The notes under the pieces are model-generated. The model searched no databases, was not told the DNA's origin, and was given only the letters and a program-made list of their open reading frames with translations. From Candidatus Peribacteraceae bacterium (lineage in GTDB: Bacteria; Patescibacteriota; Gracilibacteria; Peribacterales; Peribacteraceae): a stretch of DNA of 38,176 bases. A program made the translations under genes and the position numbers. Position 1 is the first letter of the stretch, and each line of letters opens with the position of its first letter. Below are positions 1-38,176 of the stretch, piece by piece. The DNA lies in contig JAQTSD010000009.1 of assembly GCA_028711445.1 (NCBI GenBank), positions 1 to 38,176 of the forward strand, given 5' to 3'.

Positions 1-61
1 TCAGCACAATGGGAAGGATACTCAGGCCGGCAATGCGTAGGTGAATGCGGTCAGGAATCAT
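1..61 (-). CDS. Possible start of an unknown gene, cut by the window edge
   Basis: An ATG on the minus strand at 61 opens a frame that stays open for 20 codons to the window edge. The visible residues (MIPDRIHLRI, then a hydrophobic stretch) are too few to assign a family. It would lie 20 bp downstream of the baseplate-J-like gene on the same strand, so co-transcription is plausible. No clear ribosome binding site is seen. It may be only a chance open frame. Confidence 0.3.
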   Translation of the reverse strand, partial: MIPDRIHLRIAGLSILPIVL

Positions 62-81
62 GAGGATCGCTCATCCATCGA

Positions 82-1653
82 TTAGATTTGGATATGGGAA
101 GGAATAACAGGTAAGGTCGGACTCCAGGGTGGCCAAACAGAAATCTCGACATTATCGACTTCGGGAAGATTCTTGATGATGCGCAACGCATCCTCCCGTG
201 GGATACCCGCCACCTGCTCACGCACCTGCTTGCCGAATTTCGCCCCTGTAGGTGAGAGCGGTTCAAGGATGAACCGCTCGCGCGCCGTGAGATCCACTGT
301 GAGTTTGATCCACTTCAGATCATCCGCATAGTCGATGACATGATGGACGAGTTGGTCGAGCTTGATAGATTCAACGATAAGTTGCTTCCCTTCTTCGACA
401 TGCCCCTTCAGCTGCGCAACTAACATATTGAGCGCCGCCTGTTTATCGTAAGCGAAGACGGTGTACTCCACTGATCCTTCAATGGGAATGGATGTGACCT
501 TCTCACCAACGAACTGTGTGGGCAAGATGAACCCGGAGTACGTTGCAAGTGTGAACTCGTCATAGTAGAGGCGCTCGAGCATACGATCTGCATGAGTGGA
601 ATTGAAGAGCATGCGATTCTCATCCACAAGCTGATTGGCCATTGCGAGGAGTTCCTGATTGAGTTGTTTACGCGCAATTTCGAGATCTTCCTTGCTTAGG
701 ATATTCTCATACGCAGTCATTCCTCCCTGCCCCTCTTTGCGATTCTCCCCATACACGAGCGTACGTTCCTCTTTCACAAGTCCCGGAAAGTCCCACTTGA
801 GTCCCGCCGGCACATTACCGCGCTTGCCGATAATCTCATTATAGAGATCCGTTTCATTTGCCCGGGCCTTCACTGTCACTTCTTTGCCAGCATCTACGAT
901 GACCGGCTCTTCCAGCTTGAAGATCATGCCTGCCTGATTGGTGAGTCGCGTACCTTTTTTTAAACTGTAGCGCTCCTTCGACTTGTTCACGACTGTCATC
1001 GCTATCTCTGCATTCGTACCGATAAATCGCTTGGAGATCTGATCAAAAGTGATGGCGCGATGAACATTTACGGAAAGCGGGATGAGTTCGAGCATACGCA
1101 CGCGCGATGGAATCTCCGCCACCGTGGCACCTGTCTGCACGAGGAAAATATTCACTGTCTGACTCACCGTATCTCCACGCGGCCACACGCGAATTTCCGC
1201 AGATGGCAGCAGCCGGAAAAGGACAAAGAGGAGAAGGAGTGCACTCACGACAATCAAAATCCAGATGCGAATCTTTGGAAGAGACAAGAGCCCCATTGCT
1301 TGCAACCGCGATCGCAGTTGTTGACGCCAGAGATGCGGCGACAGAAGCCGAAGTGCCTCGAGTGCACTCGGGTGCCCCTCGAGCAGATCGCGAACATCGG
1401 TGAGACGATCGATCACCCGGATCCCGCGCGATCGCGCAGCAATGACGAGCGGCACGTTGCGCGTAGCGATCTGGATACGATCAGAGATTTTGGCACAGAG
1501 CGTGAAGAATACCTGCATCCCCTCCTCGTCCGCGGCCGAAGGCGTCTCTCCCCCTCCTGAGAGAACAATGAGAAGATCCCCCATCGTCTGCTCTACTCGC
1601 CGGGCAAGTGCGCCCCACGATTCCCCTTCTTCCGGAATAAGTACGATCAACAT
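82..1653 (-). CDS. Membrane-anchored protein of baseplate-J-like type
   Basis: A 523-residue protein. About 125 cytoplasmic N-terminal residues are followed by one strong membrane segment (about 128-150) and a long, mostly beta-type C-terminal region (about 155-520) that should lie outside the membrane. The part after the membrane segment, with spaced hydrophobic strands and a Val/Lys-rich 'KKGTRL...F' stretch, resembles the baseplate-J-like membrane proteins found in many CPR genomes; this assignment is from memory of the family and is moderate. Function is unknown; the family name does not imply a phage origin. The ATG at 1653 is used because the first residues form a good hydrophobic strand (MLIVLIPEEG). 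pgk lies upstream on the same strand, 234 bp away, so this gene probably has its own promoter. Confidence 0.6.
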   Translation of the reverse strand: MLIVLIPEEGESWGALARRVEQTMGDLLIVLSGGGETPSAADEEGMQVFFTLCAKISDRIQIATRNVPLVIAARSRGIRVIDRLTDVRDLLEGHPSALEALRLLSPHLWRQQLRSRLQAMGLLSLPKIRIWILIVVSALLLLFVLFRLLPSAEIRVWPRGDTVSQTVNIFLVQTGATVAEIPSRVRMLELIPLSVNVHRAITFDQISKRFIGTNAEIAMTVVNKSKERYSLKKGTRLTNQAGMIFKLEEPVIVDAGKEVTVKARANETDLYNEIIGKRGNVPAGLKWDFPGLVKEERTLVYGENRKEGQGGMTAYENILSKEDLEIARKQLNQELLAMANQLVDENRMLFNSTHADRMLERLYYDEFTLATYSGFILPTQFVGEKVTSIPIEGSVEYTVFAYDKQAALNMLVAQLKGHVEEGKQLIVESIKLDQLVHHVIDYADDLKWIKLTVDLTARERFILEPLSPTGAKFGKQVREQVAGIPREDALRIIKNLPEVDNVEISVWPPWSPTLPVIPSHIQI

Positions 1654-1887
1654 ACAGTTTTGCGAGAAAAAAGATCATTCCGTTCCTCCCTTTCCCCGAC
1701 ATCAAAAATAACGACGTAGCGATACCGCTTCACTGCTATGCACGAGGCTATGCATGCGACGTGCTTCCCGATTGCATTGCGGAGCCGTATCAGCATGTCG
1801 TCAGGGTGCGAAGGGGTGAAGAATGGAAAGACGCGGCGCATGCATCGGCACCGGGATCCGCGGCGCGTTCAGGAGGCGACGGAACCG
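1654..1887. other. Intergenic stretch without a convincing gene
   Basis: This 234-bp gap lies between the 3' end of pgk and the start of the baseplate-J-like gene, both on the minus strand. A 64-codon frame on the minus strand (1647-1841) has no recognisable motif and overlaps the next start, so I do not call it. No strong hairpin followed by a T-run was found. Confidence 0.5.
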
Positions 1888-3084
1888 CTACTTCCGGAGC
1901 GCCCGGAGAGCCGGCAGCTCTTTGCCCGCAAGGAACTCGAGCATCGCCCCGCCTCCGGTACTCACGAAAGTATACGGTTTCATGAGATACTTGTAGCGAT
2001 TATGGAAGTCGATGGTGTCCCCCCCTCCGATGATGGAGACAGCCCCCTTCTTCGAAGCGGCAGCAACCGCTTCTGCTACACGCTTCGTTCCGTGTGAAAA
2101 ACGATTGTATTCGTAAAGGCCCATCGGCCCGTTCCAGATGATGGTCTTGGCTTTTGCGATGAGATCGCAGTAACGCTTTATTGTGATGATGCCCACGTCA
2201 AAGATGGCCATGTCTCCAAGGATGTCCTCCACAGGGAGATTGAGCTTCTGTGCATTCTCCGAAGGCTCCGTCGCCACAACGACATCGCGCGGGATGACCA
2301 CATTGGCCCGACCGGACTTTTCACTCTCGAGCATGATCTCCTGCGCCTTTTCAACGAATTCCACTTCATAGCGCGATTTACCGACATTGAAGCCACGCGC
2401 GGCGATGAACGTATTGGCAATGCATCCGCCGACGAGTACGCTGTCGCCTTTCTTGAGGAAATTTTCGATGACTGGAACCTTCGTCTCCATCTTCGCGCCG
2501 CTGATGATGAGCATGATCGGATGCTTGGGCTTCTCAAGCACCGGAGAGAGATGCTTCACCTCTTCAGCGAGATTGAGGCCCATGTACGACGGCAAATATT
2601 TGGGGACGCCGGTCATGCTCGCATGATCACGATGACAATTCGTGAAAGCGTCATTCACGTAGACGTCGCCAAGTTTCGCGAGATCCTTGGCAAACTGCGA
2701 ATCGTTTTTCTTTTCGCGATCGTCGTAACGCAAATTCTCGAGAAGTAGTACTTGTCCGGGTTTGAGGGCCTTGGCCAATTTCTCAGTCGCAGGCCCCGTC
2801 GCCTCGTCGGCAAATTTCACCTCTGTCTTGAGGAGCTTCTTAAGAACGGAAACAAGCGGCTTCTGGCTCATCTCCGGCACTCTCTGACCCTTGGGTCGGC
2901 CCTGATGCGCCATGATGACGAGCGAAGCACCTGCTTTGAGGATGAACTTCATCGTGGCTTCGATGGCCTCGATGCGTGAGGGATCTTTCACCTTGCCCTT
3001 CTCGATGGGCACGTCGAAACCGGCGCGGAGCAACACGCGCTTCCCTTTCAATTTTGCAGTAGAGAGGAGAGGGTACTTCTTCAT
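1888..3084 (-). CDS. pgk: Phosphoglycerate kinase
   Basis: Catalyses ATP formation from 1,3-bisphosphoglycerate and ADP in cytosolic glycolysis. The 398 residues are full length for the family. Visible hallmarks are the N-terminal RVLLRAGFDVP (usually R.D.NVP, so slightly divergent), the substrate-binding HQGRPKG, LLENLRY, DAFTNCHRDHASM, the ISGAKMETK hinge region, WNGPMGLYE and the C-terminal nucleotide loop IIGGGDT with STGGGAMLEFLAG. The frame is open for 58 codons upstream, but the start at 3084 (MKKYPLLSTAKLKGK) matches the usual N-terminus. A TACAAT box lies only 6 nt upstream of this ATG, so the transcript is probably leaderless or nearly so. The gene stands alone; no other glycolytic gene is in the window. 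Confidence 0.97.
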   Translation of the reverse strand: MKKYPLLSTAKLKGKRVLLRAGFDVPIEKGKVKDPSRIEAIEATMKFILKAGASLVIMAHQGRPKGQRVPEMSQKPLVSVLKKLLKTEVKFADEATGPATEKLAKALKPGQVLLLENLRYDDREKKNDSQFAKDLAKLGDVYVNDAFTNCHRDHASMTGVPKYLPSYMGLNLAEEVKHLSPVLEKPKHPIMLIISGAKMETKVPVIENFLKKGDSVLVGGCIANTFIAARGFNVGKSRYEVEFVEKAQEIMLESEKSGRANVVIPRDVVVATEPSENAQKLNLPVEDILGDMAIFDVGIITIKRYCDLIAKAKTIIWNGPMGLYEYNRFSHGTKRVAEAVAAASKKGAVSIIGGGDTIDFHNRYKYLMKPYTFVSTGGGAMLEFLAGKELPALRALRK

Positions 3085-3090
3085 GGCCCG

Positions 3091-3096
3091 ATTGTA
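3091..3096 (-). promoter_or_regulatory. Putative -10 box of pgk
   Basis: TACAAT on the minus strand, separated from the pgk ATG (3084) by 6 nt. Transcription would begin at or within a few bases of the start codon. No good -35 hexamer was seen at the usual distance. Confidence 0.45.
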
Positions 3097-3295
3097 GCCA
3101 AGTCCGCCTGCATCGGCGAGAGGAGAGAAGTTGACGTAAGGGGGGTGAATAGTCAGATCACTCGGACGCGATTTCATGGTTATTTGCTTTTCCTTGCTGG
3201 CGAGGAAGGGCACCTTGCTTAAGTTCCCACTGTTGCGGCACTCATCGGCGTCCTGCAAGCCGCGGTCAGCGAGGATCAGTGCCGAAACCTTTTTG

Positions 3296-3330
3296 CCCGC
3301 CCGAATGTGTCGACGTTCGGTACGGGCGGG
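3296..3330. terminator. GC-rich hairpin downstream of the AroE-like gene
   Basis: CCCGCCCG (3296-3303) pairs with CGGGCGGG (3323-3330). Read on the minus strand, the stem is preceded by the 3334-3361 palindrome and followed by AAAAAGGTTTC rather than a T-run; on the plus strand it is preceded by TTTTT. It sits between the end of the AroE-like gene and pgk. A terminator role is plausible but not certain. Confidence 0.4.
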
Positions 3331-3333
3331 GTT

Positions 3334-3361
3334 CCACCTTTTTCAGTCATGAAAAAGGTGG
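3334..3361. repeat. Intergenic palindrome, family A copy 1
   Basis: An 11-bp perfect stem, CCACCTTTTTC (3334-3344) pairing with GAAAAAGGTGG (3351-3361), with the 6-nt loop AGTCAT. The central 26 bp recur exactly at 9370-9395. Both copies lie just downstream of a minus-strand gene (40 bp after the AroE-like gene here; 10 bp after rarA at the other site). The stem is T/A-rich on its arms and could act as a terminator in either direction, or be a REP-like dispersed palindrome. Confidence 0.7.
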
Positions 3362-3400
3362 CGAAAAGGAATCGATAACCGAACAAGAGCATCCGGGCAA

Positions 3401-3778
3401 TCAATCACAACACTCCATCCATTCCATCACTCTCTCCGGATCATCCAACCCTTCCCCCACCCAATATCCCTTCAACACCCCCCCCTCATTTACCACACAA
3501 TCCACTCCCCCTTTCACAGGGGCATCCACTGCGTCGAGAAGCGGCAGAATAGCTTTCTGCAGCTTTTTCCCGACGATGTAGAGACGCCGATCGAAATGAA
3601 ACATCTCACTCAAACGTTCCGGAAGCTGACCCGTCGTGGCCGGATAGCGATCCATAAACGCATTCATGCCCTGCGATCGGAAGTACTCGTTCCACTTCCG
3701 AAGGAGGAGGCGCAGAGTCGGCATCGAGCCAAGAATGCCGTAGAGCTCACGATGAGGATCGATTCGCGGTCTGGTCAT
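3401..3778 (-). CDS. Degenerate shikimate dehydrogenase (AroE) substrate-domain-like protein
   Basis: A 125-residue protein starting at MTRPRID; the frame is open upstream but enters the divergent gene. Its order of motifs mirrors the AroE N-terminal domain: ELYGILGS (cf. YAVFGNPIAHS), WNEYFRSQGMNAF, a weak strand, KAILPLLDAVD (cf. KEAVLPLLDEVD) and VDCVVNEGGVLKGYWVGEG (cf. GAVNTVVNEDGRLVGYNTDG). The SxSP motif, the catalytic Lys of NVTxPxK and the Asp of NTDG are not conserved, and the C-terminal NADP-binding domain is absent. So enzyme activity is unlikely; it may be a relic or have been given a new binding role. The assignment is by eye. It is divergent from, and overlaps by 2 bp, the WecA/TagO-type gene. 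Confidence 0.45.
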   Translation of the reverse strand: MTRPRIDPHRELYGILGSMPTLRLLLRKWNEYFRSQGMNAFMDRYPATTGQLPERLSEMFHFDRRLYIVGKKLQKAILPLLDAVDAPVKGGVDCVVNEGGVLKGYWVGEGLDDPERVMEWMECCD

Positions 3779-4922
3779 GCCGACAGCATGGTACTCGTTC
3801 CATGGAAAACGATGTACGATTATCTTAATTCCCTTGTCTACGAACACTCTTCTCCTCGTCGGCACCCCCCTCCTCTGCTTCACCTTCTGCATGATCCTTC
3901 ACCTGTTCGCGCTGAAGTTCTTCCCGCGGTGGGGACTGCTCGATTTTCCGGAACGCTACGGACTCAAACGCCCACGCCTCCCCTACCCCACCGGCATCGC
4001 CGCTGTGATCACATTTCTCATCTTCTTCGCGATTTTCGAATCCACCATCGCACTCAAACCCTGGTCCCTGCAAGCAATCGGTCTTATGAGCACCATCGTG
4101 CTGCTCGCTTTCGTTTCCTTCAGCGATGATCGCAAACCTCTGCCAGCCGCATGGCGGCTGACAAATCAGATCTTCATTGCAATCGTCATCTTCCTCACCG
4201 GTACGCGCATCTACACACTCACCAATCCCCTCGCCTCTCTCACTGGAAGTGATGTCTTCGCGCTTCATATCTTCACCATTCCTATCGAGACACTCGGAAA
4301 TCCGTCAATCATCGGCATGCTCTTTACCGTGCTGTGGCTTGGACTCACAATGAACGCACTCAACTGGTTCGACGGCATCCGAGGACAGGTAAGTGTTCTA
4401 TCTGTACTCGGTTTCCTCACGATCGGCCTGCTCTCCTTGAGTACGCGCGTGGGAGACTTCTCACTCGGGCTCATCGCCTTCGCGCTCGCAGGTATCGCCG
4501 CCACCTGCCTCCTCTTCGATCGACCGGGCCCCTTGAGCCTCATCGGCGACACGGGTGCCATGTTCTTCGGATTGATGCTCGGCGTACTCACCATCTTCAC
4601 GGGTGGCAAAGTAGCCACAGGTTTCCTTGTACTCGGCGTTCCACTCATCGATCTGGGATTCGTGATCATACGGCGTGTTCTCAAACGAACTTCTCCATTC
4701 AAAGGAAACGAGTGTGACGAGCACCTACATCATCGATTACTGCACAGGGGTTGGACGGAGTGGCAAATCATCGCACTTACAACCGTTCTCGGCGCTTCCT
4801 TCGGCGTCACCGCCCTCTTTCTCTCGACACTTCAGAAGTTTCTCGCCGCGCTCGCGCTCGTTTTGATCATGCTATGGCTTTCACTTCGTTCCACCCCCGA
4901 AGTCCGAAGTCCGAAGTCCTAA
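3777..4922 (+). CDS. WecA/TagO/MraY-superfamily polyprenyl-phosphate sugar-1-phosphate transferase
   Basis: Transfers a sugar-1-phosphate from a UDP-sugar to the polyprenyl-phosphate carrier at the inner face of the membrane, the first step of cell-surface polymer synthesis. The protein has up to 381 residues with about ten hydrophobic segments. Family motifs are present in order: FSDDRK (the Asp pair), MNALNWFDGIRG (cf. NxxNxxDGxxG), LIGDTGAMFFG, and the HLHHRLLHRG histidine motif typical of the WecA/TagO branch rather than MraY. The ATG at 3777 overlaps the divergent gene start; an in-frame TTG at 3834 would remove 19 poorly conserved residues and still keep the first membrane segment, so the start is uncertain. 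The following gene begins 9 bp after the stop. Confidence 0.85.
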   Translation: MPTAWYSFHGKRCTIILIPLSTNTLLLVGTPLLCFTFCMILHLFALKFFPRWGLLDFPERYGLKRPRLPYPTGIAAVITFLIFFAIFESTIALKPWSLQAIGLMSTIVLLAFVSFSDDRKPLPAAWRLTNQIFIAIVIFLTGTRIYTLTNPLASLTGSDVFALHIFTIPIETLGNPSIIGMLFTVLWLGLTMNALNWFDGIRGQVSVLSVLGFLTIGLLSLSTRVGDFSLGLIAFALAGIAATCLLFDRPGPLSLIGDTGAMFFGLMLGVLTIFTGGKVATGFLVLGVPLIDLGFVIIRRVLKRTSPFKGNECDEHLHHRLLHRGWTEWQIIALTTVLGASFGVTALFLSTLQKFLAALALVLIMLWLSLRSTPEVRSPKS

Positions 4923-4931
4923 GTCCTATCT

Positions 4932-5222
4932 ATGCCCTCTTTCTATCATCTCATCGTCTACGTTCCCATCGCCCATGCAGACGTCATCCGCACGACACTC
5001 GCCGAAAGCGGAGCCGGCAACATCGGCAACTACGACGGTTGCTCGTTCTCCGTCCGCGGAACGGGCCGGTTCCGCCCCCTCAAGGGTGCGCACCCCGCCA
5101 TCGGCTCCATCGGAAAGATTGAAGAGGTGGAAGAGGAGCGCATCGAAGCCCTTGTCACGGAAGACAAACTTAAAGAGACGTTACGAGGAACCGGCCATTC
5201 ACATCCTCCCGATGGTCAATGA
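4932..5222 (+). CDS. NIF3/YqfO-type alpha-beta domain protein with a frameshifted C-terminus
   Basis: A 96-residue open frame that matches the small domain inserted in YqfO-type NIF3 proteins (CutA1-like fold): YHLIVYVPIAHADVIR, GAGNIGNYDGCSF, GTGRFRPLKGAHPAIG, GKIEEVEEERIEALV. The family normally ends with HPYEEPA and a strand. Here that ending (RYEEPAIHILPMVN) is found in the next frame, finishing at a stop at 5235, and the linker before it is about 26 nt too short. So a small out-of-frame deletion after KLKE (about 5168-5172) has replaced the true C-terminus by 11 unrelated residues. It may be a recent pseudogene or a sequence/assembly error. It follows the lipid-carrier transferase by 9 bp. 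Confidence 0.75.
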   Translation: MPSFYHLIVYVPIAHADVIRTTLAESGAGNIGNYDGCSFSVRGTGRFRPLKGAHPAIGSIGKIEEVEEERIEALVTEDKLKETLRGTGHSHPPDGQ

Positions 5223-5263
5223 ACATACCTTGTGAGAGAAAACCTCGACGGTTTCCTCTCATG

Positions 5264-6739
5264 CTACTTCTGATACACCATCGGCCTGCTCATGGCATTG
5301 AGCGGTTTCACTTCGATAACCACGGTCCTGCGTCCACGCGGAAGCACATTCACGGTCGCTTCACCATTGATGAAATCGAGCGTCGAGAGCACTGCAGGGC
5401 GAAATTCCGCATTGCCGTAGGCGGTGCGCAAGTAGATGTCCTGCGACAATTCGGGAGATTTCACGACGCCGCCGTTGTCATCGAGCAGCGTCAGAGACAC
5501 CTTCTCCCACCCCCGCCCGGAGAACGTGCCGCCGTGCGAGATCTGAACGGATGCCACTTTCTGCGTAGCCGTGACAGCGGCTGCAACTGCATCAGTCGCA
5601 GCGACTGTCTCGCGACTGCGAATGACGGAGTTCTCCTGTGTGGAAATTGTCCGTTGACTGACGATGCGGCTCACAGCATTGGCACGGGCAATCCTCGCTT
5701 GCATGCGCAGTGCACTGCGTGACTGAATGATCGCTTTCTGCTGCACAGCTGAACGGACACCTGCTGAGGAGGACGAAGAGGAAACGGTTTTCCCTTGTTC
5801 TTTATCGTTGCTGGCAATGAGTTGATCGGCCACCGAGTAGTTCGCCTGGACAAAGAGCATCGGGTTTACTGTGTAGACAGACCCACGGGACTGGAAGAGA
5901 CCTGTATTGAGCGCTTGAGTCGACGTCAATCCCTCCGCGCGCGCTTCGGTATCTGAAAACAACCAATAGGGATGCCATGATGCAGCATCGCGATCGATTT
6001 GGAAGTGCAAATGCGGACCGGAGACGGCTCCTGTTACCCCGCTGTCACCGATATGCTCACCCTTCTGCACGACCGCTCCTTCGCTTACGTAGAGCGCACT
6101 CAAGTGTGCGTAATTAGAGTAGAGCGTCGTCGTCTTTTTGGGATCCGACGGATCGGGAGCATTGGGGTGTTTGATGACGATAACCTTACCGAAACCACCA
6201 TTGCTCGATTCTGATCGCACGACGATACCATTGGCGATGGCCCGCACCGGCGTACCAACCGGCATGCGGATATCCACGCCCGGATGGCTCCCTGTGCCCT
6301 CAGCACCCGTCGTGTAGGAGCCAAGATAACCAACAGAATAGAGATCATTTCCGTAACCATGTGCTTTGCTGGCATCACGCTGACTGACAGCGTCGTACGA
6401 CGGCAGTCCCATGAGACAATCTTTGGGTACCTGACGGAATGCATGAGTGGATGGATCCCCTCCATACTTCGCCCAACACAGCATATCCGGCACCCATTCC
6501 ACAGGAGTCACTGTGCCCGTGTATAGAATCGCGCTATCATCCACTTTGCCAAGAACGGACTTCCAGAAGACATACCAGCCATGCTGACCAATCATATTTC
6601 CAATGACGAAGGCCAGGAGCGACAGAGAGGCAATCCAGAAAGAGGCGCGCTGCGACAGGAAGTGGAATGCATGCGGTTCGCGCTTGCAATGCAGCGGCGT
6701 GGCCGAGAATCCCATGCGCTTGGACGAGGTGAGATGCAT
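5264..6739 (-). CDS. Secreted or membrane-anchored M23 (LytM-type) metallopeptidase
   Basis: Predicted zinc endopeptidase acting on peptidoglycan cross-links outside the membrane. The protein has 491 residues: a short cytoplasmic tail, a membrane segment at about 32-50, and a LytM domain at about 130-250 with the zinc ligands H152xxxD156 (SHPGVD) and H243-L-H245 (GPHLHFQI), plus the AHLS motif with H212. The C-terminal half has a Ser/Ala-rich linker (about 320-390) and a beta-type terminal domain of unknown role. The active-site set is complete, so activity is likely. It is divergent from tsaE; an AT-rich 57-bp gap carries a TATAAT box for this gene. No Shine-Dalgarno is seen. Confidence 0.9.
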   Translation of the reverse strand: MHLTSSKRMGFSATPLHCKREPHAFHFLSQRASFWIASLSLLAFVIGNMIGQHGWYVFWKSVLGKVDDSAILYTGTVTPVEWVPDMLCWAKYGGDPSTHAFRQVPKDCLMGLPSYDAVSQRDASKAHGYGNDLYSVGYLGSYTTGAEGTGSHPGVDIRMPVGTPVRAIANGIVVRSESSNGGFGKVIVIKHPNAPDPSDPKKTTTLYSNYAHLSALYVSEGAVVQKGEHIGDSGVTGAVSGPHLHFQIDRDAASWHPYWLFSDTEARAEGLTSTQALNTGLFQSRGSVYTVNPMLFVQANYSVADQLIASNDKEQGKTVSSSSSSAGVRSAVQQKAIIQSRSALRMQARIARANAVSRIVSQRTISTQENSVIRSRETVAATDAVAAAVTATQKVASVQISHGGTFSGRGWEKVSLTLLDDNGGVVKSPELSQDIYLRTAYGNAEFRPAVLSTLDFINGEATVNVLPRGRRTVVIEVKPLNAMSRPMVYQK

Positions 6740-6765
6740 GATTGTCTATGTATGTTGTAACTAGT

Positions 6766-6771
6766 ATTATA
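6766..6771 (-). promoter_or_regulatory. Putative -10 box of the M23 peptidase gene
   Basis: A consensus TATAAT on the minus strand, 26 nt upstream of the ATG at 6739. A TTGACT lies at 6792-6797 on the same strand, but the spacer is 20 bp, longer than ideal. The whole 6740-6796 gap is strongly AT-rich against GC-rich neighbours. On the plus strand a TACTAT (6783-6788) lies 8 nt before the tsaE ATG and may serve that gene. Confidence 0.5.
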
Positions 6772-6796
6772 GTATCATTATTTACTATTTTAGTCA

Positions 6797-7810
6797 ATGA
6801 CTGATCAAGCCACTATTTGGCTTCCAAATGCCAAAACAACTGCTTTAGCGGGTGCATCACTGGCACAGACCCTTTACACCCTCCCTATAACCATCGGATT
6901 GACCGGGGAACTCGGTGCGGGCAAGACGACATTCCTGCAGGGGCTGGCCAAAGAATTGGGGATCACGAGCCGCATAACGAGTCCGACATTCGCACTGGAA
7001 CAGCGCTATCAGACGAAACATTTCGGTGAGTTCCTCCACCTCGACCTTTATCGATTAACCGAAAAGGAGGCCAATGAGCTGGTTGCAGATTCAGCGGAAA
7101 ACGAAGGTGTGCGCTGCATCGAGTGGGCGGATCGATCTGCTGCGGTTCTCGCAAACTGCACAATCTTGATCGCGCTCACGGAAGAACACTCTCGTACTGG
7201 CCGTTCCCTTAGTATCACCTTCCAAGACGCGGCCATCCCGTCGCGAGAAGAGGTCCTGACATGGCGCAAAGAACTTGAGCTGCCGGAACTCATTGGCAAA
7301 CACAGTGACGCGGTCGCCGCCGTCTGCGCAACACTTGGCGAGCATCTCCTCAAACGTGGCAAGCTCCTCCGTCCGATGCTACTGAAACGCTCGGCAGAAT
7401 TGCACGATCTGCTACGCTTCGTGGACTTTCACCCTCAACATCCCAAGCTCTTCGACCCACCGACGGACGCACAACACCTGCTCTGGGCATCGTGGAAGGA
7501 ACGCTATCCCGGCATGATCCACGAAGCGGCGGCGGCGGCGTTTCTGCGGGAGCACAGATTCCCTGCCGTTGCGAAGATCGTAGAAACGCATGGTCTGCGA
7601 GTTCCGCCACACGTGCATACGACCATTGAACAGATTCTCCTCTTCTATGCCGATAAGCGCGTGAAGCTCGACCAAGTCGTTTCCCTGCAGGAACGTTTCG
7701 ATGATTTCACGCATCGTTACGGTGTAGACCGTATCGAAGAGTCCGAACTCTGGCTGCGCCAATCACAAAAAATCGAGCGAGAGCTTTTCGCAGGTGCTCC
7801 ACCCGTCTAG
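6797..7810 (+). CDS. tsaE: TsaE-type P-loop ATPase fused to an HD domain
   Basis: The first ~150 of 337 residues are TsaE, the ATPase that supports TsaB/TsaD in making the t6A modification of ANN-decoding tRNAs: Walker A GELGAGKTT (37-45), SPTFALEQRY (62-71), HLDLYRL (81-87) and IEWADR (108-113). Free TsaE is about 150 residues long. The remaining ~175 residues form an HD-superfamily domain: H169 (KHSDAV), the H203-D204 doublet in AELHDLLRF, then an AAFLREHRFPAVAKIVETHG segment and YADKRVKLDQVVSLQERF, all in family order. The HD metal ligands appear present, so phosphohydrolase activity is possible; its substrate is unknown. The fusion is in one uninterrupted frame. tsaB/tsaD are not in this window. 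Confidence 0.9.
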   Translation: MTDQATIWLPNAKTTALAGASLAQTLYTLPITIGLTGELGAGKTTFLQGLAKELGITSRITSPTFALEQRYQTKHFGEFLHLDLYRLTEKEANELVADSAENEGVRCIEWADRSAAVLANCTILIALTEEHSRTGRSLSITFQDAAIPSREEVLTWRKELELPELIGKHSDAVAAVCATLGEHLLKRGKLLRPMLLKRSAELHDLLRFVDFHPQHPKLFDPPTDAQHLLWASWKERYPGMIHEAAAAAFLREHRFPAVAKIVETHGLRVPPHVHTTIEQILLFYADKRVKLDQVVSLQERFDDFTHRYGVDRIEESELWLRQSQKIERELFAGAPPV

Positions 7811-7820
7811 GATGGCAGAC

Positions 7821-8576
7821 ATGATGAACTCCCCCACACTTCTCACTCTCTTGAGCGTCACGGCCGTAAGTCTCCTCTCACTCGTTGGAGCTTTCCTTCT
7901 GAAAATCCGAAAAAGCATCATGAATCGCCTCCTTCTCTTTTTCGTCAGTTTCTCGACAGGCGTTTTGCTCGGAGACGTTTTTCTTCACATCATTCCGGAA
8001 ATAGCCGAGCAACCGGCATTCTTTCCGCGCACGGTATTCATAATCATCGGCGGAATGCTGACGTCGTTTATTCTGGAGAAAATCATTCATTGGCGGCATT
8101 GCCACATCACTCCATGCAAGGAACACCACCATCCCGTTGGAACTATGAGCCTCTTCGCAGATGGACTGCATAATTTTATTGACGGCATGATCATCGCAGG
8201 CAGTTACCTTGTCAGCCCCAGTCTTGGGATAGCGACAACCATAGCTGTGATTTTCCATGAGATTCCTCAGGAAATCGGTGATTTCGCTATCTTAATCTTC
8301 AGCGGCTTTTCCTTCACCAAAGCCATTCTTTTTAATCTTCTCTCCGCAACAACGGCAATTGTCGGAGCGCTGATTGTGCTCACAACCGGATGGACAAACC
8401 CAGAAATCGGCAATGCCCTTCTTGCATTCGCCGCCGGAAATTTCCTCTACATCGCTGGCACAGACCTCATTCCAGAACTGCACCGCGAAACGCGCCTCGC
8501 TCACGCCGCCTTCCAGCTCATCATTATGGTGACAGGCATCGTTGTCATGTATGGACTCACGATGTTGGAATCATAA
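7821..8576 (+). CDS. ZIP-family metal transporter
   Basis: Predicted zinc/iron permease in the cytoplasmic membrane. About 251 residues with seven or eight hydrophobic segments; a His-rich cytosolic loop (HCHITPCKEHHH, about 93-104) precedes the key helices. The two metal-site helices are clear: HNFIDGMIIAG (H117, N118, D121) and HEIPQEIGDF (H146, E147, E151). The frame is open from a GTG at 7794, overlapping tsaE. I prefer the ATG at 7821 because AGGATGG lies 6 nt upstream and it leaves no overlap; 7812 and 7824 are alternatives. It follows the tsaE fusion by 10 bp, so the two are probably co-transcribed. The next gene, convergent, is a His-rich membrane protein. Confidence 0.92.
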   Translation: MMNSPTLLTLLSVTAVSLLSLVGAFLLKIRKSIMNRLLLFFVSFSTGVLLGDVFLHIIPEIAEQPAFFPRTVFIIIGGMLTSFILEKIIHWRHCHITPCKEHHHPVGTMSLFADGLHNFIDGMIIAGSYLVSPSLGIATTIAVIFHEIPQEIGDFAILIFSGFSFTKAILFNLLSATTAIVGALIVLTTGWTNPEIGNALLAFAAGNFLYIAGTDLIPELHRETRLAHAAFQLIIMVTGIVVMYGLTMLES

Positions 8577-8632
8577 AACTAACCCCAATGAATGAAAAAG
8601 AGAAAACTGTAGGCCTGCTTTTTTGCGCCTCC

Positions 8633-9220
8633 CTACACCCTCCATGGGATCAATTCTTCCGCAAGGATATTTGCGACATGCGACCAGCCAACATGCAGGA
8701 TGACTGGCGCAAAGATGATAAGCAATACACCGAAAGTAATGCCAACAAAGCACATGCGATCCACTGAGCTCCAGTGTTGACGCAGATGTGGATGCGCATG
8801 ACCGAGATAGTGACGAATCCGTGCGACGACATGGAAGAACCGATGGAGTATCTCCGTTTTGGGAATGACCGTCCCCAGAGCTTCGAGAACAGTAATCTCG
8901 CTGCGTAATATCGAACTTACACCGACGAGAGCCACGGACGGATGGAGATAGACAGAGAACACAAGTGCGATGAAGAAGAGCAGGAAATCGACGAGGCTTT
9001 CACGTACCATCCCCTCTACTGTCAAATGAAGTCCGTATCCGTACCGCTCGCGGTACTTCACGAAATCGAGCGTCATATGAGCTGCAATGAGCACCACGAA
9101 CACTCCAAGATTGAGCAGAGAAGCGACGACGAGCGTCAGTACTAAGTATCCAGCATGAAAAGATGGCAGTTCATCATGCTGATGCGCAAACCAACGCAGA
9201 TGGGAAGTGAGGACGTGCAT
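8633..9220 (-). CDS. Unknown His-rich integral membrane protein
   Basis: A 195-residue protein with about four hydrophobic segments (roughly 25-48, 73-92, 95-110, 158-178). I do not recognise the family. Histidines are frequent near membrane borders (AHQHDE near the N-terminus, AAHMTLDF, RHYLGHAHPHLRQHW), and the AHMTLDF motif at the end of helix 1 recalls metal-site H..D patterns in membrane hydrolases, but this is only a hint. It converges on the ZIP transporter gene, with 56 bp between stops. Upstream is an AT-rich promoter with a TATAAT and flanking inverted repeat, so the gene may be individually regulated. Confidence 0.7.
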   Translation of the reverse strand: MHVLTSHLRWFAHQHDELPSFHAGYLVLTLVVASLLNLGVFVVLIAAHMTLDFVKYRERYGYGLHLTVEGMVRESLVDFLLFFIALVFSVYLHPSVALVGVSSILRSEITVLEALGTVIPKTEILHRFFHVVARIRHYLGHAHPHLRQHWSSVDRMCFVGITFGVLLIIFAPVILHVGWSHVANILAEELIPWRV

Positions 9221-9222
9221 GT

Positions 9223-9259
9223 TTAGTGTATTATAACATATATTTAGTATTTACACTAA
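9223..9259 (-). promoter_or_regulatory. Promoter with a flanking inverted repeat, possible operator
   Basis: TATAAT on the minus strand (9230-9235) sits 9 nt upstream of the ATG at 9220. It is flanked by TTAGTGTA (9223-9230) and its inverse TACACTAA (9252-9259), 21 nt apart. A weak -35-like TTAGTG overlaps the distal arm. A dyad bracketing the -10 box is a usual place for a repressor site; which regulator would bind is unknown. Confidence 0.4.
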
Positions 9260-9322
9260 TACAACTAATCCTCGATTCTCTTCAGCTGTATGCCATCTTT
9301 TTACAACGGTAATATTAAGATG

Positions 9323-9367
9323 GAGAAGCAGTGAATCGCTCGGACGTGTGGATGATCGCTGCTTCTC
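9323..9367. terminator. Hairpin downstream of rarA
   Basis: GAGAAGCAGTGA (9323-9334) pairs with TCGCTGCTTCTC (9356-9367), 12 bp with one G-T pair and a 21-nt loop. It directly adjoins the family A palindrome on the rarA side. There is no T-run after it on the minus strand, so intrinsic termination would be imperfect. Confidence 0.4.
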
Positions 9368-9369
9368 GC

Positions 9370-9395
9370 CACCTTTTTCAGTCATGAAAAAGGTG
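9370..9395. repeat. Intergenic palindrome, family A copy 2
   Basis: CACCTTTTTC (9370-9379) and GAAAAAGGTG (9386-9395) form a perfect 10-bp stem with loop AGTCAT, identical over 26 bp to positions 3335-3360. It begins 10 bp after the rarA stop codon. Confidence 0.7.
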
Positions 9396-9405
9396 ATGAA
9401 TATCC

Positions 9406-10677
9406 TCACTTCCTCACAATCTCTCGCACCTTCTTCAATCTTTCCTTCACTTCGACCTCAAACCCGCGATCGGTGGGTTCATAGAAATTCTGCGGCTGCA
9501 TCCCCTGCGGGAAGTAGTGTTCGGCCACCACGCCATCGCGGTCATTGTGCGGATACTGGTATCCCTTGTGGTACCCCTGATCGCGCATGCCCTTCACGGG
9601 AGCATTCCTCAGATGCAACGGCACTTCAAGCGTCGGCTCGCGATTGATCACTTGTTTTACTGTGTCTTTCGCCACCGTTACCGCGTTGCTCTTGGGCGCC
9701 TGTGCAAGATAGATGCATGCGTGCGCGAGAAAAAATTCTCCCTCCGGAAGACCGACAAATTCGAATGCCTGCCATGCGGAGACGATGATCTGGAGAGCTC
9801 GTGGGTCGGCGTTGCCGACGTCCTCGCTCGCGAAAATCATCATCCGCCGGAAGAGAAACCTCGGCTCCTCACCACTTGAGAGCATTTTAAACATCCACAG
9901 AAGCGCCGCATCCGGGTCGCTGCCGCGCAATGATTTGATGAACGCAGAGATCGTATTGTAGTGATCCTCACCCGAGTGATCGTAGCGCTTGCTTCGCTCC
10001 TGAAAGAGCTTCTCGATGTCCTTGAGGGACATCTTCTTGCCAACCGTGAGCACTGCTAATTCAAGGGCATTGAGGGCGATGCGCGCATCCCCGCCCGCGA
10101 TCACGGCGATGCGGTCGAGTGCGTCCGCGGAAATCTTTACAGCTCCGCCATACCCTTCTTTGTCTTCGAGTGCACGCCTGAGAACGGTGAGCAAATCTTC
10201 CTTGGAGAGTGGCTTAAGGAGATAAACCTGTGATCGGCTGACGAGCGCGGAATTCACTTCGAAATACGGATTTTGTGTCGTAGCGCCGATGAGGATCACC
10301 GCGGCACTCTCCACATATGGAAGCAATGCATCCTGTTGAGCCTTGTTGAATCGATGGATCTCATCGATAAAGAGGAGCGTGCGTTGCTTGAGAGCCGTTT
10401 TCATGCGCTCGGCCTCCATACAAACCTCCTTCAAATCCTTCACCCCGCTCGTCACGGCATTGAGTTGTACGAAGTGCGCCTTCGTCGCCTCCGCGATGAT
10501 CTTCGCAAGCGTGGTCTTTCCCGTGCCCGGAGGTCCGGCAAGGATGATGGAGGACACGGTGTCGCTCTCGATTGCACGTTTGAGAGGCATCCCCTCTCCC
10601 ACCACATGCTCTTGTCCGACGAAATCCTCGAGCTTTGTCGGACGCATGCGGTAAGCCAACGGCGCCTGTGGTTCCAT
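9406..10677 (-). CDS. rarA: Replication-associated recombination protein A (AAA+ ATPase, MgsA)
   Basis: AAA+ clamp-loader-like ATPase acting at stalled replication forks. From the ATG at 10677 it has 423 residues, close to the usual ~440. Motifs: PLAYRMRP and DFVGQEH at the N-terminus, Walker A GPPGTGKTT (48-56), Walker B LLFIDEIHRFNKAQQD, sensor GATTQNPYFEVNSALVSR, and the C-terminal tetramerisation part ASEDVGNADP, LAQAPKSNA, PLHLRNAP. The frame is open 57 codons further upstream, but the extra residues are unlike the family and would cover the promoter. A TACAAT box lies 7 nt before the chosen ATG. The gene stands alone, divergent from the small unknown gene at 10744. Confidence 0.96.
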   Translation of the reverse strand: MEPQAPLAYRMRPTKLEDFVGQEHVVGEGMPLKRAIESDTVSSIILAGPPGTGKTTLAKIIAEATKAHFVQLNAVTSGVKDLKEVCMEAERMKTALKQRTLLFIDEIHRFNKAQQDALLPYVESAAVILIGATTQNPYFEVNSALVSRSQVYLLKPLSKEDLLTVLRRALEDKEGYGGAVKISADALDRIAVIAGGDARIALNALELAVLTVGKKMSLKDIEKLFQERSKRYDHSGEDHYNTISAFIKSLRGSDPDAALLWMFKMLSSGEEPRFLFRRMMIFASEDVGNADPRALQIIVSAWQAFEFVGLPEGEFFLAHACIYLAQAPKSNAVTVAKDTVKQVINREPTLEVPLHLRNAPVKGMRDQGYHKGYQYPHNDRDGVVAEHYFPQGMQPQNFYEPTDRGFEVEVKERLKKVREIVRK

Positions 10678-10684
10678 CGATTGA

Positions 10685-10690
10685 ATTGTA
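10685..10690 (-). promoter_or_regulatory. Putative -10 box of rarA
   Basis: TACAAT on the minus strand, 7 nt upstream of the rarA ATG (10677); the same arrangement as at pgk. The transcript would have little or no leader. Confidence 0.45.
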
Positions 10691-10722
10691 GGCCAGGCGC
10701 CATAGCGAAAGAAAGCGAAGAA

Positions 10723-10731
10723 TGCTATAAT
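10723..10731 (+). promoter_or_regulatory. Extended -10 promoter of the 10744 gene
   Basis: TGC followed by TATAAT (10726-10731) makes an extended -10 element; no -35 hexamer is evident. The ATG at 10744 lies 12 nt downstream, so the leader would be only about 6 nt. Confidence 0.55.
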
Positions 10732-10743
10732 GAAAGTCAATCC

Positions 10744-11133
10744 ATGACAGATTTTACTTCCATCATGAAAGGCTCCGGAAAGGCAATGACGGAGGAAGAG
10801 CAGAAGAAAATCGGCCAGTCGACCGCAGCCAAGATGGACAGCGAGCATGAGGATTTCTTAAAGACGGTCCTGAAACTCATCGATGATAAGGAGATTGATC
10901 CAAGCAAGCCTCAATCATTGCTCAAATCATCCGTCTACGACACGCTGGATGCCAACTGGCAGGCGAAAGTAGATATTTCCCTCATGAACATTTCTAACCT
11001 CCTCGAGCATATTGTGGGCTTCCGCCTCTCCACACACACCCCCGACGAGTCGCCGGAACTCAAGGGTATGATCGAACAGCTCTGGCAGATGAAGCAGCGC
11101 ATCGAGAAGGAACACGACGTCTTCAAATTCTAA
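10744..11133 (+). CDS. Unknown small soluble protein
   Basis: A 129-residue protein without a signal peptide or membrane segment, rich in Lys, Glu and Asp and predicted mostly helical. Not recognised. The chosen start, MTDFTSIMKG, follows an extended -10 promoter by 12 nt; the frame upstream runs through rarA antisense and is not coding. Segments KIGQSTAAKMDSEHEDFL and PELKGMIEQLWQMKQRIEKE look like amphipathic helices. A second small charged protein starts 16 bp after its stop, suggesting a two-gene transcript. Confidence 0.8.
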   Translation: MTDFTSIMKGSGKAMTEEEQKKIGQSTAAKMDSEHEDFLKTVLKLIDDKEIDPSKPQSLLKSSVYDTLDANWQAKVDISLMNISNLLEHIVGFRLSTHTPDESPELKGMIEQLWQMKQRIEKEHDVFKF

Positions 11134-11149
11134 ATTCCCTTCTCTCCTC

Positions 11150-11581
11150 ATGACCAACATCGAAAGATTCAAGGCAGGTGAGCTCGCGGAGCAACAGGAC
11201 AAGGCACGCAAGACCATTGAACGGCGCATCGAAACACTGGACTGGTCGACGGACTCTCGAAAGAAAGTTGTAGGGGATGTACGCAGCACCATCGAAAACC
11301 GGCTCCCGGCGGAAATGAGGAAGGGGGAAGGCAATCTGAAGAAGAAATCTCTGCTCACCAAAGAAGGAAGTGAGACGCGGAAGGGAGAGCTCCTGAAGGA
11401 AACACCCTCATCCCTCGTCGCAGCGACGCGAACAGCCGTTGAAAAATTAGACCAATCCAATCCAGAGAAGCGCCTTGAGCAGCTCAAAGATCTCGGAAGG
11501 GAGACCCTCGCGAAATACGATCCACAAACGCTCAGGGAGAACCGCGAAGCGGTGCAGGGGCCGGAGACGCAAGCGGCATAG
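11150..11581 (+). CDS. Unknown small charged protein
   Basis: A 143-residue, highly charged protein (Glu, Lys, Arg, few aromatics), predicted to be long helices or coiled coil, with repeated ETRKGELLKE-type stretches. Not recognised; no signal peptide or membrane segment. It starts 16 bp after the preceding unknown gene, and the ATG is preceded by the CU-rich tract CCCTTCTCTCCTC rather than a Shine-Dalgarno. A structural or nucleic-acid-associated role is possible but unsupported. Confidence 0.75.
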   Translation: MTNIERFKAGELAEQQDKARKTIERRIETLDWSTDSRKKVVGDVRSTIENRLPAEMRKGEGNLKKKSLLTKEGSETRKGELLKETPSSLVAATRTAVEKLDQSNPEKRLEQLKDLGRETLAKYDPQTLRENREAVQGPETQAA

Positions 11582-11630
11582 GCGGAGTTCTTCCGTCAAA
11601 CCTTTGACTGGCATATTTCATTGTGGTCTC

Positions 11631-12590
11631 ATGTCGCGCCGTTCCATGCGCCAGCCACTCTCCTATTCCCGCAACGAGCACACACGAAACGTCGCGCGAG
11701 CGCACGCGGCTGCGCTGCAACATCTGATTCCCGATGATTGCCCCGAACGATTGGGGTTTACATCCAAAGTAGAACTGATCATGAGGCACTGCATCGACAA
11801 CGTGCAGTACGCACTTGCCGGGACTCTCACAAGAGAAGAGACGAGAAAGGCCGTCACGGACGACCGCGTTTTTCCCGGGCTCCTCTGCTATCGGTCACTC
11901 GATGATCTCGACGGGCCGATTGCCGGCGCGGAATGTCGGGTGCAGGTACTGGATCCTCGTCTCGGAACCGGGGGCATGTGGGCGATCTACAGTCCTCTCG
12001 TAGAACTCGGTTGGATGGAGGAGATTTTCACGCGCGCCATCGAAGACAGTTGCCAGGTGGCAGGCAAATTGCAGCAGTTCCACGTCTCGTCCAACATCGG
12101 CCGTTCCATACTGCTCTATAGAGACCGACAGAATCGAACATTTATCGACCGTATGAGCGCTTCCATGAAAGAGGCGGGCATCCGCGACGAACGGGTGCAT
12201 CTCGAACTGGTCGAGGCAATTCCACACCTCGAAGACGAGCACGTGGAAGTCCTCCGACAAGCCACGCAACGAAACATCGGCATATTTATCGACGACTGTG
12301 GAGAAGGTCATTCCGCAACCCTCCTCCAGGAATGCCGCAGCCATGCGCTCCCCGTCCACACGCTCAAAATGTGCGCAGGGATCACCACTGCCACGCACGA
12401 GCGTCAGCTCCGCGACGTCGAAACATGGATGCAGCGTGCGGATGGGATGGACATCCGTTCCCTCGTATTCGAAGGTTTCCAGGGATCCCTCATCACTCCC
12501 GCTGTCATCGACAGATTGCATCGAACGAGAGAGAGAATGGAGGCAACGATCCCCTGGCACATTGAGGGCCCGATCTTTCCCGATGCCTAA
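11631..12590 (+). CDS. Divergent stand-alone EAL-domain protein
   Basis: A 319-residue protein from the ATG at 11631. Residues ~80-310 follow the EAL (cyclic-di-GMP phosphodiesterase) layout: GAECRVQVLDP (cf. GxEALLRW; Glu101 kept, EAL changed to AEC), VSSNIGRSILL (cf. VNVS, Asn kept), LELVEAIPHL (cf. LExTE), IGIFIDDCGEGHS (cf. LDDFGTGYS, both Asp kept), HTLKMCAG (cf. LKID, Lys kept) and SLVFEGFQ (cf. VAEGVE, Glu kept). Most metal ligands therefore survive, so activity is possible, but the signature is divergent and cyclic-di-GMP binding alone is another option. No GGDEF, PAS or membrane segment is attached. Its stop overlaps the convergent miaA stop by 4 bp. Confidence 0.7.
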   Translation: MSRRSMRQPLSYSRNEHTRNVARAHAAALQHLIPDDCPERLGFTSKVELIMRHCIDNVQYALAGTLTREETRKAVTDDRVFPGLLCYRSLDDLDGPIAGAECRVQVLDPRLGTGGMWAIYSPLVELGWMEEIFTRAIEDSCQVAGKLQQFHVSSNIGRSILLYRDRQNRTFIDRMSASMKEAGIRDERVHLELVEAIPHLEDEHVEVLRQATQRNIGIFIDDCGEGHSATLLQECRSHALPVHTLKMCAGITTATHERQLRDVETWMQRADGMDIRSLVFEGFQGSLITPAVIDRLHRTRERMEATIPWHIEGPIFPDA

Positions 12591-13519
12591 GGAGTGATCC
12601 ACTGGATCCTCCCATCCCTCCTCCACCACGTCATCTGCCGCTTGGCATACTGGACGGATTTCGTTGCAATGATTTCCTCGAGAGATGTTTGATGGATCGA
12701 CCCACTTTGCATTGCCCCCATGATCTCCCGATACCCGAGACTCTTCATGCCCGGATCATCCGGCCCGTACCCCCTTACAGTAAGTCCCTTCACCTCCTTC
12801 ACCCACCCCTCCTCGAACATTGAATGCGTTCGTCTGCGGATGCGATCGGCCAACTCATCCCGCGGACAAGCCATACCGAAGATGAGCAGATCGTAGCGGG
12901 ACCGCCCCTTCGTCCGCGCAACGGACGGCGCCTTGCCCGTAGATTCGGCGATCTCGAGTGCACGGATGAGATAGGGTTTGTTGTGCGGGTGTACCAAGTT
13001 CGCCGTTTCGGGATCGATCGTCGTAAGCCTCTCGTGCAAACGTTTGCCGTCGTCAGACGCATATTCAGCTTCCAGTTTCCTTCGAATTGCCGGGTCCGCG
13101 TTCGACGGGAATCGAAGGTCATCGACAACGGCACTGAGATAGAGCATCGACCCTCCCACAAGCAGCGGCACATTACCCCGCTGAAGAATCTCATCGATCG
13201 CTGCCTGTGCGTGCTCCTTGTACCATGCCGCCGTCACCTCCTCTTTCGGATCGAGGACATCGATCAAATGATGCGGGACACCGCACATCTCCTCTCGCAT
13301 GATCTTCGCCGTGCCGATATCAAGATACCGATAGAGCTGCCGTGAATCGGCATTCACAATCTCCGCTTGGGAGCACTCCCTCGCGATCTCGATCGCAAAC
13401 GACGTCTTCCCGCTCGCCGTCGGCCCGAGAATCACGACGAGCGGATGCACGGCATCCTCGAGAAAATTCTTCAGCAGATGCTGCCAGTCCTGCGCGGCAG
13501 AGGGAGAAGAAACAGACAC
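12587..13519 (-). CDS. miaA: tRNA dimethylallyltransferase
   Basis: Adds a dimethylallyl group to A37 of tRNAs reading UNN codons. 310 residues, normal length. Motifs: P-loop GPTASGKT (32-39), NADSRQLYRYLDIGTAK, PHHLIDVLDP, WYKEHAQAAIDEI, LLVGGSMLYLSAV, HPHNKPYLIRALEI and the C-terminal RTHSMFEEG...GYREI...KSVQYAKRQMTWWRRD. The start is a GTG at 13519; the nearby ATG at 13527 is out of frame. A TAGCAT hexamer 6 nt before the GTG may be its -10 box. The residues before the P-loop are a non-conserved extension of about 20. The gene converges on the EAL gene and shares the bases CTAA of the two stop codons. Confidence 0.97.
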   Translation of the reverse strand: MSVSSPSAAQDWQHLLKNFLEDAVHPLVVILGPTASGKTSFAIEIARECSQAEIVNADSRQLYRYLDIGTAKIMREEMCGVPHHLIDVLDPKEEVTAAWYKEHAQAAIDEILQRGNVPLLVGGSMLYLSAVVDDLRFPSNADPAIRRKLEAEYASDDGKRLHERLTTIDPETANLVHPHNKPYLIRALEIAESTGKAPSVARTKGRSRYDLLIFGMACPRDELADRIRRRTHSMFEEGWVKEVKGLTVRGYGPDDPGMKSLGYREIMGAMQSGSIHQTSLEEIIATKSVQYAKRQMTWWRRDGRIQWITP

Positions 13520-13739
13520 CTCCCCATGCTATCAACCGGACGATTCTGAGGAAAACCCGAAATCATAAGAATTCTTTACATAAAGGTATTTTGCATCCTC
13601 TCCCCATGCTGCCTACTGCCGAAGAGCCCTCAAAAACGGTATACTGCTTACGTTTACTCACACGAACTCTCTCCCCAAATCTATGCCCCCCTCCATCTCA
13701 TCCATTGCTGCCGATCTCACGAAAATCGCGAAGGTTCCG

Positions 13740-14321
13740 ATGAATACTCTCATCCCGACCGTGATCGAAAAGACGCAATTCGGCGAGCGCGTCTATGACA
13801 TCTACTCTCGCCTCCTCGAAGAGCGCATCATTTTCCTCGGCACACCGATCAACGACGACATCGCCAATTCGATCATTGCACAGCTCCTCTTCCTCGAGAA
13901 GGAAGATCCGAAGAAGGACATCACCCTCTACGTGAATTCACCGGGAGGGCAAGTGACGTCCACACTCGCAATCTACGACACGATGCAACTCGTGCAGCCG
14001 AAGATCTCCACGGTTTGTCTCGGCATCGCCGCGAGCGGCGCCGCCGTCATCCTCATGGGCGGCGAGAAAGGCAAGCGCTACGCGCTCGAGCACTCCGAAA
14101 TCATGATTCACCAGCCGCTCGGAGGCACTGAAGGCCAGGCGACCGATATCGCCATTCACGCCGATCACATCATCAAGACGAAGAATCTCCTGAATGCCTT
14201 GATCGCCCGCCACACAGGCAAGAAGCTCGACCAAGTGGCGCAGGACACCGAGCGCGACAAGTTTATGAGCGCCCAAGAGGCCTTGAGCTACGGATTGGTG
14301 GATAAGATCGTGAAGAAGTGA
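13740..14321 (+). CDS. clpP: ATP-dependent Clp protease proteolytic subunit
   Basis: Serine peptidase subunit that forms the ClpP barrel with a Clp ATPase. From ATG 13740 it has 193 residues, normal for the family. The catalytic triad is complete: Ser99 in GIAASGAA, His124 in EIMIHQP, Asp173 in [22 protein letters not shown] is also present. An upstream in-frame ATG at 13683 would add 19 residues. I prefer 13740 because GAAGG lies 5 nt before it and the protein then begins like other ClpP proteins ([22 protein letters not shown]). A TATACT box at 13640-13645 is the likely -10. No clpX is adjacent. Downstream, before the convergent DoxX gene, lie three hairpins. Confidence 0.97.
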
Positions 14322-14344
14322 TGCCACTGGAATCGCTGAAAACA

Positions 14345-14374
14345 CGTCATGGTGAGCGCTTTCGAACCATGGCG
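14345..14374. repeat. Intergenic palindrome, family B copy 1
   Basis: CGTCATGGT (14345-14353) pairs with ACCATGGCG (14366-14374), 9 bp with one G-T pair; loop GAGCGCTTTCGA. A close relative lies at 25399-25427, with the preceding bases AAAACA also shared. Both are in gaps between convergent genes. Confidence 0.65.
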
Positions 14375-14397
14375 TTTCTCTGTTAATCCTCACACAT

Positions 14398-14426
14398 CGT
14401 CATCCTTCGACTGGCTCAAGATGACG
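14398..14426. repeat. Short intergenic palindrome with TTCGACTGGCTCAA loop
   Basis: CGTCATC (14398-14404) pairs with GATGACG (14420-14426). The loop carries CTTCGACTGGCTCAA, of the kind found in dispersed short palindromes of many bacterial genomes (TTCGAC...GCTCA). Its stem outline resembles family B. Confidence 0.55.
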
Positions 14427-14460
14427 TACGCACTTTTTCAGCGGTTTCCGAAAAACGATC

Positions 14461-14492
14461 CCGTAGCTGGGGTTCATGAACCCCAGCTACGG
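14461..14492. terminator. Perfect 32-bp palindrome between clpP and the DoxX gene
   Basis: CCGTAGCTGGGGTTCA (14461-14476) is followed directly by its exact inverse TGAACCCCAGCTACGG (14477-14492), giving a very stable 14- to 15-bp hairpin with a tiny AT-containing turn. It lies 24 bp beyond the stop of the DoxX gene on that strand. It would serve as a strong transcription or decay barrier for both convergent genes; no T-run follows. It may also be a dispersed repeat. Confidence 0.6.
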
Positions 14493-14515
14493 ATACGATA
14501 TCAACTATGCAAACG

Positions 14516-14932
14516 TTATTCTCCGTTCTCCATCCCGATCCAACACCGAACAACGAGCACGAAGACGATCAACCAAATGAATGCATTAATCGCGGCCGGC
14601 ATGACATCCGCCATGGAGACGCCGGAGAGCACCGGACGAAGCAGCATCCCGACGGGGATGGAAGCGAGCGCGAGACCCGCCGCCCATGCGGCGATTTCCG
14701 CGTACATGCCGATGGTGAAGAGTGCGCCGCCGAGAATCATGAGGGCAGGCAGAATGTACGCCCAAAGCATCGCAACCGGCTCGAGGAAGCCCATGCCTTC
14801 ACGGGCCATGGTGACGAAACCGCCGAAAGCCATGTAGTGCGTGAGACCGACGCAGAGCAGTGCGACGCCGAAGCTGACGCGGACGACGACGGTCGCGATG
14901 CCCATCGGACTCTTGGGGAGCTGAACACGCAT
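14516..14932 (-). CDS. DoxX-family membrane protein
   Basis: A 138-residue protein from the ATG at 14932, with four hydrophobic helices. The pattern fits DoxX: helix 1 VVVRVSFGVALLCVGLTHY, a loop with GGFVTMAREGMGFLEP, helix 2 with AYILPALMILGGALFTIGMYAEIAAW, then two further helices. The family is linked to redox processes in the membrane, but its precise role here is unknown. The frame is open for about 100 codons upstream; those residues are unlike the family and run antisense to the next gene. A TATACT box (14964-14969, minus) lies 31 nt upstream. The bases just before the ATG are CU-rich. Divergent from the Tat-exported protein. Confidence 0.8.
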   Translation of the reverse strand: MRVQLPKSPMGIATVVVRVSFGVALLCVGLTHYMAFGGFVTMAREGMGFLEPVAMLWAYILPALMILGGALFTIGMYAEIAAWAAGLALASIPVGMLLRPVLSGVSMADVMPAAINAFIWLIVFVLVVRCWIGMENGE

Positions 14933-14963
14933 AGAAAGAGTGGGGAAGAAGTACTCTCGTGAA

Positions 14964-14969
14964 AGTATA
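14964..14969 (-). promoter_or_regulatory. Putative -10 box of the DoxX gene
   Basis: TATACT on the minus strand, 31 nt before the ATG at 14932, in the divergent gap with the carbonic-anhydrase-like gene. No convincing -35 element. Confidence 0.4.
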
Positions 14970-15092
14970 CCTGCAACTTTGATTGTTCGTTCATAGTTCG
15001 CACCTCTTCGCAACACGAAAGAATCCCCTCTTCGACCCTTGCAATGCCCTGAAAAATTCCGACAATAGGCACTCGAACATTTCCCTCCTCCT

Positions 15093-16175
15093 ATGCCCGA
15101 ACGACATGAACAACCCCACGATGCATCGCAAGCGCAGCGAAATGCCGCAGAGAACGTTGCCAATCGTCGTAATTTCCTTAGAATCAGTGCAATTTCCGCT
15201 GCAACAACCATCCTATCTTCTTCCTCCTGTACCATGGAACATCCCGATCATAATGATGATGTAGCCCCCGTAAAAGCACATGCGCACAAGAAGCACGAAA
15301 GCCACGGTCATCCCGACATGGACAAGGAATTGCGCGACCAGATGAAGCATCCTTTCCACACAAACCCGGAGCAGTGGCTCGAAACGCACGGAAAGGATCT
15401 CGACGCCTGCTTCGACTGCTCCGGTGAACCCGTGACAGAAGTGACGATCGTCTGCATCGATGAACGCATGACCATGGCTCTCAAGACTGCCTCCGGTAAG
15501 CGCGTACTACGCATGGCGGGATCCGGCGTGCTCTTCTCGAAAGCACTCACTGAGGACGAACAAATCGAGGAACTCGCGGACAGCCTCGCACAGTACGTCG
15601 CAGCTCTCGCGCAAGCGAGCGGCATAGATGTAAGTTCCATCAAGCTCAAGATCAGCTCGCACCTCACCTGCGGTGCGGCAGCCAAGAAGTTCGGCGCCGA
15701 GAGCGCCGACCCCGATGAGAGTGCTCGAGAGTACCAACAGAAAGCGGTAGCAGCACTCAAGGCTCGCGGCATCAATGCCGAATTCACCAATGACGCCCCA
15801 ATGAACGACAACACCGCACACAATGCGCTCGCCACAATCGTCGATTTCAGCCGCGGCCGCCTGCAACGAACGCCCATCACTGTGGAAAACGTGGATGGGA
15901 TGGCGCAGCCCATGACGCTCAATACGTTCGTCGTCTCCTCCCCAAGTGATGCGAAGGCGCTGGAAGACGCGCTGCTCTCGATCGGAATAGCTTCCGGCTC
16001 GCACAGTTACGGCGAGCAGCTGAAACAGTACACCTTCCTCGTCCTCATCGATCCCGCAGATCCGAAGCGTTCATGGCAATTCGTCTCCGATCTTACCGCA
16101 GGTGCGAAGCCGTTCGAGGCGAAGGGTATCAAGGTGAAGATTGTGACACGGGAAGCGCCGAAGGATGAAAAGTGA
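15093..16175 (+). CDS. Tat-exported beta-carbonic-anhydrase-like protein with His-rich linker
   Basis: A 360-residue protein. It begins with a twin-arginine signal (NRRNFLRISAIS, R25-R26), ending near LSSSSC (C46), which may be a weak lipobox. A His-rich stretch follows (about 50-90: HPDHND, HAHKKHESHGH), a likely metal-binding linker. Residues ~115-350 carry the beta-carbonic-anhydrase zinc pattern C121-x-D123-x-R125 (VCIDERM) with H190-x-x-C193 (SSHLTCGAA). So it would be a folded, metal-loaded enzyme or metal binder on the outer face of the membrane. CO2 hydration activity is inferred only from the ligands; the rest is divergent. The ATG follows the CU-rich tract TTTCCCTCCTCCT. It overlaps a possible long form of the next gene by 11 bp. 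Confidence 0.75.
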   Translation: MPERHEQPHDASQAQRNAAENVANRRNFLRISAISAATTILSSSSCTMEHPDHNDDVAPVKAHAHKKHESHGHPDMDKELRDQMKHPFHTNPEQWLETHGKDLDACFDCSGEPVTEVTIVCIDERMTMALKTASGKRVLRMAGSGVLFSKALTEDEQIEELADSLAQYVAALAQASGIDVSSIKLKISSHLTCGAAAKKFGAESADPDESAREYQQKAVAALKARGINAEFTNDAPMNDNTAHNALATIVDFSRGRLQRTPITVENVDGMAQPMTLNTFVVSSPSDAKALEDALLSIGIASGSHSYGEQLKQYTFLVLIDPADPKRSWQFVSDLTAGAKPFEAKGIKVKIVTREAPKDEK

Positions 16176-16191
16176 TATCATCCCTCTCCTT

Positions 16192-16713
16192 ATGACGTCT
16201 ACCCCAGACTCGTTAAGAGGCGAAGCGAATGACGACATGCCCTCAGCCGGTGCATTCCAAAGCGAGATCCGGAGAGCCCTTGGGCTGAGCCAGCAACAAC
16301 TTGCACAGATCATGAATGCCTCCATGAGCACAGTGAGCCTCTCGGAAGCTGGCAAGAGGCATTTTTCTCCGGAGATGGAATTGAGTTTCATGCAAGCAAC
16401 AGGAATACCGCCATGGCTTCTATCTTTCCTCTATTACTTGGAGGCCAAACAATCTGGCGACTGGAAAATTGGACAAATTTCGAATGGAAGTGAGGTCGAT
16501 CCTTCGCAATGGCAAGAGGTGATACAACTCCTCGAAGAGATTGACCAATGGGTCATTGGGCGCTTGCAAACAGTCCGGCAGAATTTAATTGCCATTATTG
16601 CACAGAATCCGAGGAATCAAACCATTCGTCAGCAACGCAAATCACTCCTCCAACATGTCGGCCTCCTCAAAGACGGCACATTACAAACGAATACAGCTCA
16701 CAAACCTACTTAA
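16192..16713 (+). CDS. XRE-type helix-turn-helix protein
   Basis: A DNA-binding protein of 173 residues. The HTH lies at about 22-75: IRRALGLSQQQLAQIMNASMSTVSLSEAGKRHFSPE, followed by a helical C-terminal part without a recognised domain. The ATG at 16192 is chosen because a TATCAT box (16176-16181) and a CU-rich tract lie just before it; the ATG at 16165 would overlap the preceding gene and has AAGG with no spacing. Its target is unknown; the neighbouring Tat-exported metalloprotein is a candidate by position. The 3' end overlaps the convergent atpG by 8 bp. The coding part is more AT-rich than its neighbours. Confidence 0.85.
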   Translation: MTSTPDSLRGEANDDMPSAGAFQSEIRRALGLSQQQLAQIMNASMSTVSLSEAGKRHFSPEMELSFMQATGIPPWLLSFLYYLEAKQSGDWKIGQISNGSEVDPSQWQEVIQLLEEIDQWVIGRLQTVRQNLIAIIAQNPRNQTIRQQRKSLLQHVGLLKDGTLQTNTAHKPT

Positions 16714-17635
16714 TCGATGCCACCGCAGCGGATATCTCCGAGAGCTCCGCCGTGATCTTCTCCTGGCGCGTGCGGTTGTAGGTGAGGGTCAGATCCCCCA
16801 ATAAACTCGTCGCGTTATCCGAAGCGGCACGCATGGCAACCATACGGGCGGAATGCTCGGAAGCCGCAGTTTCGAGGGCGGCTTGGTAGATCTGCATTTC
16901 GGTCAGCTTCGGCAGGATCGTTGCGAGCACCTCGTCCTGCGACGGTTCGAAAAGATACTCCCCTGTTGCGGACTCTTTGGAGAGTTGCGTCTCCTCGGAA
17001 GCACGCTTTCGCTTGGGCAGGATGCTCAGGATCATCTCCTTCAGCTCTGACTTGGAGAGTGGAAGCAACACCTTCACCATCGGATCCTGCACGAGCGCCG
17101 AGATGCAATCCGGGAACAGGAGGACGACGTGATCGTAGGTGCCGGCGAGGAACCCCTCCGTCGCCATCTTCGTGATCGGAAGGATGTCACGGACCGTCGG
17201 GTGCGCCGTAATCGCGGGGAACGCGGCGATGACGGACGCTCCATTTGCGACAAGAGCATGCTGCCCCTTCTTACCGACGGCAATGAAATCCACCCGTTCA
17301 AAATGCGGCAGATTTTTGAGGGACCTGAGATACTGCCCGGCCATGCGCGCCATCGCAGCGTTGAGATTGCCGCACATCCCGCGATCGGGAGTGAAGAGAA
17401 TTGCGAGCACTTTCGTCGCTGGTTTTTCAGAAAGATACGGGTGGAGTTCGGGATGCACGTCCGCGAGACGCTCGAGGATCTTCCATGCCGAGAACGCATA
17501 CTTCCGCAACATCGTGGCATTTCCTACGGAACGGCGCATCTTGGACGCGGAGACCAGCTCCATCGCCTTCGTCACCTGACGCGTGGAGCGGATTGCCTTC
17601 ATCTTTCGCCGAAGATCGCGGAGACTCCGTGGCAT
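16706..17635 (-). CDS. atpG: ATP synthase F1 gamma subunit
   Basis: Central rotor stalk of F1. 309 residues, slightly longer than usual. The N-terminal helix (LRDLRRKMKAIRSTRQVTKAMELVSASKMRR) and the C-terminal helix (ALETAASEHSARMVAMRAASDNATSLL, then LTLTYNRTRQEKITAELSEI) are the two conserved coiled-coil ends. It is the last gene of the operon, 8 bp after atpA. The ATG is preceded by TCCTCTC, not a Shine-Dalgarno. A short Ser/Glu/Lys-rich insert lies near residues 205-225. Its end overlaps the convergent XRE gene by 8 bp. Confidence 0.97.
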   Translation of the reverse strand: MPRSLRDLRRKMKAIRSTRQVTKAMELVSASKMRRSVGNATMLRKYAFSAWKILERLADVHPELHPYLSEKPATKVLAILFTPDRGMCGNLNAAMARMAGQYLRSLKNLPHFERVDFIAVGKKGQHALVANGASVIAAFPAITAHPTVRDILPITKMATEGFLAGTYDHVVLLFPDCISALVQDPMVKVLLPLSKSELKEMILSILPKRKRASEETQLSKESATGEYLFEPSQDEVLATILPKLTEMQIYQAALETAASEHSARMVAMRAASDNATSLLGDLTLTYNRTRQEKITAELSEISAAVASIK

Positions 17636-17643
17636 GAGAGGAT

Positions 17644-19167
<1,524 letters not shown>

Positions 19168-19178
19168 GGGAGAGAGGG

Positions 19179-19601
19179 TTAGGACTGGGATGAAGATGAG
19201 GAAGTGCGAAGTTCCCGCATAGCCGTGAGGAGCAGGGAGCGAACGGTATATTCGAGGCGCTCATCGCCGATCTCGACGCGTACGCCCCCGATGAGGGACG
19301 GCTCGATGTGCTGCGCCGCGATGTCCGCGGAACGCGGCAGCGCTTTGAGCGCCGCTGCGAGAGAGTGCATGCTCTGTTCGGCATGTTCTTTGGACGCAAA
19401 GACAGCCGTGACCGGCTCGCTTCCGCCAAGGGCGATAGACGCTTCTTTCAGTAAGCGCGGAAAGATGCGGATGGTGCTCTTGAGTCCCTTCAGTTCGAGG
19501 AGTGCGAGTGCCGCCTCCGCGAGCAACGGTTGATCTTTCTCGGGGATCTCCCGACTCAGCTCGATGCAAGCCCGCGCGATGCGTTGTGCGTCCGTCTTCA
19601 T
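19179..19601 (-). CDS. atpH: ATP synthase F1 delta subunit (short)
   Basis: Peripheral-stalk subunit joining F1 to the b subunits. At 140 residues it is shorter than the usual 170-180. The N-terminal helical part is reduced ([15 protein letters not shown]), while the C-terminal signature [26 protein letters not shown] (cf. GGxxxxIGDxxxDxS) is well kept. Its start overlaps the atpF stop by 4 bp, implying translational coupling. Identification rests on the C-terminal motif and on operon position. Confidence 0.9.
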
Positions 19602-20104
19602 TTCAGGAGCGCGGGAATGTCCTTCTTGAGGGATTCGAGAATGCGTGTCTGATCGGCAGAGGAGAACTCGCGTGCGAGGATCTTCTCGCTCAAGCCGACG
19701 ATCACTCCCGCGATGCGCCCTTGCAGCTCACTCAGTGCCCGATCGCGCTCTTCGGCAACGGACTGCTTGCCGCGTTCTATGAGAAGGGCCGCCTCCTTGC
19801 TCGCGCGCTCGAGAATGTCCGCCTGCACCTGTTCAGCTTGTTTCTTGGCGGTTTCGAGCAGCTTGCCGCACTCGGCATCGATCTTCTTCAGTTTCTCGAC
19901 GCGGATCGCTTCCATCTCCTTCGCCTGCTCTTCGAGCTTCTTCGCCTTCTCCGCCGCCGCGCGGATGCGCTCGGTGCGGTCATCGAGGAGCTTGAGGATC
20001 GGCTTGTAGATGAAGAAGCCGAGGACACCAGCCACGATGAGGAAGTTCACGATCTGCGCGATGAGCAGACCCCACTGAATGCCGAGTTTCGTAAGCAGTT
20101 CCAT
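19598..20104 (-). CDS. atpF: ATP synthase Fo b subunit
   Basis: Peripheral stalk of the ATP synthase. 168 residues: one N-terminal membrane helix (about 10-32, LIAQIVNFLIVAGVLGFFIY), followed by KPILKLLDDRTERIRAAAEKAKKLEEQAKEMEA and a long charged coiled coil, as expected. The standard single-b form is present; no second b-type gene is seen. It overlaps atpH by 4 bp and is 76 bp after atpE. Confidence 0.96.
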   Translation of the reverse strand: MELLTKLGIQWGLLIAQIVNFLIVAGVLGFFIYKPILKLLDDRTERIRAAAEKAKKLEEQAKEMEAIRVEKLKKIDAECGKLLETAKKQAEQVQADILERASKEAALLIERGKQSVAEERDRALSELQGRIAGVIVGLSEKILAREFSSADQTRILESLKKDIPALLK

Positions 20105-20180
20105 GGTGAGGACTTAAGGGTAAGAGTGAGAAACAAGGAGTGCACCTCCTCGCAAAACGCCGATCTCAGGAGCAAGTTCT

Positions 20181-20444
20181 TTAGACGAACTTGATGATGA
20201 GGGCGACGACGAGCGAGTAGATGGCGATAGCTTCTGTGAATGCGACGGCCAAGACCATCGGCGTCTGGATGCGGCTGGCAGCTTCAGGATTGCGGCCGAT
20301 CGCGTCCATCGCGCGGCTGGCCATCCAACCGATGGAGAAGGCCGGCATGAAAGCGCCGCCCACCATGGTAAGGGCTACGAGCAAGTTCTTGTCGAGCACA
20401 TTGGCGACCTGTGCCGCCGTGTTCGCAACTTCTGCGGGTTCCAT
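20181..20444 (-). CDS. atpE: ATP synthase Fo c subunit
   Basis: Membrane rotor subunit. 87 residues with two helices joined by the polar loop GRNPEAA. The ion-binding carboxylate is Glu71 in helix 2 (VAFTEAIAIY). The residues next to it (A72, A74) lack the Ser/Thr pair typical of sodium-binding rings, so proton coupling is the likelier reading. In helix 1 the usual GxGxGxG packing motif is changed to MPAFSIG (33-39), with only the last Gly kept. Gaps of 76 bp (to atpF) and 80 bp (from atpB) isolate it, as is common for the most strongly translated subunit. The ATG is preceded by CCCACTTTTCTCCT. Confidence 0.97.
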   Translation of the reverse strand: MEPAEVANTAAQVANVLDKNLLVALTMVGGAFMPAFSIGWMASRAMDAIGRNPEAASRIQTPMVLAVAFTEAIAIYSLVVALIIKFV

Positions 20445-20524
20445 AGGAGAAAAGTGGGAAAGGAGTGAAAAAAGGCGGAAGGATGGTACTGAAGCCCTTG
20501 CCGCGAAGCAAGGGAGGAAGGTTC

Positions 20525-21343
20525 TTAGGTAAGCGCGGGAGAAGGAGCGGCATGCGACGCGTGCGCATGGGAAGATGCATGGTGTTCGCCGTGCCCCGTC
20601 GTCCCCATCTTGATGAAGACGAGCGTGAGCAGCGAGAAGACGAGTGCCTGGATGAACCCGACGAAGAGCTCGAGACCCATGAAGGGAATCGGCGCGAGGT
20701 ACGGCATGAGGAAGCTGATGACGACGAGGAGCACTTCACCCGCGAAGATGTTCCCGAAGAGACGAAAGGTGAAGGAAATGATCTTGGCGCACTCCGCAAT
20801 GAGCTCGAGGATGCCCACGAAACTCCCGATGGGATCCTTCCAAGGCGCCACGAAGAACTTCCCCGCATAAGAGAAGAACCCGAGCGCCCAGACGCCGTAG
20901 ATCTGCGTGGCCACCACGGAAATAATCGCGATGGCGAGCGTCATATTCACGTCCGCATTCATGGAGCGGAAGATCGGCAGATTCAAGATTTTCCCCTCGT
21001 GCTCGCCGAGAATCGTGATACTCCCAACACCCGGCAGGATGCCCATCCAGTTCGCCGTGAGAAGGAAGATGAAGATCGTCGCGACAATCGGGAAGAAGCG
21101 CTTCGTTTGCTTGCGATCCTGCACGATGGAGTCGAAGAAATTGAAGAGGGCCTCCACCATGATTTCGATGAATCCCTGAAACCGCCCCGGCACCTCACGA
21201 TAGCGTGTGCGCCGCACGAAATACGCGACGAGGAAGAGGACGGCCATCGCGAGCCACGCCATGATGAGCGTGTTGCGTACCGGGAAACTCCCGATGTGAG
21301 CGAGGGTCTCGGAGGCCAGTGGCGGTGTCTCGAAGTGAGCCAT
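20525..21343 (-). CDS. atpB: ATP synthase Fo a subunit
   Basis: Stator channel subunit next to the c-ring. 272 residues with five or six membrane helices. The essential arginine is in SFTFRLFGNIFAGE, and the final helices (PFMGLELFVGFIQALVFSLLTLVFI) are typical. The C-terminal tail is His/Ala-rich (HGEHHASSHAHASHAAPSP), an unusual soluble extension of unknown role. The ATG at 21343 directly follows the stop of the AtpZ/I-like gene (TAAATG), indicating coupled translation. Confidence 0.97.
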   Translation of the reverse strand: MAHFETPPLASETLAHIGSFPVRNTLIMAWLAMAVLFLVAYFVRRTRYREVPGRFQGFIEIMVEALFNFFDSIVQDRKQTKRFFPIVATIFIFLLTANWMGILPGVGSITILGEHEGKILNLPIFRSMNADVNMTLAIAIISVVATQIYGVWALGFFSYAGKFFVAPWKDPIGSFVGILELIAECAKIISFTFRLFGNIFAGEVLLVVISFLMPYLAPIPFMGLELFVGFIQALVFSLLTLVFIKMGTTGHGEHHASSHAHASHAAPSPALT

Positions 21344-21595
21344 TTACTTCTTGGATGGGGAGAGGATGGTCGTCAGCTTGCGCTTGAGACCGATGGTCGT
21401 GATGACGATGGCGAGCACGAAGCCGATGAGCAGAAGGAACGGAGACGTCCCGAACGTTCGGTCAAGGTACGCTCCGCCGAAACCGAGAACCGCGATGGGA
21501 ATCGCGATGATGAACCCGAGATCCCACGCGAGTCGGATGGCCAGAAAAATGGAAGGTGGGCTATCGGGCCGGTTCGGGGAGGGAGTGGAAGGCAT
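21344..21595 (-). CDS. AtpZ/AtpI-like ATP synthase accessory membrane protein
   Basis: An 83-residue protein with two membrane helices: AIRLAWDLGFIIAIPIAVLGFGGAYLDRTFG and LLLIGFVLAIVITTIGLKRKL. The GGAYLDRTFG turn followed by a second helix is the mark of the small AtpZ/AtpI-type proteins placed before atpB, thought to help ring assembly or magnesium supply. It lies between atpC and atpB here. Three bases separate it from atpC; its stop abuts the atpB start. Confidence 0.85.
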   Translation of the reverse strand: MPSTPSPNRPDSPPSIFLAIRLAWDLGFIIAIPIAVLGFGGAYLDRTFGTSPFLLLIGFVLAIVITTIGLKRKLTTILSPSKK

Positions 21596-21598
21596 GGA

Positions 21599-22048
21599 TC
21601 ATTGTTCATCGGAACCGGGAACCGGCGGGGTGATCCCTCTGTGGGAACGGTGGCGCCGGATGACCTGGAGGCGCGCGAGCTCGCGATCGAGGATCGCGGC
21701 GGCTTCCGCCACGCCCTCCGCATCGGCTCTTCGCTCCTTCATGAGCTTTTGCGCGTCTTCCTTCGCTTTTGAAACGGCAACCTCCTCCAGCTCCTCCGCG
21801 CGGTCAGCCGTGTCGACGAGGAGGCGGATGGACTGCCCGTCGATCTCGATGACGCCGCGGGTGACGGCGAAGAGATGCTCCTCTCCGCCCGCGCGCACCG
21901 TGACGGTGCCGGGGGCGACGATGGAAATCAGAGGAATGTGGTGCGGAAGGACGGTGATCTCGCCCTGCGGCGTCGGGATGGACACGGCATCGGCCGCTCC
22001 TTCGTAGACGGCGCGTTCCGGCGTGATGATTTCGACGTGAATCTGCAT
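21599..22048 (-). CDS. atpC: ATP synthase F1 epsilon subunit
   Basis: Inhibitory rotor subunit. 149 residues: the N-terminal beta-sandwich has IHVEIITPERAVYEG, PTPQGEITVLPHHIPLIS and GVIEIDGQSIRLLVDTADRAEEL; the C-terminal helical hairpin is AKEDAQKLMKERRADAEGVAEAAAILDRELARLQVIRRHR. Three bases separate it from atpD upstream and from the AtpZ/I-like gene downstream. The C-terminus has a short Pro/Gly-rich tail. Confidence 0.96.
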   Translation of the reverse strand: MQIHVEIITPERAVYEGAADAVSIPTPQGEITVLPHHIPLISIVAPGTVTVRAGGEEHLFAVTRGVIEIDGQSIRLLVDTADRAEELEEVAVSKAKEDAQKLMKERRADAEGVAEAAAILDRELARLQVIRRHRSHRGITPPVPGSDEQ

Positions 22049-22051
22049 GGA

Positions 22052-24638
<2,587 letters not shown>

Positions 24639-24652
24639 CATGAGATGATACG

Positions 24653-25381
24653 ATGCGTTCACTTTTCCTCATGCCTATGAGACAGAATAGCAAACGTGTT
24701 TATTGGCTTCTGGGCGCGGCAAGCATCCCCTTCCTCGTCAAAATCTCCGTGCTCTCCTTGGGGGTGAGCGGCTACCTGCTGCAGTCGCTCTACAAAGTCT
24801 TCCAGCTGATCGTGCCGGGCGTGTGGCGATACCGGGACGGCAAGACGGGGGCGCGGATAGTCTGGCCGACGGATGAACCTCATCCTTCGGCGGTTCTCTG
24901 GATCATGGCGACTCTCATCGCCCTCGTCCTCTCTCTGAGTGCCATCATCGCCCTGCAGCTGCTCATCCCCCTTTTCTACCTCGATCCCGCAACGCTGCGC
25001 CGGGGGCTGGATGCTCGTTTCGCAGTCGGTCCGGTGGGCGCGGTGGCGGTTGTCGTCTTCCTCTCTTTCTTAAATTCTGCGCTCGAGGAGCTGCACTTCC
25101 GCGTATGGCTCGACCGCGAGCTGTCGCGCAGTACGGGAGACGCGATCGGCATCATCACCTCCGCTTCCCTCTTCGGCTTGATGCACGGATTGATCTTCCT
25201 CGGCTTACCGGATGTGCCCACGTCACTCATTCCGTTGGCCATCATCGGCCTCGCCATCGGAGGCATCTGCTGGAGTCTGCTCTTGCGAAAATCCGGCGGG
25301 ATCTACGCCGCATGGTGGAGCCACGGACTGACCGACGCCCTGCTCCTCGGCTGGGGTCTTCATTGGTTGGGATACCTATAA
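24653..25381 (+). CDS. CPBP-family intramembrane metalloprotease
   Basis: A 242-residue membrane protein with about six hydrophobic segments. The three CPBP (Abi/CAAX-type) motifs are complete: E145-E146-xxx-R150 (LEELHFRVWL), FGLMH178 and H224-xxx-D228 (WWSHGLTD). The family cleaves membrane-embedded peptides; bacterial members serve in protein maturation or bacteriocin self-protection. The substrate here is unknown. Other in-frame starts at 24671 and 24677 are possible. It begins 14 bp after tgt and may be co-transcribed. A family B palindrome follows, between it and the convergent rplU. Confidence 0.9.
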   Translation: MRSLFLMPMRQNSKRVYWLLGAASIPFLVKISVLSLGVSGYLLQSLYKVFQLIVPGVWRYRDGKTGARIVWPTDEPHPSAVLWIMATLIALVLSLSAIIALQLLIPLFYLDPATLRRGLDARFAVGPVGAVAVVVFLSFLNSALEELHFRVWLDRELSRSTGDAIGIITSASLFGLMHGLIFLGLPDVPTSLIPLAIIGLAIGGICWSLLLRKSGGIYAAWWSHGLTDALLLGWGLHWLGYL

Positions 25382-25398
25382 GGAACCGACGAAAAACA

Positions 25399-25427
25399 CG
25401 TCATGGTGAGTGCGTCGAACCATGACG
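25399..25427. repeat. Intergenic palindrome, family B copy 2
   Basis: CGTCATGGT (25399-25407) and ACCATGACG (25419-25427) form a perfect 9-bp stem with an 11-nt loop. Bases AAAACA just before the stem and GAG/TCGA in the loop are shared with 14345-14374. It sits between convergent genes (CPBP protease and rplU) and may be a two-way terminator. Confidence 0.65.
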
Positions 25428-25436
25428 CTCATTCCA

Positions 25437-25751
25437 TTACCCCTGGATCTTGGTCACCTCCACCTCCGTAAAGTCCTGCCGGTGGCCGAAGAAGTGCAGC
25501 TGCCTCTTGCGCTTGCCGTGGATCGCCCCGCGCACCTTGTCGGTCTTGCCGTGCTTCAGCACCTTCGCCGTGACCGAAGCACCTGTGACGAGGGGCGTCC
25601 CGATCGTGACGGCCGCCTTGTCCTTGGAGACGAGCATCACCTTGTCGAAGGTCACGGTTTTGCCCGGCTCGGCGGCGATGAGCGGCACCTTGATTTTATC
25701 CCCCTCGGACACCTTCTCCTGGAAGCCTGCGATGGAAACGACTGCGAACAT
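25437..25751 (-). CDS. rplU: Ribosomal protein L21
   Basis: Large-subunit ribosomal protein. 104 residues from the ATG at 25751, normal length: MFAVVSIAGFQEKVSEGDKIKV, FDKVMLVSKD, IGTPLVTGASVTAKVLKHG, then the basic KRKRQLHFFGHRQDFTEVEV. The last part matches the family signature (K.RR...GHRQ.yTev.I). A TACACT box (25761-25766, minus) is 9 nt upstream. L27, the usual partner, does not follow. The same frame is open for a further 86 codons upstream (to 26009), see the next entry. Confidence 0.93.
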   Translation of the reverse strand: MFAVVSIAGFQEKVSEGDKIKVPLIAAEPGKTVTFDKVMLVSKDKAAVTIGTPLVTGASVTAKVLKHGKTDKVRGAIHGKRKRQLHFFGHRQDFTEVEVTKIQG

Positions 25752-26056
25752 GACCGCAGGAGTGTAAGGAAAGCCATGTGACGGGGCAAGAGAAAAATCA
25801 GTCGAGAAGCCGATGCACGGGATTGCCACATCCCGCTCCCGCAGGGCGGCAATCACATTGAACCCGTAGATGATGCGACCGGAGGGAAAGATCGGTGTAC
25901 GGCCAAGCAGAGGATCCAGAAGGCCCTGCAGTCTCTTGATCTGTTCCGGACTGACCTTCGAAGAATTCTCTGCCGTGACCGGCCGCTCCCGTAGAGGGAG
26001 CCCTACCATGATGGAGGCATTCTTCTCTCATCGGACGAGGAGTCGACAGTTTCTGC
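25752..26056 (-). other. Gap upstream of rplU with an in-frame open extension
   Basis: This 305-bp gap lies between the large secreted protein gene and rplU, both on the minus strand. The rplU frame stays open from an ATG at 26009, giving 86 extra residues (with GRIIYGFNVIAALRERD and PCIGFSTDFS) that look protein-like but match nothing I know. It could be an N-terminal extension of L21, a remnant of another gene, or chance. The TACACT box near 25761 favours the short rplU form. Confidence 0.35.
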
Positions 26057-28345
26057 TCACGGGCGGCCACTGCGGACACGAATGGGTACGAAAGGGACAT
26101 GGGGGATGTGGGGCGTAAGGGGCGCAGAGAGGAGTTGGGGGACTAAGTTCCAGAGAGTGGAGGGTGCGGTGGTCACGGCGATCTGGCAGACATCCGCGGT
26201 GCATGCGCCGTTCGTCTCGATGCCCCGGAGGGGCGTACCGTCCTCCAGTTGCTCCGCTTCCACGTAGGCCGCGGCCGTGACGAATTGAAGCTGCAGCGTG
26301 GGGTTGGCCTGGAGCGGGGAAGCGATATCGCTATGCACCTCGAAGTCCGCAGTTTTTCCCTGAGGGATAACGAATCCGCCGGTCGGGATACCGTCGAACG
26401 TCACCGTCCAGCCCGCAGCGTCGCTCCCTGTTGCCTCCTTGTGGTTGTCAATGATCGTGTCCACGGTTCCGTCTTCGTTGGTATCCGCCCAAAGCGTGTA
26501 GTTCGTACCGTTCCTGAGCGTTCCGTCTCCGGCAGCGGAGTCGACAATGATCCGGGTGAGGAGGATGTTCTGCCCTTTTCTTGCCCGTGCCTGGAAACGC
26601 ATCAGCCGAATATTCTTGGCGTTCTCCCGGGCCGTGTCTGTGCCCGAGAGATCTTGCTGGGTGATGGTGAGGGCGGAGATGGCCACTTGCAGCGGGACGA
26701 TGGTGATAGTGGAAGGAGCGGCGCTCTCATCGTCATTGATGCGGGAACCATACCGCTGCCAGTTCACGCCATAGCCGTAGAGGGATCCGACAGCGAAGAT
26801 GTCCCTCGGCCACTCGAAGGTGCCCACTTGGCTCGTCTTCCCTTCGCCTCCGACGATATTGGCAACGGCCTCAAGCGTGATCCCTTCTCCTGCACGTACC
26901 GTGAGCGGCCTTTCGAATACAACGGTGGCCAAACGGTTCGTAAACCGCGATGCCGTGTTCGTAAGGACGCCCCCATCCGTCCCCCGGACCCGGATGTTCA
27001 CAAGATCGCCGTCAGCCACGGAACTGAAGGCACTCTGACGGAGCGTCATGGTGTAGAGCGTCTGGTCTTCCGTCGTGTCCACCGTAAGCTCGTAGCGGCC
27101 GATTACGGCGCTCTGGTCACCCACATGCGCGGAAGCCGGCGAAATGGGGAGGTTGCGCACGGTCACTTGACCGCTCTTCACCGCCGCGACCTTGAATGTA
27201 TTGCCACGCAGGGGGAAGGAGCCCTGCACATTCGATCCATCCGTCATGATGTCTGAAGATCGCCGGATGGAGAAGGCATACGGTGTCGCGGTGCTCGACA
27301 GCACCTGATCCAGGTACAGCGTCACCGTGGTTTTCCCACACGCCGGGAGCGTGAGCGGTGTGAAGAAGTTCAATGCAAGGGTTTGGTTGGAAACAATCTT
27401 CTCCCCGTATGTCACGCGCTGCCCATCGACCGCAGCGAACACGCCCACGGTGTCATGGAAATCAGAAGCGTCATCCCGGCTGACGCGGATACCGTTCACC
27501 TGCACGCTCCTAGAGCAGGACGCGACGAGGTCCACATTCAACATGGGCACCAGCGAACTCTTGGGTATCTGATCACCCAAGGGATTGGATGATGAGAGGG
27601 ACACGGTGAGACTACCCTGCTCCGCCGTATTCGTCACATTCACGACGGCACTGGCAGATTGGACGTTCCCGCCGTCGTCCTTCACACTGATTTGGACGGT
27701 ATACGTTCCCGCAGAAACATACGTATGCGTGAACGTTGCGGTCTGGGCGGTCTGGAAAAAGGCCGAATTGGGAGAGACGGGCTGAATGGGGAGGATGGTG
27801 TCGCCCCAGTTCATGGTGTACGTGAGCGGCCGGTTTTCGGGGTCATGGGCATTGACGGTCCAGGTGCCCAGCTCGCCCACGGCAAGGAAGGAGGGGGCAG
27901 TGAGGCCGTCGATGACGGGCGGGAGGTTCTGTGAAACGGGGGGATCCTCCGGCACAGTCGTTCCGCAAGAGATGGTGGAGATCTTTTTTCGAGTGAACGC
28001 TGCAACGAATCCCGTGGGGCGCAGCCCAACGTCTTTCTGAAACGCTTTGACTGCTTTCCGGGTCGTGGAACTGAAGAACCCGGTTGGTTCCGTCGCCAGA
28101 TACCCATGCACATTGAGAAAATCCTGGAGGAGAGAGACCTCCCCGTCTGTCCGGGCATCCGAGGAGCGGTAGCGGAGATTTTTCGTCAAGACGAGGCAGT
28201 CGGATATCGGCTCCGTATCGTCATCGCCGGGGAGTTCCGCTGATGAACTCCCGAAAGCGGCAATGGCAGGCGGAACGGGTGTGAGGGGCAAAAGGAGCGC
28301 AATGGCGAGGAACAACGCGATGGAACGAAGAGAATGGGAATCCAT
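26057..28345 (-). CDS. Large secreted protein with peptidoglycan-binding and PKD domains
   Basis: A 762-residue exported protein. A signal peptide spans about 1-29 (hydrophobic IALFLAIALLLPL, cleavage near AIAA). A PG_binding_1 domain lies at about 52-122 (LRYRSSDARTDGEVSLLQDFLNVHGYLA...TRKAVKAFQKDVGL), with flanking cysteines at C50 and C127. A PKD-type domain follows at about 140-235 (WTVNAHDPENRPLTY, TFTHTYVSAGTYTVQISVKDDGGN). The remaining ~520 residues are beta-rich, with Ser/Thr-rich repeats, not recognised. It probably binds the cell wall and projects outward. It is downstream of the sigma-factor and membrane-partner genes on the same strand, 117 bp away, a likely target or co-transcribed product. 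The ATG follows TTTTCTTCCCTCCTCTGT. Confidence 0.88.
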   Translation of the reverse strand: MDSHSLRSIALFLAIALLLPLTPVPPAIAAFGSSSAELPGDDDTEPISDCLVLTKNLRYRSSDARTDGEVSLLQDFLNVHGYLATEPTGFFSSTTRKAVKAFQKDVGLRPTGFVAAFTRKKISTISCGTTVPEDPPVSQNLPPVIDGLTAPSFLAVGELGTWTVNAHDPENRPLTYTMNWGDTILPIQPVSPNSAFFQTAQTATFTHTYVSAGTYTVQISVKDDGGNVQSASAVVNVTNTAEQGSLTVSLSSSNPLGDQIPKSSLVPMLNVDLVASCSRSVQVNGIRVSRDDASDFHDTVGVFAAVDGQRVTYGEKIVSNQTLALNFFTPLTLPACGKTTVTLYLDQVLSSTATPYAFSIRRSSDIMTDGSNVQGSFPLRGNTFKVAAVKSGQVTVRNLPISPASAHVGDQSAVIGRYELTVDTTEDQTLYTMTLRQSAFSSVADGDLVNIRVRGTDGGVLTNTASRFTNRLATVVFERPLTVRAGEGITLEAVANIVGGEGKTSQVGTFEWPRDIFAVGSLYGYGVNWQRYGSRINDDESAAPSTITIVPLQVAISALTITQQDLSGTDTARENAKNIRLMRFQARARKGQNILLTRIIVDSAAGDGTLRNGTNYTLWADTNEDGTVDTIIDNHKEATGSDAAGWTVTFDGIPTGGFVIPQGKTADFEVHSDIASPLQANPTLQLQFVTAAAYVEAEQLEDGTPLRGIETNGACTADVCQIAVTTAPSTLWNLVPQLLSAPLTPHIPHVPFVPIRVRSGRP

Positions 28346-28462
28346 ACAGAGGAGGGAAGAAAATAGAGGGTGTTCTGGTGTGTTAGAACGTAGGCGAAGG
28401 CTTTTCCCTTACATCAAATTTGGAGATTCCGGTTCCATTCGGAAGCTGTGCGCTCTGCCGAG

Positions 28463-29299
28463 TCACGGGTTCACCGTGAGGGAGACGTGCACGGCAGCGC
28501 TCTCCATCGTCACGGAACCGAGCTGTGCGGATGCCGTGAATTCGTAGGATCCGGGCTCGGCGTACACGTGCGGAAGGGAGAGCGTCCGGCGAGCTCCCGG
28601 CTGAAGCGTGATAGCCGTGAGCACGCCGTCGCTGCCATCCCCCCACGCGAAAGGAAGGCGGGGGGTGAGGGAGGAGGATCCCTCGTTGACGATGAGGAGC
28701 GTGACCGCTCCTTCCGTCCCCCGTTGGAAGACCGGCGCGTTCTCCACGACGAGGCTGATGGTGGCTTGCTGCGTCGGCACAGGCATGGTTGAGAAATTCG
28801 GCAGTGCGTTCGTTGTCGTTGGGAAGGGGCGTTCCGACGTGGGCAAGGATGATACGCACGGGGCGGCGGGAATCGCGGATGGCTGTTGCGGCACCACTGG
28901 AGTACGGGACGACGGCGATAACTCCGCGGGAGGCTGGCTCTGCGCAGGCTCGGCGATTATCTGAGCGGAAGAAGAGACGCGCGGCATGGGAGGGCCAGAG
29001 CGGCTGGGAAGGGGGAGGGTAGGCGAGAGGAAGAACCCCTGTCGGACGCTGAGACTCGTGAGGATGATGAGGGAAACCACCGCCCCCGCCCAGTACCAGT
29101 GCGCTCTGCTGCTGAGCAGCGTGAACCAGCGGGAGAGGGCGGGTTCCCGCAGGTTTTTCTTCGTGCGCAGGCGTGCGATAGAGGCGAGGATCTCGCCGCG
29201 CAGTCCCTTGCGCGGCTTGACGGCCGCGTGTTTCCCGCGGAGCAATTCTTCGAAGAGATGCAACTCCCGTGCCTGTGATCGTGCGTCATCTTTCTTCAT
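28463..29299 (-). CDS. Single-pass membrane protein, probable anti-sigma factor
   Basis: A 278-residue protein. The N-terminal ~65 residues are basic, cytoplasmic and helical (LHLFEELLRGKHAAVKPRKGLRGEILASIARL); one membrane helix lies at about 67-84; a Pro/Ser-rich linker (85-170) leads to a C-terminal beta domain (about 180-278) with FAWGDGSDG and LPHVYAEPGSYEFTASA, a PKD/CARDB-like pattern. Its start overlaps the sigma-factor stop by 4 bp. The position directly after an ECF-type sigma gene and the cytosolic-TM-outside layout suggest a membrane anti-sigma factor. There is no recognisable zinc anti-sigma HxxxCxxC motif, so this rests on context. Confidence 0.7.
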   Translation of the reverse strand: MKKDDARSQARELHLFEELLRGKHAAVKPRKGLRGEILASIARLRTKKNLREPALSRWFTLLSSRAHWYWAGAVVSLIILTSLSVRQGFFLSPTLPLPSRSGPPMPRVSSSAQIIAEPAQSQPPAELSPSSRTPVVPQQPSAIPAAPCVSSLPTSERPFPTTTNALPNFSTMPVPTQQATISLVVENAPVFQRGTEGAVTLLIVNEGSSSLTPRLPFAWGDGSDGVLTAITLQPGARRTLSLPHVYAEPGSYEFTASAQLGSVTMESAAVHVSLTVNP

Positions 29300-29847
29300 T
29301 GTGTAGAGGAAAAGGAAAGGCGTTTCTTCAGCATAACAAGGGAACGGTGCACCATCACGCTCACGTTGTTTTCATTGGTGCCAAGGATTTCCCCGATTTC
29401 GCGGTGGCAGAGCCCGGAGGAGAGCTTGAGGTTCCACACGTCCTGATATTTTTGGGGGAGCGTCCGGATGGCCGCCCACAAGCGTTCGGATAGGAGCGTC
29501 TTGTCCAGCGCCTGATGGTCGAAGTCCGTGTGCGATTCCACGGAGGGATCCAGTGCGTCCATGGGGATCACGTCGTGCTTCCGCTTCCGCGTGGCGTCGA
29601 TGAGGCAGTTGCGGGCGATTTTGAAGATCCACGCGGAGAACGGCGTACCGCATTCCTTGAAACGGTGCAGATTCGTGTAGATCTTCTGAAAGGTCTCGGA
29701 CGTGAGGTCTTCCGCATCTTCGCTCTGCCGGAGCCGGAAGTAGAAGTAACGGTACACAGGCTTATAGAAGCGATCGAATAAAGGCGTGAAGTACTGTTCG
29801 TCACGCTGCGCGAGGAACGCGAGCTCGTTATCAGGGATCAATGCCAC
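29296..29847 (-). CDS. ECF-type RNA polymerase sigma factor
   Basis: A 183-residue sigma-70-family protein. Region 2 is at about 20-95: LFDRFYKPVYRYFYFRLRQSEDAEDLTSETFQKIY and AWIFKIARNCLIDATRKRK. Region 4 is at about 125-178: LPQKYQDVWNLKLSSGLCHREIGEILGTNENNVSVMVHRSLVMLKKRL. Regions 1 and 3 are absent, as in ECF sigmas. The start is a GTG at 29847. It overlaps the next gene by 4 bp, the usual arrangement of a sigma/anti-sigma pair. The product probably controls the downstream secreted cell-wall protein and itself; no promoter pair could be shown. Confidence 0.93.
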   Translation of the reverse strand: MALIPDNELAFLAQRDEQYFTPLFDRFYKPVYRYFYFRLRQSEDAEDLTSETFQKIYTNLHRFKECGTPFSAWIFKIARNCLIDATRKRKHDVIPMDALDPSVESHTDFDHQALDKTLLSERLWAAIRTLPQKYQDVWNLKLSSGLCHREIGEILGTNENNVSVMVHRSLVMLKKRLSFSSTQ

Positions 29848-29938
29848 GTCAGTGACTCTTGGAGATTGCAGGTAACGGGCGAAGGAAGAACAGCAGTTTA
29901 TAGAAAAAGATTACACCAGTCGACTGCGTCCGGAGGAG

Positions 29939-30104
29939 AGCGTTCGGTTTCGGGTGTCTACAAATGAACTTCTGTAGCATGGGGAAGCCATCTTCCCCAC
30001 TTTGAACATGTTCACTCCCAAAAAACGCTACAGGAAGCCGTCGTCTTTCCTGCAAAAGCTGCGGAAGTTCTTCTGAAAACTCCAGACACCCAAAACCGAA
30101 CGCT
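29939..30104. repeat. Nested inverted-repeat element, possible structured RNA or MITE-like repeat
   Basis: Two arms of 21 nt (29939-29959 and 30084-30104) match as inverted copies at 20 of 21 positions. Inside are further pairs: GAACTTC with GAAGTTC, TGTAGC with GCTACA, TGGGGAAG with CTTCCCCA (29980-29999, 4-nt loop), CAGGAA with TTCCTG, and the self-inverse GAACATGTTC. The parts could fold as a multi-branched structure closed by a long stem. It lies between tRNA-Gln (17 bp away) and the sigma-factor gene. No protein frame is convincing. Which strand is transcribed is unknown. Confidence 0.6.
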
Positions 30105-30120
30105 TGCGCGTCTAACGGAT

Positions 30121-30196
<76 letters not shown>

Positions 30197-30207
30197 TAGC
30201 CCCGAAG

Positions 30208-30213
30208 AGTGTA
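30208..30213 (-). promoter_or_regulatory. Putative -10 box of tRNA-Gln
   Basis: TACACT on the minus strand, 12 nt upstream of the mature tRNA 5' end, which would leave a 5' extension of about 5 nt for RNase P. The -35 region is weak. Confidence 0.45.
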
Positions 30214-30272
30214 TCAGAAAATTCATTTTCATACGTCCTCCTTTCCCCCCGCATATTGCCCCCTCTTTCCCC

Positions 30273-30302
30273 TTGTAGCCCGGATGTTGAGAGAACTAGA
30301 CT
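30273..30302 (+). promoter_or_regulatory. Promoter of the PLP enzyme operon
   Basis: TTGTAG (30273-30278), an 18-bp spacer and TAGACT (30297-30302), with the ATG 9 nt further at 30312. The leader would be only a few bases and CU-rich (TTGCCCTCCT before the start). Confidence 0.5.
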
Positions 30303-30311
30303 TGCCCTCCT

Positions 30312-32036
30312 ATGTCTCCGCACATCGGCTCCGGCATGGGGATGCGCTTGGAGGAGAGAATGGATACAAGAATGGAAGAGAGAATGGAGATGCAGCAGAT
30401 CCCCCAGCTGAGCCCGAACATTCGGCGCCCGCCGGGAAACCGTTTCCGACGGGAACGCATCCGGCACTTCACCACGCAGCGCCTGCAGGCGCTCCTGCGT
30501 CGCGGAGCGGACGAAATCACCGTGGACAAGGCACTGGCGACATTCCTCCAGAGGATCGAGAGAATCATGCCGTTCGATGATTACTTCTTCGATCCGGAAG
30601 CGCACGCGCGATTCCTCCGCGGCGAGATCCCGGATGCCGTGTACCTCAATCATGCGTCCATCGGTACCCCATGCGCCGCGGCAGTGGAGAAGGGCCGGCA
30701 CGCTCTCACGATCGAGCAGCAACTGCTGCGCGAGGGCGATCCGGGGCTCGCGCAGGCGCTGAGCGTGGAGCTGGCGCGCAAGCTCCGGGAGAAGCTCGCC
30801 GTGATGCTCAAAGTCGATCCATCGGGCATCATCCTCACGCGCAACATCGGAGAAGCCGCCGTCATGGCCGCCGCCCTCGCGGGTGTGTACTCACGGAGGA
30901 GCGATGAGGGGCCGGTCGCATTCGCCGACCCGACGCACATCTCCACGATGGTGAACATGCTCCTCGTCAGCGATCCCGGCAACGTCTACGGCCGCGATCC
31001 TTTTAGCACGTTCCCCACCCATTTCCGGGAGCGTGGCCCGCAATACAAGGAAGATGAACTGCGGCGATGGCTCGGTCAGGATGCATTCACGATCTTCGCA
31101 ATCCGCGGAAAAACGCGGAAACAGATCCAGAAAGAGGTCATGACGCACGTGAAACCCTGCAATCCGAAAGCCATCGTGCTCCCGCACGTTCTGCGCGAAA
31201 CGGGAGATGAGCTCCCGATCGAGGAAATCGGACTGCATATGCAAGAACACCTCTGGCATGCATCCATCATCGCGGACGGAGCGCAGGCCGTAGGGAATAT
31301 CGACATCGATGCAGGCAAGCTCCTCGGTGTACATGCACCACGCCCAGCAGTGGATTTCTACTTGGGCGGCCTCCACAAGGCAATCGGAGCACCTCCCATG
31401 GGTTTCGTTGCATTCGATGAGCGGAGAGACACCGGCCACGAGGGTCTGGAACGACTGCGCTGTGGGTGGGCCAAAAACAATCTGCTGATCCTCCATGGCA
31501 TGTTCGACCATAGTCTCCACGTGCCGACGACCGTGGAGGACTCCCTCTCGACGGGCGATCTCTACGGCGCGCTCGCGCAACTTGAGCAGCTTGAGTGTGC
31601 CCGCCACATCTGTGACCTGAGAGACGGCCCGCGGATGAGCGTGTACTTCCTCATGCACGAGCGTTTCCGCCGCCGCGAGGCTTTCCAGAAACTTCTCGAA
31701 ACGCGCTTCGGAGAACGGTGGACGGGAAAGGATGCCCTGCAGTTCATCAAGCCGATCCATAAGGCGACATCCCTCATCCTCACGTTCCGATTCCCGACCG
31801 TGGACATGCGCACGCTCACCGAACGCCTCTCCAAGCAAGGAATCTTCCTCACCTACACCGAATCGTACGATGCCATTCGCGCCTCGTTCTCCCCGGACAA
31901 TAACGACGAGCAACTGCGTCACTGCGTCGAAGCGATGGCCCGGGAAGTGAAGCAAATGGAGAGAGAAGGTCCGACCGTTCGTGTTCAAGAGGAGGGCAGG
32001 CCACCGAAGAGCGGCAGCATTGACGAGTTGTCGTGA
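30312..32036 (+). CDS. PLP-dependent enzyme, aminotransferase class V-type (first of pair)
   Basis: A 574-residue cytosolic protein. About 110 N-terminal residues, Met/Arg/Glu-rich and then helical, precede a fold-type I PLP domain: VYLNHASIGTP (about 113-123, cf. IPN epimerase/cysteine desulfurase LNHGSFG), ILTRNIGEAAVMAA (cofactor phosphate site), IIADGAQAVGNIDID (Asp322, pyridine-nitrogen partner) and YLGGLHKAIGAPPMGFVAF (Lys356, Schiff-base lysine). So it should be catalytically competent; whether it is a desulfurase, lyase, epimerase or aminotransferase cannot be told. The N-terminal sequence before residue ~55 looks non-conserved, and later starts are possible, but the promoter fits 30312. 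A second PLP enzyme starts 61 bp downstream. Confidence 0.85.
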   Translation: MSPHIGSGMGMRLEERMDTRMEERMEMQQIPQLSPNIRRPPGNRFRRERIRHFTTQRLQALLRRGADEITVDKALATFLQRIERIMPFDDYFFDPEAHARFLRGEIPDAVYLNHASIGTPCAAAVEKGRHALTIEQQLLREGDPGLAQALSVELARKLREKLAVMLKVDPSGIILTRNIGEAAVMAAALAGVYSRRSDEGPVAFADPTHISTMVNMLLVSDPGNVYGRDPFSTFPTHFRERGPQYKEDELRRWLGQDAFTIFAIRGKTRKQIQKEVMTHVKPCNPKAIVLPHVLRETGDELPIEEIGLHMQEHLWHASIIADGAQAVGNIDIDAGKLLGVHAPRPAVDFYLGGLHKAIGAPPMGFVAFDERRDTGHEGLERLRCGWAKNNLLILHGMFDHSLHVPTTVEDSLSTGDLYGALAQLEQLECARHICDLRDGPRMSVYFLMHERFRRREAFQKLLETRFGERWTGKDALQFIKPIHKATSLILTFRFPTVDMRTLTERLSKQGIFLTYTESYDAIRASFSPDNNDEQLRHCVEAMAREVKQMEREGPTVRVQEEGRPPKSGSIDELS

Positions 32037-32097
32037 TGAGCGAATAATCACACACTTTCCATCTACTGTGGGGATTTCTCGCGCAACGCTCGGGTCC

Positions 32098-34884
32098 ATG
32101 GAGGACGCTCTCGCCCAAGCGTTCCTCGCTCACAGAGATTCTATCGAACCCAACACCCCATCACTCAAGGAACCCTTCGACCTCCTCTCGGAACTGCAGC
32201 GCACACGGAGCGCTCTTCAGGGATTGCTCCCATCAGCAGGAACCGACGAGGAGATCCCCCAAGAGCGTCTCGAAGCGGCGATCCACATGCTCGGACTCTC
32301 GGAGCAAACAATCCAGGAGGTCTCGAACGCATGCCGCACGCACTGCGGAGCGACGCTGCGCCTCACGGAGGCGGACGCGCGCACGTTCGACCAGCAGCGG
32401 GGACGACAGACGATCCGCGACCTCTACGAGGGGGACCCGTGGGCGATGGACGGTGCCAAATTCCTCGAAGAAATGTTCTCTAGGAATGAAAGATGGGCAC
32501 GGCTAAGGAAACCGGACCGCCCGCAGATCGCCCGACTGGAACACATGGTGACCGAGACGTTCGGCGAGCAGTACGGCCCCTTGGTCTACGTGCTCTTCAA
32601 CTTCATGGATCAGGACATGCCGCAGCTTGCAGCCCTCACCGAAACGCAATGCCGATTCCACAGTGCCTCCGTAAGCGCTGCAGAACCACGAAGCATCACC
32701 GAATCATCCGCACAGCAGGCTGCGGCAATCTTCAGGGAACGGTGGCAGAACCCCGCCGTGTGCACGGACGCTCCGGATCCTCCACACTTCTTCGAGCATC
32801 TAGGGCATTTTCTCCGCGTCTTCGGGGACGTGAGCGCCTACGTCATCGAACACACAGAAGAAACCATGTACGGCCGCTATGGGGGAAGATTCCCCCACTC
32901 CGTGCAAGAAGCCGAGCGACGATCGCTCGGAGCCCTCAAGAAAGTACTTTCCCATCCCGTTCTCCAGACGAACGCGGCGGCATCCGTGGATCTCCTCGAG
33001 ACGCTCGCGGCGGAGTGCCGCAAGGATCCGACGAGCCACCCGTGGCTCTTCTGGGGCAATCTCCATGCCACCCCCCTCTCCATGGCATTTGTGGATGACC
33101 TCCTCTCGCTCGAGATGCCGCGCTCCGTCCTCGCGGAAACGTGCGTCGCCCTCAACACTCTCACGACCAGCCCACATATCCCCGATGAAGTGGCTGTGCG
33201 CATCCTCGACCCCGTGAAGCTGCTCACCGACCCGGAGATGACGCATTACGCCGACCGGCTCTTCGCACGTCTCCAGCATCTACCGAAGAAGAATGAGCAG
33301 GAGACGTGGCGGCAACCCGTCCTGCGCCGCTCGCTGCAGATCGCGCTCCACCGTGATGATCCCTCCCGCCTCCTCGACATGCCCCTGCAAAGCGGACGGT
33401 ACCGCGATTGGACGATCCGGGACCTCCTCATGCGCGCGTGCTTCGCCCGTTTCCCGGATGCCCAGATCATCCTCGATGAGGAGATCGTCCTCAAAGGAGA
33501 GCCTCCTGACCGTCGGACACTCTTTCCCCTCGTGGAACCGCTGCGGATGCACACACCTCCCACCCAGCATCGCCTCAATTTCAACTCCGCGGGCGTGGGG
33601 ACGGTGCGTGACCACTTCACGGAAGCCGCCTCCAAAGCCCTCTCCCTCCAGAGGGGCACGCGCCGCTTCGAGTGGGCTATCAGTTACACCCAACGCGCGC
33701 TCGATACCTACTACGCCACCGGGAGGAACTACGAGTACTTCCTCTTCGGTTCCGCGACCACCGCCTTCGAGTGGTTCCTCCTCCAGCAATTCCCACACCT
33801 ACGTGAAGGAAACAACATCGTCATGACCAATCAGGAGTACGATCTCCTCCCGCGGTACTTTCTGGAACGTTGCGGCGAGACAGGAGTCCGACCCGTTGCG
33901 CTGCGACACCCCTCAGAGGAGCGCCTGCGGACCGACGAGGAACTCCTCGCGGCCATCGAGGAAGTCATGGATCCGCAGACGCTCATGGTCCTCATCAGCA
34001 GTAAGACGCGGTACGGCGATGCCCCCTGTTCACGACCGCGGGGAGACAGGCCGAACACCTACTACCTCCAGCGTCTCATTGCCAAACTCAAAGAGCGGCA
34101 CCCAACCACCCTCGTCACCCTCGACGGAGCCCAGTCGATCGGGAGGGCGGTGCCGGAGTACCAACTCCTCGGAGCCGACCTCTTCCTCGGCAGCAGCGCG
34201 AAGGCGCTCGGCACGGGCGAGGCGGGCTTCATCGCACTGCGCAATGAACTCGCGGCGAGCGTGGGGTACCAACCTTCCATGCTCCCCCTCGACCACATCG
34301 TCGCCATGGGCATGGCCCTGAACAACCATGACGCGCCACGGCACGACCTGCGGCGGATGGAGGGCAATGTCGGAGAGCAGGGAAAACATGAGGGGTGGTA
34401 CAACATCGCGCGGCGCATGCGCCACCTCACGATGTGCGCGCTCCAGCAGGCAAAAGACTACGGTCAAAACGTCCTCCAATTATTGCAAAACAACGACGCA
34501 CACGGTCTCAAGAAACGCCTGCGAGAGACCGAGGCGCGTCTGGGAGAAGCGGGCCTCAAGCGTCTGTTCGGCTGCGAGGTACTCTCCCCCTACCACTGCA
34601 ATCAGCGGGATCTCGCGGGCATCCTCACGCTCCTCTCTCCGAACGTCAAAGGCGAGCAGATGGCCCAGGACCTCGCACGCTGGTACCCCGGCACCCAAGT
34701 CCTCCCCTGCCGCAACCGCAACCGCGCTCTGCGTATCTCCTTCGACTACTGCCACTCGGCGGAGGATGTCGAAGAGCTCTTCGAGGCCATGGCCGAGACG
34801 CACTGCTGCATCGCGGCGCAGGCCGTTCTGGACGGGAAACCCTGGCGCGAGGTGTATGATCTCAACGCCCCCCCAACCTCATGA
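32098..34884 (+). CDS. Large PLP-dependent enzyme with an unknown ~490-residue N-terminal region
   Basis: 928 residues from ATG 32098; the frame upstream overlaps the previous gene and is not used. Residues ~491-900 are a class V-type PLP domain: HRLNFNSAGVGTV (cf. LNxxSxG in the preceding protein), FLFGSATTAFEW, VLISSKTRYGDAP, VTLDGAQSIGR (Asp676) and LGSSAKALGTGEAGFIAL (Lys702, Schiff-base lysine). Residues 1-490 are mostly helical and were not recognised; they contain ETMYGRYGGRFPHS and many charged helices, perhaps a repeat scaffold or partner-binding part. Its stop overlaps the next gene's start by 4 bp (ATGA), so the regulator is translationally coupled. Function is unknown. Confidence 0.85.
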   Translation: MEDALAQAFLAHRDSIEPNTPSLKEPFDLLSELQRTRSALQGLLPSAGTDEEIPQERLEAAIHMLGLSEQTIQEVSNACRTHCGATLRLTEADARTFDQQRGRQTIRDLYEGDPWAMDGAKFLEEMFSRNERWARLRKPDRPQIARLEHMVTETFGEQYGPLVYVLFNFMDQDMPQLAALTETQCRFHSASVSAAEPRSITESSAQQAAAIFRERWQNPAVCTDAPDPPHFFEHLGHFLRVFGDVSAYVIEHTEETMYGRYGGRFPHSVQEAERRSLGALKKVLSHPVLQTNAAASVDLLETLAAECRKDPTSHPWLFWGNLHATPLSMAFVDDLLSLEMPRSVLAETCVALNTLTTSPHIPDEVAVRILDPVKLLTDPEMTHYADRLFARLQHLPKKNEQETWRQPVLRRSLQIALHRDDPSRLLDMPLQSGRYRDWTIRDLLMRACFARFPDAQIILDEEIVLKGEPPDRRTLFPLVEPLRMHTPPTQHRLNFNSAGVGTVRDHFTEAASKALSLQRGTRRFEWAISYTQRALDTYYATGRNYEYFLFGSATTAFEWFLLQQFPHLREGNNIVMTNQEYDLLPRYFLERCGETGVRPVALRHPSEERLRTDEELLAAIEEVMDPQTLMVLISSKTRYGDAPCSRPRGDRPNTYYLQRLIAKLKERHPTTLVTLDGAQSIGRAVPEYQLLGADLFLGSSAKALGTGEAGFIALRNELAASVGYQPSMLPLDHIVAMGMALNNHDAPRHDLRRMEGNVGEQGKHEGWYNIARRMRHLTMCALQQAKDYGQNVLQLLQNNDAHGLKKRLRETEARLGEAGLKRLFGCEVLSPYHCNQRDLAGILTLLSPNVKGEQMAQDLARWYPGTQVLPCRNRNRALRISFDYCHSAEDVEELFEAMAETHCCIAAQAVLDGKPWREVYDLNAPPTS

Positions 34885-35693
34885 ACGCACCTTCCCCGCA
34901 GAAACTCTTGGGCGTTCTCGAGAAGATCGGACTCACCGTCTGCGAAGCCAAGGTGTACCTAAGCTGCCTGAAGCTCGGCGTGCAGGCGGCCGACGTCATC
35001 GCCACGGATGCCGGCCTCTCCTCGGCCGATGCAGCCACCATCCTCGAGCGGCTCCACGACCGGGGTTTCTTGAGTCGCTTCGCGACCAACCGCGACTTCT
35101 TCTGTGCGGAGCCACCCGAGGTGCTCATCCGCCTCCTCGAGAGCCGCGAGTTCGAGCAACGGCAAGGCATCGAGGAATTCCGCACGTGCCTGCCCCTCTT
35201 CGCGGAATTCGCCAACCCCGCATTCACGAAGCCGGAAATCGCCTTCTACAACGGGAAGGAGGGGGTCATCGCCGCCTACGAAGATACGCTCACGTCGAAG
35301 ACGGACATCCTCGCCATCACCTCCATCGACGACACGGAGTCGGTACTGCCCGAGTACGTCCCGCGCTACTACCTCCGCCGGAAGGCAGCGGGCATCCTCA
35401 TTCGCGCCATCTTCCCGGACACGCCGATGTCCCGCTCTCGACAGGCGAGAGATGCAGAAGAACTGCGCGAGAGCCGGCTCGTCCCCCGCTCCTTCCTCGA
35501 AGGCTTCCACCTCGAGTACTACATCTACGACGACAAAGTCGCCTACTTCTCCATTGTGGAGGGGATTGCCGTCATCGTGAAAAGCTCCTTCATCGCCCAG
35601 GGGATGCGCACCGTGTTTTCCATGCTCTGGCAACTCGCGCCGGGCGGAGCACCTTACGACGCGAGCGCCTCCCGCCGGACAGACTGCTTGTAG
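34881..35693 (+). CDS. TrmB-family transcriptional regulator
   Basis: A 270-residue protein. The N-terminal winged helix (about 8-80) has LEKIGLTVCEAKVYLSCLKLGVQAADVIATDAGLSSADAATILERLHDRGFL, the TrmB pattern. The C-terminal half (about 110-255) resembles the phospholipase-D-like ligand-sensing part of TrmB-type proteins (IAFYNGKEGVIAAYEDTL, YYLRRKAAGILIRAIFPDT, YYIYDDKVAYFSI, VIVKSSFIAQGMRTVFSMLW). It is coupled by a 4-bp overlap to the large PLP enzyme and probably controls this operon in response to a small ligand. TrmB-type regulators are best known from archaea and occur also in CPR genomes. The last 40 bp overlap the convergent rel-like gene. Confidence 0.85.
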   Translation: MNAPSPQKLLGVLEKIGLTVCEAKVYLSCLKLGVQAADVIATDAGLSSADAATILERLHDRGFLSRFATNRDFFCAEPPEVLIRLLESREFEQRQGIEEFRTCLPLFAEFANPAFTKPEIAFYNGKEGVIAAYEDTLTSKTDILAITSIDDTESVLPEYVPRYYLRRKAAGILIRAIFPDTPMSRSRQARDAEELRESRLVPRSFLEGFHLEYYIYDDKVAYFSIVEGIAVIVKSSFIAQGMRTVFSMLWQLAPGGAPYDASASRRTDCL

Positions 35694-36610
35694 ATTGCAT
35701 GGGAAGCGAGGCCGAATCTCGCCACCTCGTTCATTTCCTCTGTACGAATTTGAAATTCAACCGCCTGGCCCTCGAGGCAGCGAACAGTCGTATGAATGCT
35801 CCGGTAGCCGTTCGCCTTCGAGGCGAGGATGTAATCTTTGAAGCGCTCGGGAAAGGGGCGCCAGGTGCGGTGGAGAATCTCCAGGGCGCGGTAACAATCA
35901 TCCACACTGCACACGATGATCCGGAACCCGAAGAGATCCGTGATGTGATTGAGCGTTTGCCCCTTGCGCTGCATTTTCTGATAGACGCCGCCGACGTTCT
36001 TCTTGCGGCAGGAGAGGCGGAAATCCCGCAATCCTCCTGCTTCAAGTCGATGAGTGAGAATGGCACTGATATCCGCGAAAAGCCGCTCGTGGATGTGACC
36101 TTGTCGTTCGAGAAGCGAGGAAACGAGTCGGTAGTCCTGGGGGTGCCGAGCTTCGAAGAGACAGTCTTCGAGGAGGTAGCGCAGTTTCCAAAGTCCGAGG
36201 TGATCTGCCAGAGAGATCCAAAGGACCGAAACTTCCTCATCCGAGAGACGAAAACGCAAGGAGACAATCCCCTCGAGGAGAATGAGCGTGACGAGATCTG
36301 CCAGCGCATCTTGCGAGCGCTCAACGTCCTTGAGGAGACGTAGAGCGGAGACGTCACTCCCCTGCCGCAGCACCTCGACCTTGAGTGCCACTGCATCCTC
36401 CCCAACGACGGCTTGCAATGCAGATGAACGCTCCATGAGGAGAGCAGCATCGGATGGCAAGAAGAAGGCGCGAAGGACGATGTCCGAGACGCGAAGATCC
36501 TCCACGGTCGGACGCATCTCTGCACGAAGAGAGAGGTCGCTATTCCTCACATCGCCAAGCACCTCGCTGATGCGTTGCAGGAGATCCTCCGAAAATTGCT
36601 TGGTCCCCAT
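35654..36610 (-). CDS. rel: Short RelA/SpoT-type (p)ppGpp synthetase with degenerate N-terminal half
   Basis: 318 residues from ATG 36610, versus 700 or more for long RSH proteins. The synthetase domain is at about 190-315: LSCRKKNVGGVYQKMQRKG (cf. RxKxxxSIxxKM), LFGFRIIVCSVDDCYRALEILH, FKDYILASKANGYRSIHTTV, VEFQIRTEEMNEVARFGLASHAIYK. The region before it (LADHLGLWKLRYLLEDCLFEARHPQDY) is the conserved linker, but the HD hydrolase motifs are missing, and TGS and ACT domains are absent. It probably makes (p)ppGpp without degrading it. A promoter TTGACA-N16-CACAAT overlaps the upstream ATG at 36622, which is why I choose 36610. The 3' end overlaps the TrmB gene by 40 bp. Confidence 0.9.
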   Translation of the reverse strand: MGTKQFSEDLLQRISEVLGDVRNSDLSLRAEMRPTVEDLRVSDIVLRAFFLPSDAALLMERSSALQAVVGEDAVALKVEVLRQGSDVSALRLLKDVERSQDALADLVTLILLEGIVSLRFRLSDEEVSVLWISLADHLGLWKLRYLLEDCLFEARHPQDYRLVSSLLERQGHIHERLFADISAILTHRLEAGGLRDFRLSCRKKNVGGVYQKMQRKGQTLNHITDLFGFRIIVCSVDDCYRALEILHRTWRPFPERFKDYILASKANGYRSIHTTVRCLEGQAVEFQIRTEEMNEVARFGLASHAIYKQSVRREALAS

Positions 36611-36620
36611 AGGTATTTGC

Positions 36621-36648
36621 ATTGTGCCTTTGGAGAATCAGGTGTCAA
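36621..36648 (-). promoter_or_regulatory. Promoter of the rel-like gene
   Basis: TTGACA (36643-36648, minus strand), a 16-bp spacer and CACAAT (36621-36626). The ATG at 36610 is 10 nt downstream of the -10 box; the alternative ATG at 36622 would lie inside it. Confidence 0.6.
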
Positions 36649-36654
36649 TTACAC

Positions 36655-36670
36655 TCGGCGAAATCGCCGA
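36655..36670. promoter_or_regulatory. Perfect palindrome in the divergent gap, possible operator
   Basis: TCGGCGA (36655-36661) and TCGCCGA (36664-36670) are inverted with two A between. It lies just upstream of the rel-like gene's -35 box in the gap shared with the surface protein gene. The position fits an operator or an activator site; there is no direct proof. Confidence 0.35.
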
Positions 36671-36815
36671 TCAAAGAGATTTTACCCCCCTCTTCGCCTC
36701 CCGAAAAAGATGGGTCACTGACCTGAGTACGCCTCCTTGTGTGTATGCTTTTTTAGACATACCAAAATACGTCAATTATGGCGATTTCTTAGACAATAAT
36801 ACTCTTTGAAAGATA
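36671..36815. other. AT-rich intergenic stretch
   Basis: Part of the 260-bp gap between the rel-like gene and the repeat protein gene. AT-rich compared with its surroundings, with TTAGACA twice (near 36754 and 36789). I see no gene here; possible upstream promoter elements. Confidence 0.4.
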
Positions 36816-36843
36816 TTGACTAAAACTCAAATAAATGTAGGAT
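36816..36843 (+). promoter_or_regulatory. Promoter of the repeat surface protein gene
   Basis: TTGACT (36816-36821), a 16-bp spacer, and TAGGAT (36838-36843). The ATG at 36871 is 27 nt downstream, behind a CU-rich leader. Confidence 0.5.
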
Positions 36844-36870
36844 TCGTCCCTTTATTCCCCCTTTTCTCGC

Positions 36871-38176
36871 ATGAGCGCTAAGAAGTTTTTGGCTTCTACA
36901 AGCCTCTTCTGCCTTTTTATCAGCCAGGCTCAGATCACGCTGGTCGAGCCGTTCTTCGGTGCTGAAGCCGCTCTGGCTCAAGAAGCCACCGACGGCGGAT
37001 CCGAATCCTCGGCAGCCGCGGAAACGGTGGACGTACCCAGTGCATCTTCACAGAGCGGGAAAGTGAGCGCTTCGTGCTTCCCTCCGACGGGAAATTTCCC
37101 CATGTCCTTCACATGGCAAATCATCTGCGGAGAAGCGGGAACGAACCGTAACCTCGCTTGCGAGGAAGCATGCGAGCCCTGCATCAGCGATACGTACTAC
37201 TTCTGGCGTAAGTTCCTGCTCAAGGAAATGGGGTACTTCTACTTCAACGGATCTGGACAGCGCGTCACCGTCCCGTTCGCTACAGGAAGCAACATCTGCC
37301 GTGATGGCGTGTCACCGACAAGCGGAGCCGGTACTGTTCCAGCCGGCATCACGGCTGTGGGCACGTATACCACCTGGCAGATCAACGAATACACGAGCCG
37401 CTATACGCTGTACTCGGATCTCGGTCACTCCGCGATCGTCTGCTCCCGCGGGAACGGCCGCACGGACTACTACTGGGACGATGGTGGCAATCCGGGAACG
37501 CACAATGACGGTCGCGTGATCATCAATGCCCAAGTCCCCGCTCAGTGCGGAGACGGCATCGACAACGACGGAGACGGAGCCACGGATTATCCGAATGATT
37601 ACAGCTGCTCCTCAGCGACGGACAATGATGAGACGAATCCCAAGAGCCAGTGTCAGGATGGGATGGATAACGACGGCAACGGTTACACGGATTACCCGTC
37701 CGATACCGGATGCACGAGTAAGCAGGACAACACGGAATCCGGAGGACAGGCCAAGCCGCAGTGCTCCGACGGAGTGGACAACGACGGAGACGGAGCCACG
37801 GATTATCCGAATGATTACAGCTGCTCCTCAGCGACGGACAATGATGAGACGAATCCCAAGAGCCAGTGTCAGGATGGGATGGATAACGACGGCAACGGTT
37901 ACACGGATTACCCGTCCGATACCGGATGCACGAGTAAGCAGGACAACACGGAATCCGGAGGACAGGCCAAGCCGCAGTGCTCCGACGGAGTGGACAACGA
38001 CGGAGACGGAGCCACGGATTATCCGAATGATTACAGCTGCTCCTCAGCGACGGACAATGATGAGACGAATCCCAAGAGCCAGTGTCAGGATGGGATGGAT
38101 AACGACGGGGATACCCTGATCGACTACCCGGCGGATCCTGGTTGTTCAGATAAGCAGGACAACAACGAACGCAACA
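36871..38176 (+). CDS. Secreted surface protein with Cys/DNDGDG repeats, partial at the window edge
   Basis: The frame opens at ATG 36871 and is still open at the end (435 codons). A signal peptide covers about 1-36 (LFCLFISQA, cleavage near ALA-Q). Residues ~40-220 form a Cys-containing domain of unknown fold (SCFPPTGNFP, CEEACEPC, WRKFLLKEMGYFYFNGSG). From residue 225 follow repeats of about 36 residues, QC-x-DG-x-DNDG-(D/N)G, DYP, GC, DN-x-E, each with two Cys and Asp/Asn/Gly loops suited to calcium binding. Such repeats are common in CPR surface proteins. Two alternating versions form a 72-residue unit copied exactly. The full length and any C-terminal anchor lie outside the window. Confidence 0.9.
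   Translation, partial: MSAKKFLASTSLFCLFISQAQITLVEPFFGAEAALAQEATDGGSESSAAAETVDVPSASSQSGKVSASCFPPTGNFPMSFTWQIICGEAGTNRNLACEEACEPCISDTYYFWRKFLLKEMGYFYFNGSGQRVTVPFATGSNICRDGVSPTSGAGTVPAGITAVGTYTTWQINEYTSRYTLYSDLGHSAIVCSRGNGRTDYYWDDGGNPGTHNDGRVIINAQVPAQCGDGIDNDGDGATDYPNDYSCSSATDNDETNPKSQCQDGMDNDGNGYTDYPSDTGCTSKQDNTESGGQAKPQCSDGVDNDGDGATDYPNDYSCSSATDNDETNPKSQCQDGMDNDGNGYTDYPSDTGCTSKQDNTESGGQAKPQCSDGVDNDGDGATDYPNDYSCSSATDNDETNPKSQCQDGMDNDGDTLIDYPADPGCSDKQDNNERN
37561..38108 (+). repeat. Perfect 216-bp tandem repeat within the surface protein gene
   Basis: A unit of 216 bp (72 codons) starts at 37561, 37777 and 37993. The first two copies are identical base for base; the third is identical for 116 bp, to 38108, then departs. 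Identity at synonymous sites shows recent duplication or gene conversion. Each unit encodes two related ~36-residue calcium-binding-like modules. Confidence 0.95.

Follow-up and report, generated by a model that had tools for sequence, protein, structure and literature searches.

In the 38,176-nucleotide stretch of DNA that we analysed (the window, which belongs to contig C14 of a CPR bacterium, Candidatus Peribacteraceae, with a genome of 1.25 Mb that is 99.7% complete), two neighbouring genes encode PLP proteins of the class V type, here called PLP1 and PLP2, and are followed by a gene for a TrmB-type regulator. Comparison with related genomes revealed that the regulator goes with PLP2 and not with PLP1, and that the conserved unit is PLP2 plus TrmB rather than the two enzymes. 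We give about an even chance to the explanation that the core of the locus is an active, divergent PLP2 enzyme with its dedicated TrmB, that PLP2 acts on a free and probably sulfur-containing amino acid and that PLP1 was recruited later.

The features of the locus are listed in Table 1. A sequence-only reading of this DNA had described fold-type I hallmarks in both enzyme genes and a 4-bp overlap between the regulator gene and PLP2; we found the former exactly as claimed (D322/K356 and D676/K702) and the latter at positions 34881-34884. The LN-x-x-S-x-G strings that it saw in both proteins are real (residues 112-118 of PLP1 and 493-499 of PLP2), but an alignment of the motifs points to N496 as the probable structural equivalent of this Asn in PLP2. 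The PLP2 reading frame opens at GTG 31981 and ATG 32098 was provisionally taken as its start; the in-frame sequence upstream of this ATG is conserved between the window and the related genome G007 (IITHFP.../IISYFP...). All three genes are under purifying selection, with dN/dS values between the two closest genomes of 0.26 for PLP1, 0.22 for PLP2 and 0.12 for TrmB. Between these same genomes, dS is 0.05-0.2 across the PLP1/PLP2 junction (window 31752-32640, covering ~90 codons at the end of PLP1 and ~180 at the start of PLP2) versus 0.4-0.8 nearby, which suggests recombination or an extra constraint at the DNA level; the weak promoter match ahead of PLP2 falls inside this tract.

Table 1. Genes, domains and key residues of the locus, in window coordinates.
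Feature	Position	Strand	Description
PLP1	30312..32036	+	divergent class V (Aminotran_5) fold-type I PLP protein, 574 aa, with N-terminal extension of ~105 aa
PLP1 D322 of DGAQ (pyridine-N Asp)	31275..31277	+	invariant in 4 PLP1-family members
PLP1 K356 of HK (Schiff-base Lys)	31377..31379	+	invariant in 4 PLP1-family members
Sigma-70-like promoter match	32020..32048	+	just ahead of PLP2, overlapping the end of PLP1; weak (2 found versus 1.3 expected by chance)
PLP2	32098..34884	+	928 aa; N-terminal domain of ~480 aa and C-terminal class V PLP domain
PLP2 N-terminal domain, residues 1-474	32098..33519	+	common to the long PLP2 subgroup only
PLP2 D676	34123..34125	+	invariant in 14 relatives
PLP2 K702, Schiff-base Lys	34201..34203	+	invariant in 14 relatives
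PLP2 C871	34708..34710	+	8 residues ahead of R879; invariant in 7 long PLP2 proteins
PLP2 R879, substrate-carboxylate Arg position	34732..34734	+	invariant in 14 relatives
TrmB-type HTH regulator	34881..35693	+	270 aa; shares 34881-34884 (4 bp) with PLP2
Truncated RelA/SpoT-like protein	35654..36622	-	(p)ppGpp synthetase region without HD domain; tail-to-tail with TrmB

Several origins and roles were considered and rejected for the locus as a whole. Its GC content (0.585-0.636) matches that of the preceding 12 kb, and by composition it is not a horizontal island; no relatives of PLP1 or PLP2 were found in viral contigs or plasmids, and none of PLP2 in phages, which argues against a viral, phage or plasmid origin. 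A defence system was discarded as well, PADLOC having returned no more than generic class V models (SspA/DndA, E 1e-4), the RelA-like candidate PDC-S33 and a chance match to Cas11e. Around the operon, a tRNA-Gln gene (TTG; window 30121-30195, minus strand) lies directly upstream and is kept in the related genome G001, where the genes farther upstream differ from those of the window, and window 36871-38175 encodes a probable secreted protein with repeated D-x-D-N-D-G-D calcium-binding-like motifs that runs off the window end.

Single-sequence searches detected close relatives of PLP2 in the same three Peribacteraceae genomes as PLP1 only (window, G001 and G007). This picture of an orphan pair limited to three genomes was overturned by the neighbours of TrmB together with a wider PLP2 profile. 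The best relatives of the window's TrmB outside the three genomes, which belong to family f9, face a PLP2-like class V gene in convergent orientation, and these class V genes gave a profile match to PLP2 with E 4.6e-7 versus only 3.2e-4 to PLP1. When they were added to build the wider profile, PLP2 relatives were recovered in 15 genomes out of the 353 of the class, belonging to families f1, f6, f9, f17 and f20. The family is sharply delimited: in a sample of the phylum, its members scored 568 bits or more and no other match exceeded 65 bits, the matches below that gap being almost entirely ordinary desulfurase-like genes of ~400 aa; with few exceptions, only such ordinary genes were found outside the class, where 380 genomes of the phylum were sampled. 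PLP2 family proteins are 550-1140 aa long, and the 14 that we aligned are 14-87% identical to the window's PLP2, most of them 14-28%.

The regulator follows this family closely. At all 14 PLP2 loci with a visible 3' side, from families f1, f6, f9 and f17 (the contig breaks off at the fifteenth, in G664), TrmB directly adjoins PLP2 (11 loci) or is separated from it by one gene (3 loci; a methyltransferase gene in two and a DUF4116 gene in one), showing that the regulator is truly coupled to the locus, as the sequence-only reading had supposed, although linkage alone is no proof of regulation. No TrmB gene was found at 14 ordinary class V loci (15 control stretches, 14 of them with a class V gene, some with flanks of 1-1.5 kb), and a Fisher test of 13 linked versus 15 unlinked gave a p value of 2.7e-8, which is not a strict probability because the genomes are related. 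In a tree, the TrmBs linked to the long form of PLP2 described below make up one clade (support 100/99); those linked to the short form group together with weaker support, and unlinked TrmBs fall between the two sets. In f9 and f17, TrmB is mostly convergent with PLP2 and hence not co-transcribed with it. The intervening methyltransferase genes lie in G688 (L077:4975-5766) and G682 (L079:1675-2529), and G683 (L078:26-1674) carries two tandem overlapping TrmB genes that are convergent with one PLP2-family gene.

The window's TrmB matches the PF01978 HTH domain at 39.6 bits (cut-off 25.6, E 4.9e-10), which it has in common with the N-terminal HTH of TrmB/TrmBL1 of the Thermococcales. The effector-binding domain named for the TrmB family is PF11495 (PMC4158304). 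Unlike in TrmB/TrmBL1, this sugar/effector-binding domain was absent from the Pfam matches of the window's TrmB, and the gene is linked to a PLP enzyme where TrmB/TrmBL1 go with sugar transport genes.

These distributions bear on the proposal, made from the sequence alone, that PLP1 and PLP2 are an obligate two-enzyme pathway or heteromer with TrmB as a feedback regulator. That single-protein searches place both enzymes in exactly the same three genomes, as neighbours in each, speaks for it. However, PLP2 plus TrmB occurs without PLP1 in at least 11 genomes from four families (G102, G676, G693, G064, G075, G093, G688, G683, G682, G684 and G077), PLP1 diverges much faster than PLP2 (32% versus 68% identity to G007) and a distant PLP1 relative, in G248, has no PLP2 beside it. 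The obligate pair is thus not supported, and we regard such a pathway as unlikely. The co-occurrence on which the proposal was to be checked holds for PLP1, which adjoins PLP2 in all three genomes that have it (in divergent orientation in G007), while PLP2 plus TrmB is distributed more widely; given this adjacency, the two enzymes may be functionally linked locally, and TrmB may act by feedback.

PLP1 itself was found in three genomes from two genera of Peribacteraceae among the 96 relatives and 74 family genomes searched, the orthologues of G001 and G007 being 82% and 32% identical to the window's. It scores above the Pfam cut-off for Aminotran_5 (PF00266; 28.6 bits versus 21.5, E 8.9e-7), and a profile of the three orthologues matched, as its best solved structure, the cysteine/cystine C-S lyase C-DES of Synechocystis (PDB 1elq, E 3.7e-13, three colinear stretches; also 1n2t). 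The likeness extends along the whole PLP fold, including the HVxRxTG/DGAQ and C-terminal Arg regions, and neither protein has a mobile loop with a catalytic Cys: in a comparison of four family members, PLP1 has no Cys ahead of the C-terminal Arg on an extended loop. Features that set PLP1 apart from C-DES are its N-terminal extension, a GMFD motif and the insertion of a D-G-N..D..S..PT..RG..Y motif. The start of the extension (window 30312-30420) is rich in R, M, E and Q (MRLEERMDTRMEERMEMQQI) and is kept in G001 and G007 ahead of the PLP fold.

The fourth family member, from G248 in another class of the phylum (133 bits, 26% identity), forms the C-terminal part of a protein of 1007 aa that also contains a B12-binding and a radical-SAM domain (L046:123-3143, minus strand); neither PLP2 nor TrmB neighbours it at its locus, and we found no described match to this fusion of B12-binding, radical-SAM and PLP1-type parts. 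The PLP residues, an unusual Arg in H-V-x-R-x-T-G, the inserted D-G-N...PT...RG...Y motif and GMFD are common to the four members and mark PLP1 as a distinct subfamily, which can exist without a PLP2 or TrmB neighbour.

PLP2 is more divergent with respect to known families: its match to Aminotran_5 (E 4e-4, 20.0 bits) falls just below the cut-off of 21.5, its relatives scoring 20.5-31.4 bits. A profile of its C-terminal half that included 14 relatives matched cysteine desulfurase structures with E 2.4e-11, the best being of the SufS type (e.g. PDB 5xt5 and 8ztp). Among the 12 invariant columns of the 14 aligned proteins are E580, S634, R638, G640, D676, Q679, R683, K702 and R879, and the Schiff-base Lys, the pyridine-N Asp and the carboxylate Arg are invariant in the four PLP1-family and the 14 PLP2-family proteins alike. 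By analogy with class V structures, a functional PLP enzyme whose substrate has a free carboxylate would be expected to show this set; considering that the catalytic residues are invariant across the 14 proteins, PLP2 is probably an active enzyme. No subfamily of NCBIfam or Pfam that names a reaction matched PLP1 or PLP2, and neither isopenicillin N epimerase nor kynureninase was among the structure or NCBIfam matches listed. AlphaFold models from three-sequence alignments were of too low confidence to be of use (pLDDT 36.1 for PLP2 and 39.4 for PLP1).

An enzyme is not the only role that one could imagine for such a protein. The near-constant pairing of PLP2 with TrmB in four families and the large extra N-terminal domain of PLP2, without known relatives, would also suit a protein that is mainly a sensor, as in a MocR/GabR-like system split in two, with amino-acid detection left to the PLP fold and DNA binding to a separate TrmB. 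MocR/GabR proteins likewise pair an HTH regulator with a fold-type I PLP domain, but MocR-type regulators are single chains with an aspartate-aminotransferase fold, while here two separate genes are involved (HTH and PLP fold are on separate genes at every locus seen), the fold is of class V rather than class I and the HTH is of a different type. Because none of the catalytic residues varies, the Arg for the substrate carboxylate included, we find a mainly sensory PLP2 improbable.

Another alternative is that PLP1 and PLP2 have an accessory role as cysteine desulfurases and provide sulfur for Fe-S clusters or tRNA thiolation. In line with this, profile comparison places SufS-type cysteine desulfurases and C-DES closest among the structures, PLP2 retains the PLP Asp, Lys and Arg of SufS, and C871 is conserved in the long form (it is invariant in seven long PLP2 proteins, absent from the short form and not on a SufS-like extended loop). 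Against it, the SufS-type Cys loop is absent and NCBIfam SufS/NifS models gave only 12-16 bits versus cut-offs of 475-531 (475 for SufS), confirming that neither enzyme is a canonical SufS/IscS. The locus has no SufU, IscU or thiolation gene either, as noted before, and a canonical SufS with its SufU is encoded elsewhere in the genome, on contig C10, a further class V gene also lying on a contig other than C14. PLP2 further differs from SufS by its extra domain of ~480 aa and by a family signature, EE[YF]...S-x-x-[TS]R-x-G...D-x-x-Q-[SA]-x-x-R. Altogether, we give a sulfur-supply role little credence. As a separate observation, G242 encodes a 1008-aa protein (L106:4004-7030, minus strand) with a SufS-like class V domain that does carry a Cys loop, a middle region and a methyltransferase-like C-terminus.

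PLP2 occurs in two forms. The long form (window, G001, G007, G102, G676, G693 and, as far as visible, G664) carries an N-terminal domain of at least ~480 aa that is homologous among its members, with 20-27% identity outside the close genera; a profile of this domain matched G102, G664, G676 and G693 with E 2.9e-17 to 3e-9, and we found no Pfam or PDB relative of it. In this form, TrmB is next on the same strand. In the short form (f9 and f17), TrmB is tail-to-tail with PLP2, the extension is usually shorter and no RelA/SpoT gene is beside PLP2.

Such a gene is present next to the long form: a truncated RelA/SpoT is tail-to-tail with TrmB in six genomes (window, G001, G007, G102, G676 and G693). 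The window's 322-aa protein matches PF04607 at 127.4 bits (cut-off 27, E 3.9e-37), and its synthetase region is well conserved (E 5.5e-36 to PDB 8acu, a solved RelA-type enzyme), as in long RSH proteins; unlike these, it has no match to an HD hydrolase domain and no C-terminal regulatory region, and its N-terminal part of ~120 aa gave no clear match. A strong short-form RelA/SpoT was found in none of the 13 PLP2-lacking genomes compared, and G077 has one that is far from its PLP2.

For the substrate, the reaction, the regulatory logic and the alarmone link of the locus, we infer a scheme in which PLP2, a very divergent and catalytically competent class V enzyme, would hold PLP through K702/D676 and bind a free amino acid through R879. 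Its chemistry would most likely be of the C-S lyase or desulfurase type, or another beta-elimination or an epimerisation, on a small and probably sulfur-containing amino acid; a sulfur-containing substrate is most likely in view of the solved structures that lie nearest, namely those of cysteine desulfurases and of the C-DES lyase. TrmB would control PLP2 transcription in response to a ligand tied to the PLP2 reaction, the tail-to-tail RelA/SpoT synthetase of the long form would add a link to alarmone signalling, and PLP1 would be a second class V enzyme recruited into the operon in two genera. Amino-acid biosynthesis is very limited in Peribacteria, and their proteins are rich in cysteine (PMC4736985), which fits the sulfur-amino-acid reading and does not prove it. 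There is a small chance that the locus goes further and is an as yet undescribed sensing module of symbiotic CPR bacteria, in which PLP2 reports a scavenged amino acid, possibly cysteine, to TrmB and the truncated (p)ppGpp synthetase.

Literature searches found no paper on a PLP2/TrmB/RelA-type system, and no described system with this gene set, in agreement with the sequence-only reading; the pattern of the locus suggests an undescribed way to sense or process an amino acid. Amino-acid-poor symbionts should need few amino-acid enzymes and regulators, and this lineage keeps PLP2 and its regulator, joined in the long form by an alarmone synthetase, across several families. If the function of the locus were solved, one would learn how scavenged amino acids are sensed or processed in cells that lack amino-acid biosynthesis; the N-terminal domain of PLP2 and a group of TrmB regulators would also gain a role.
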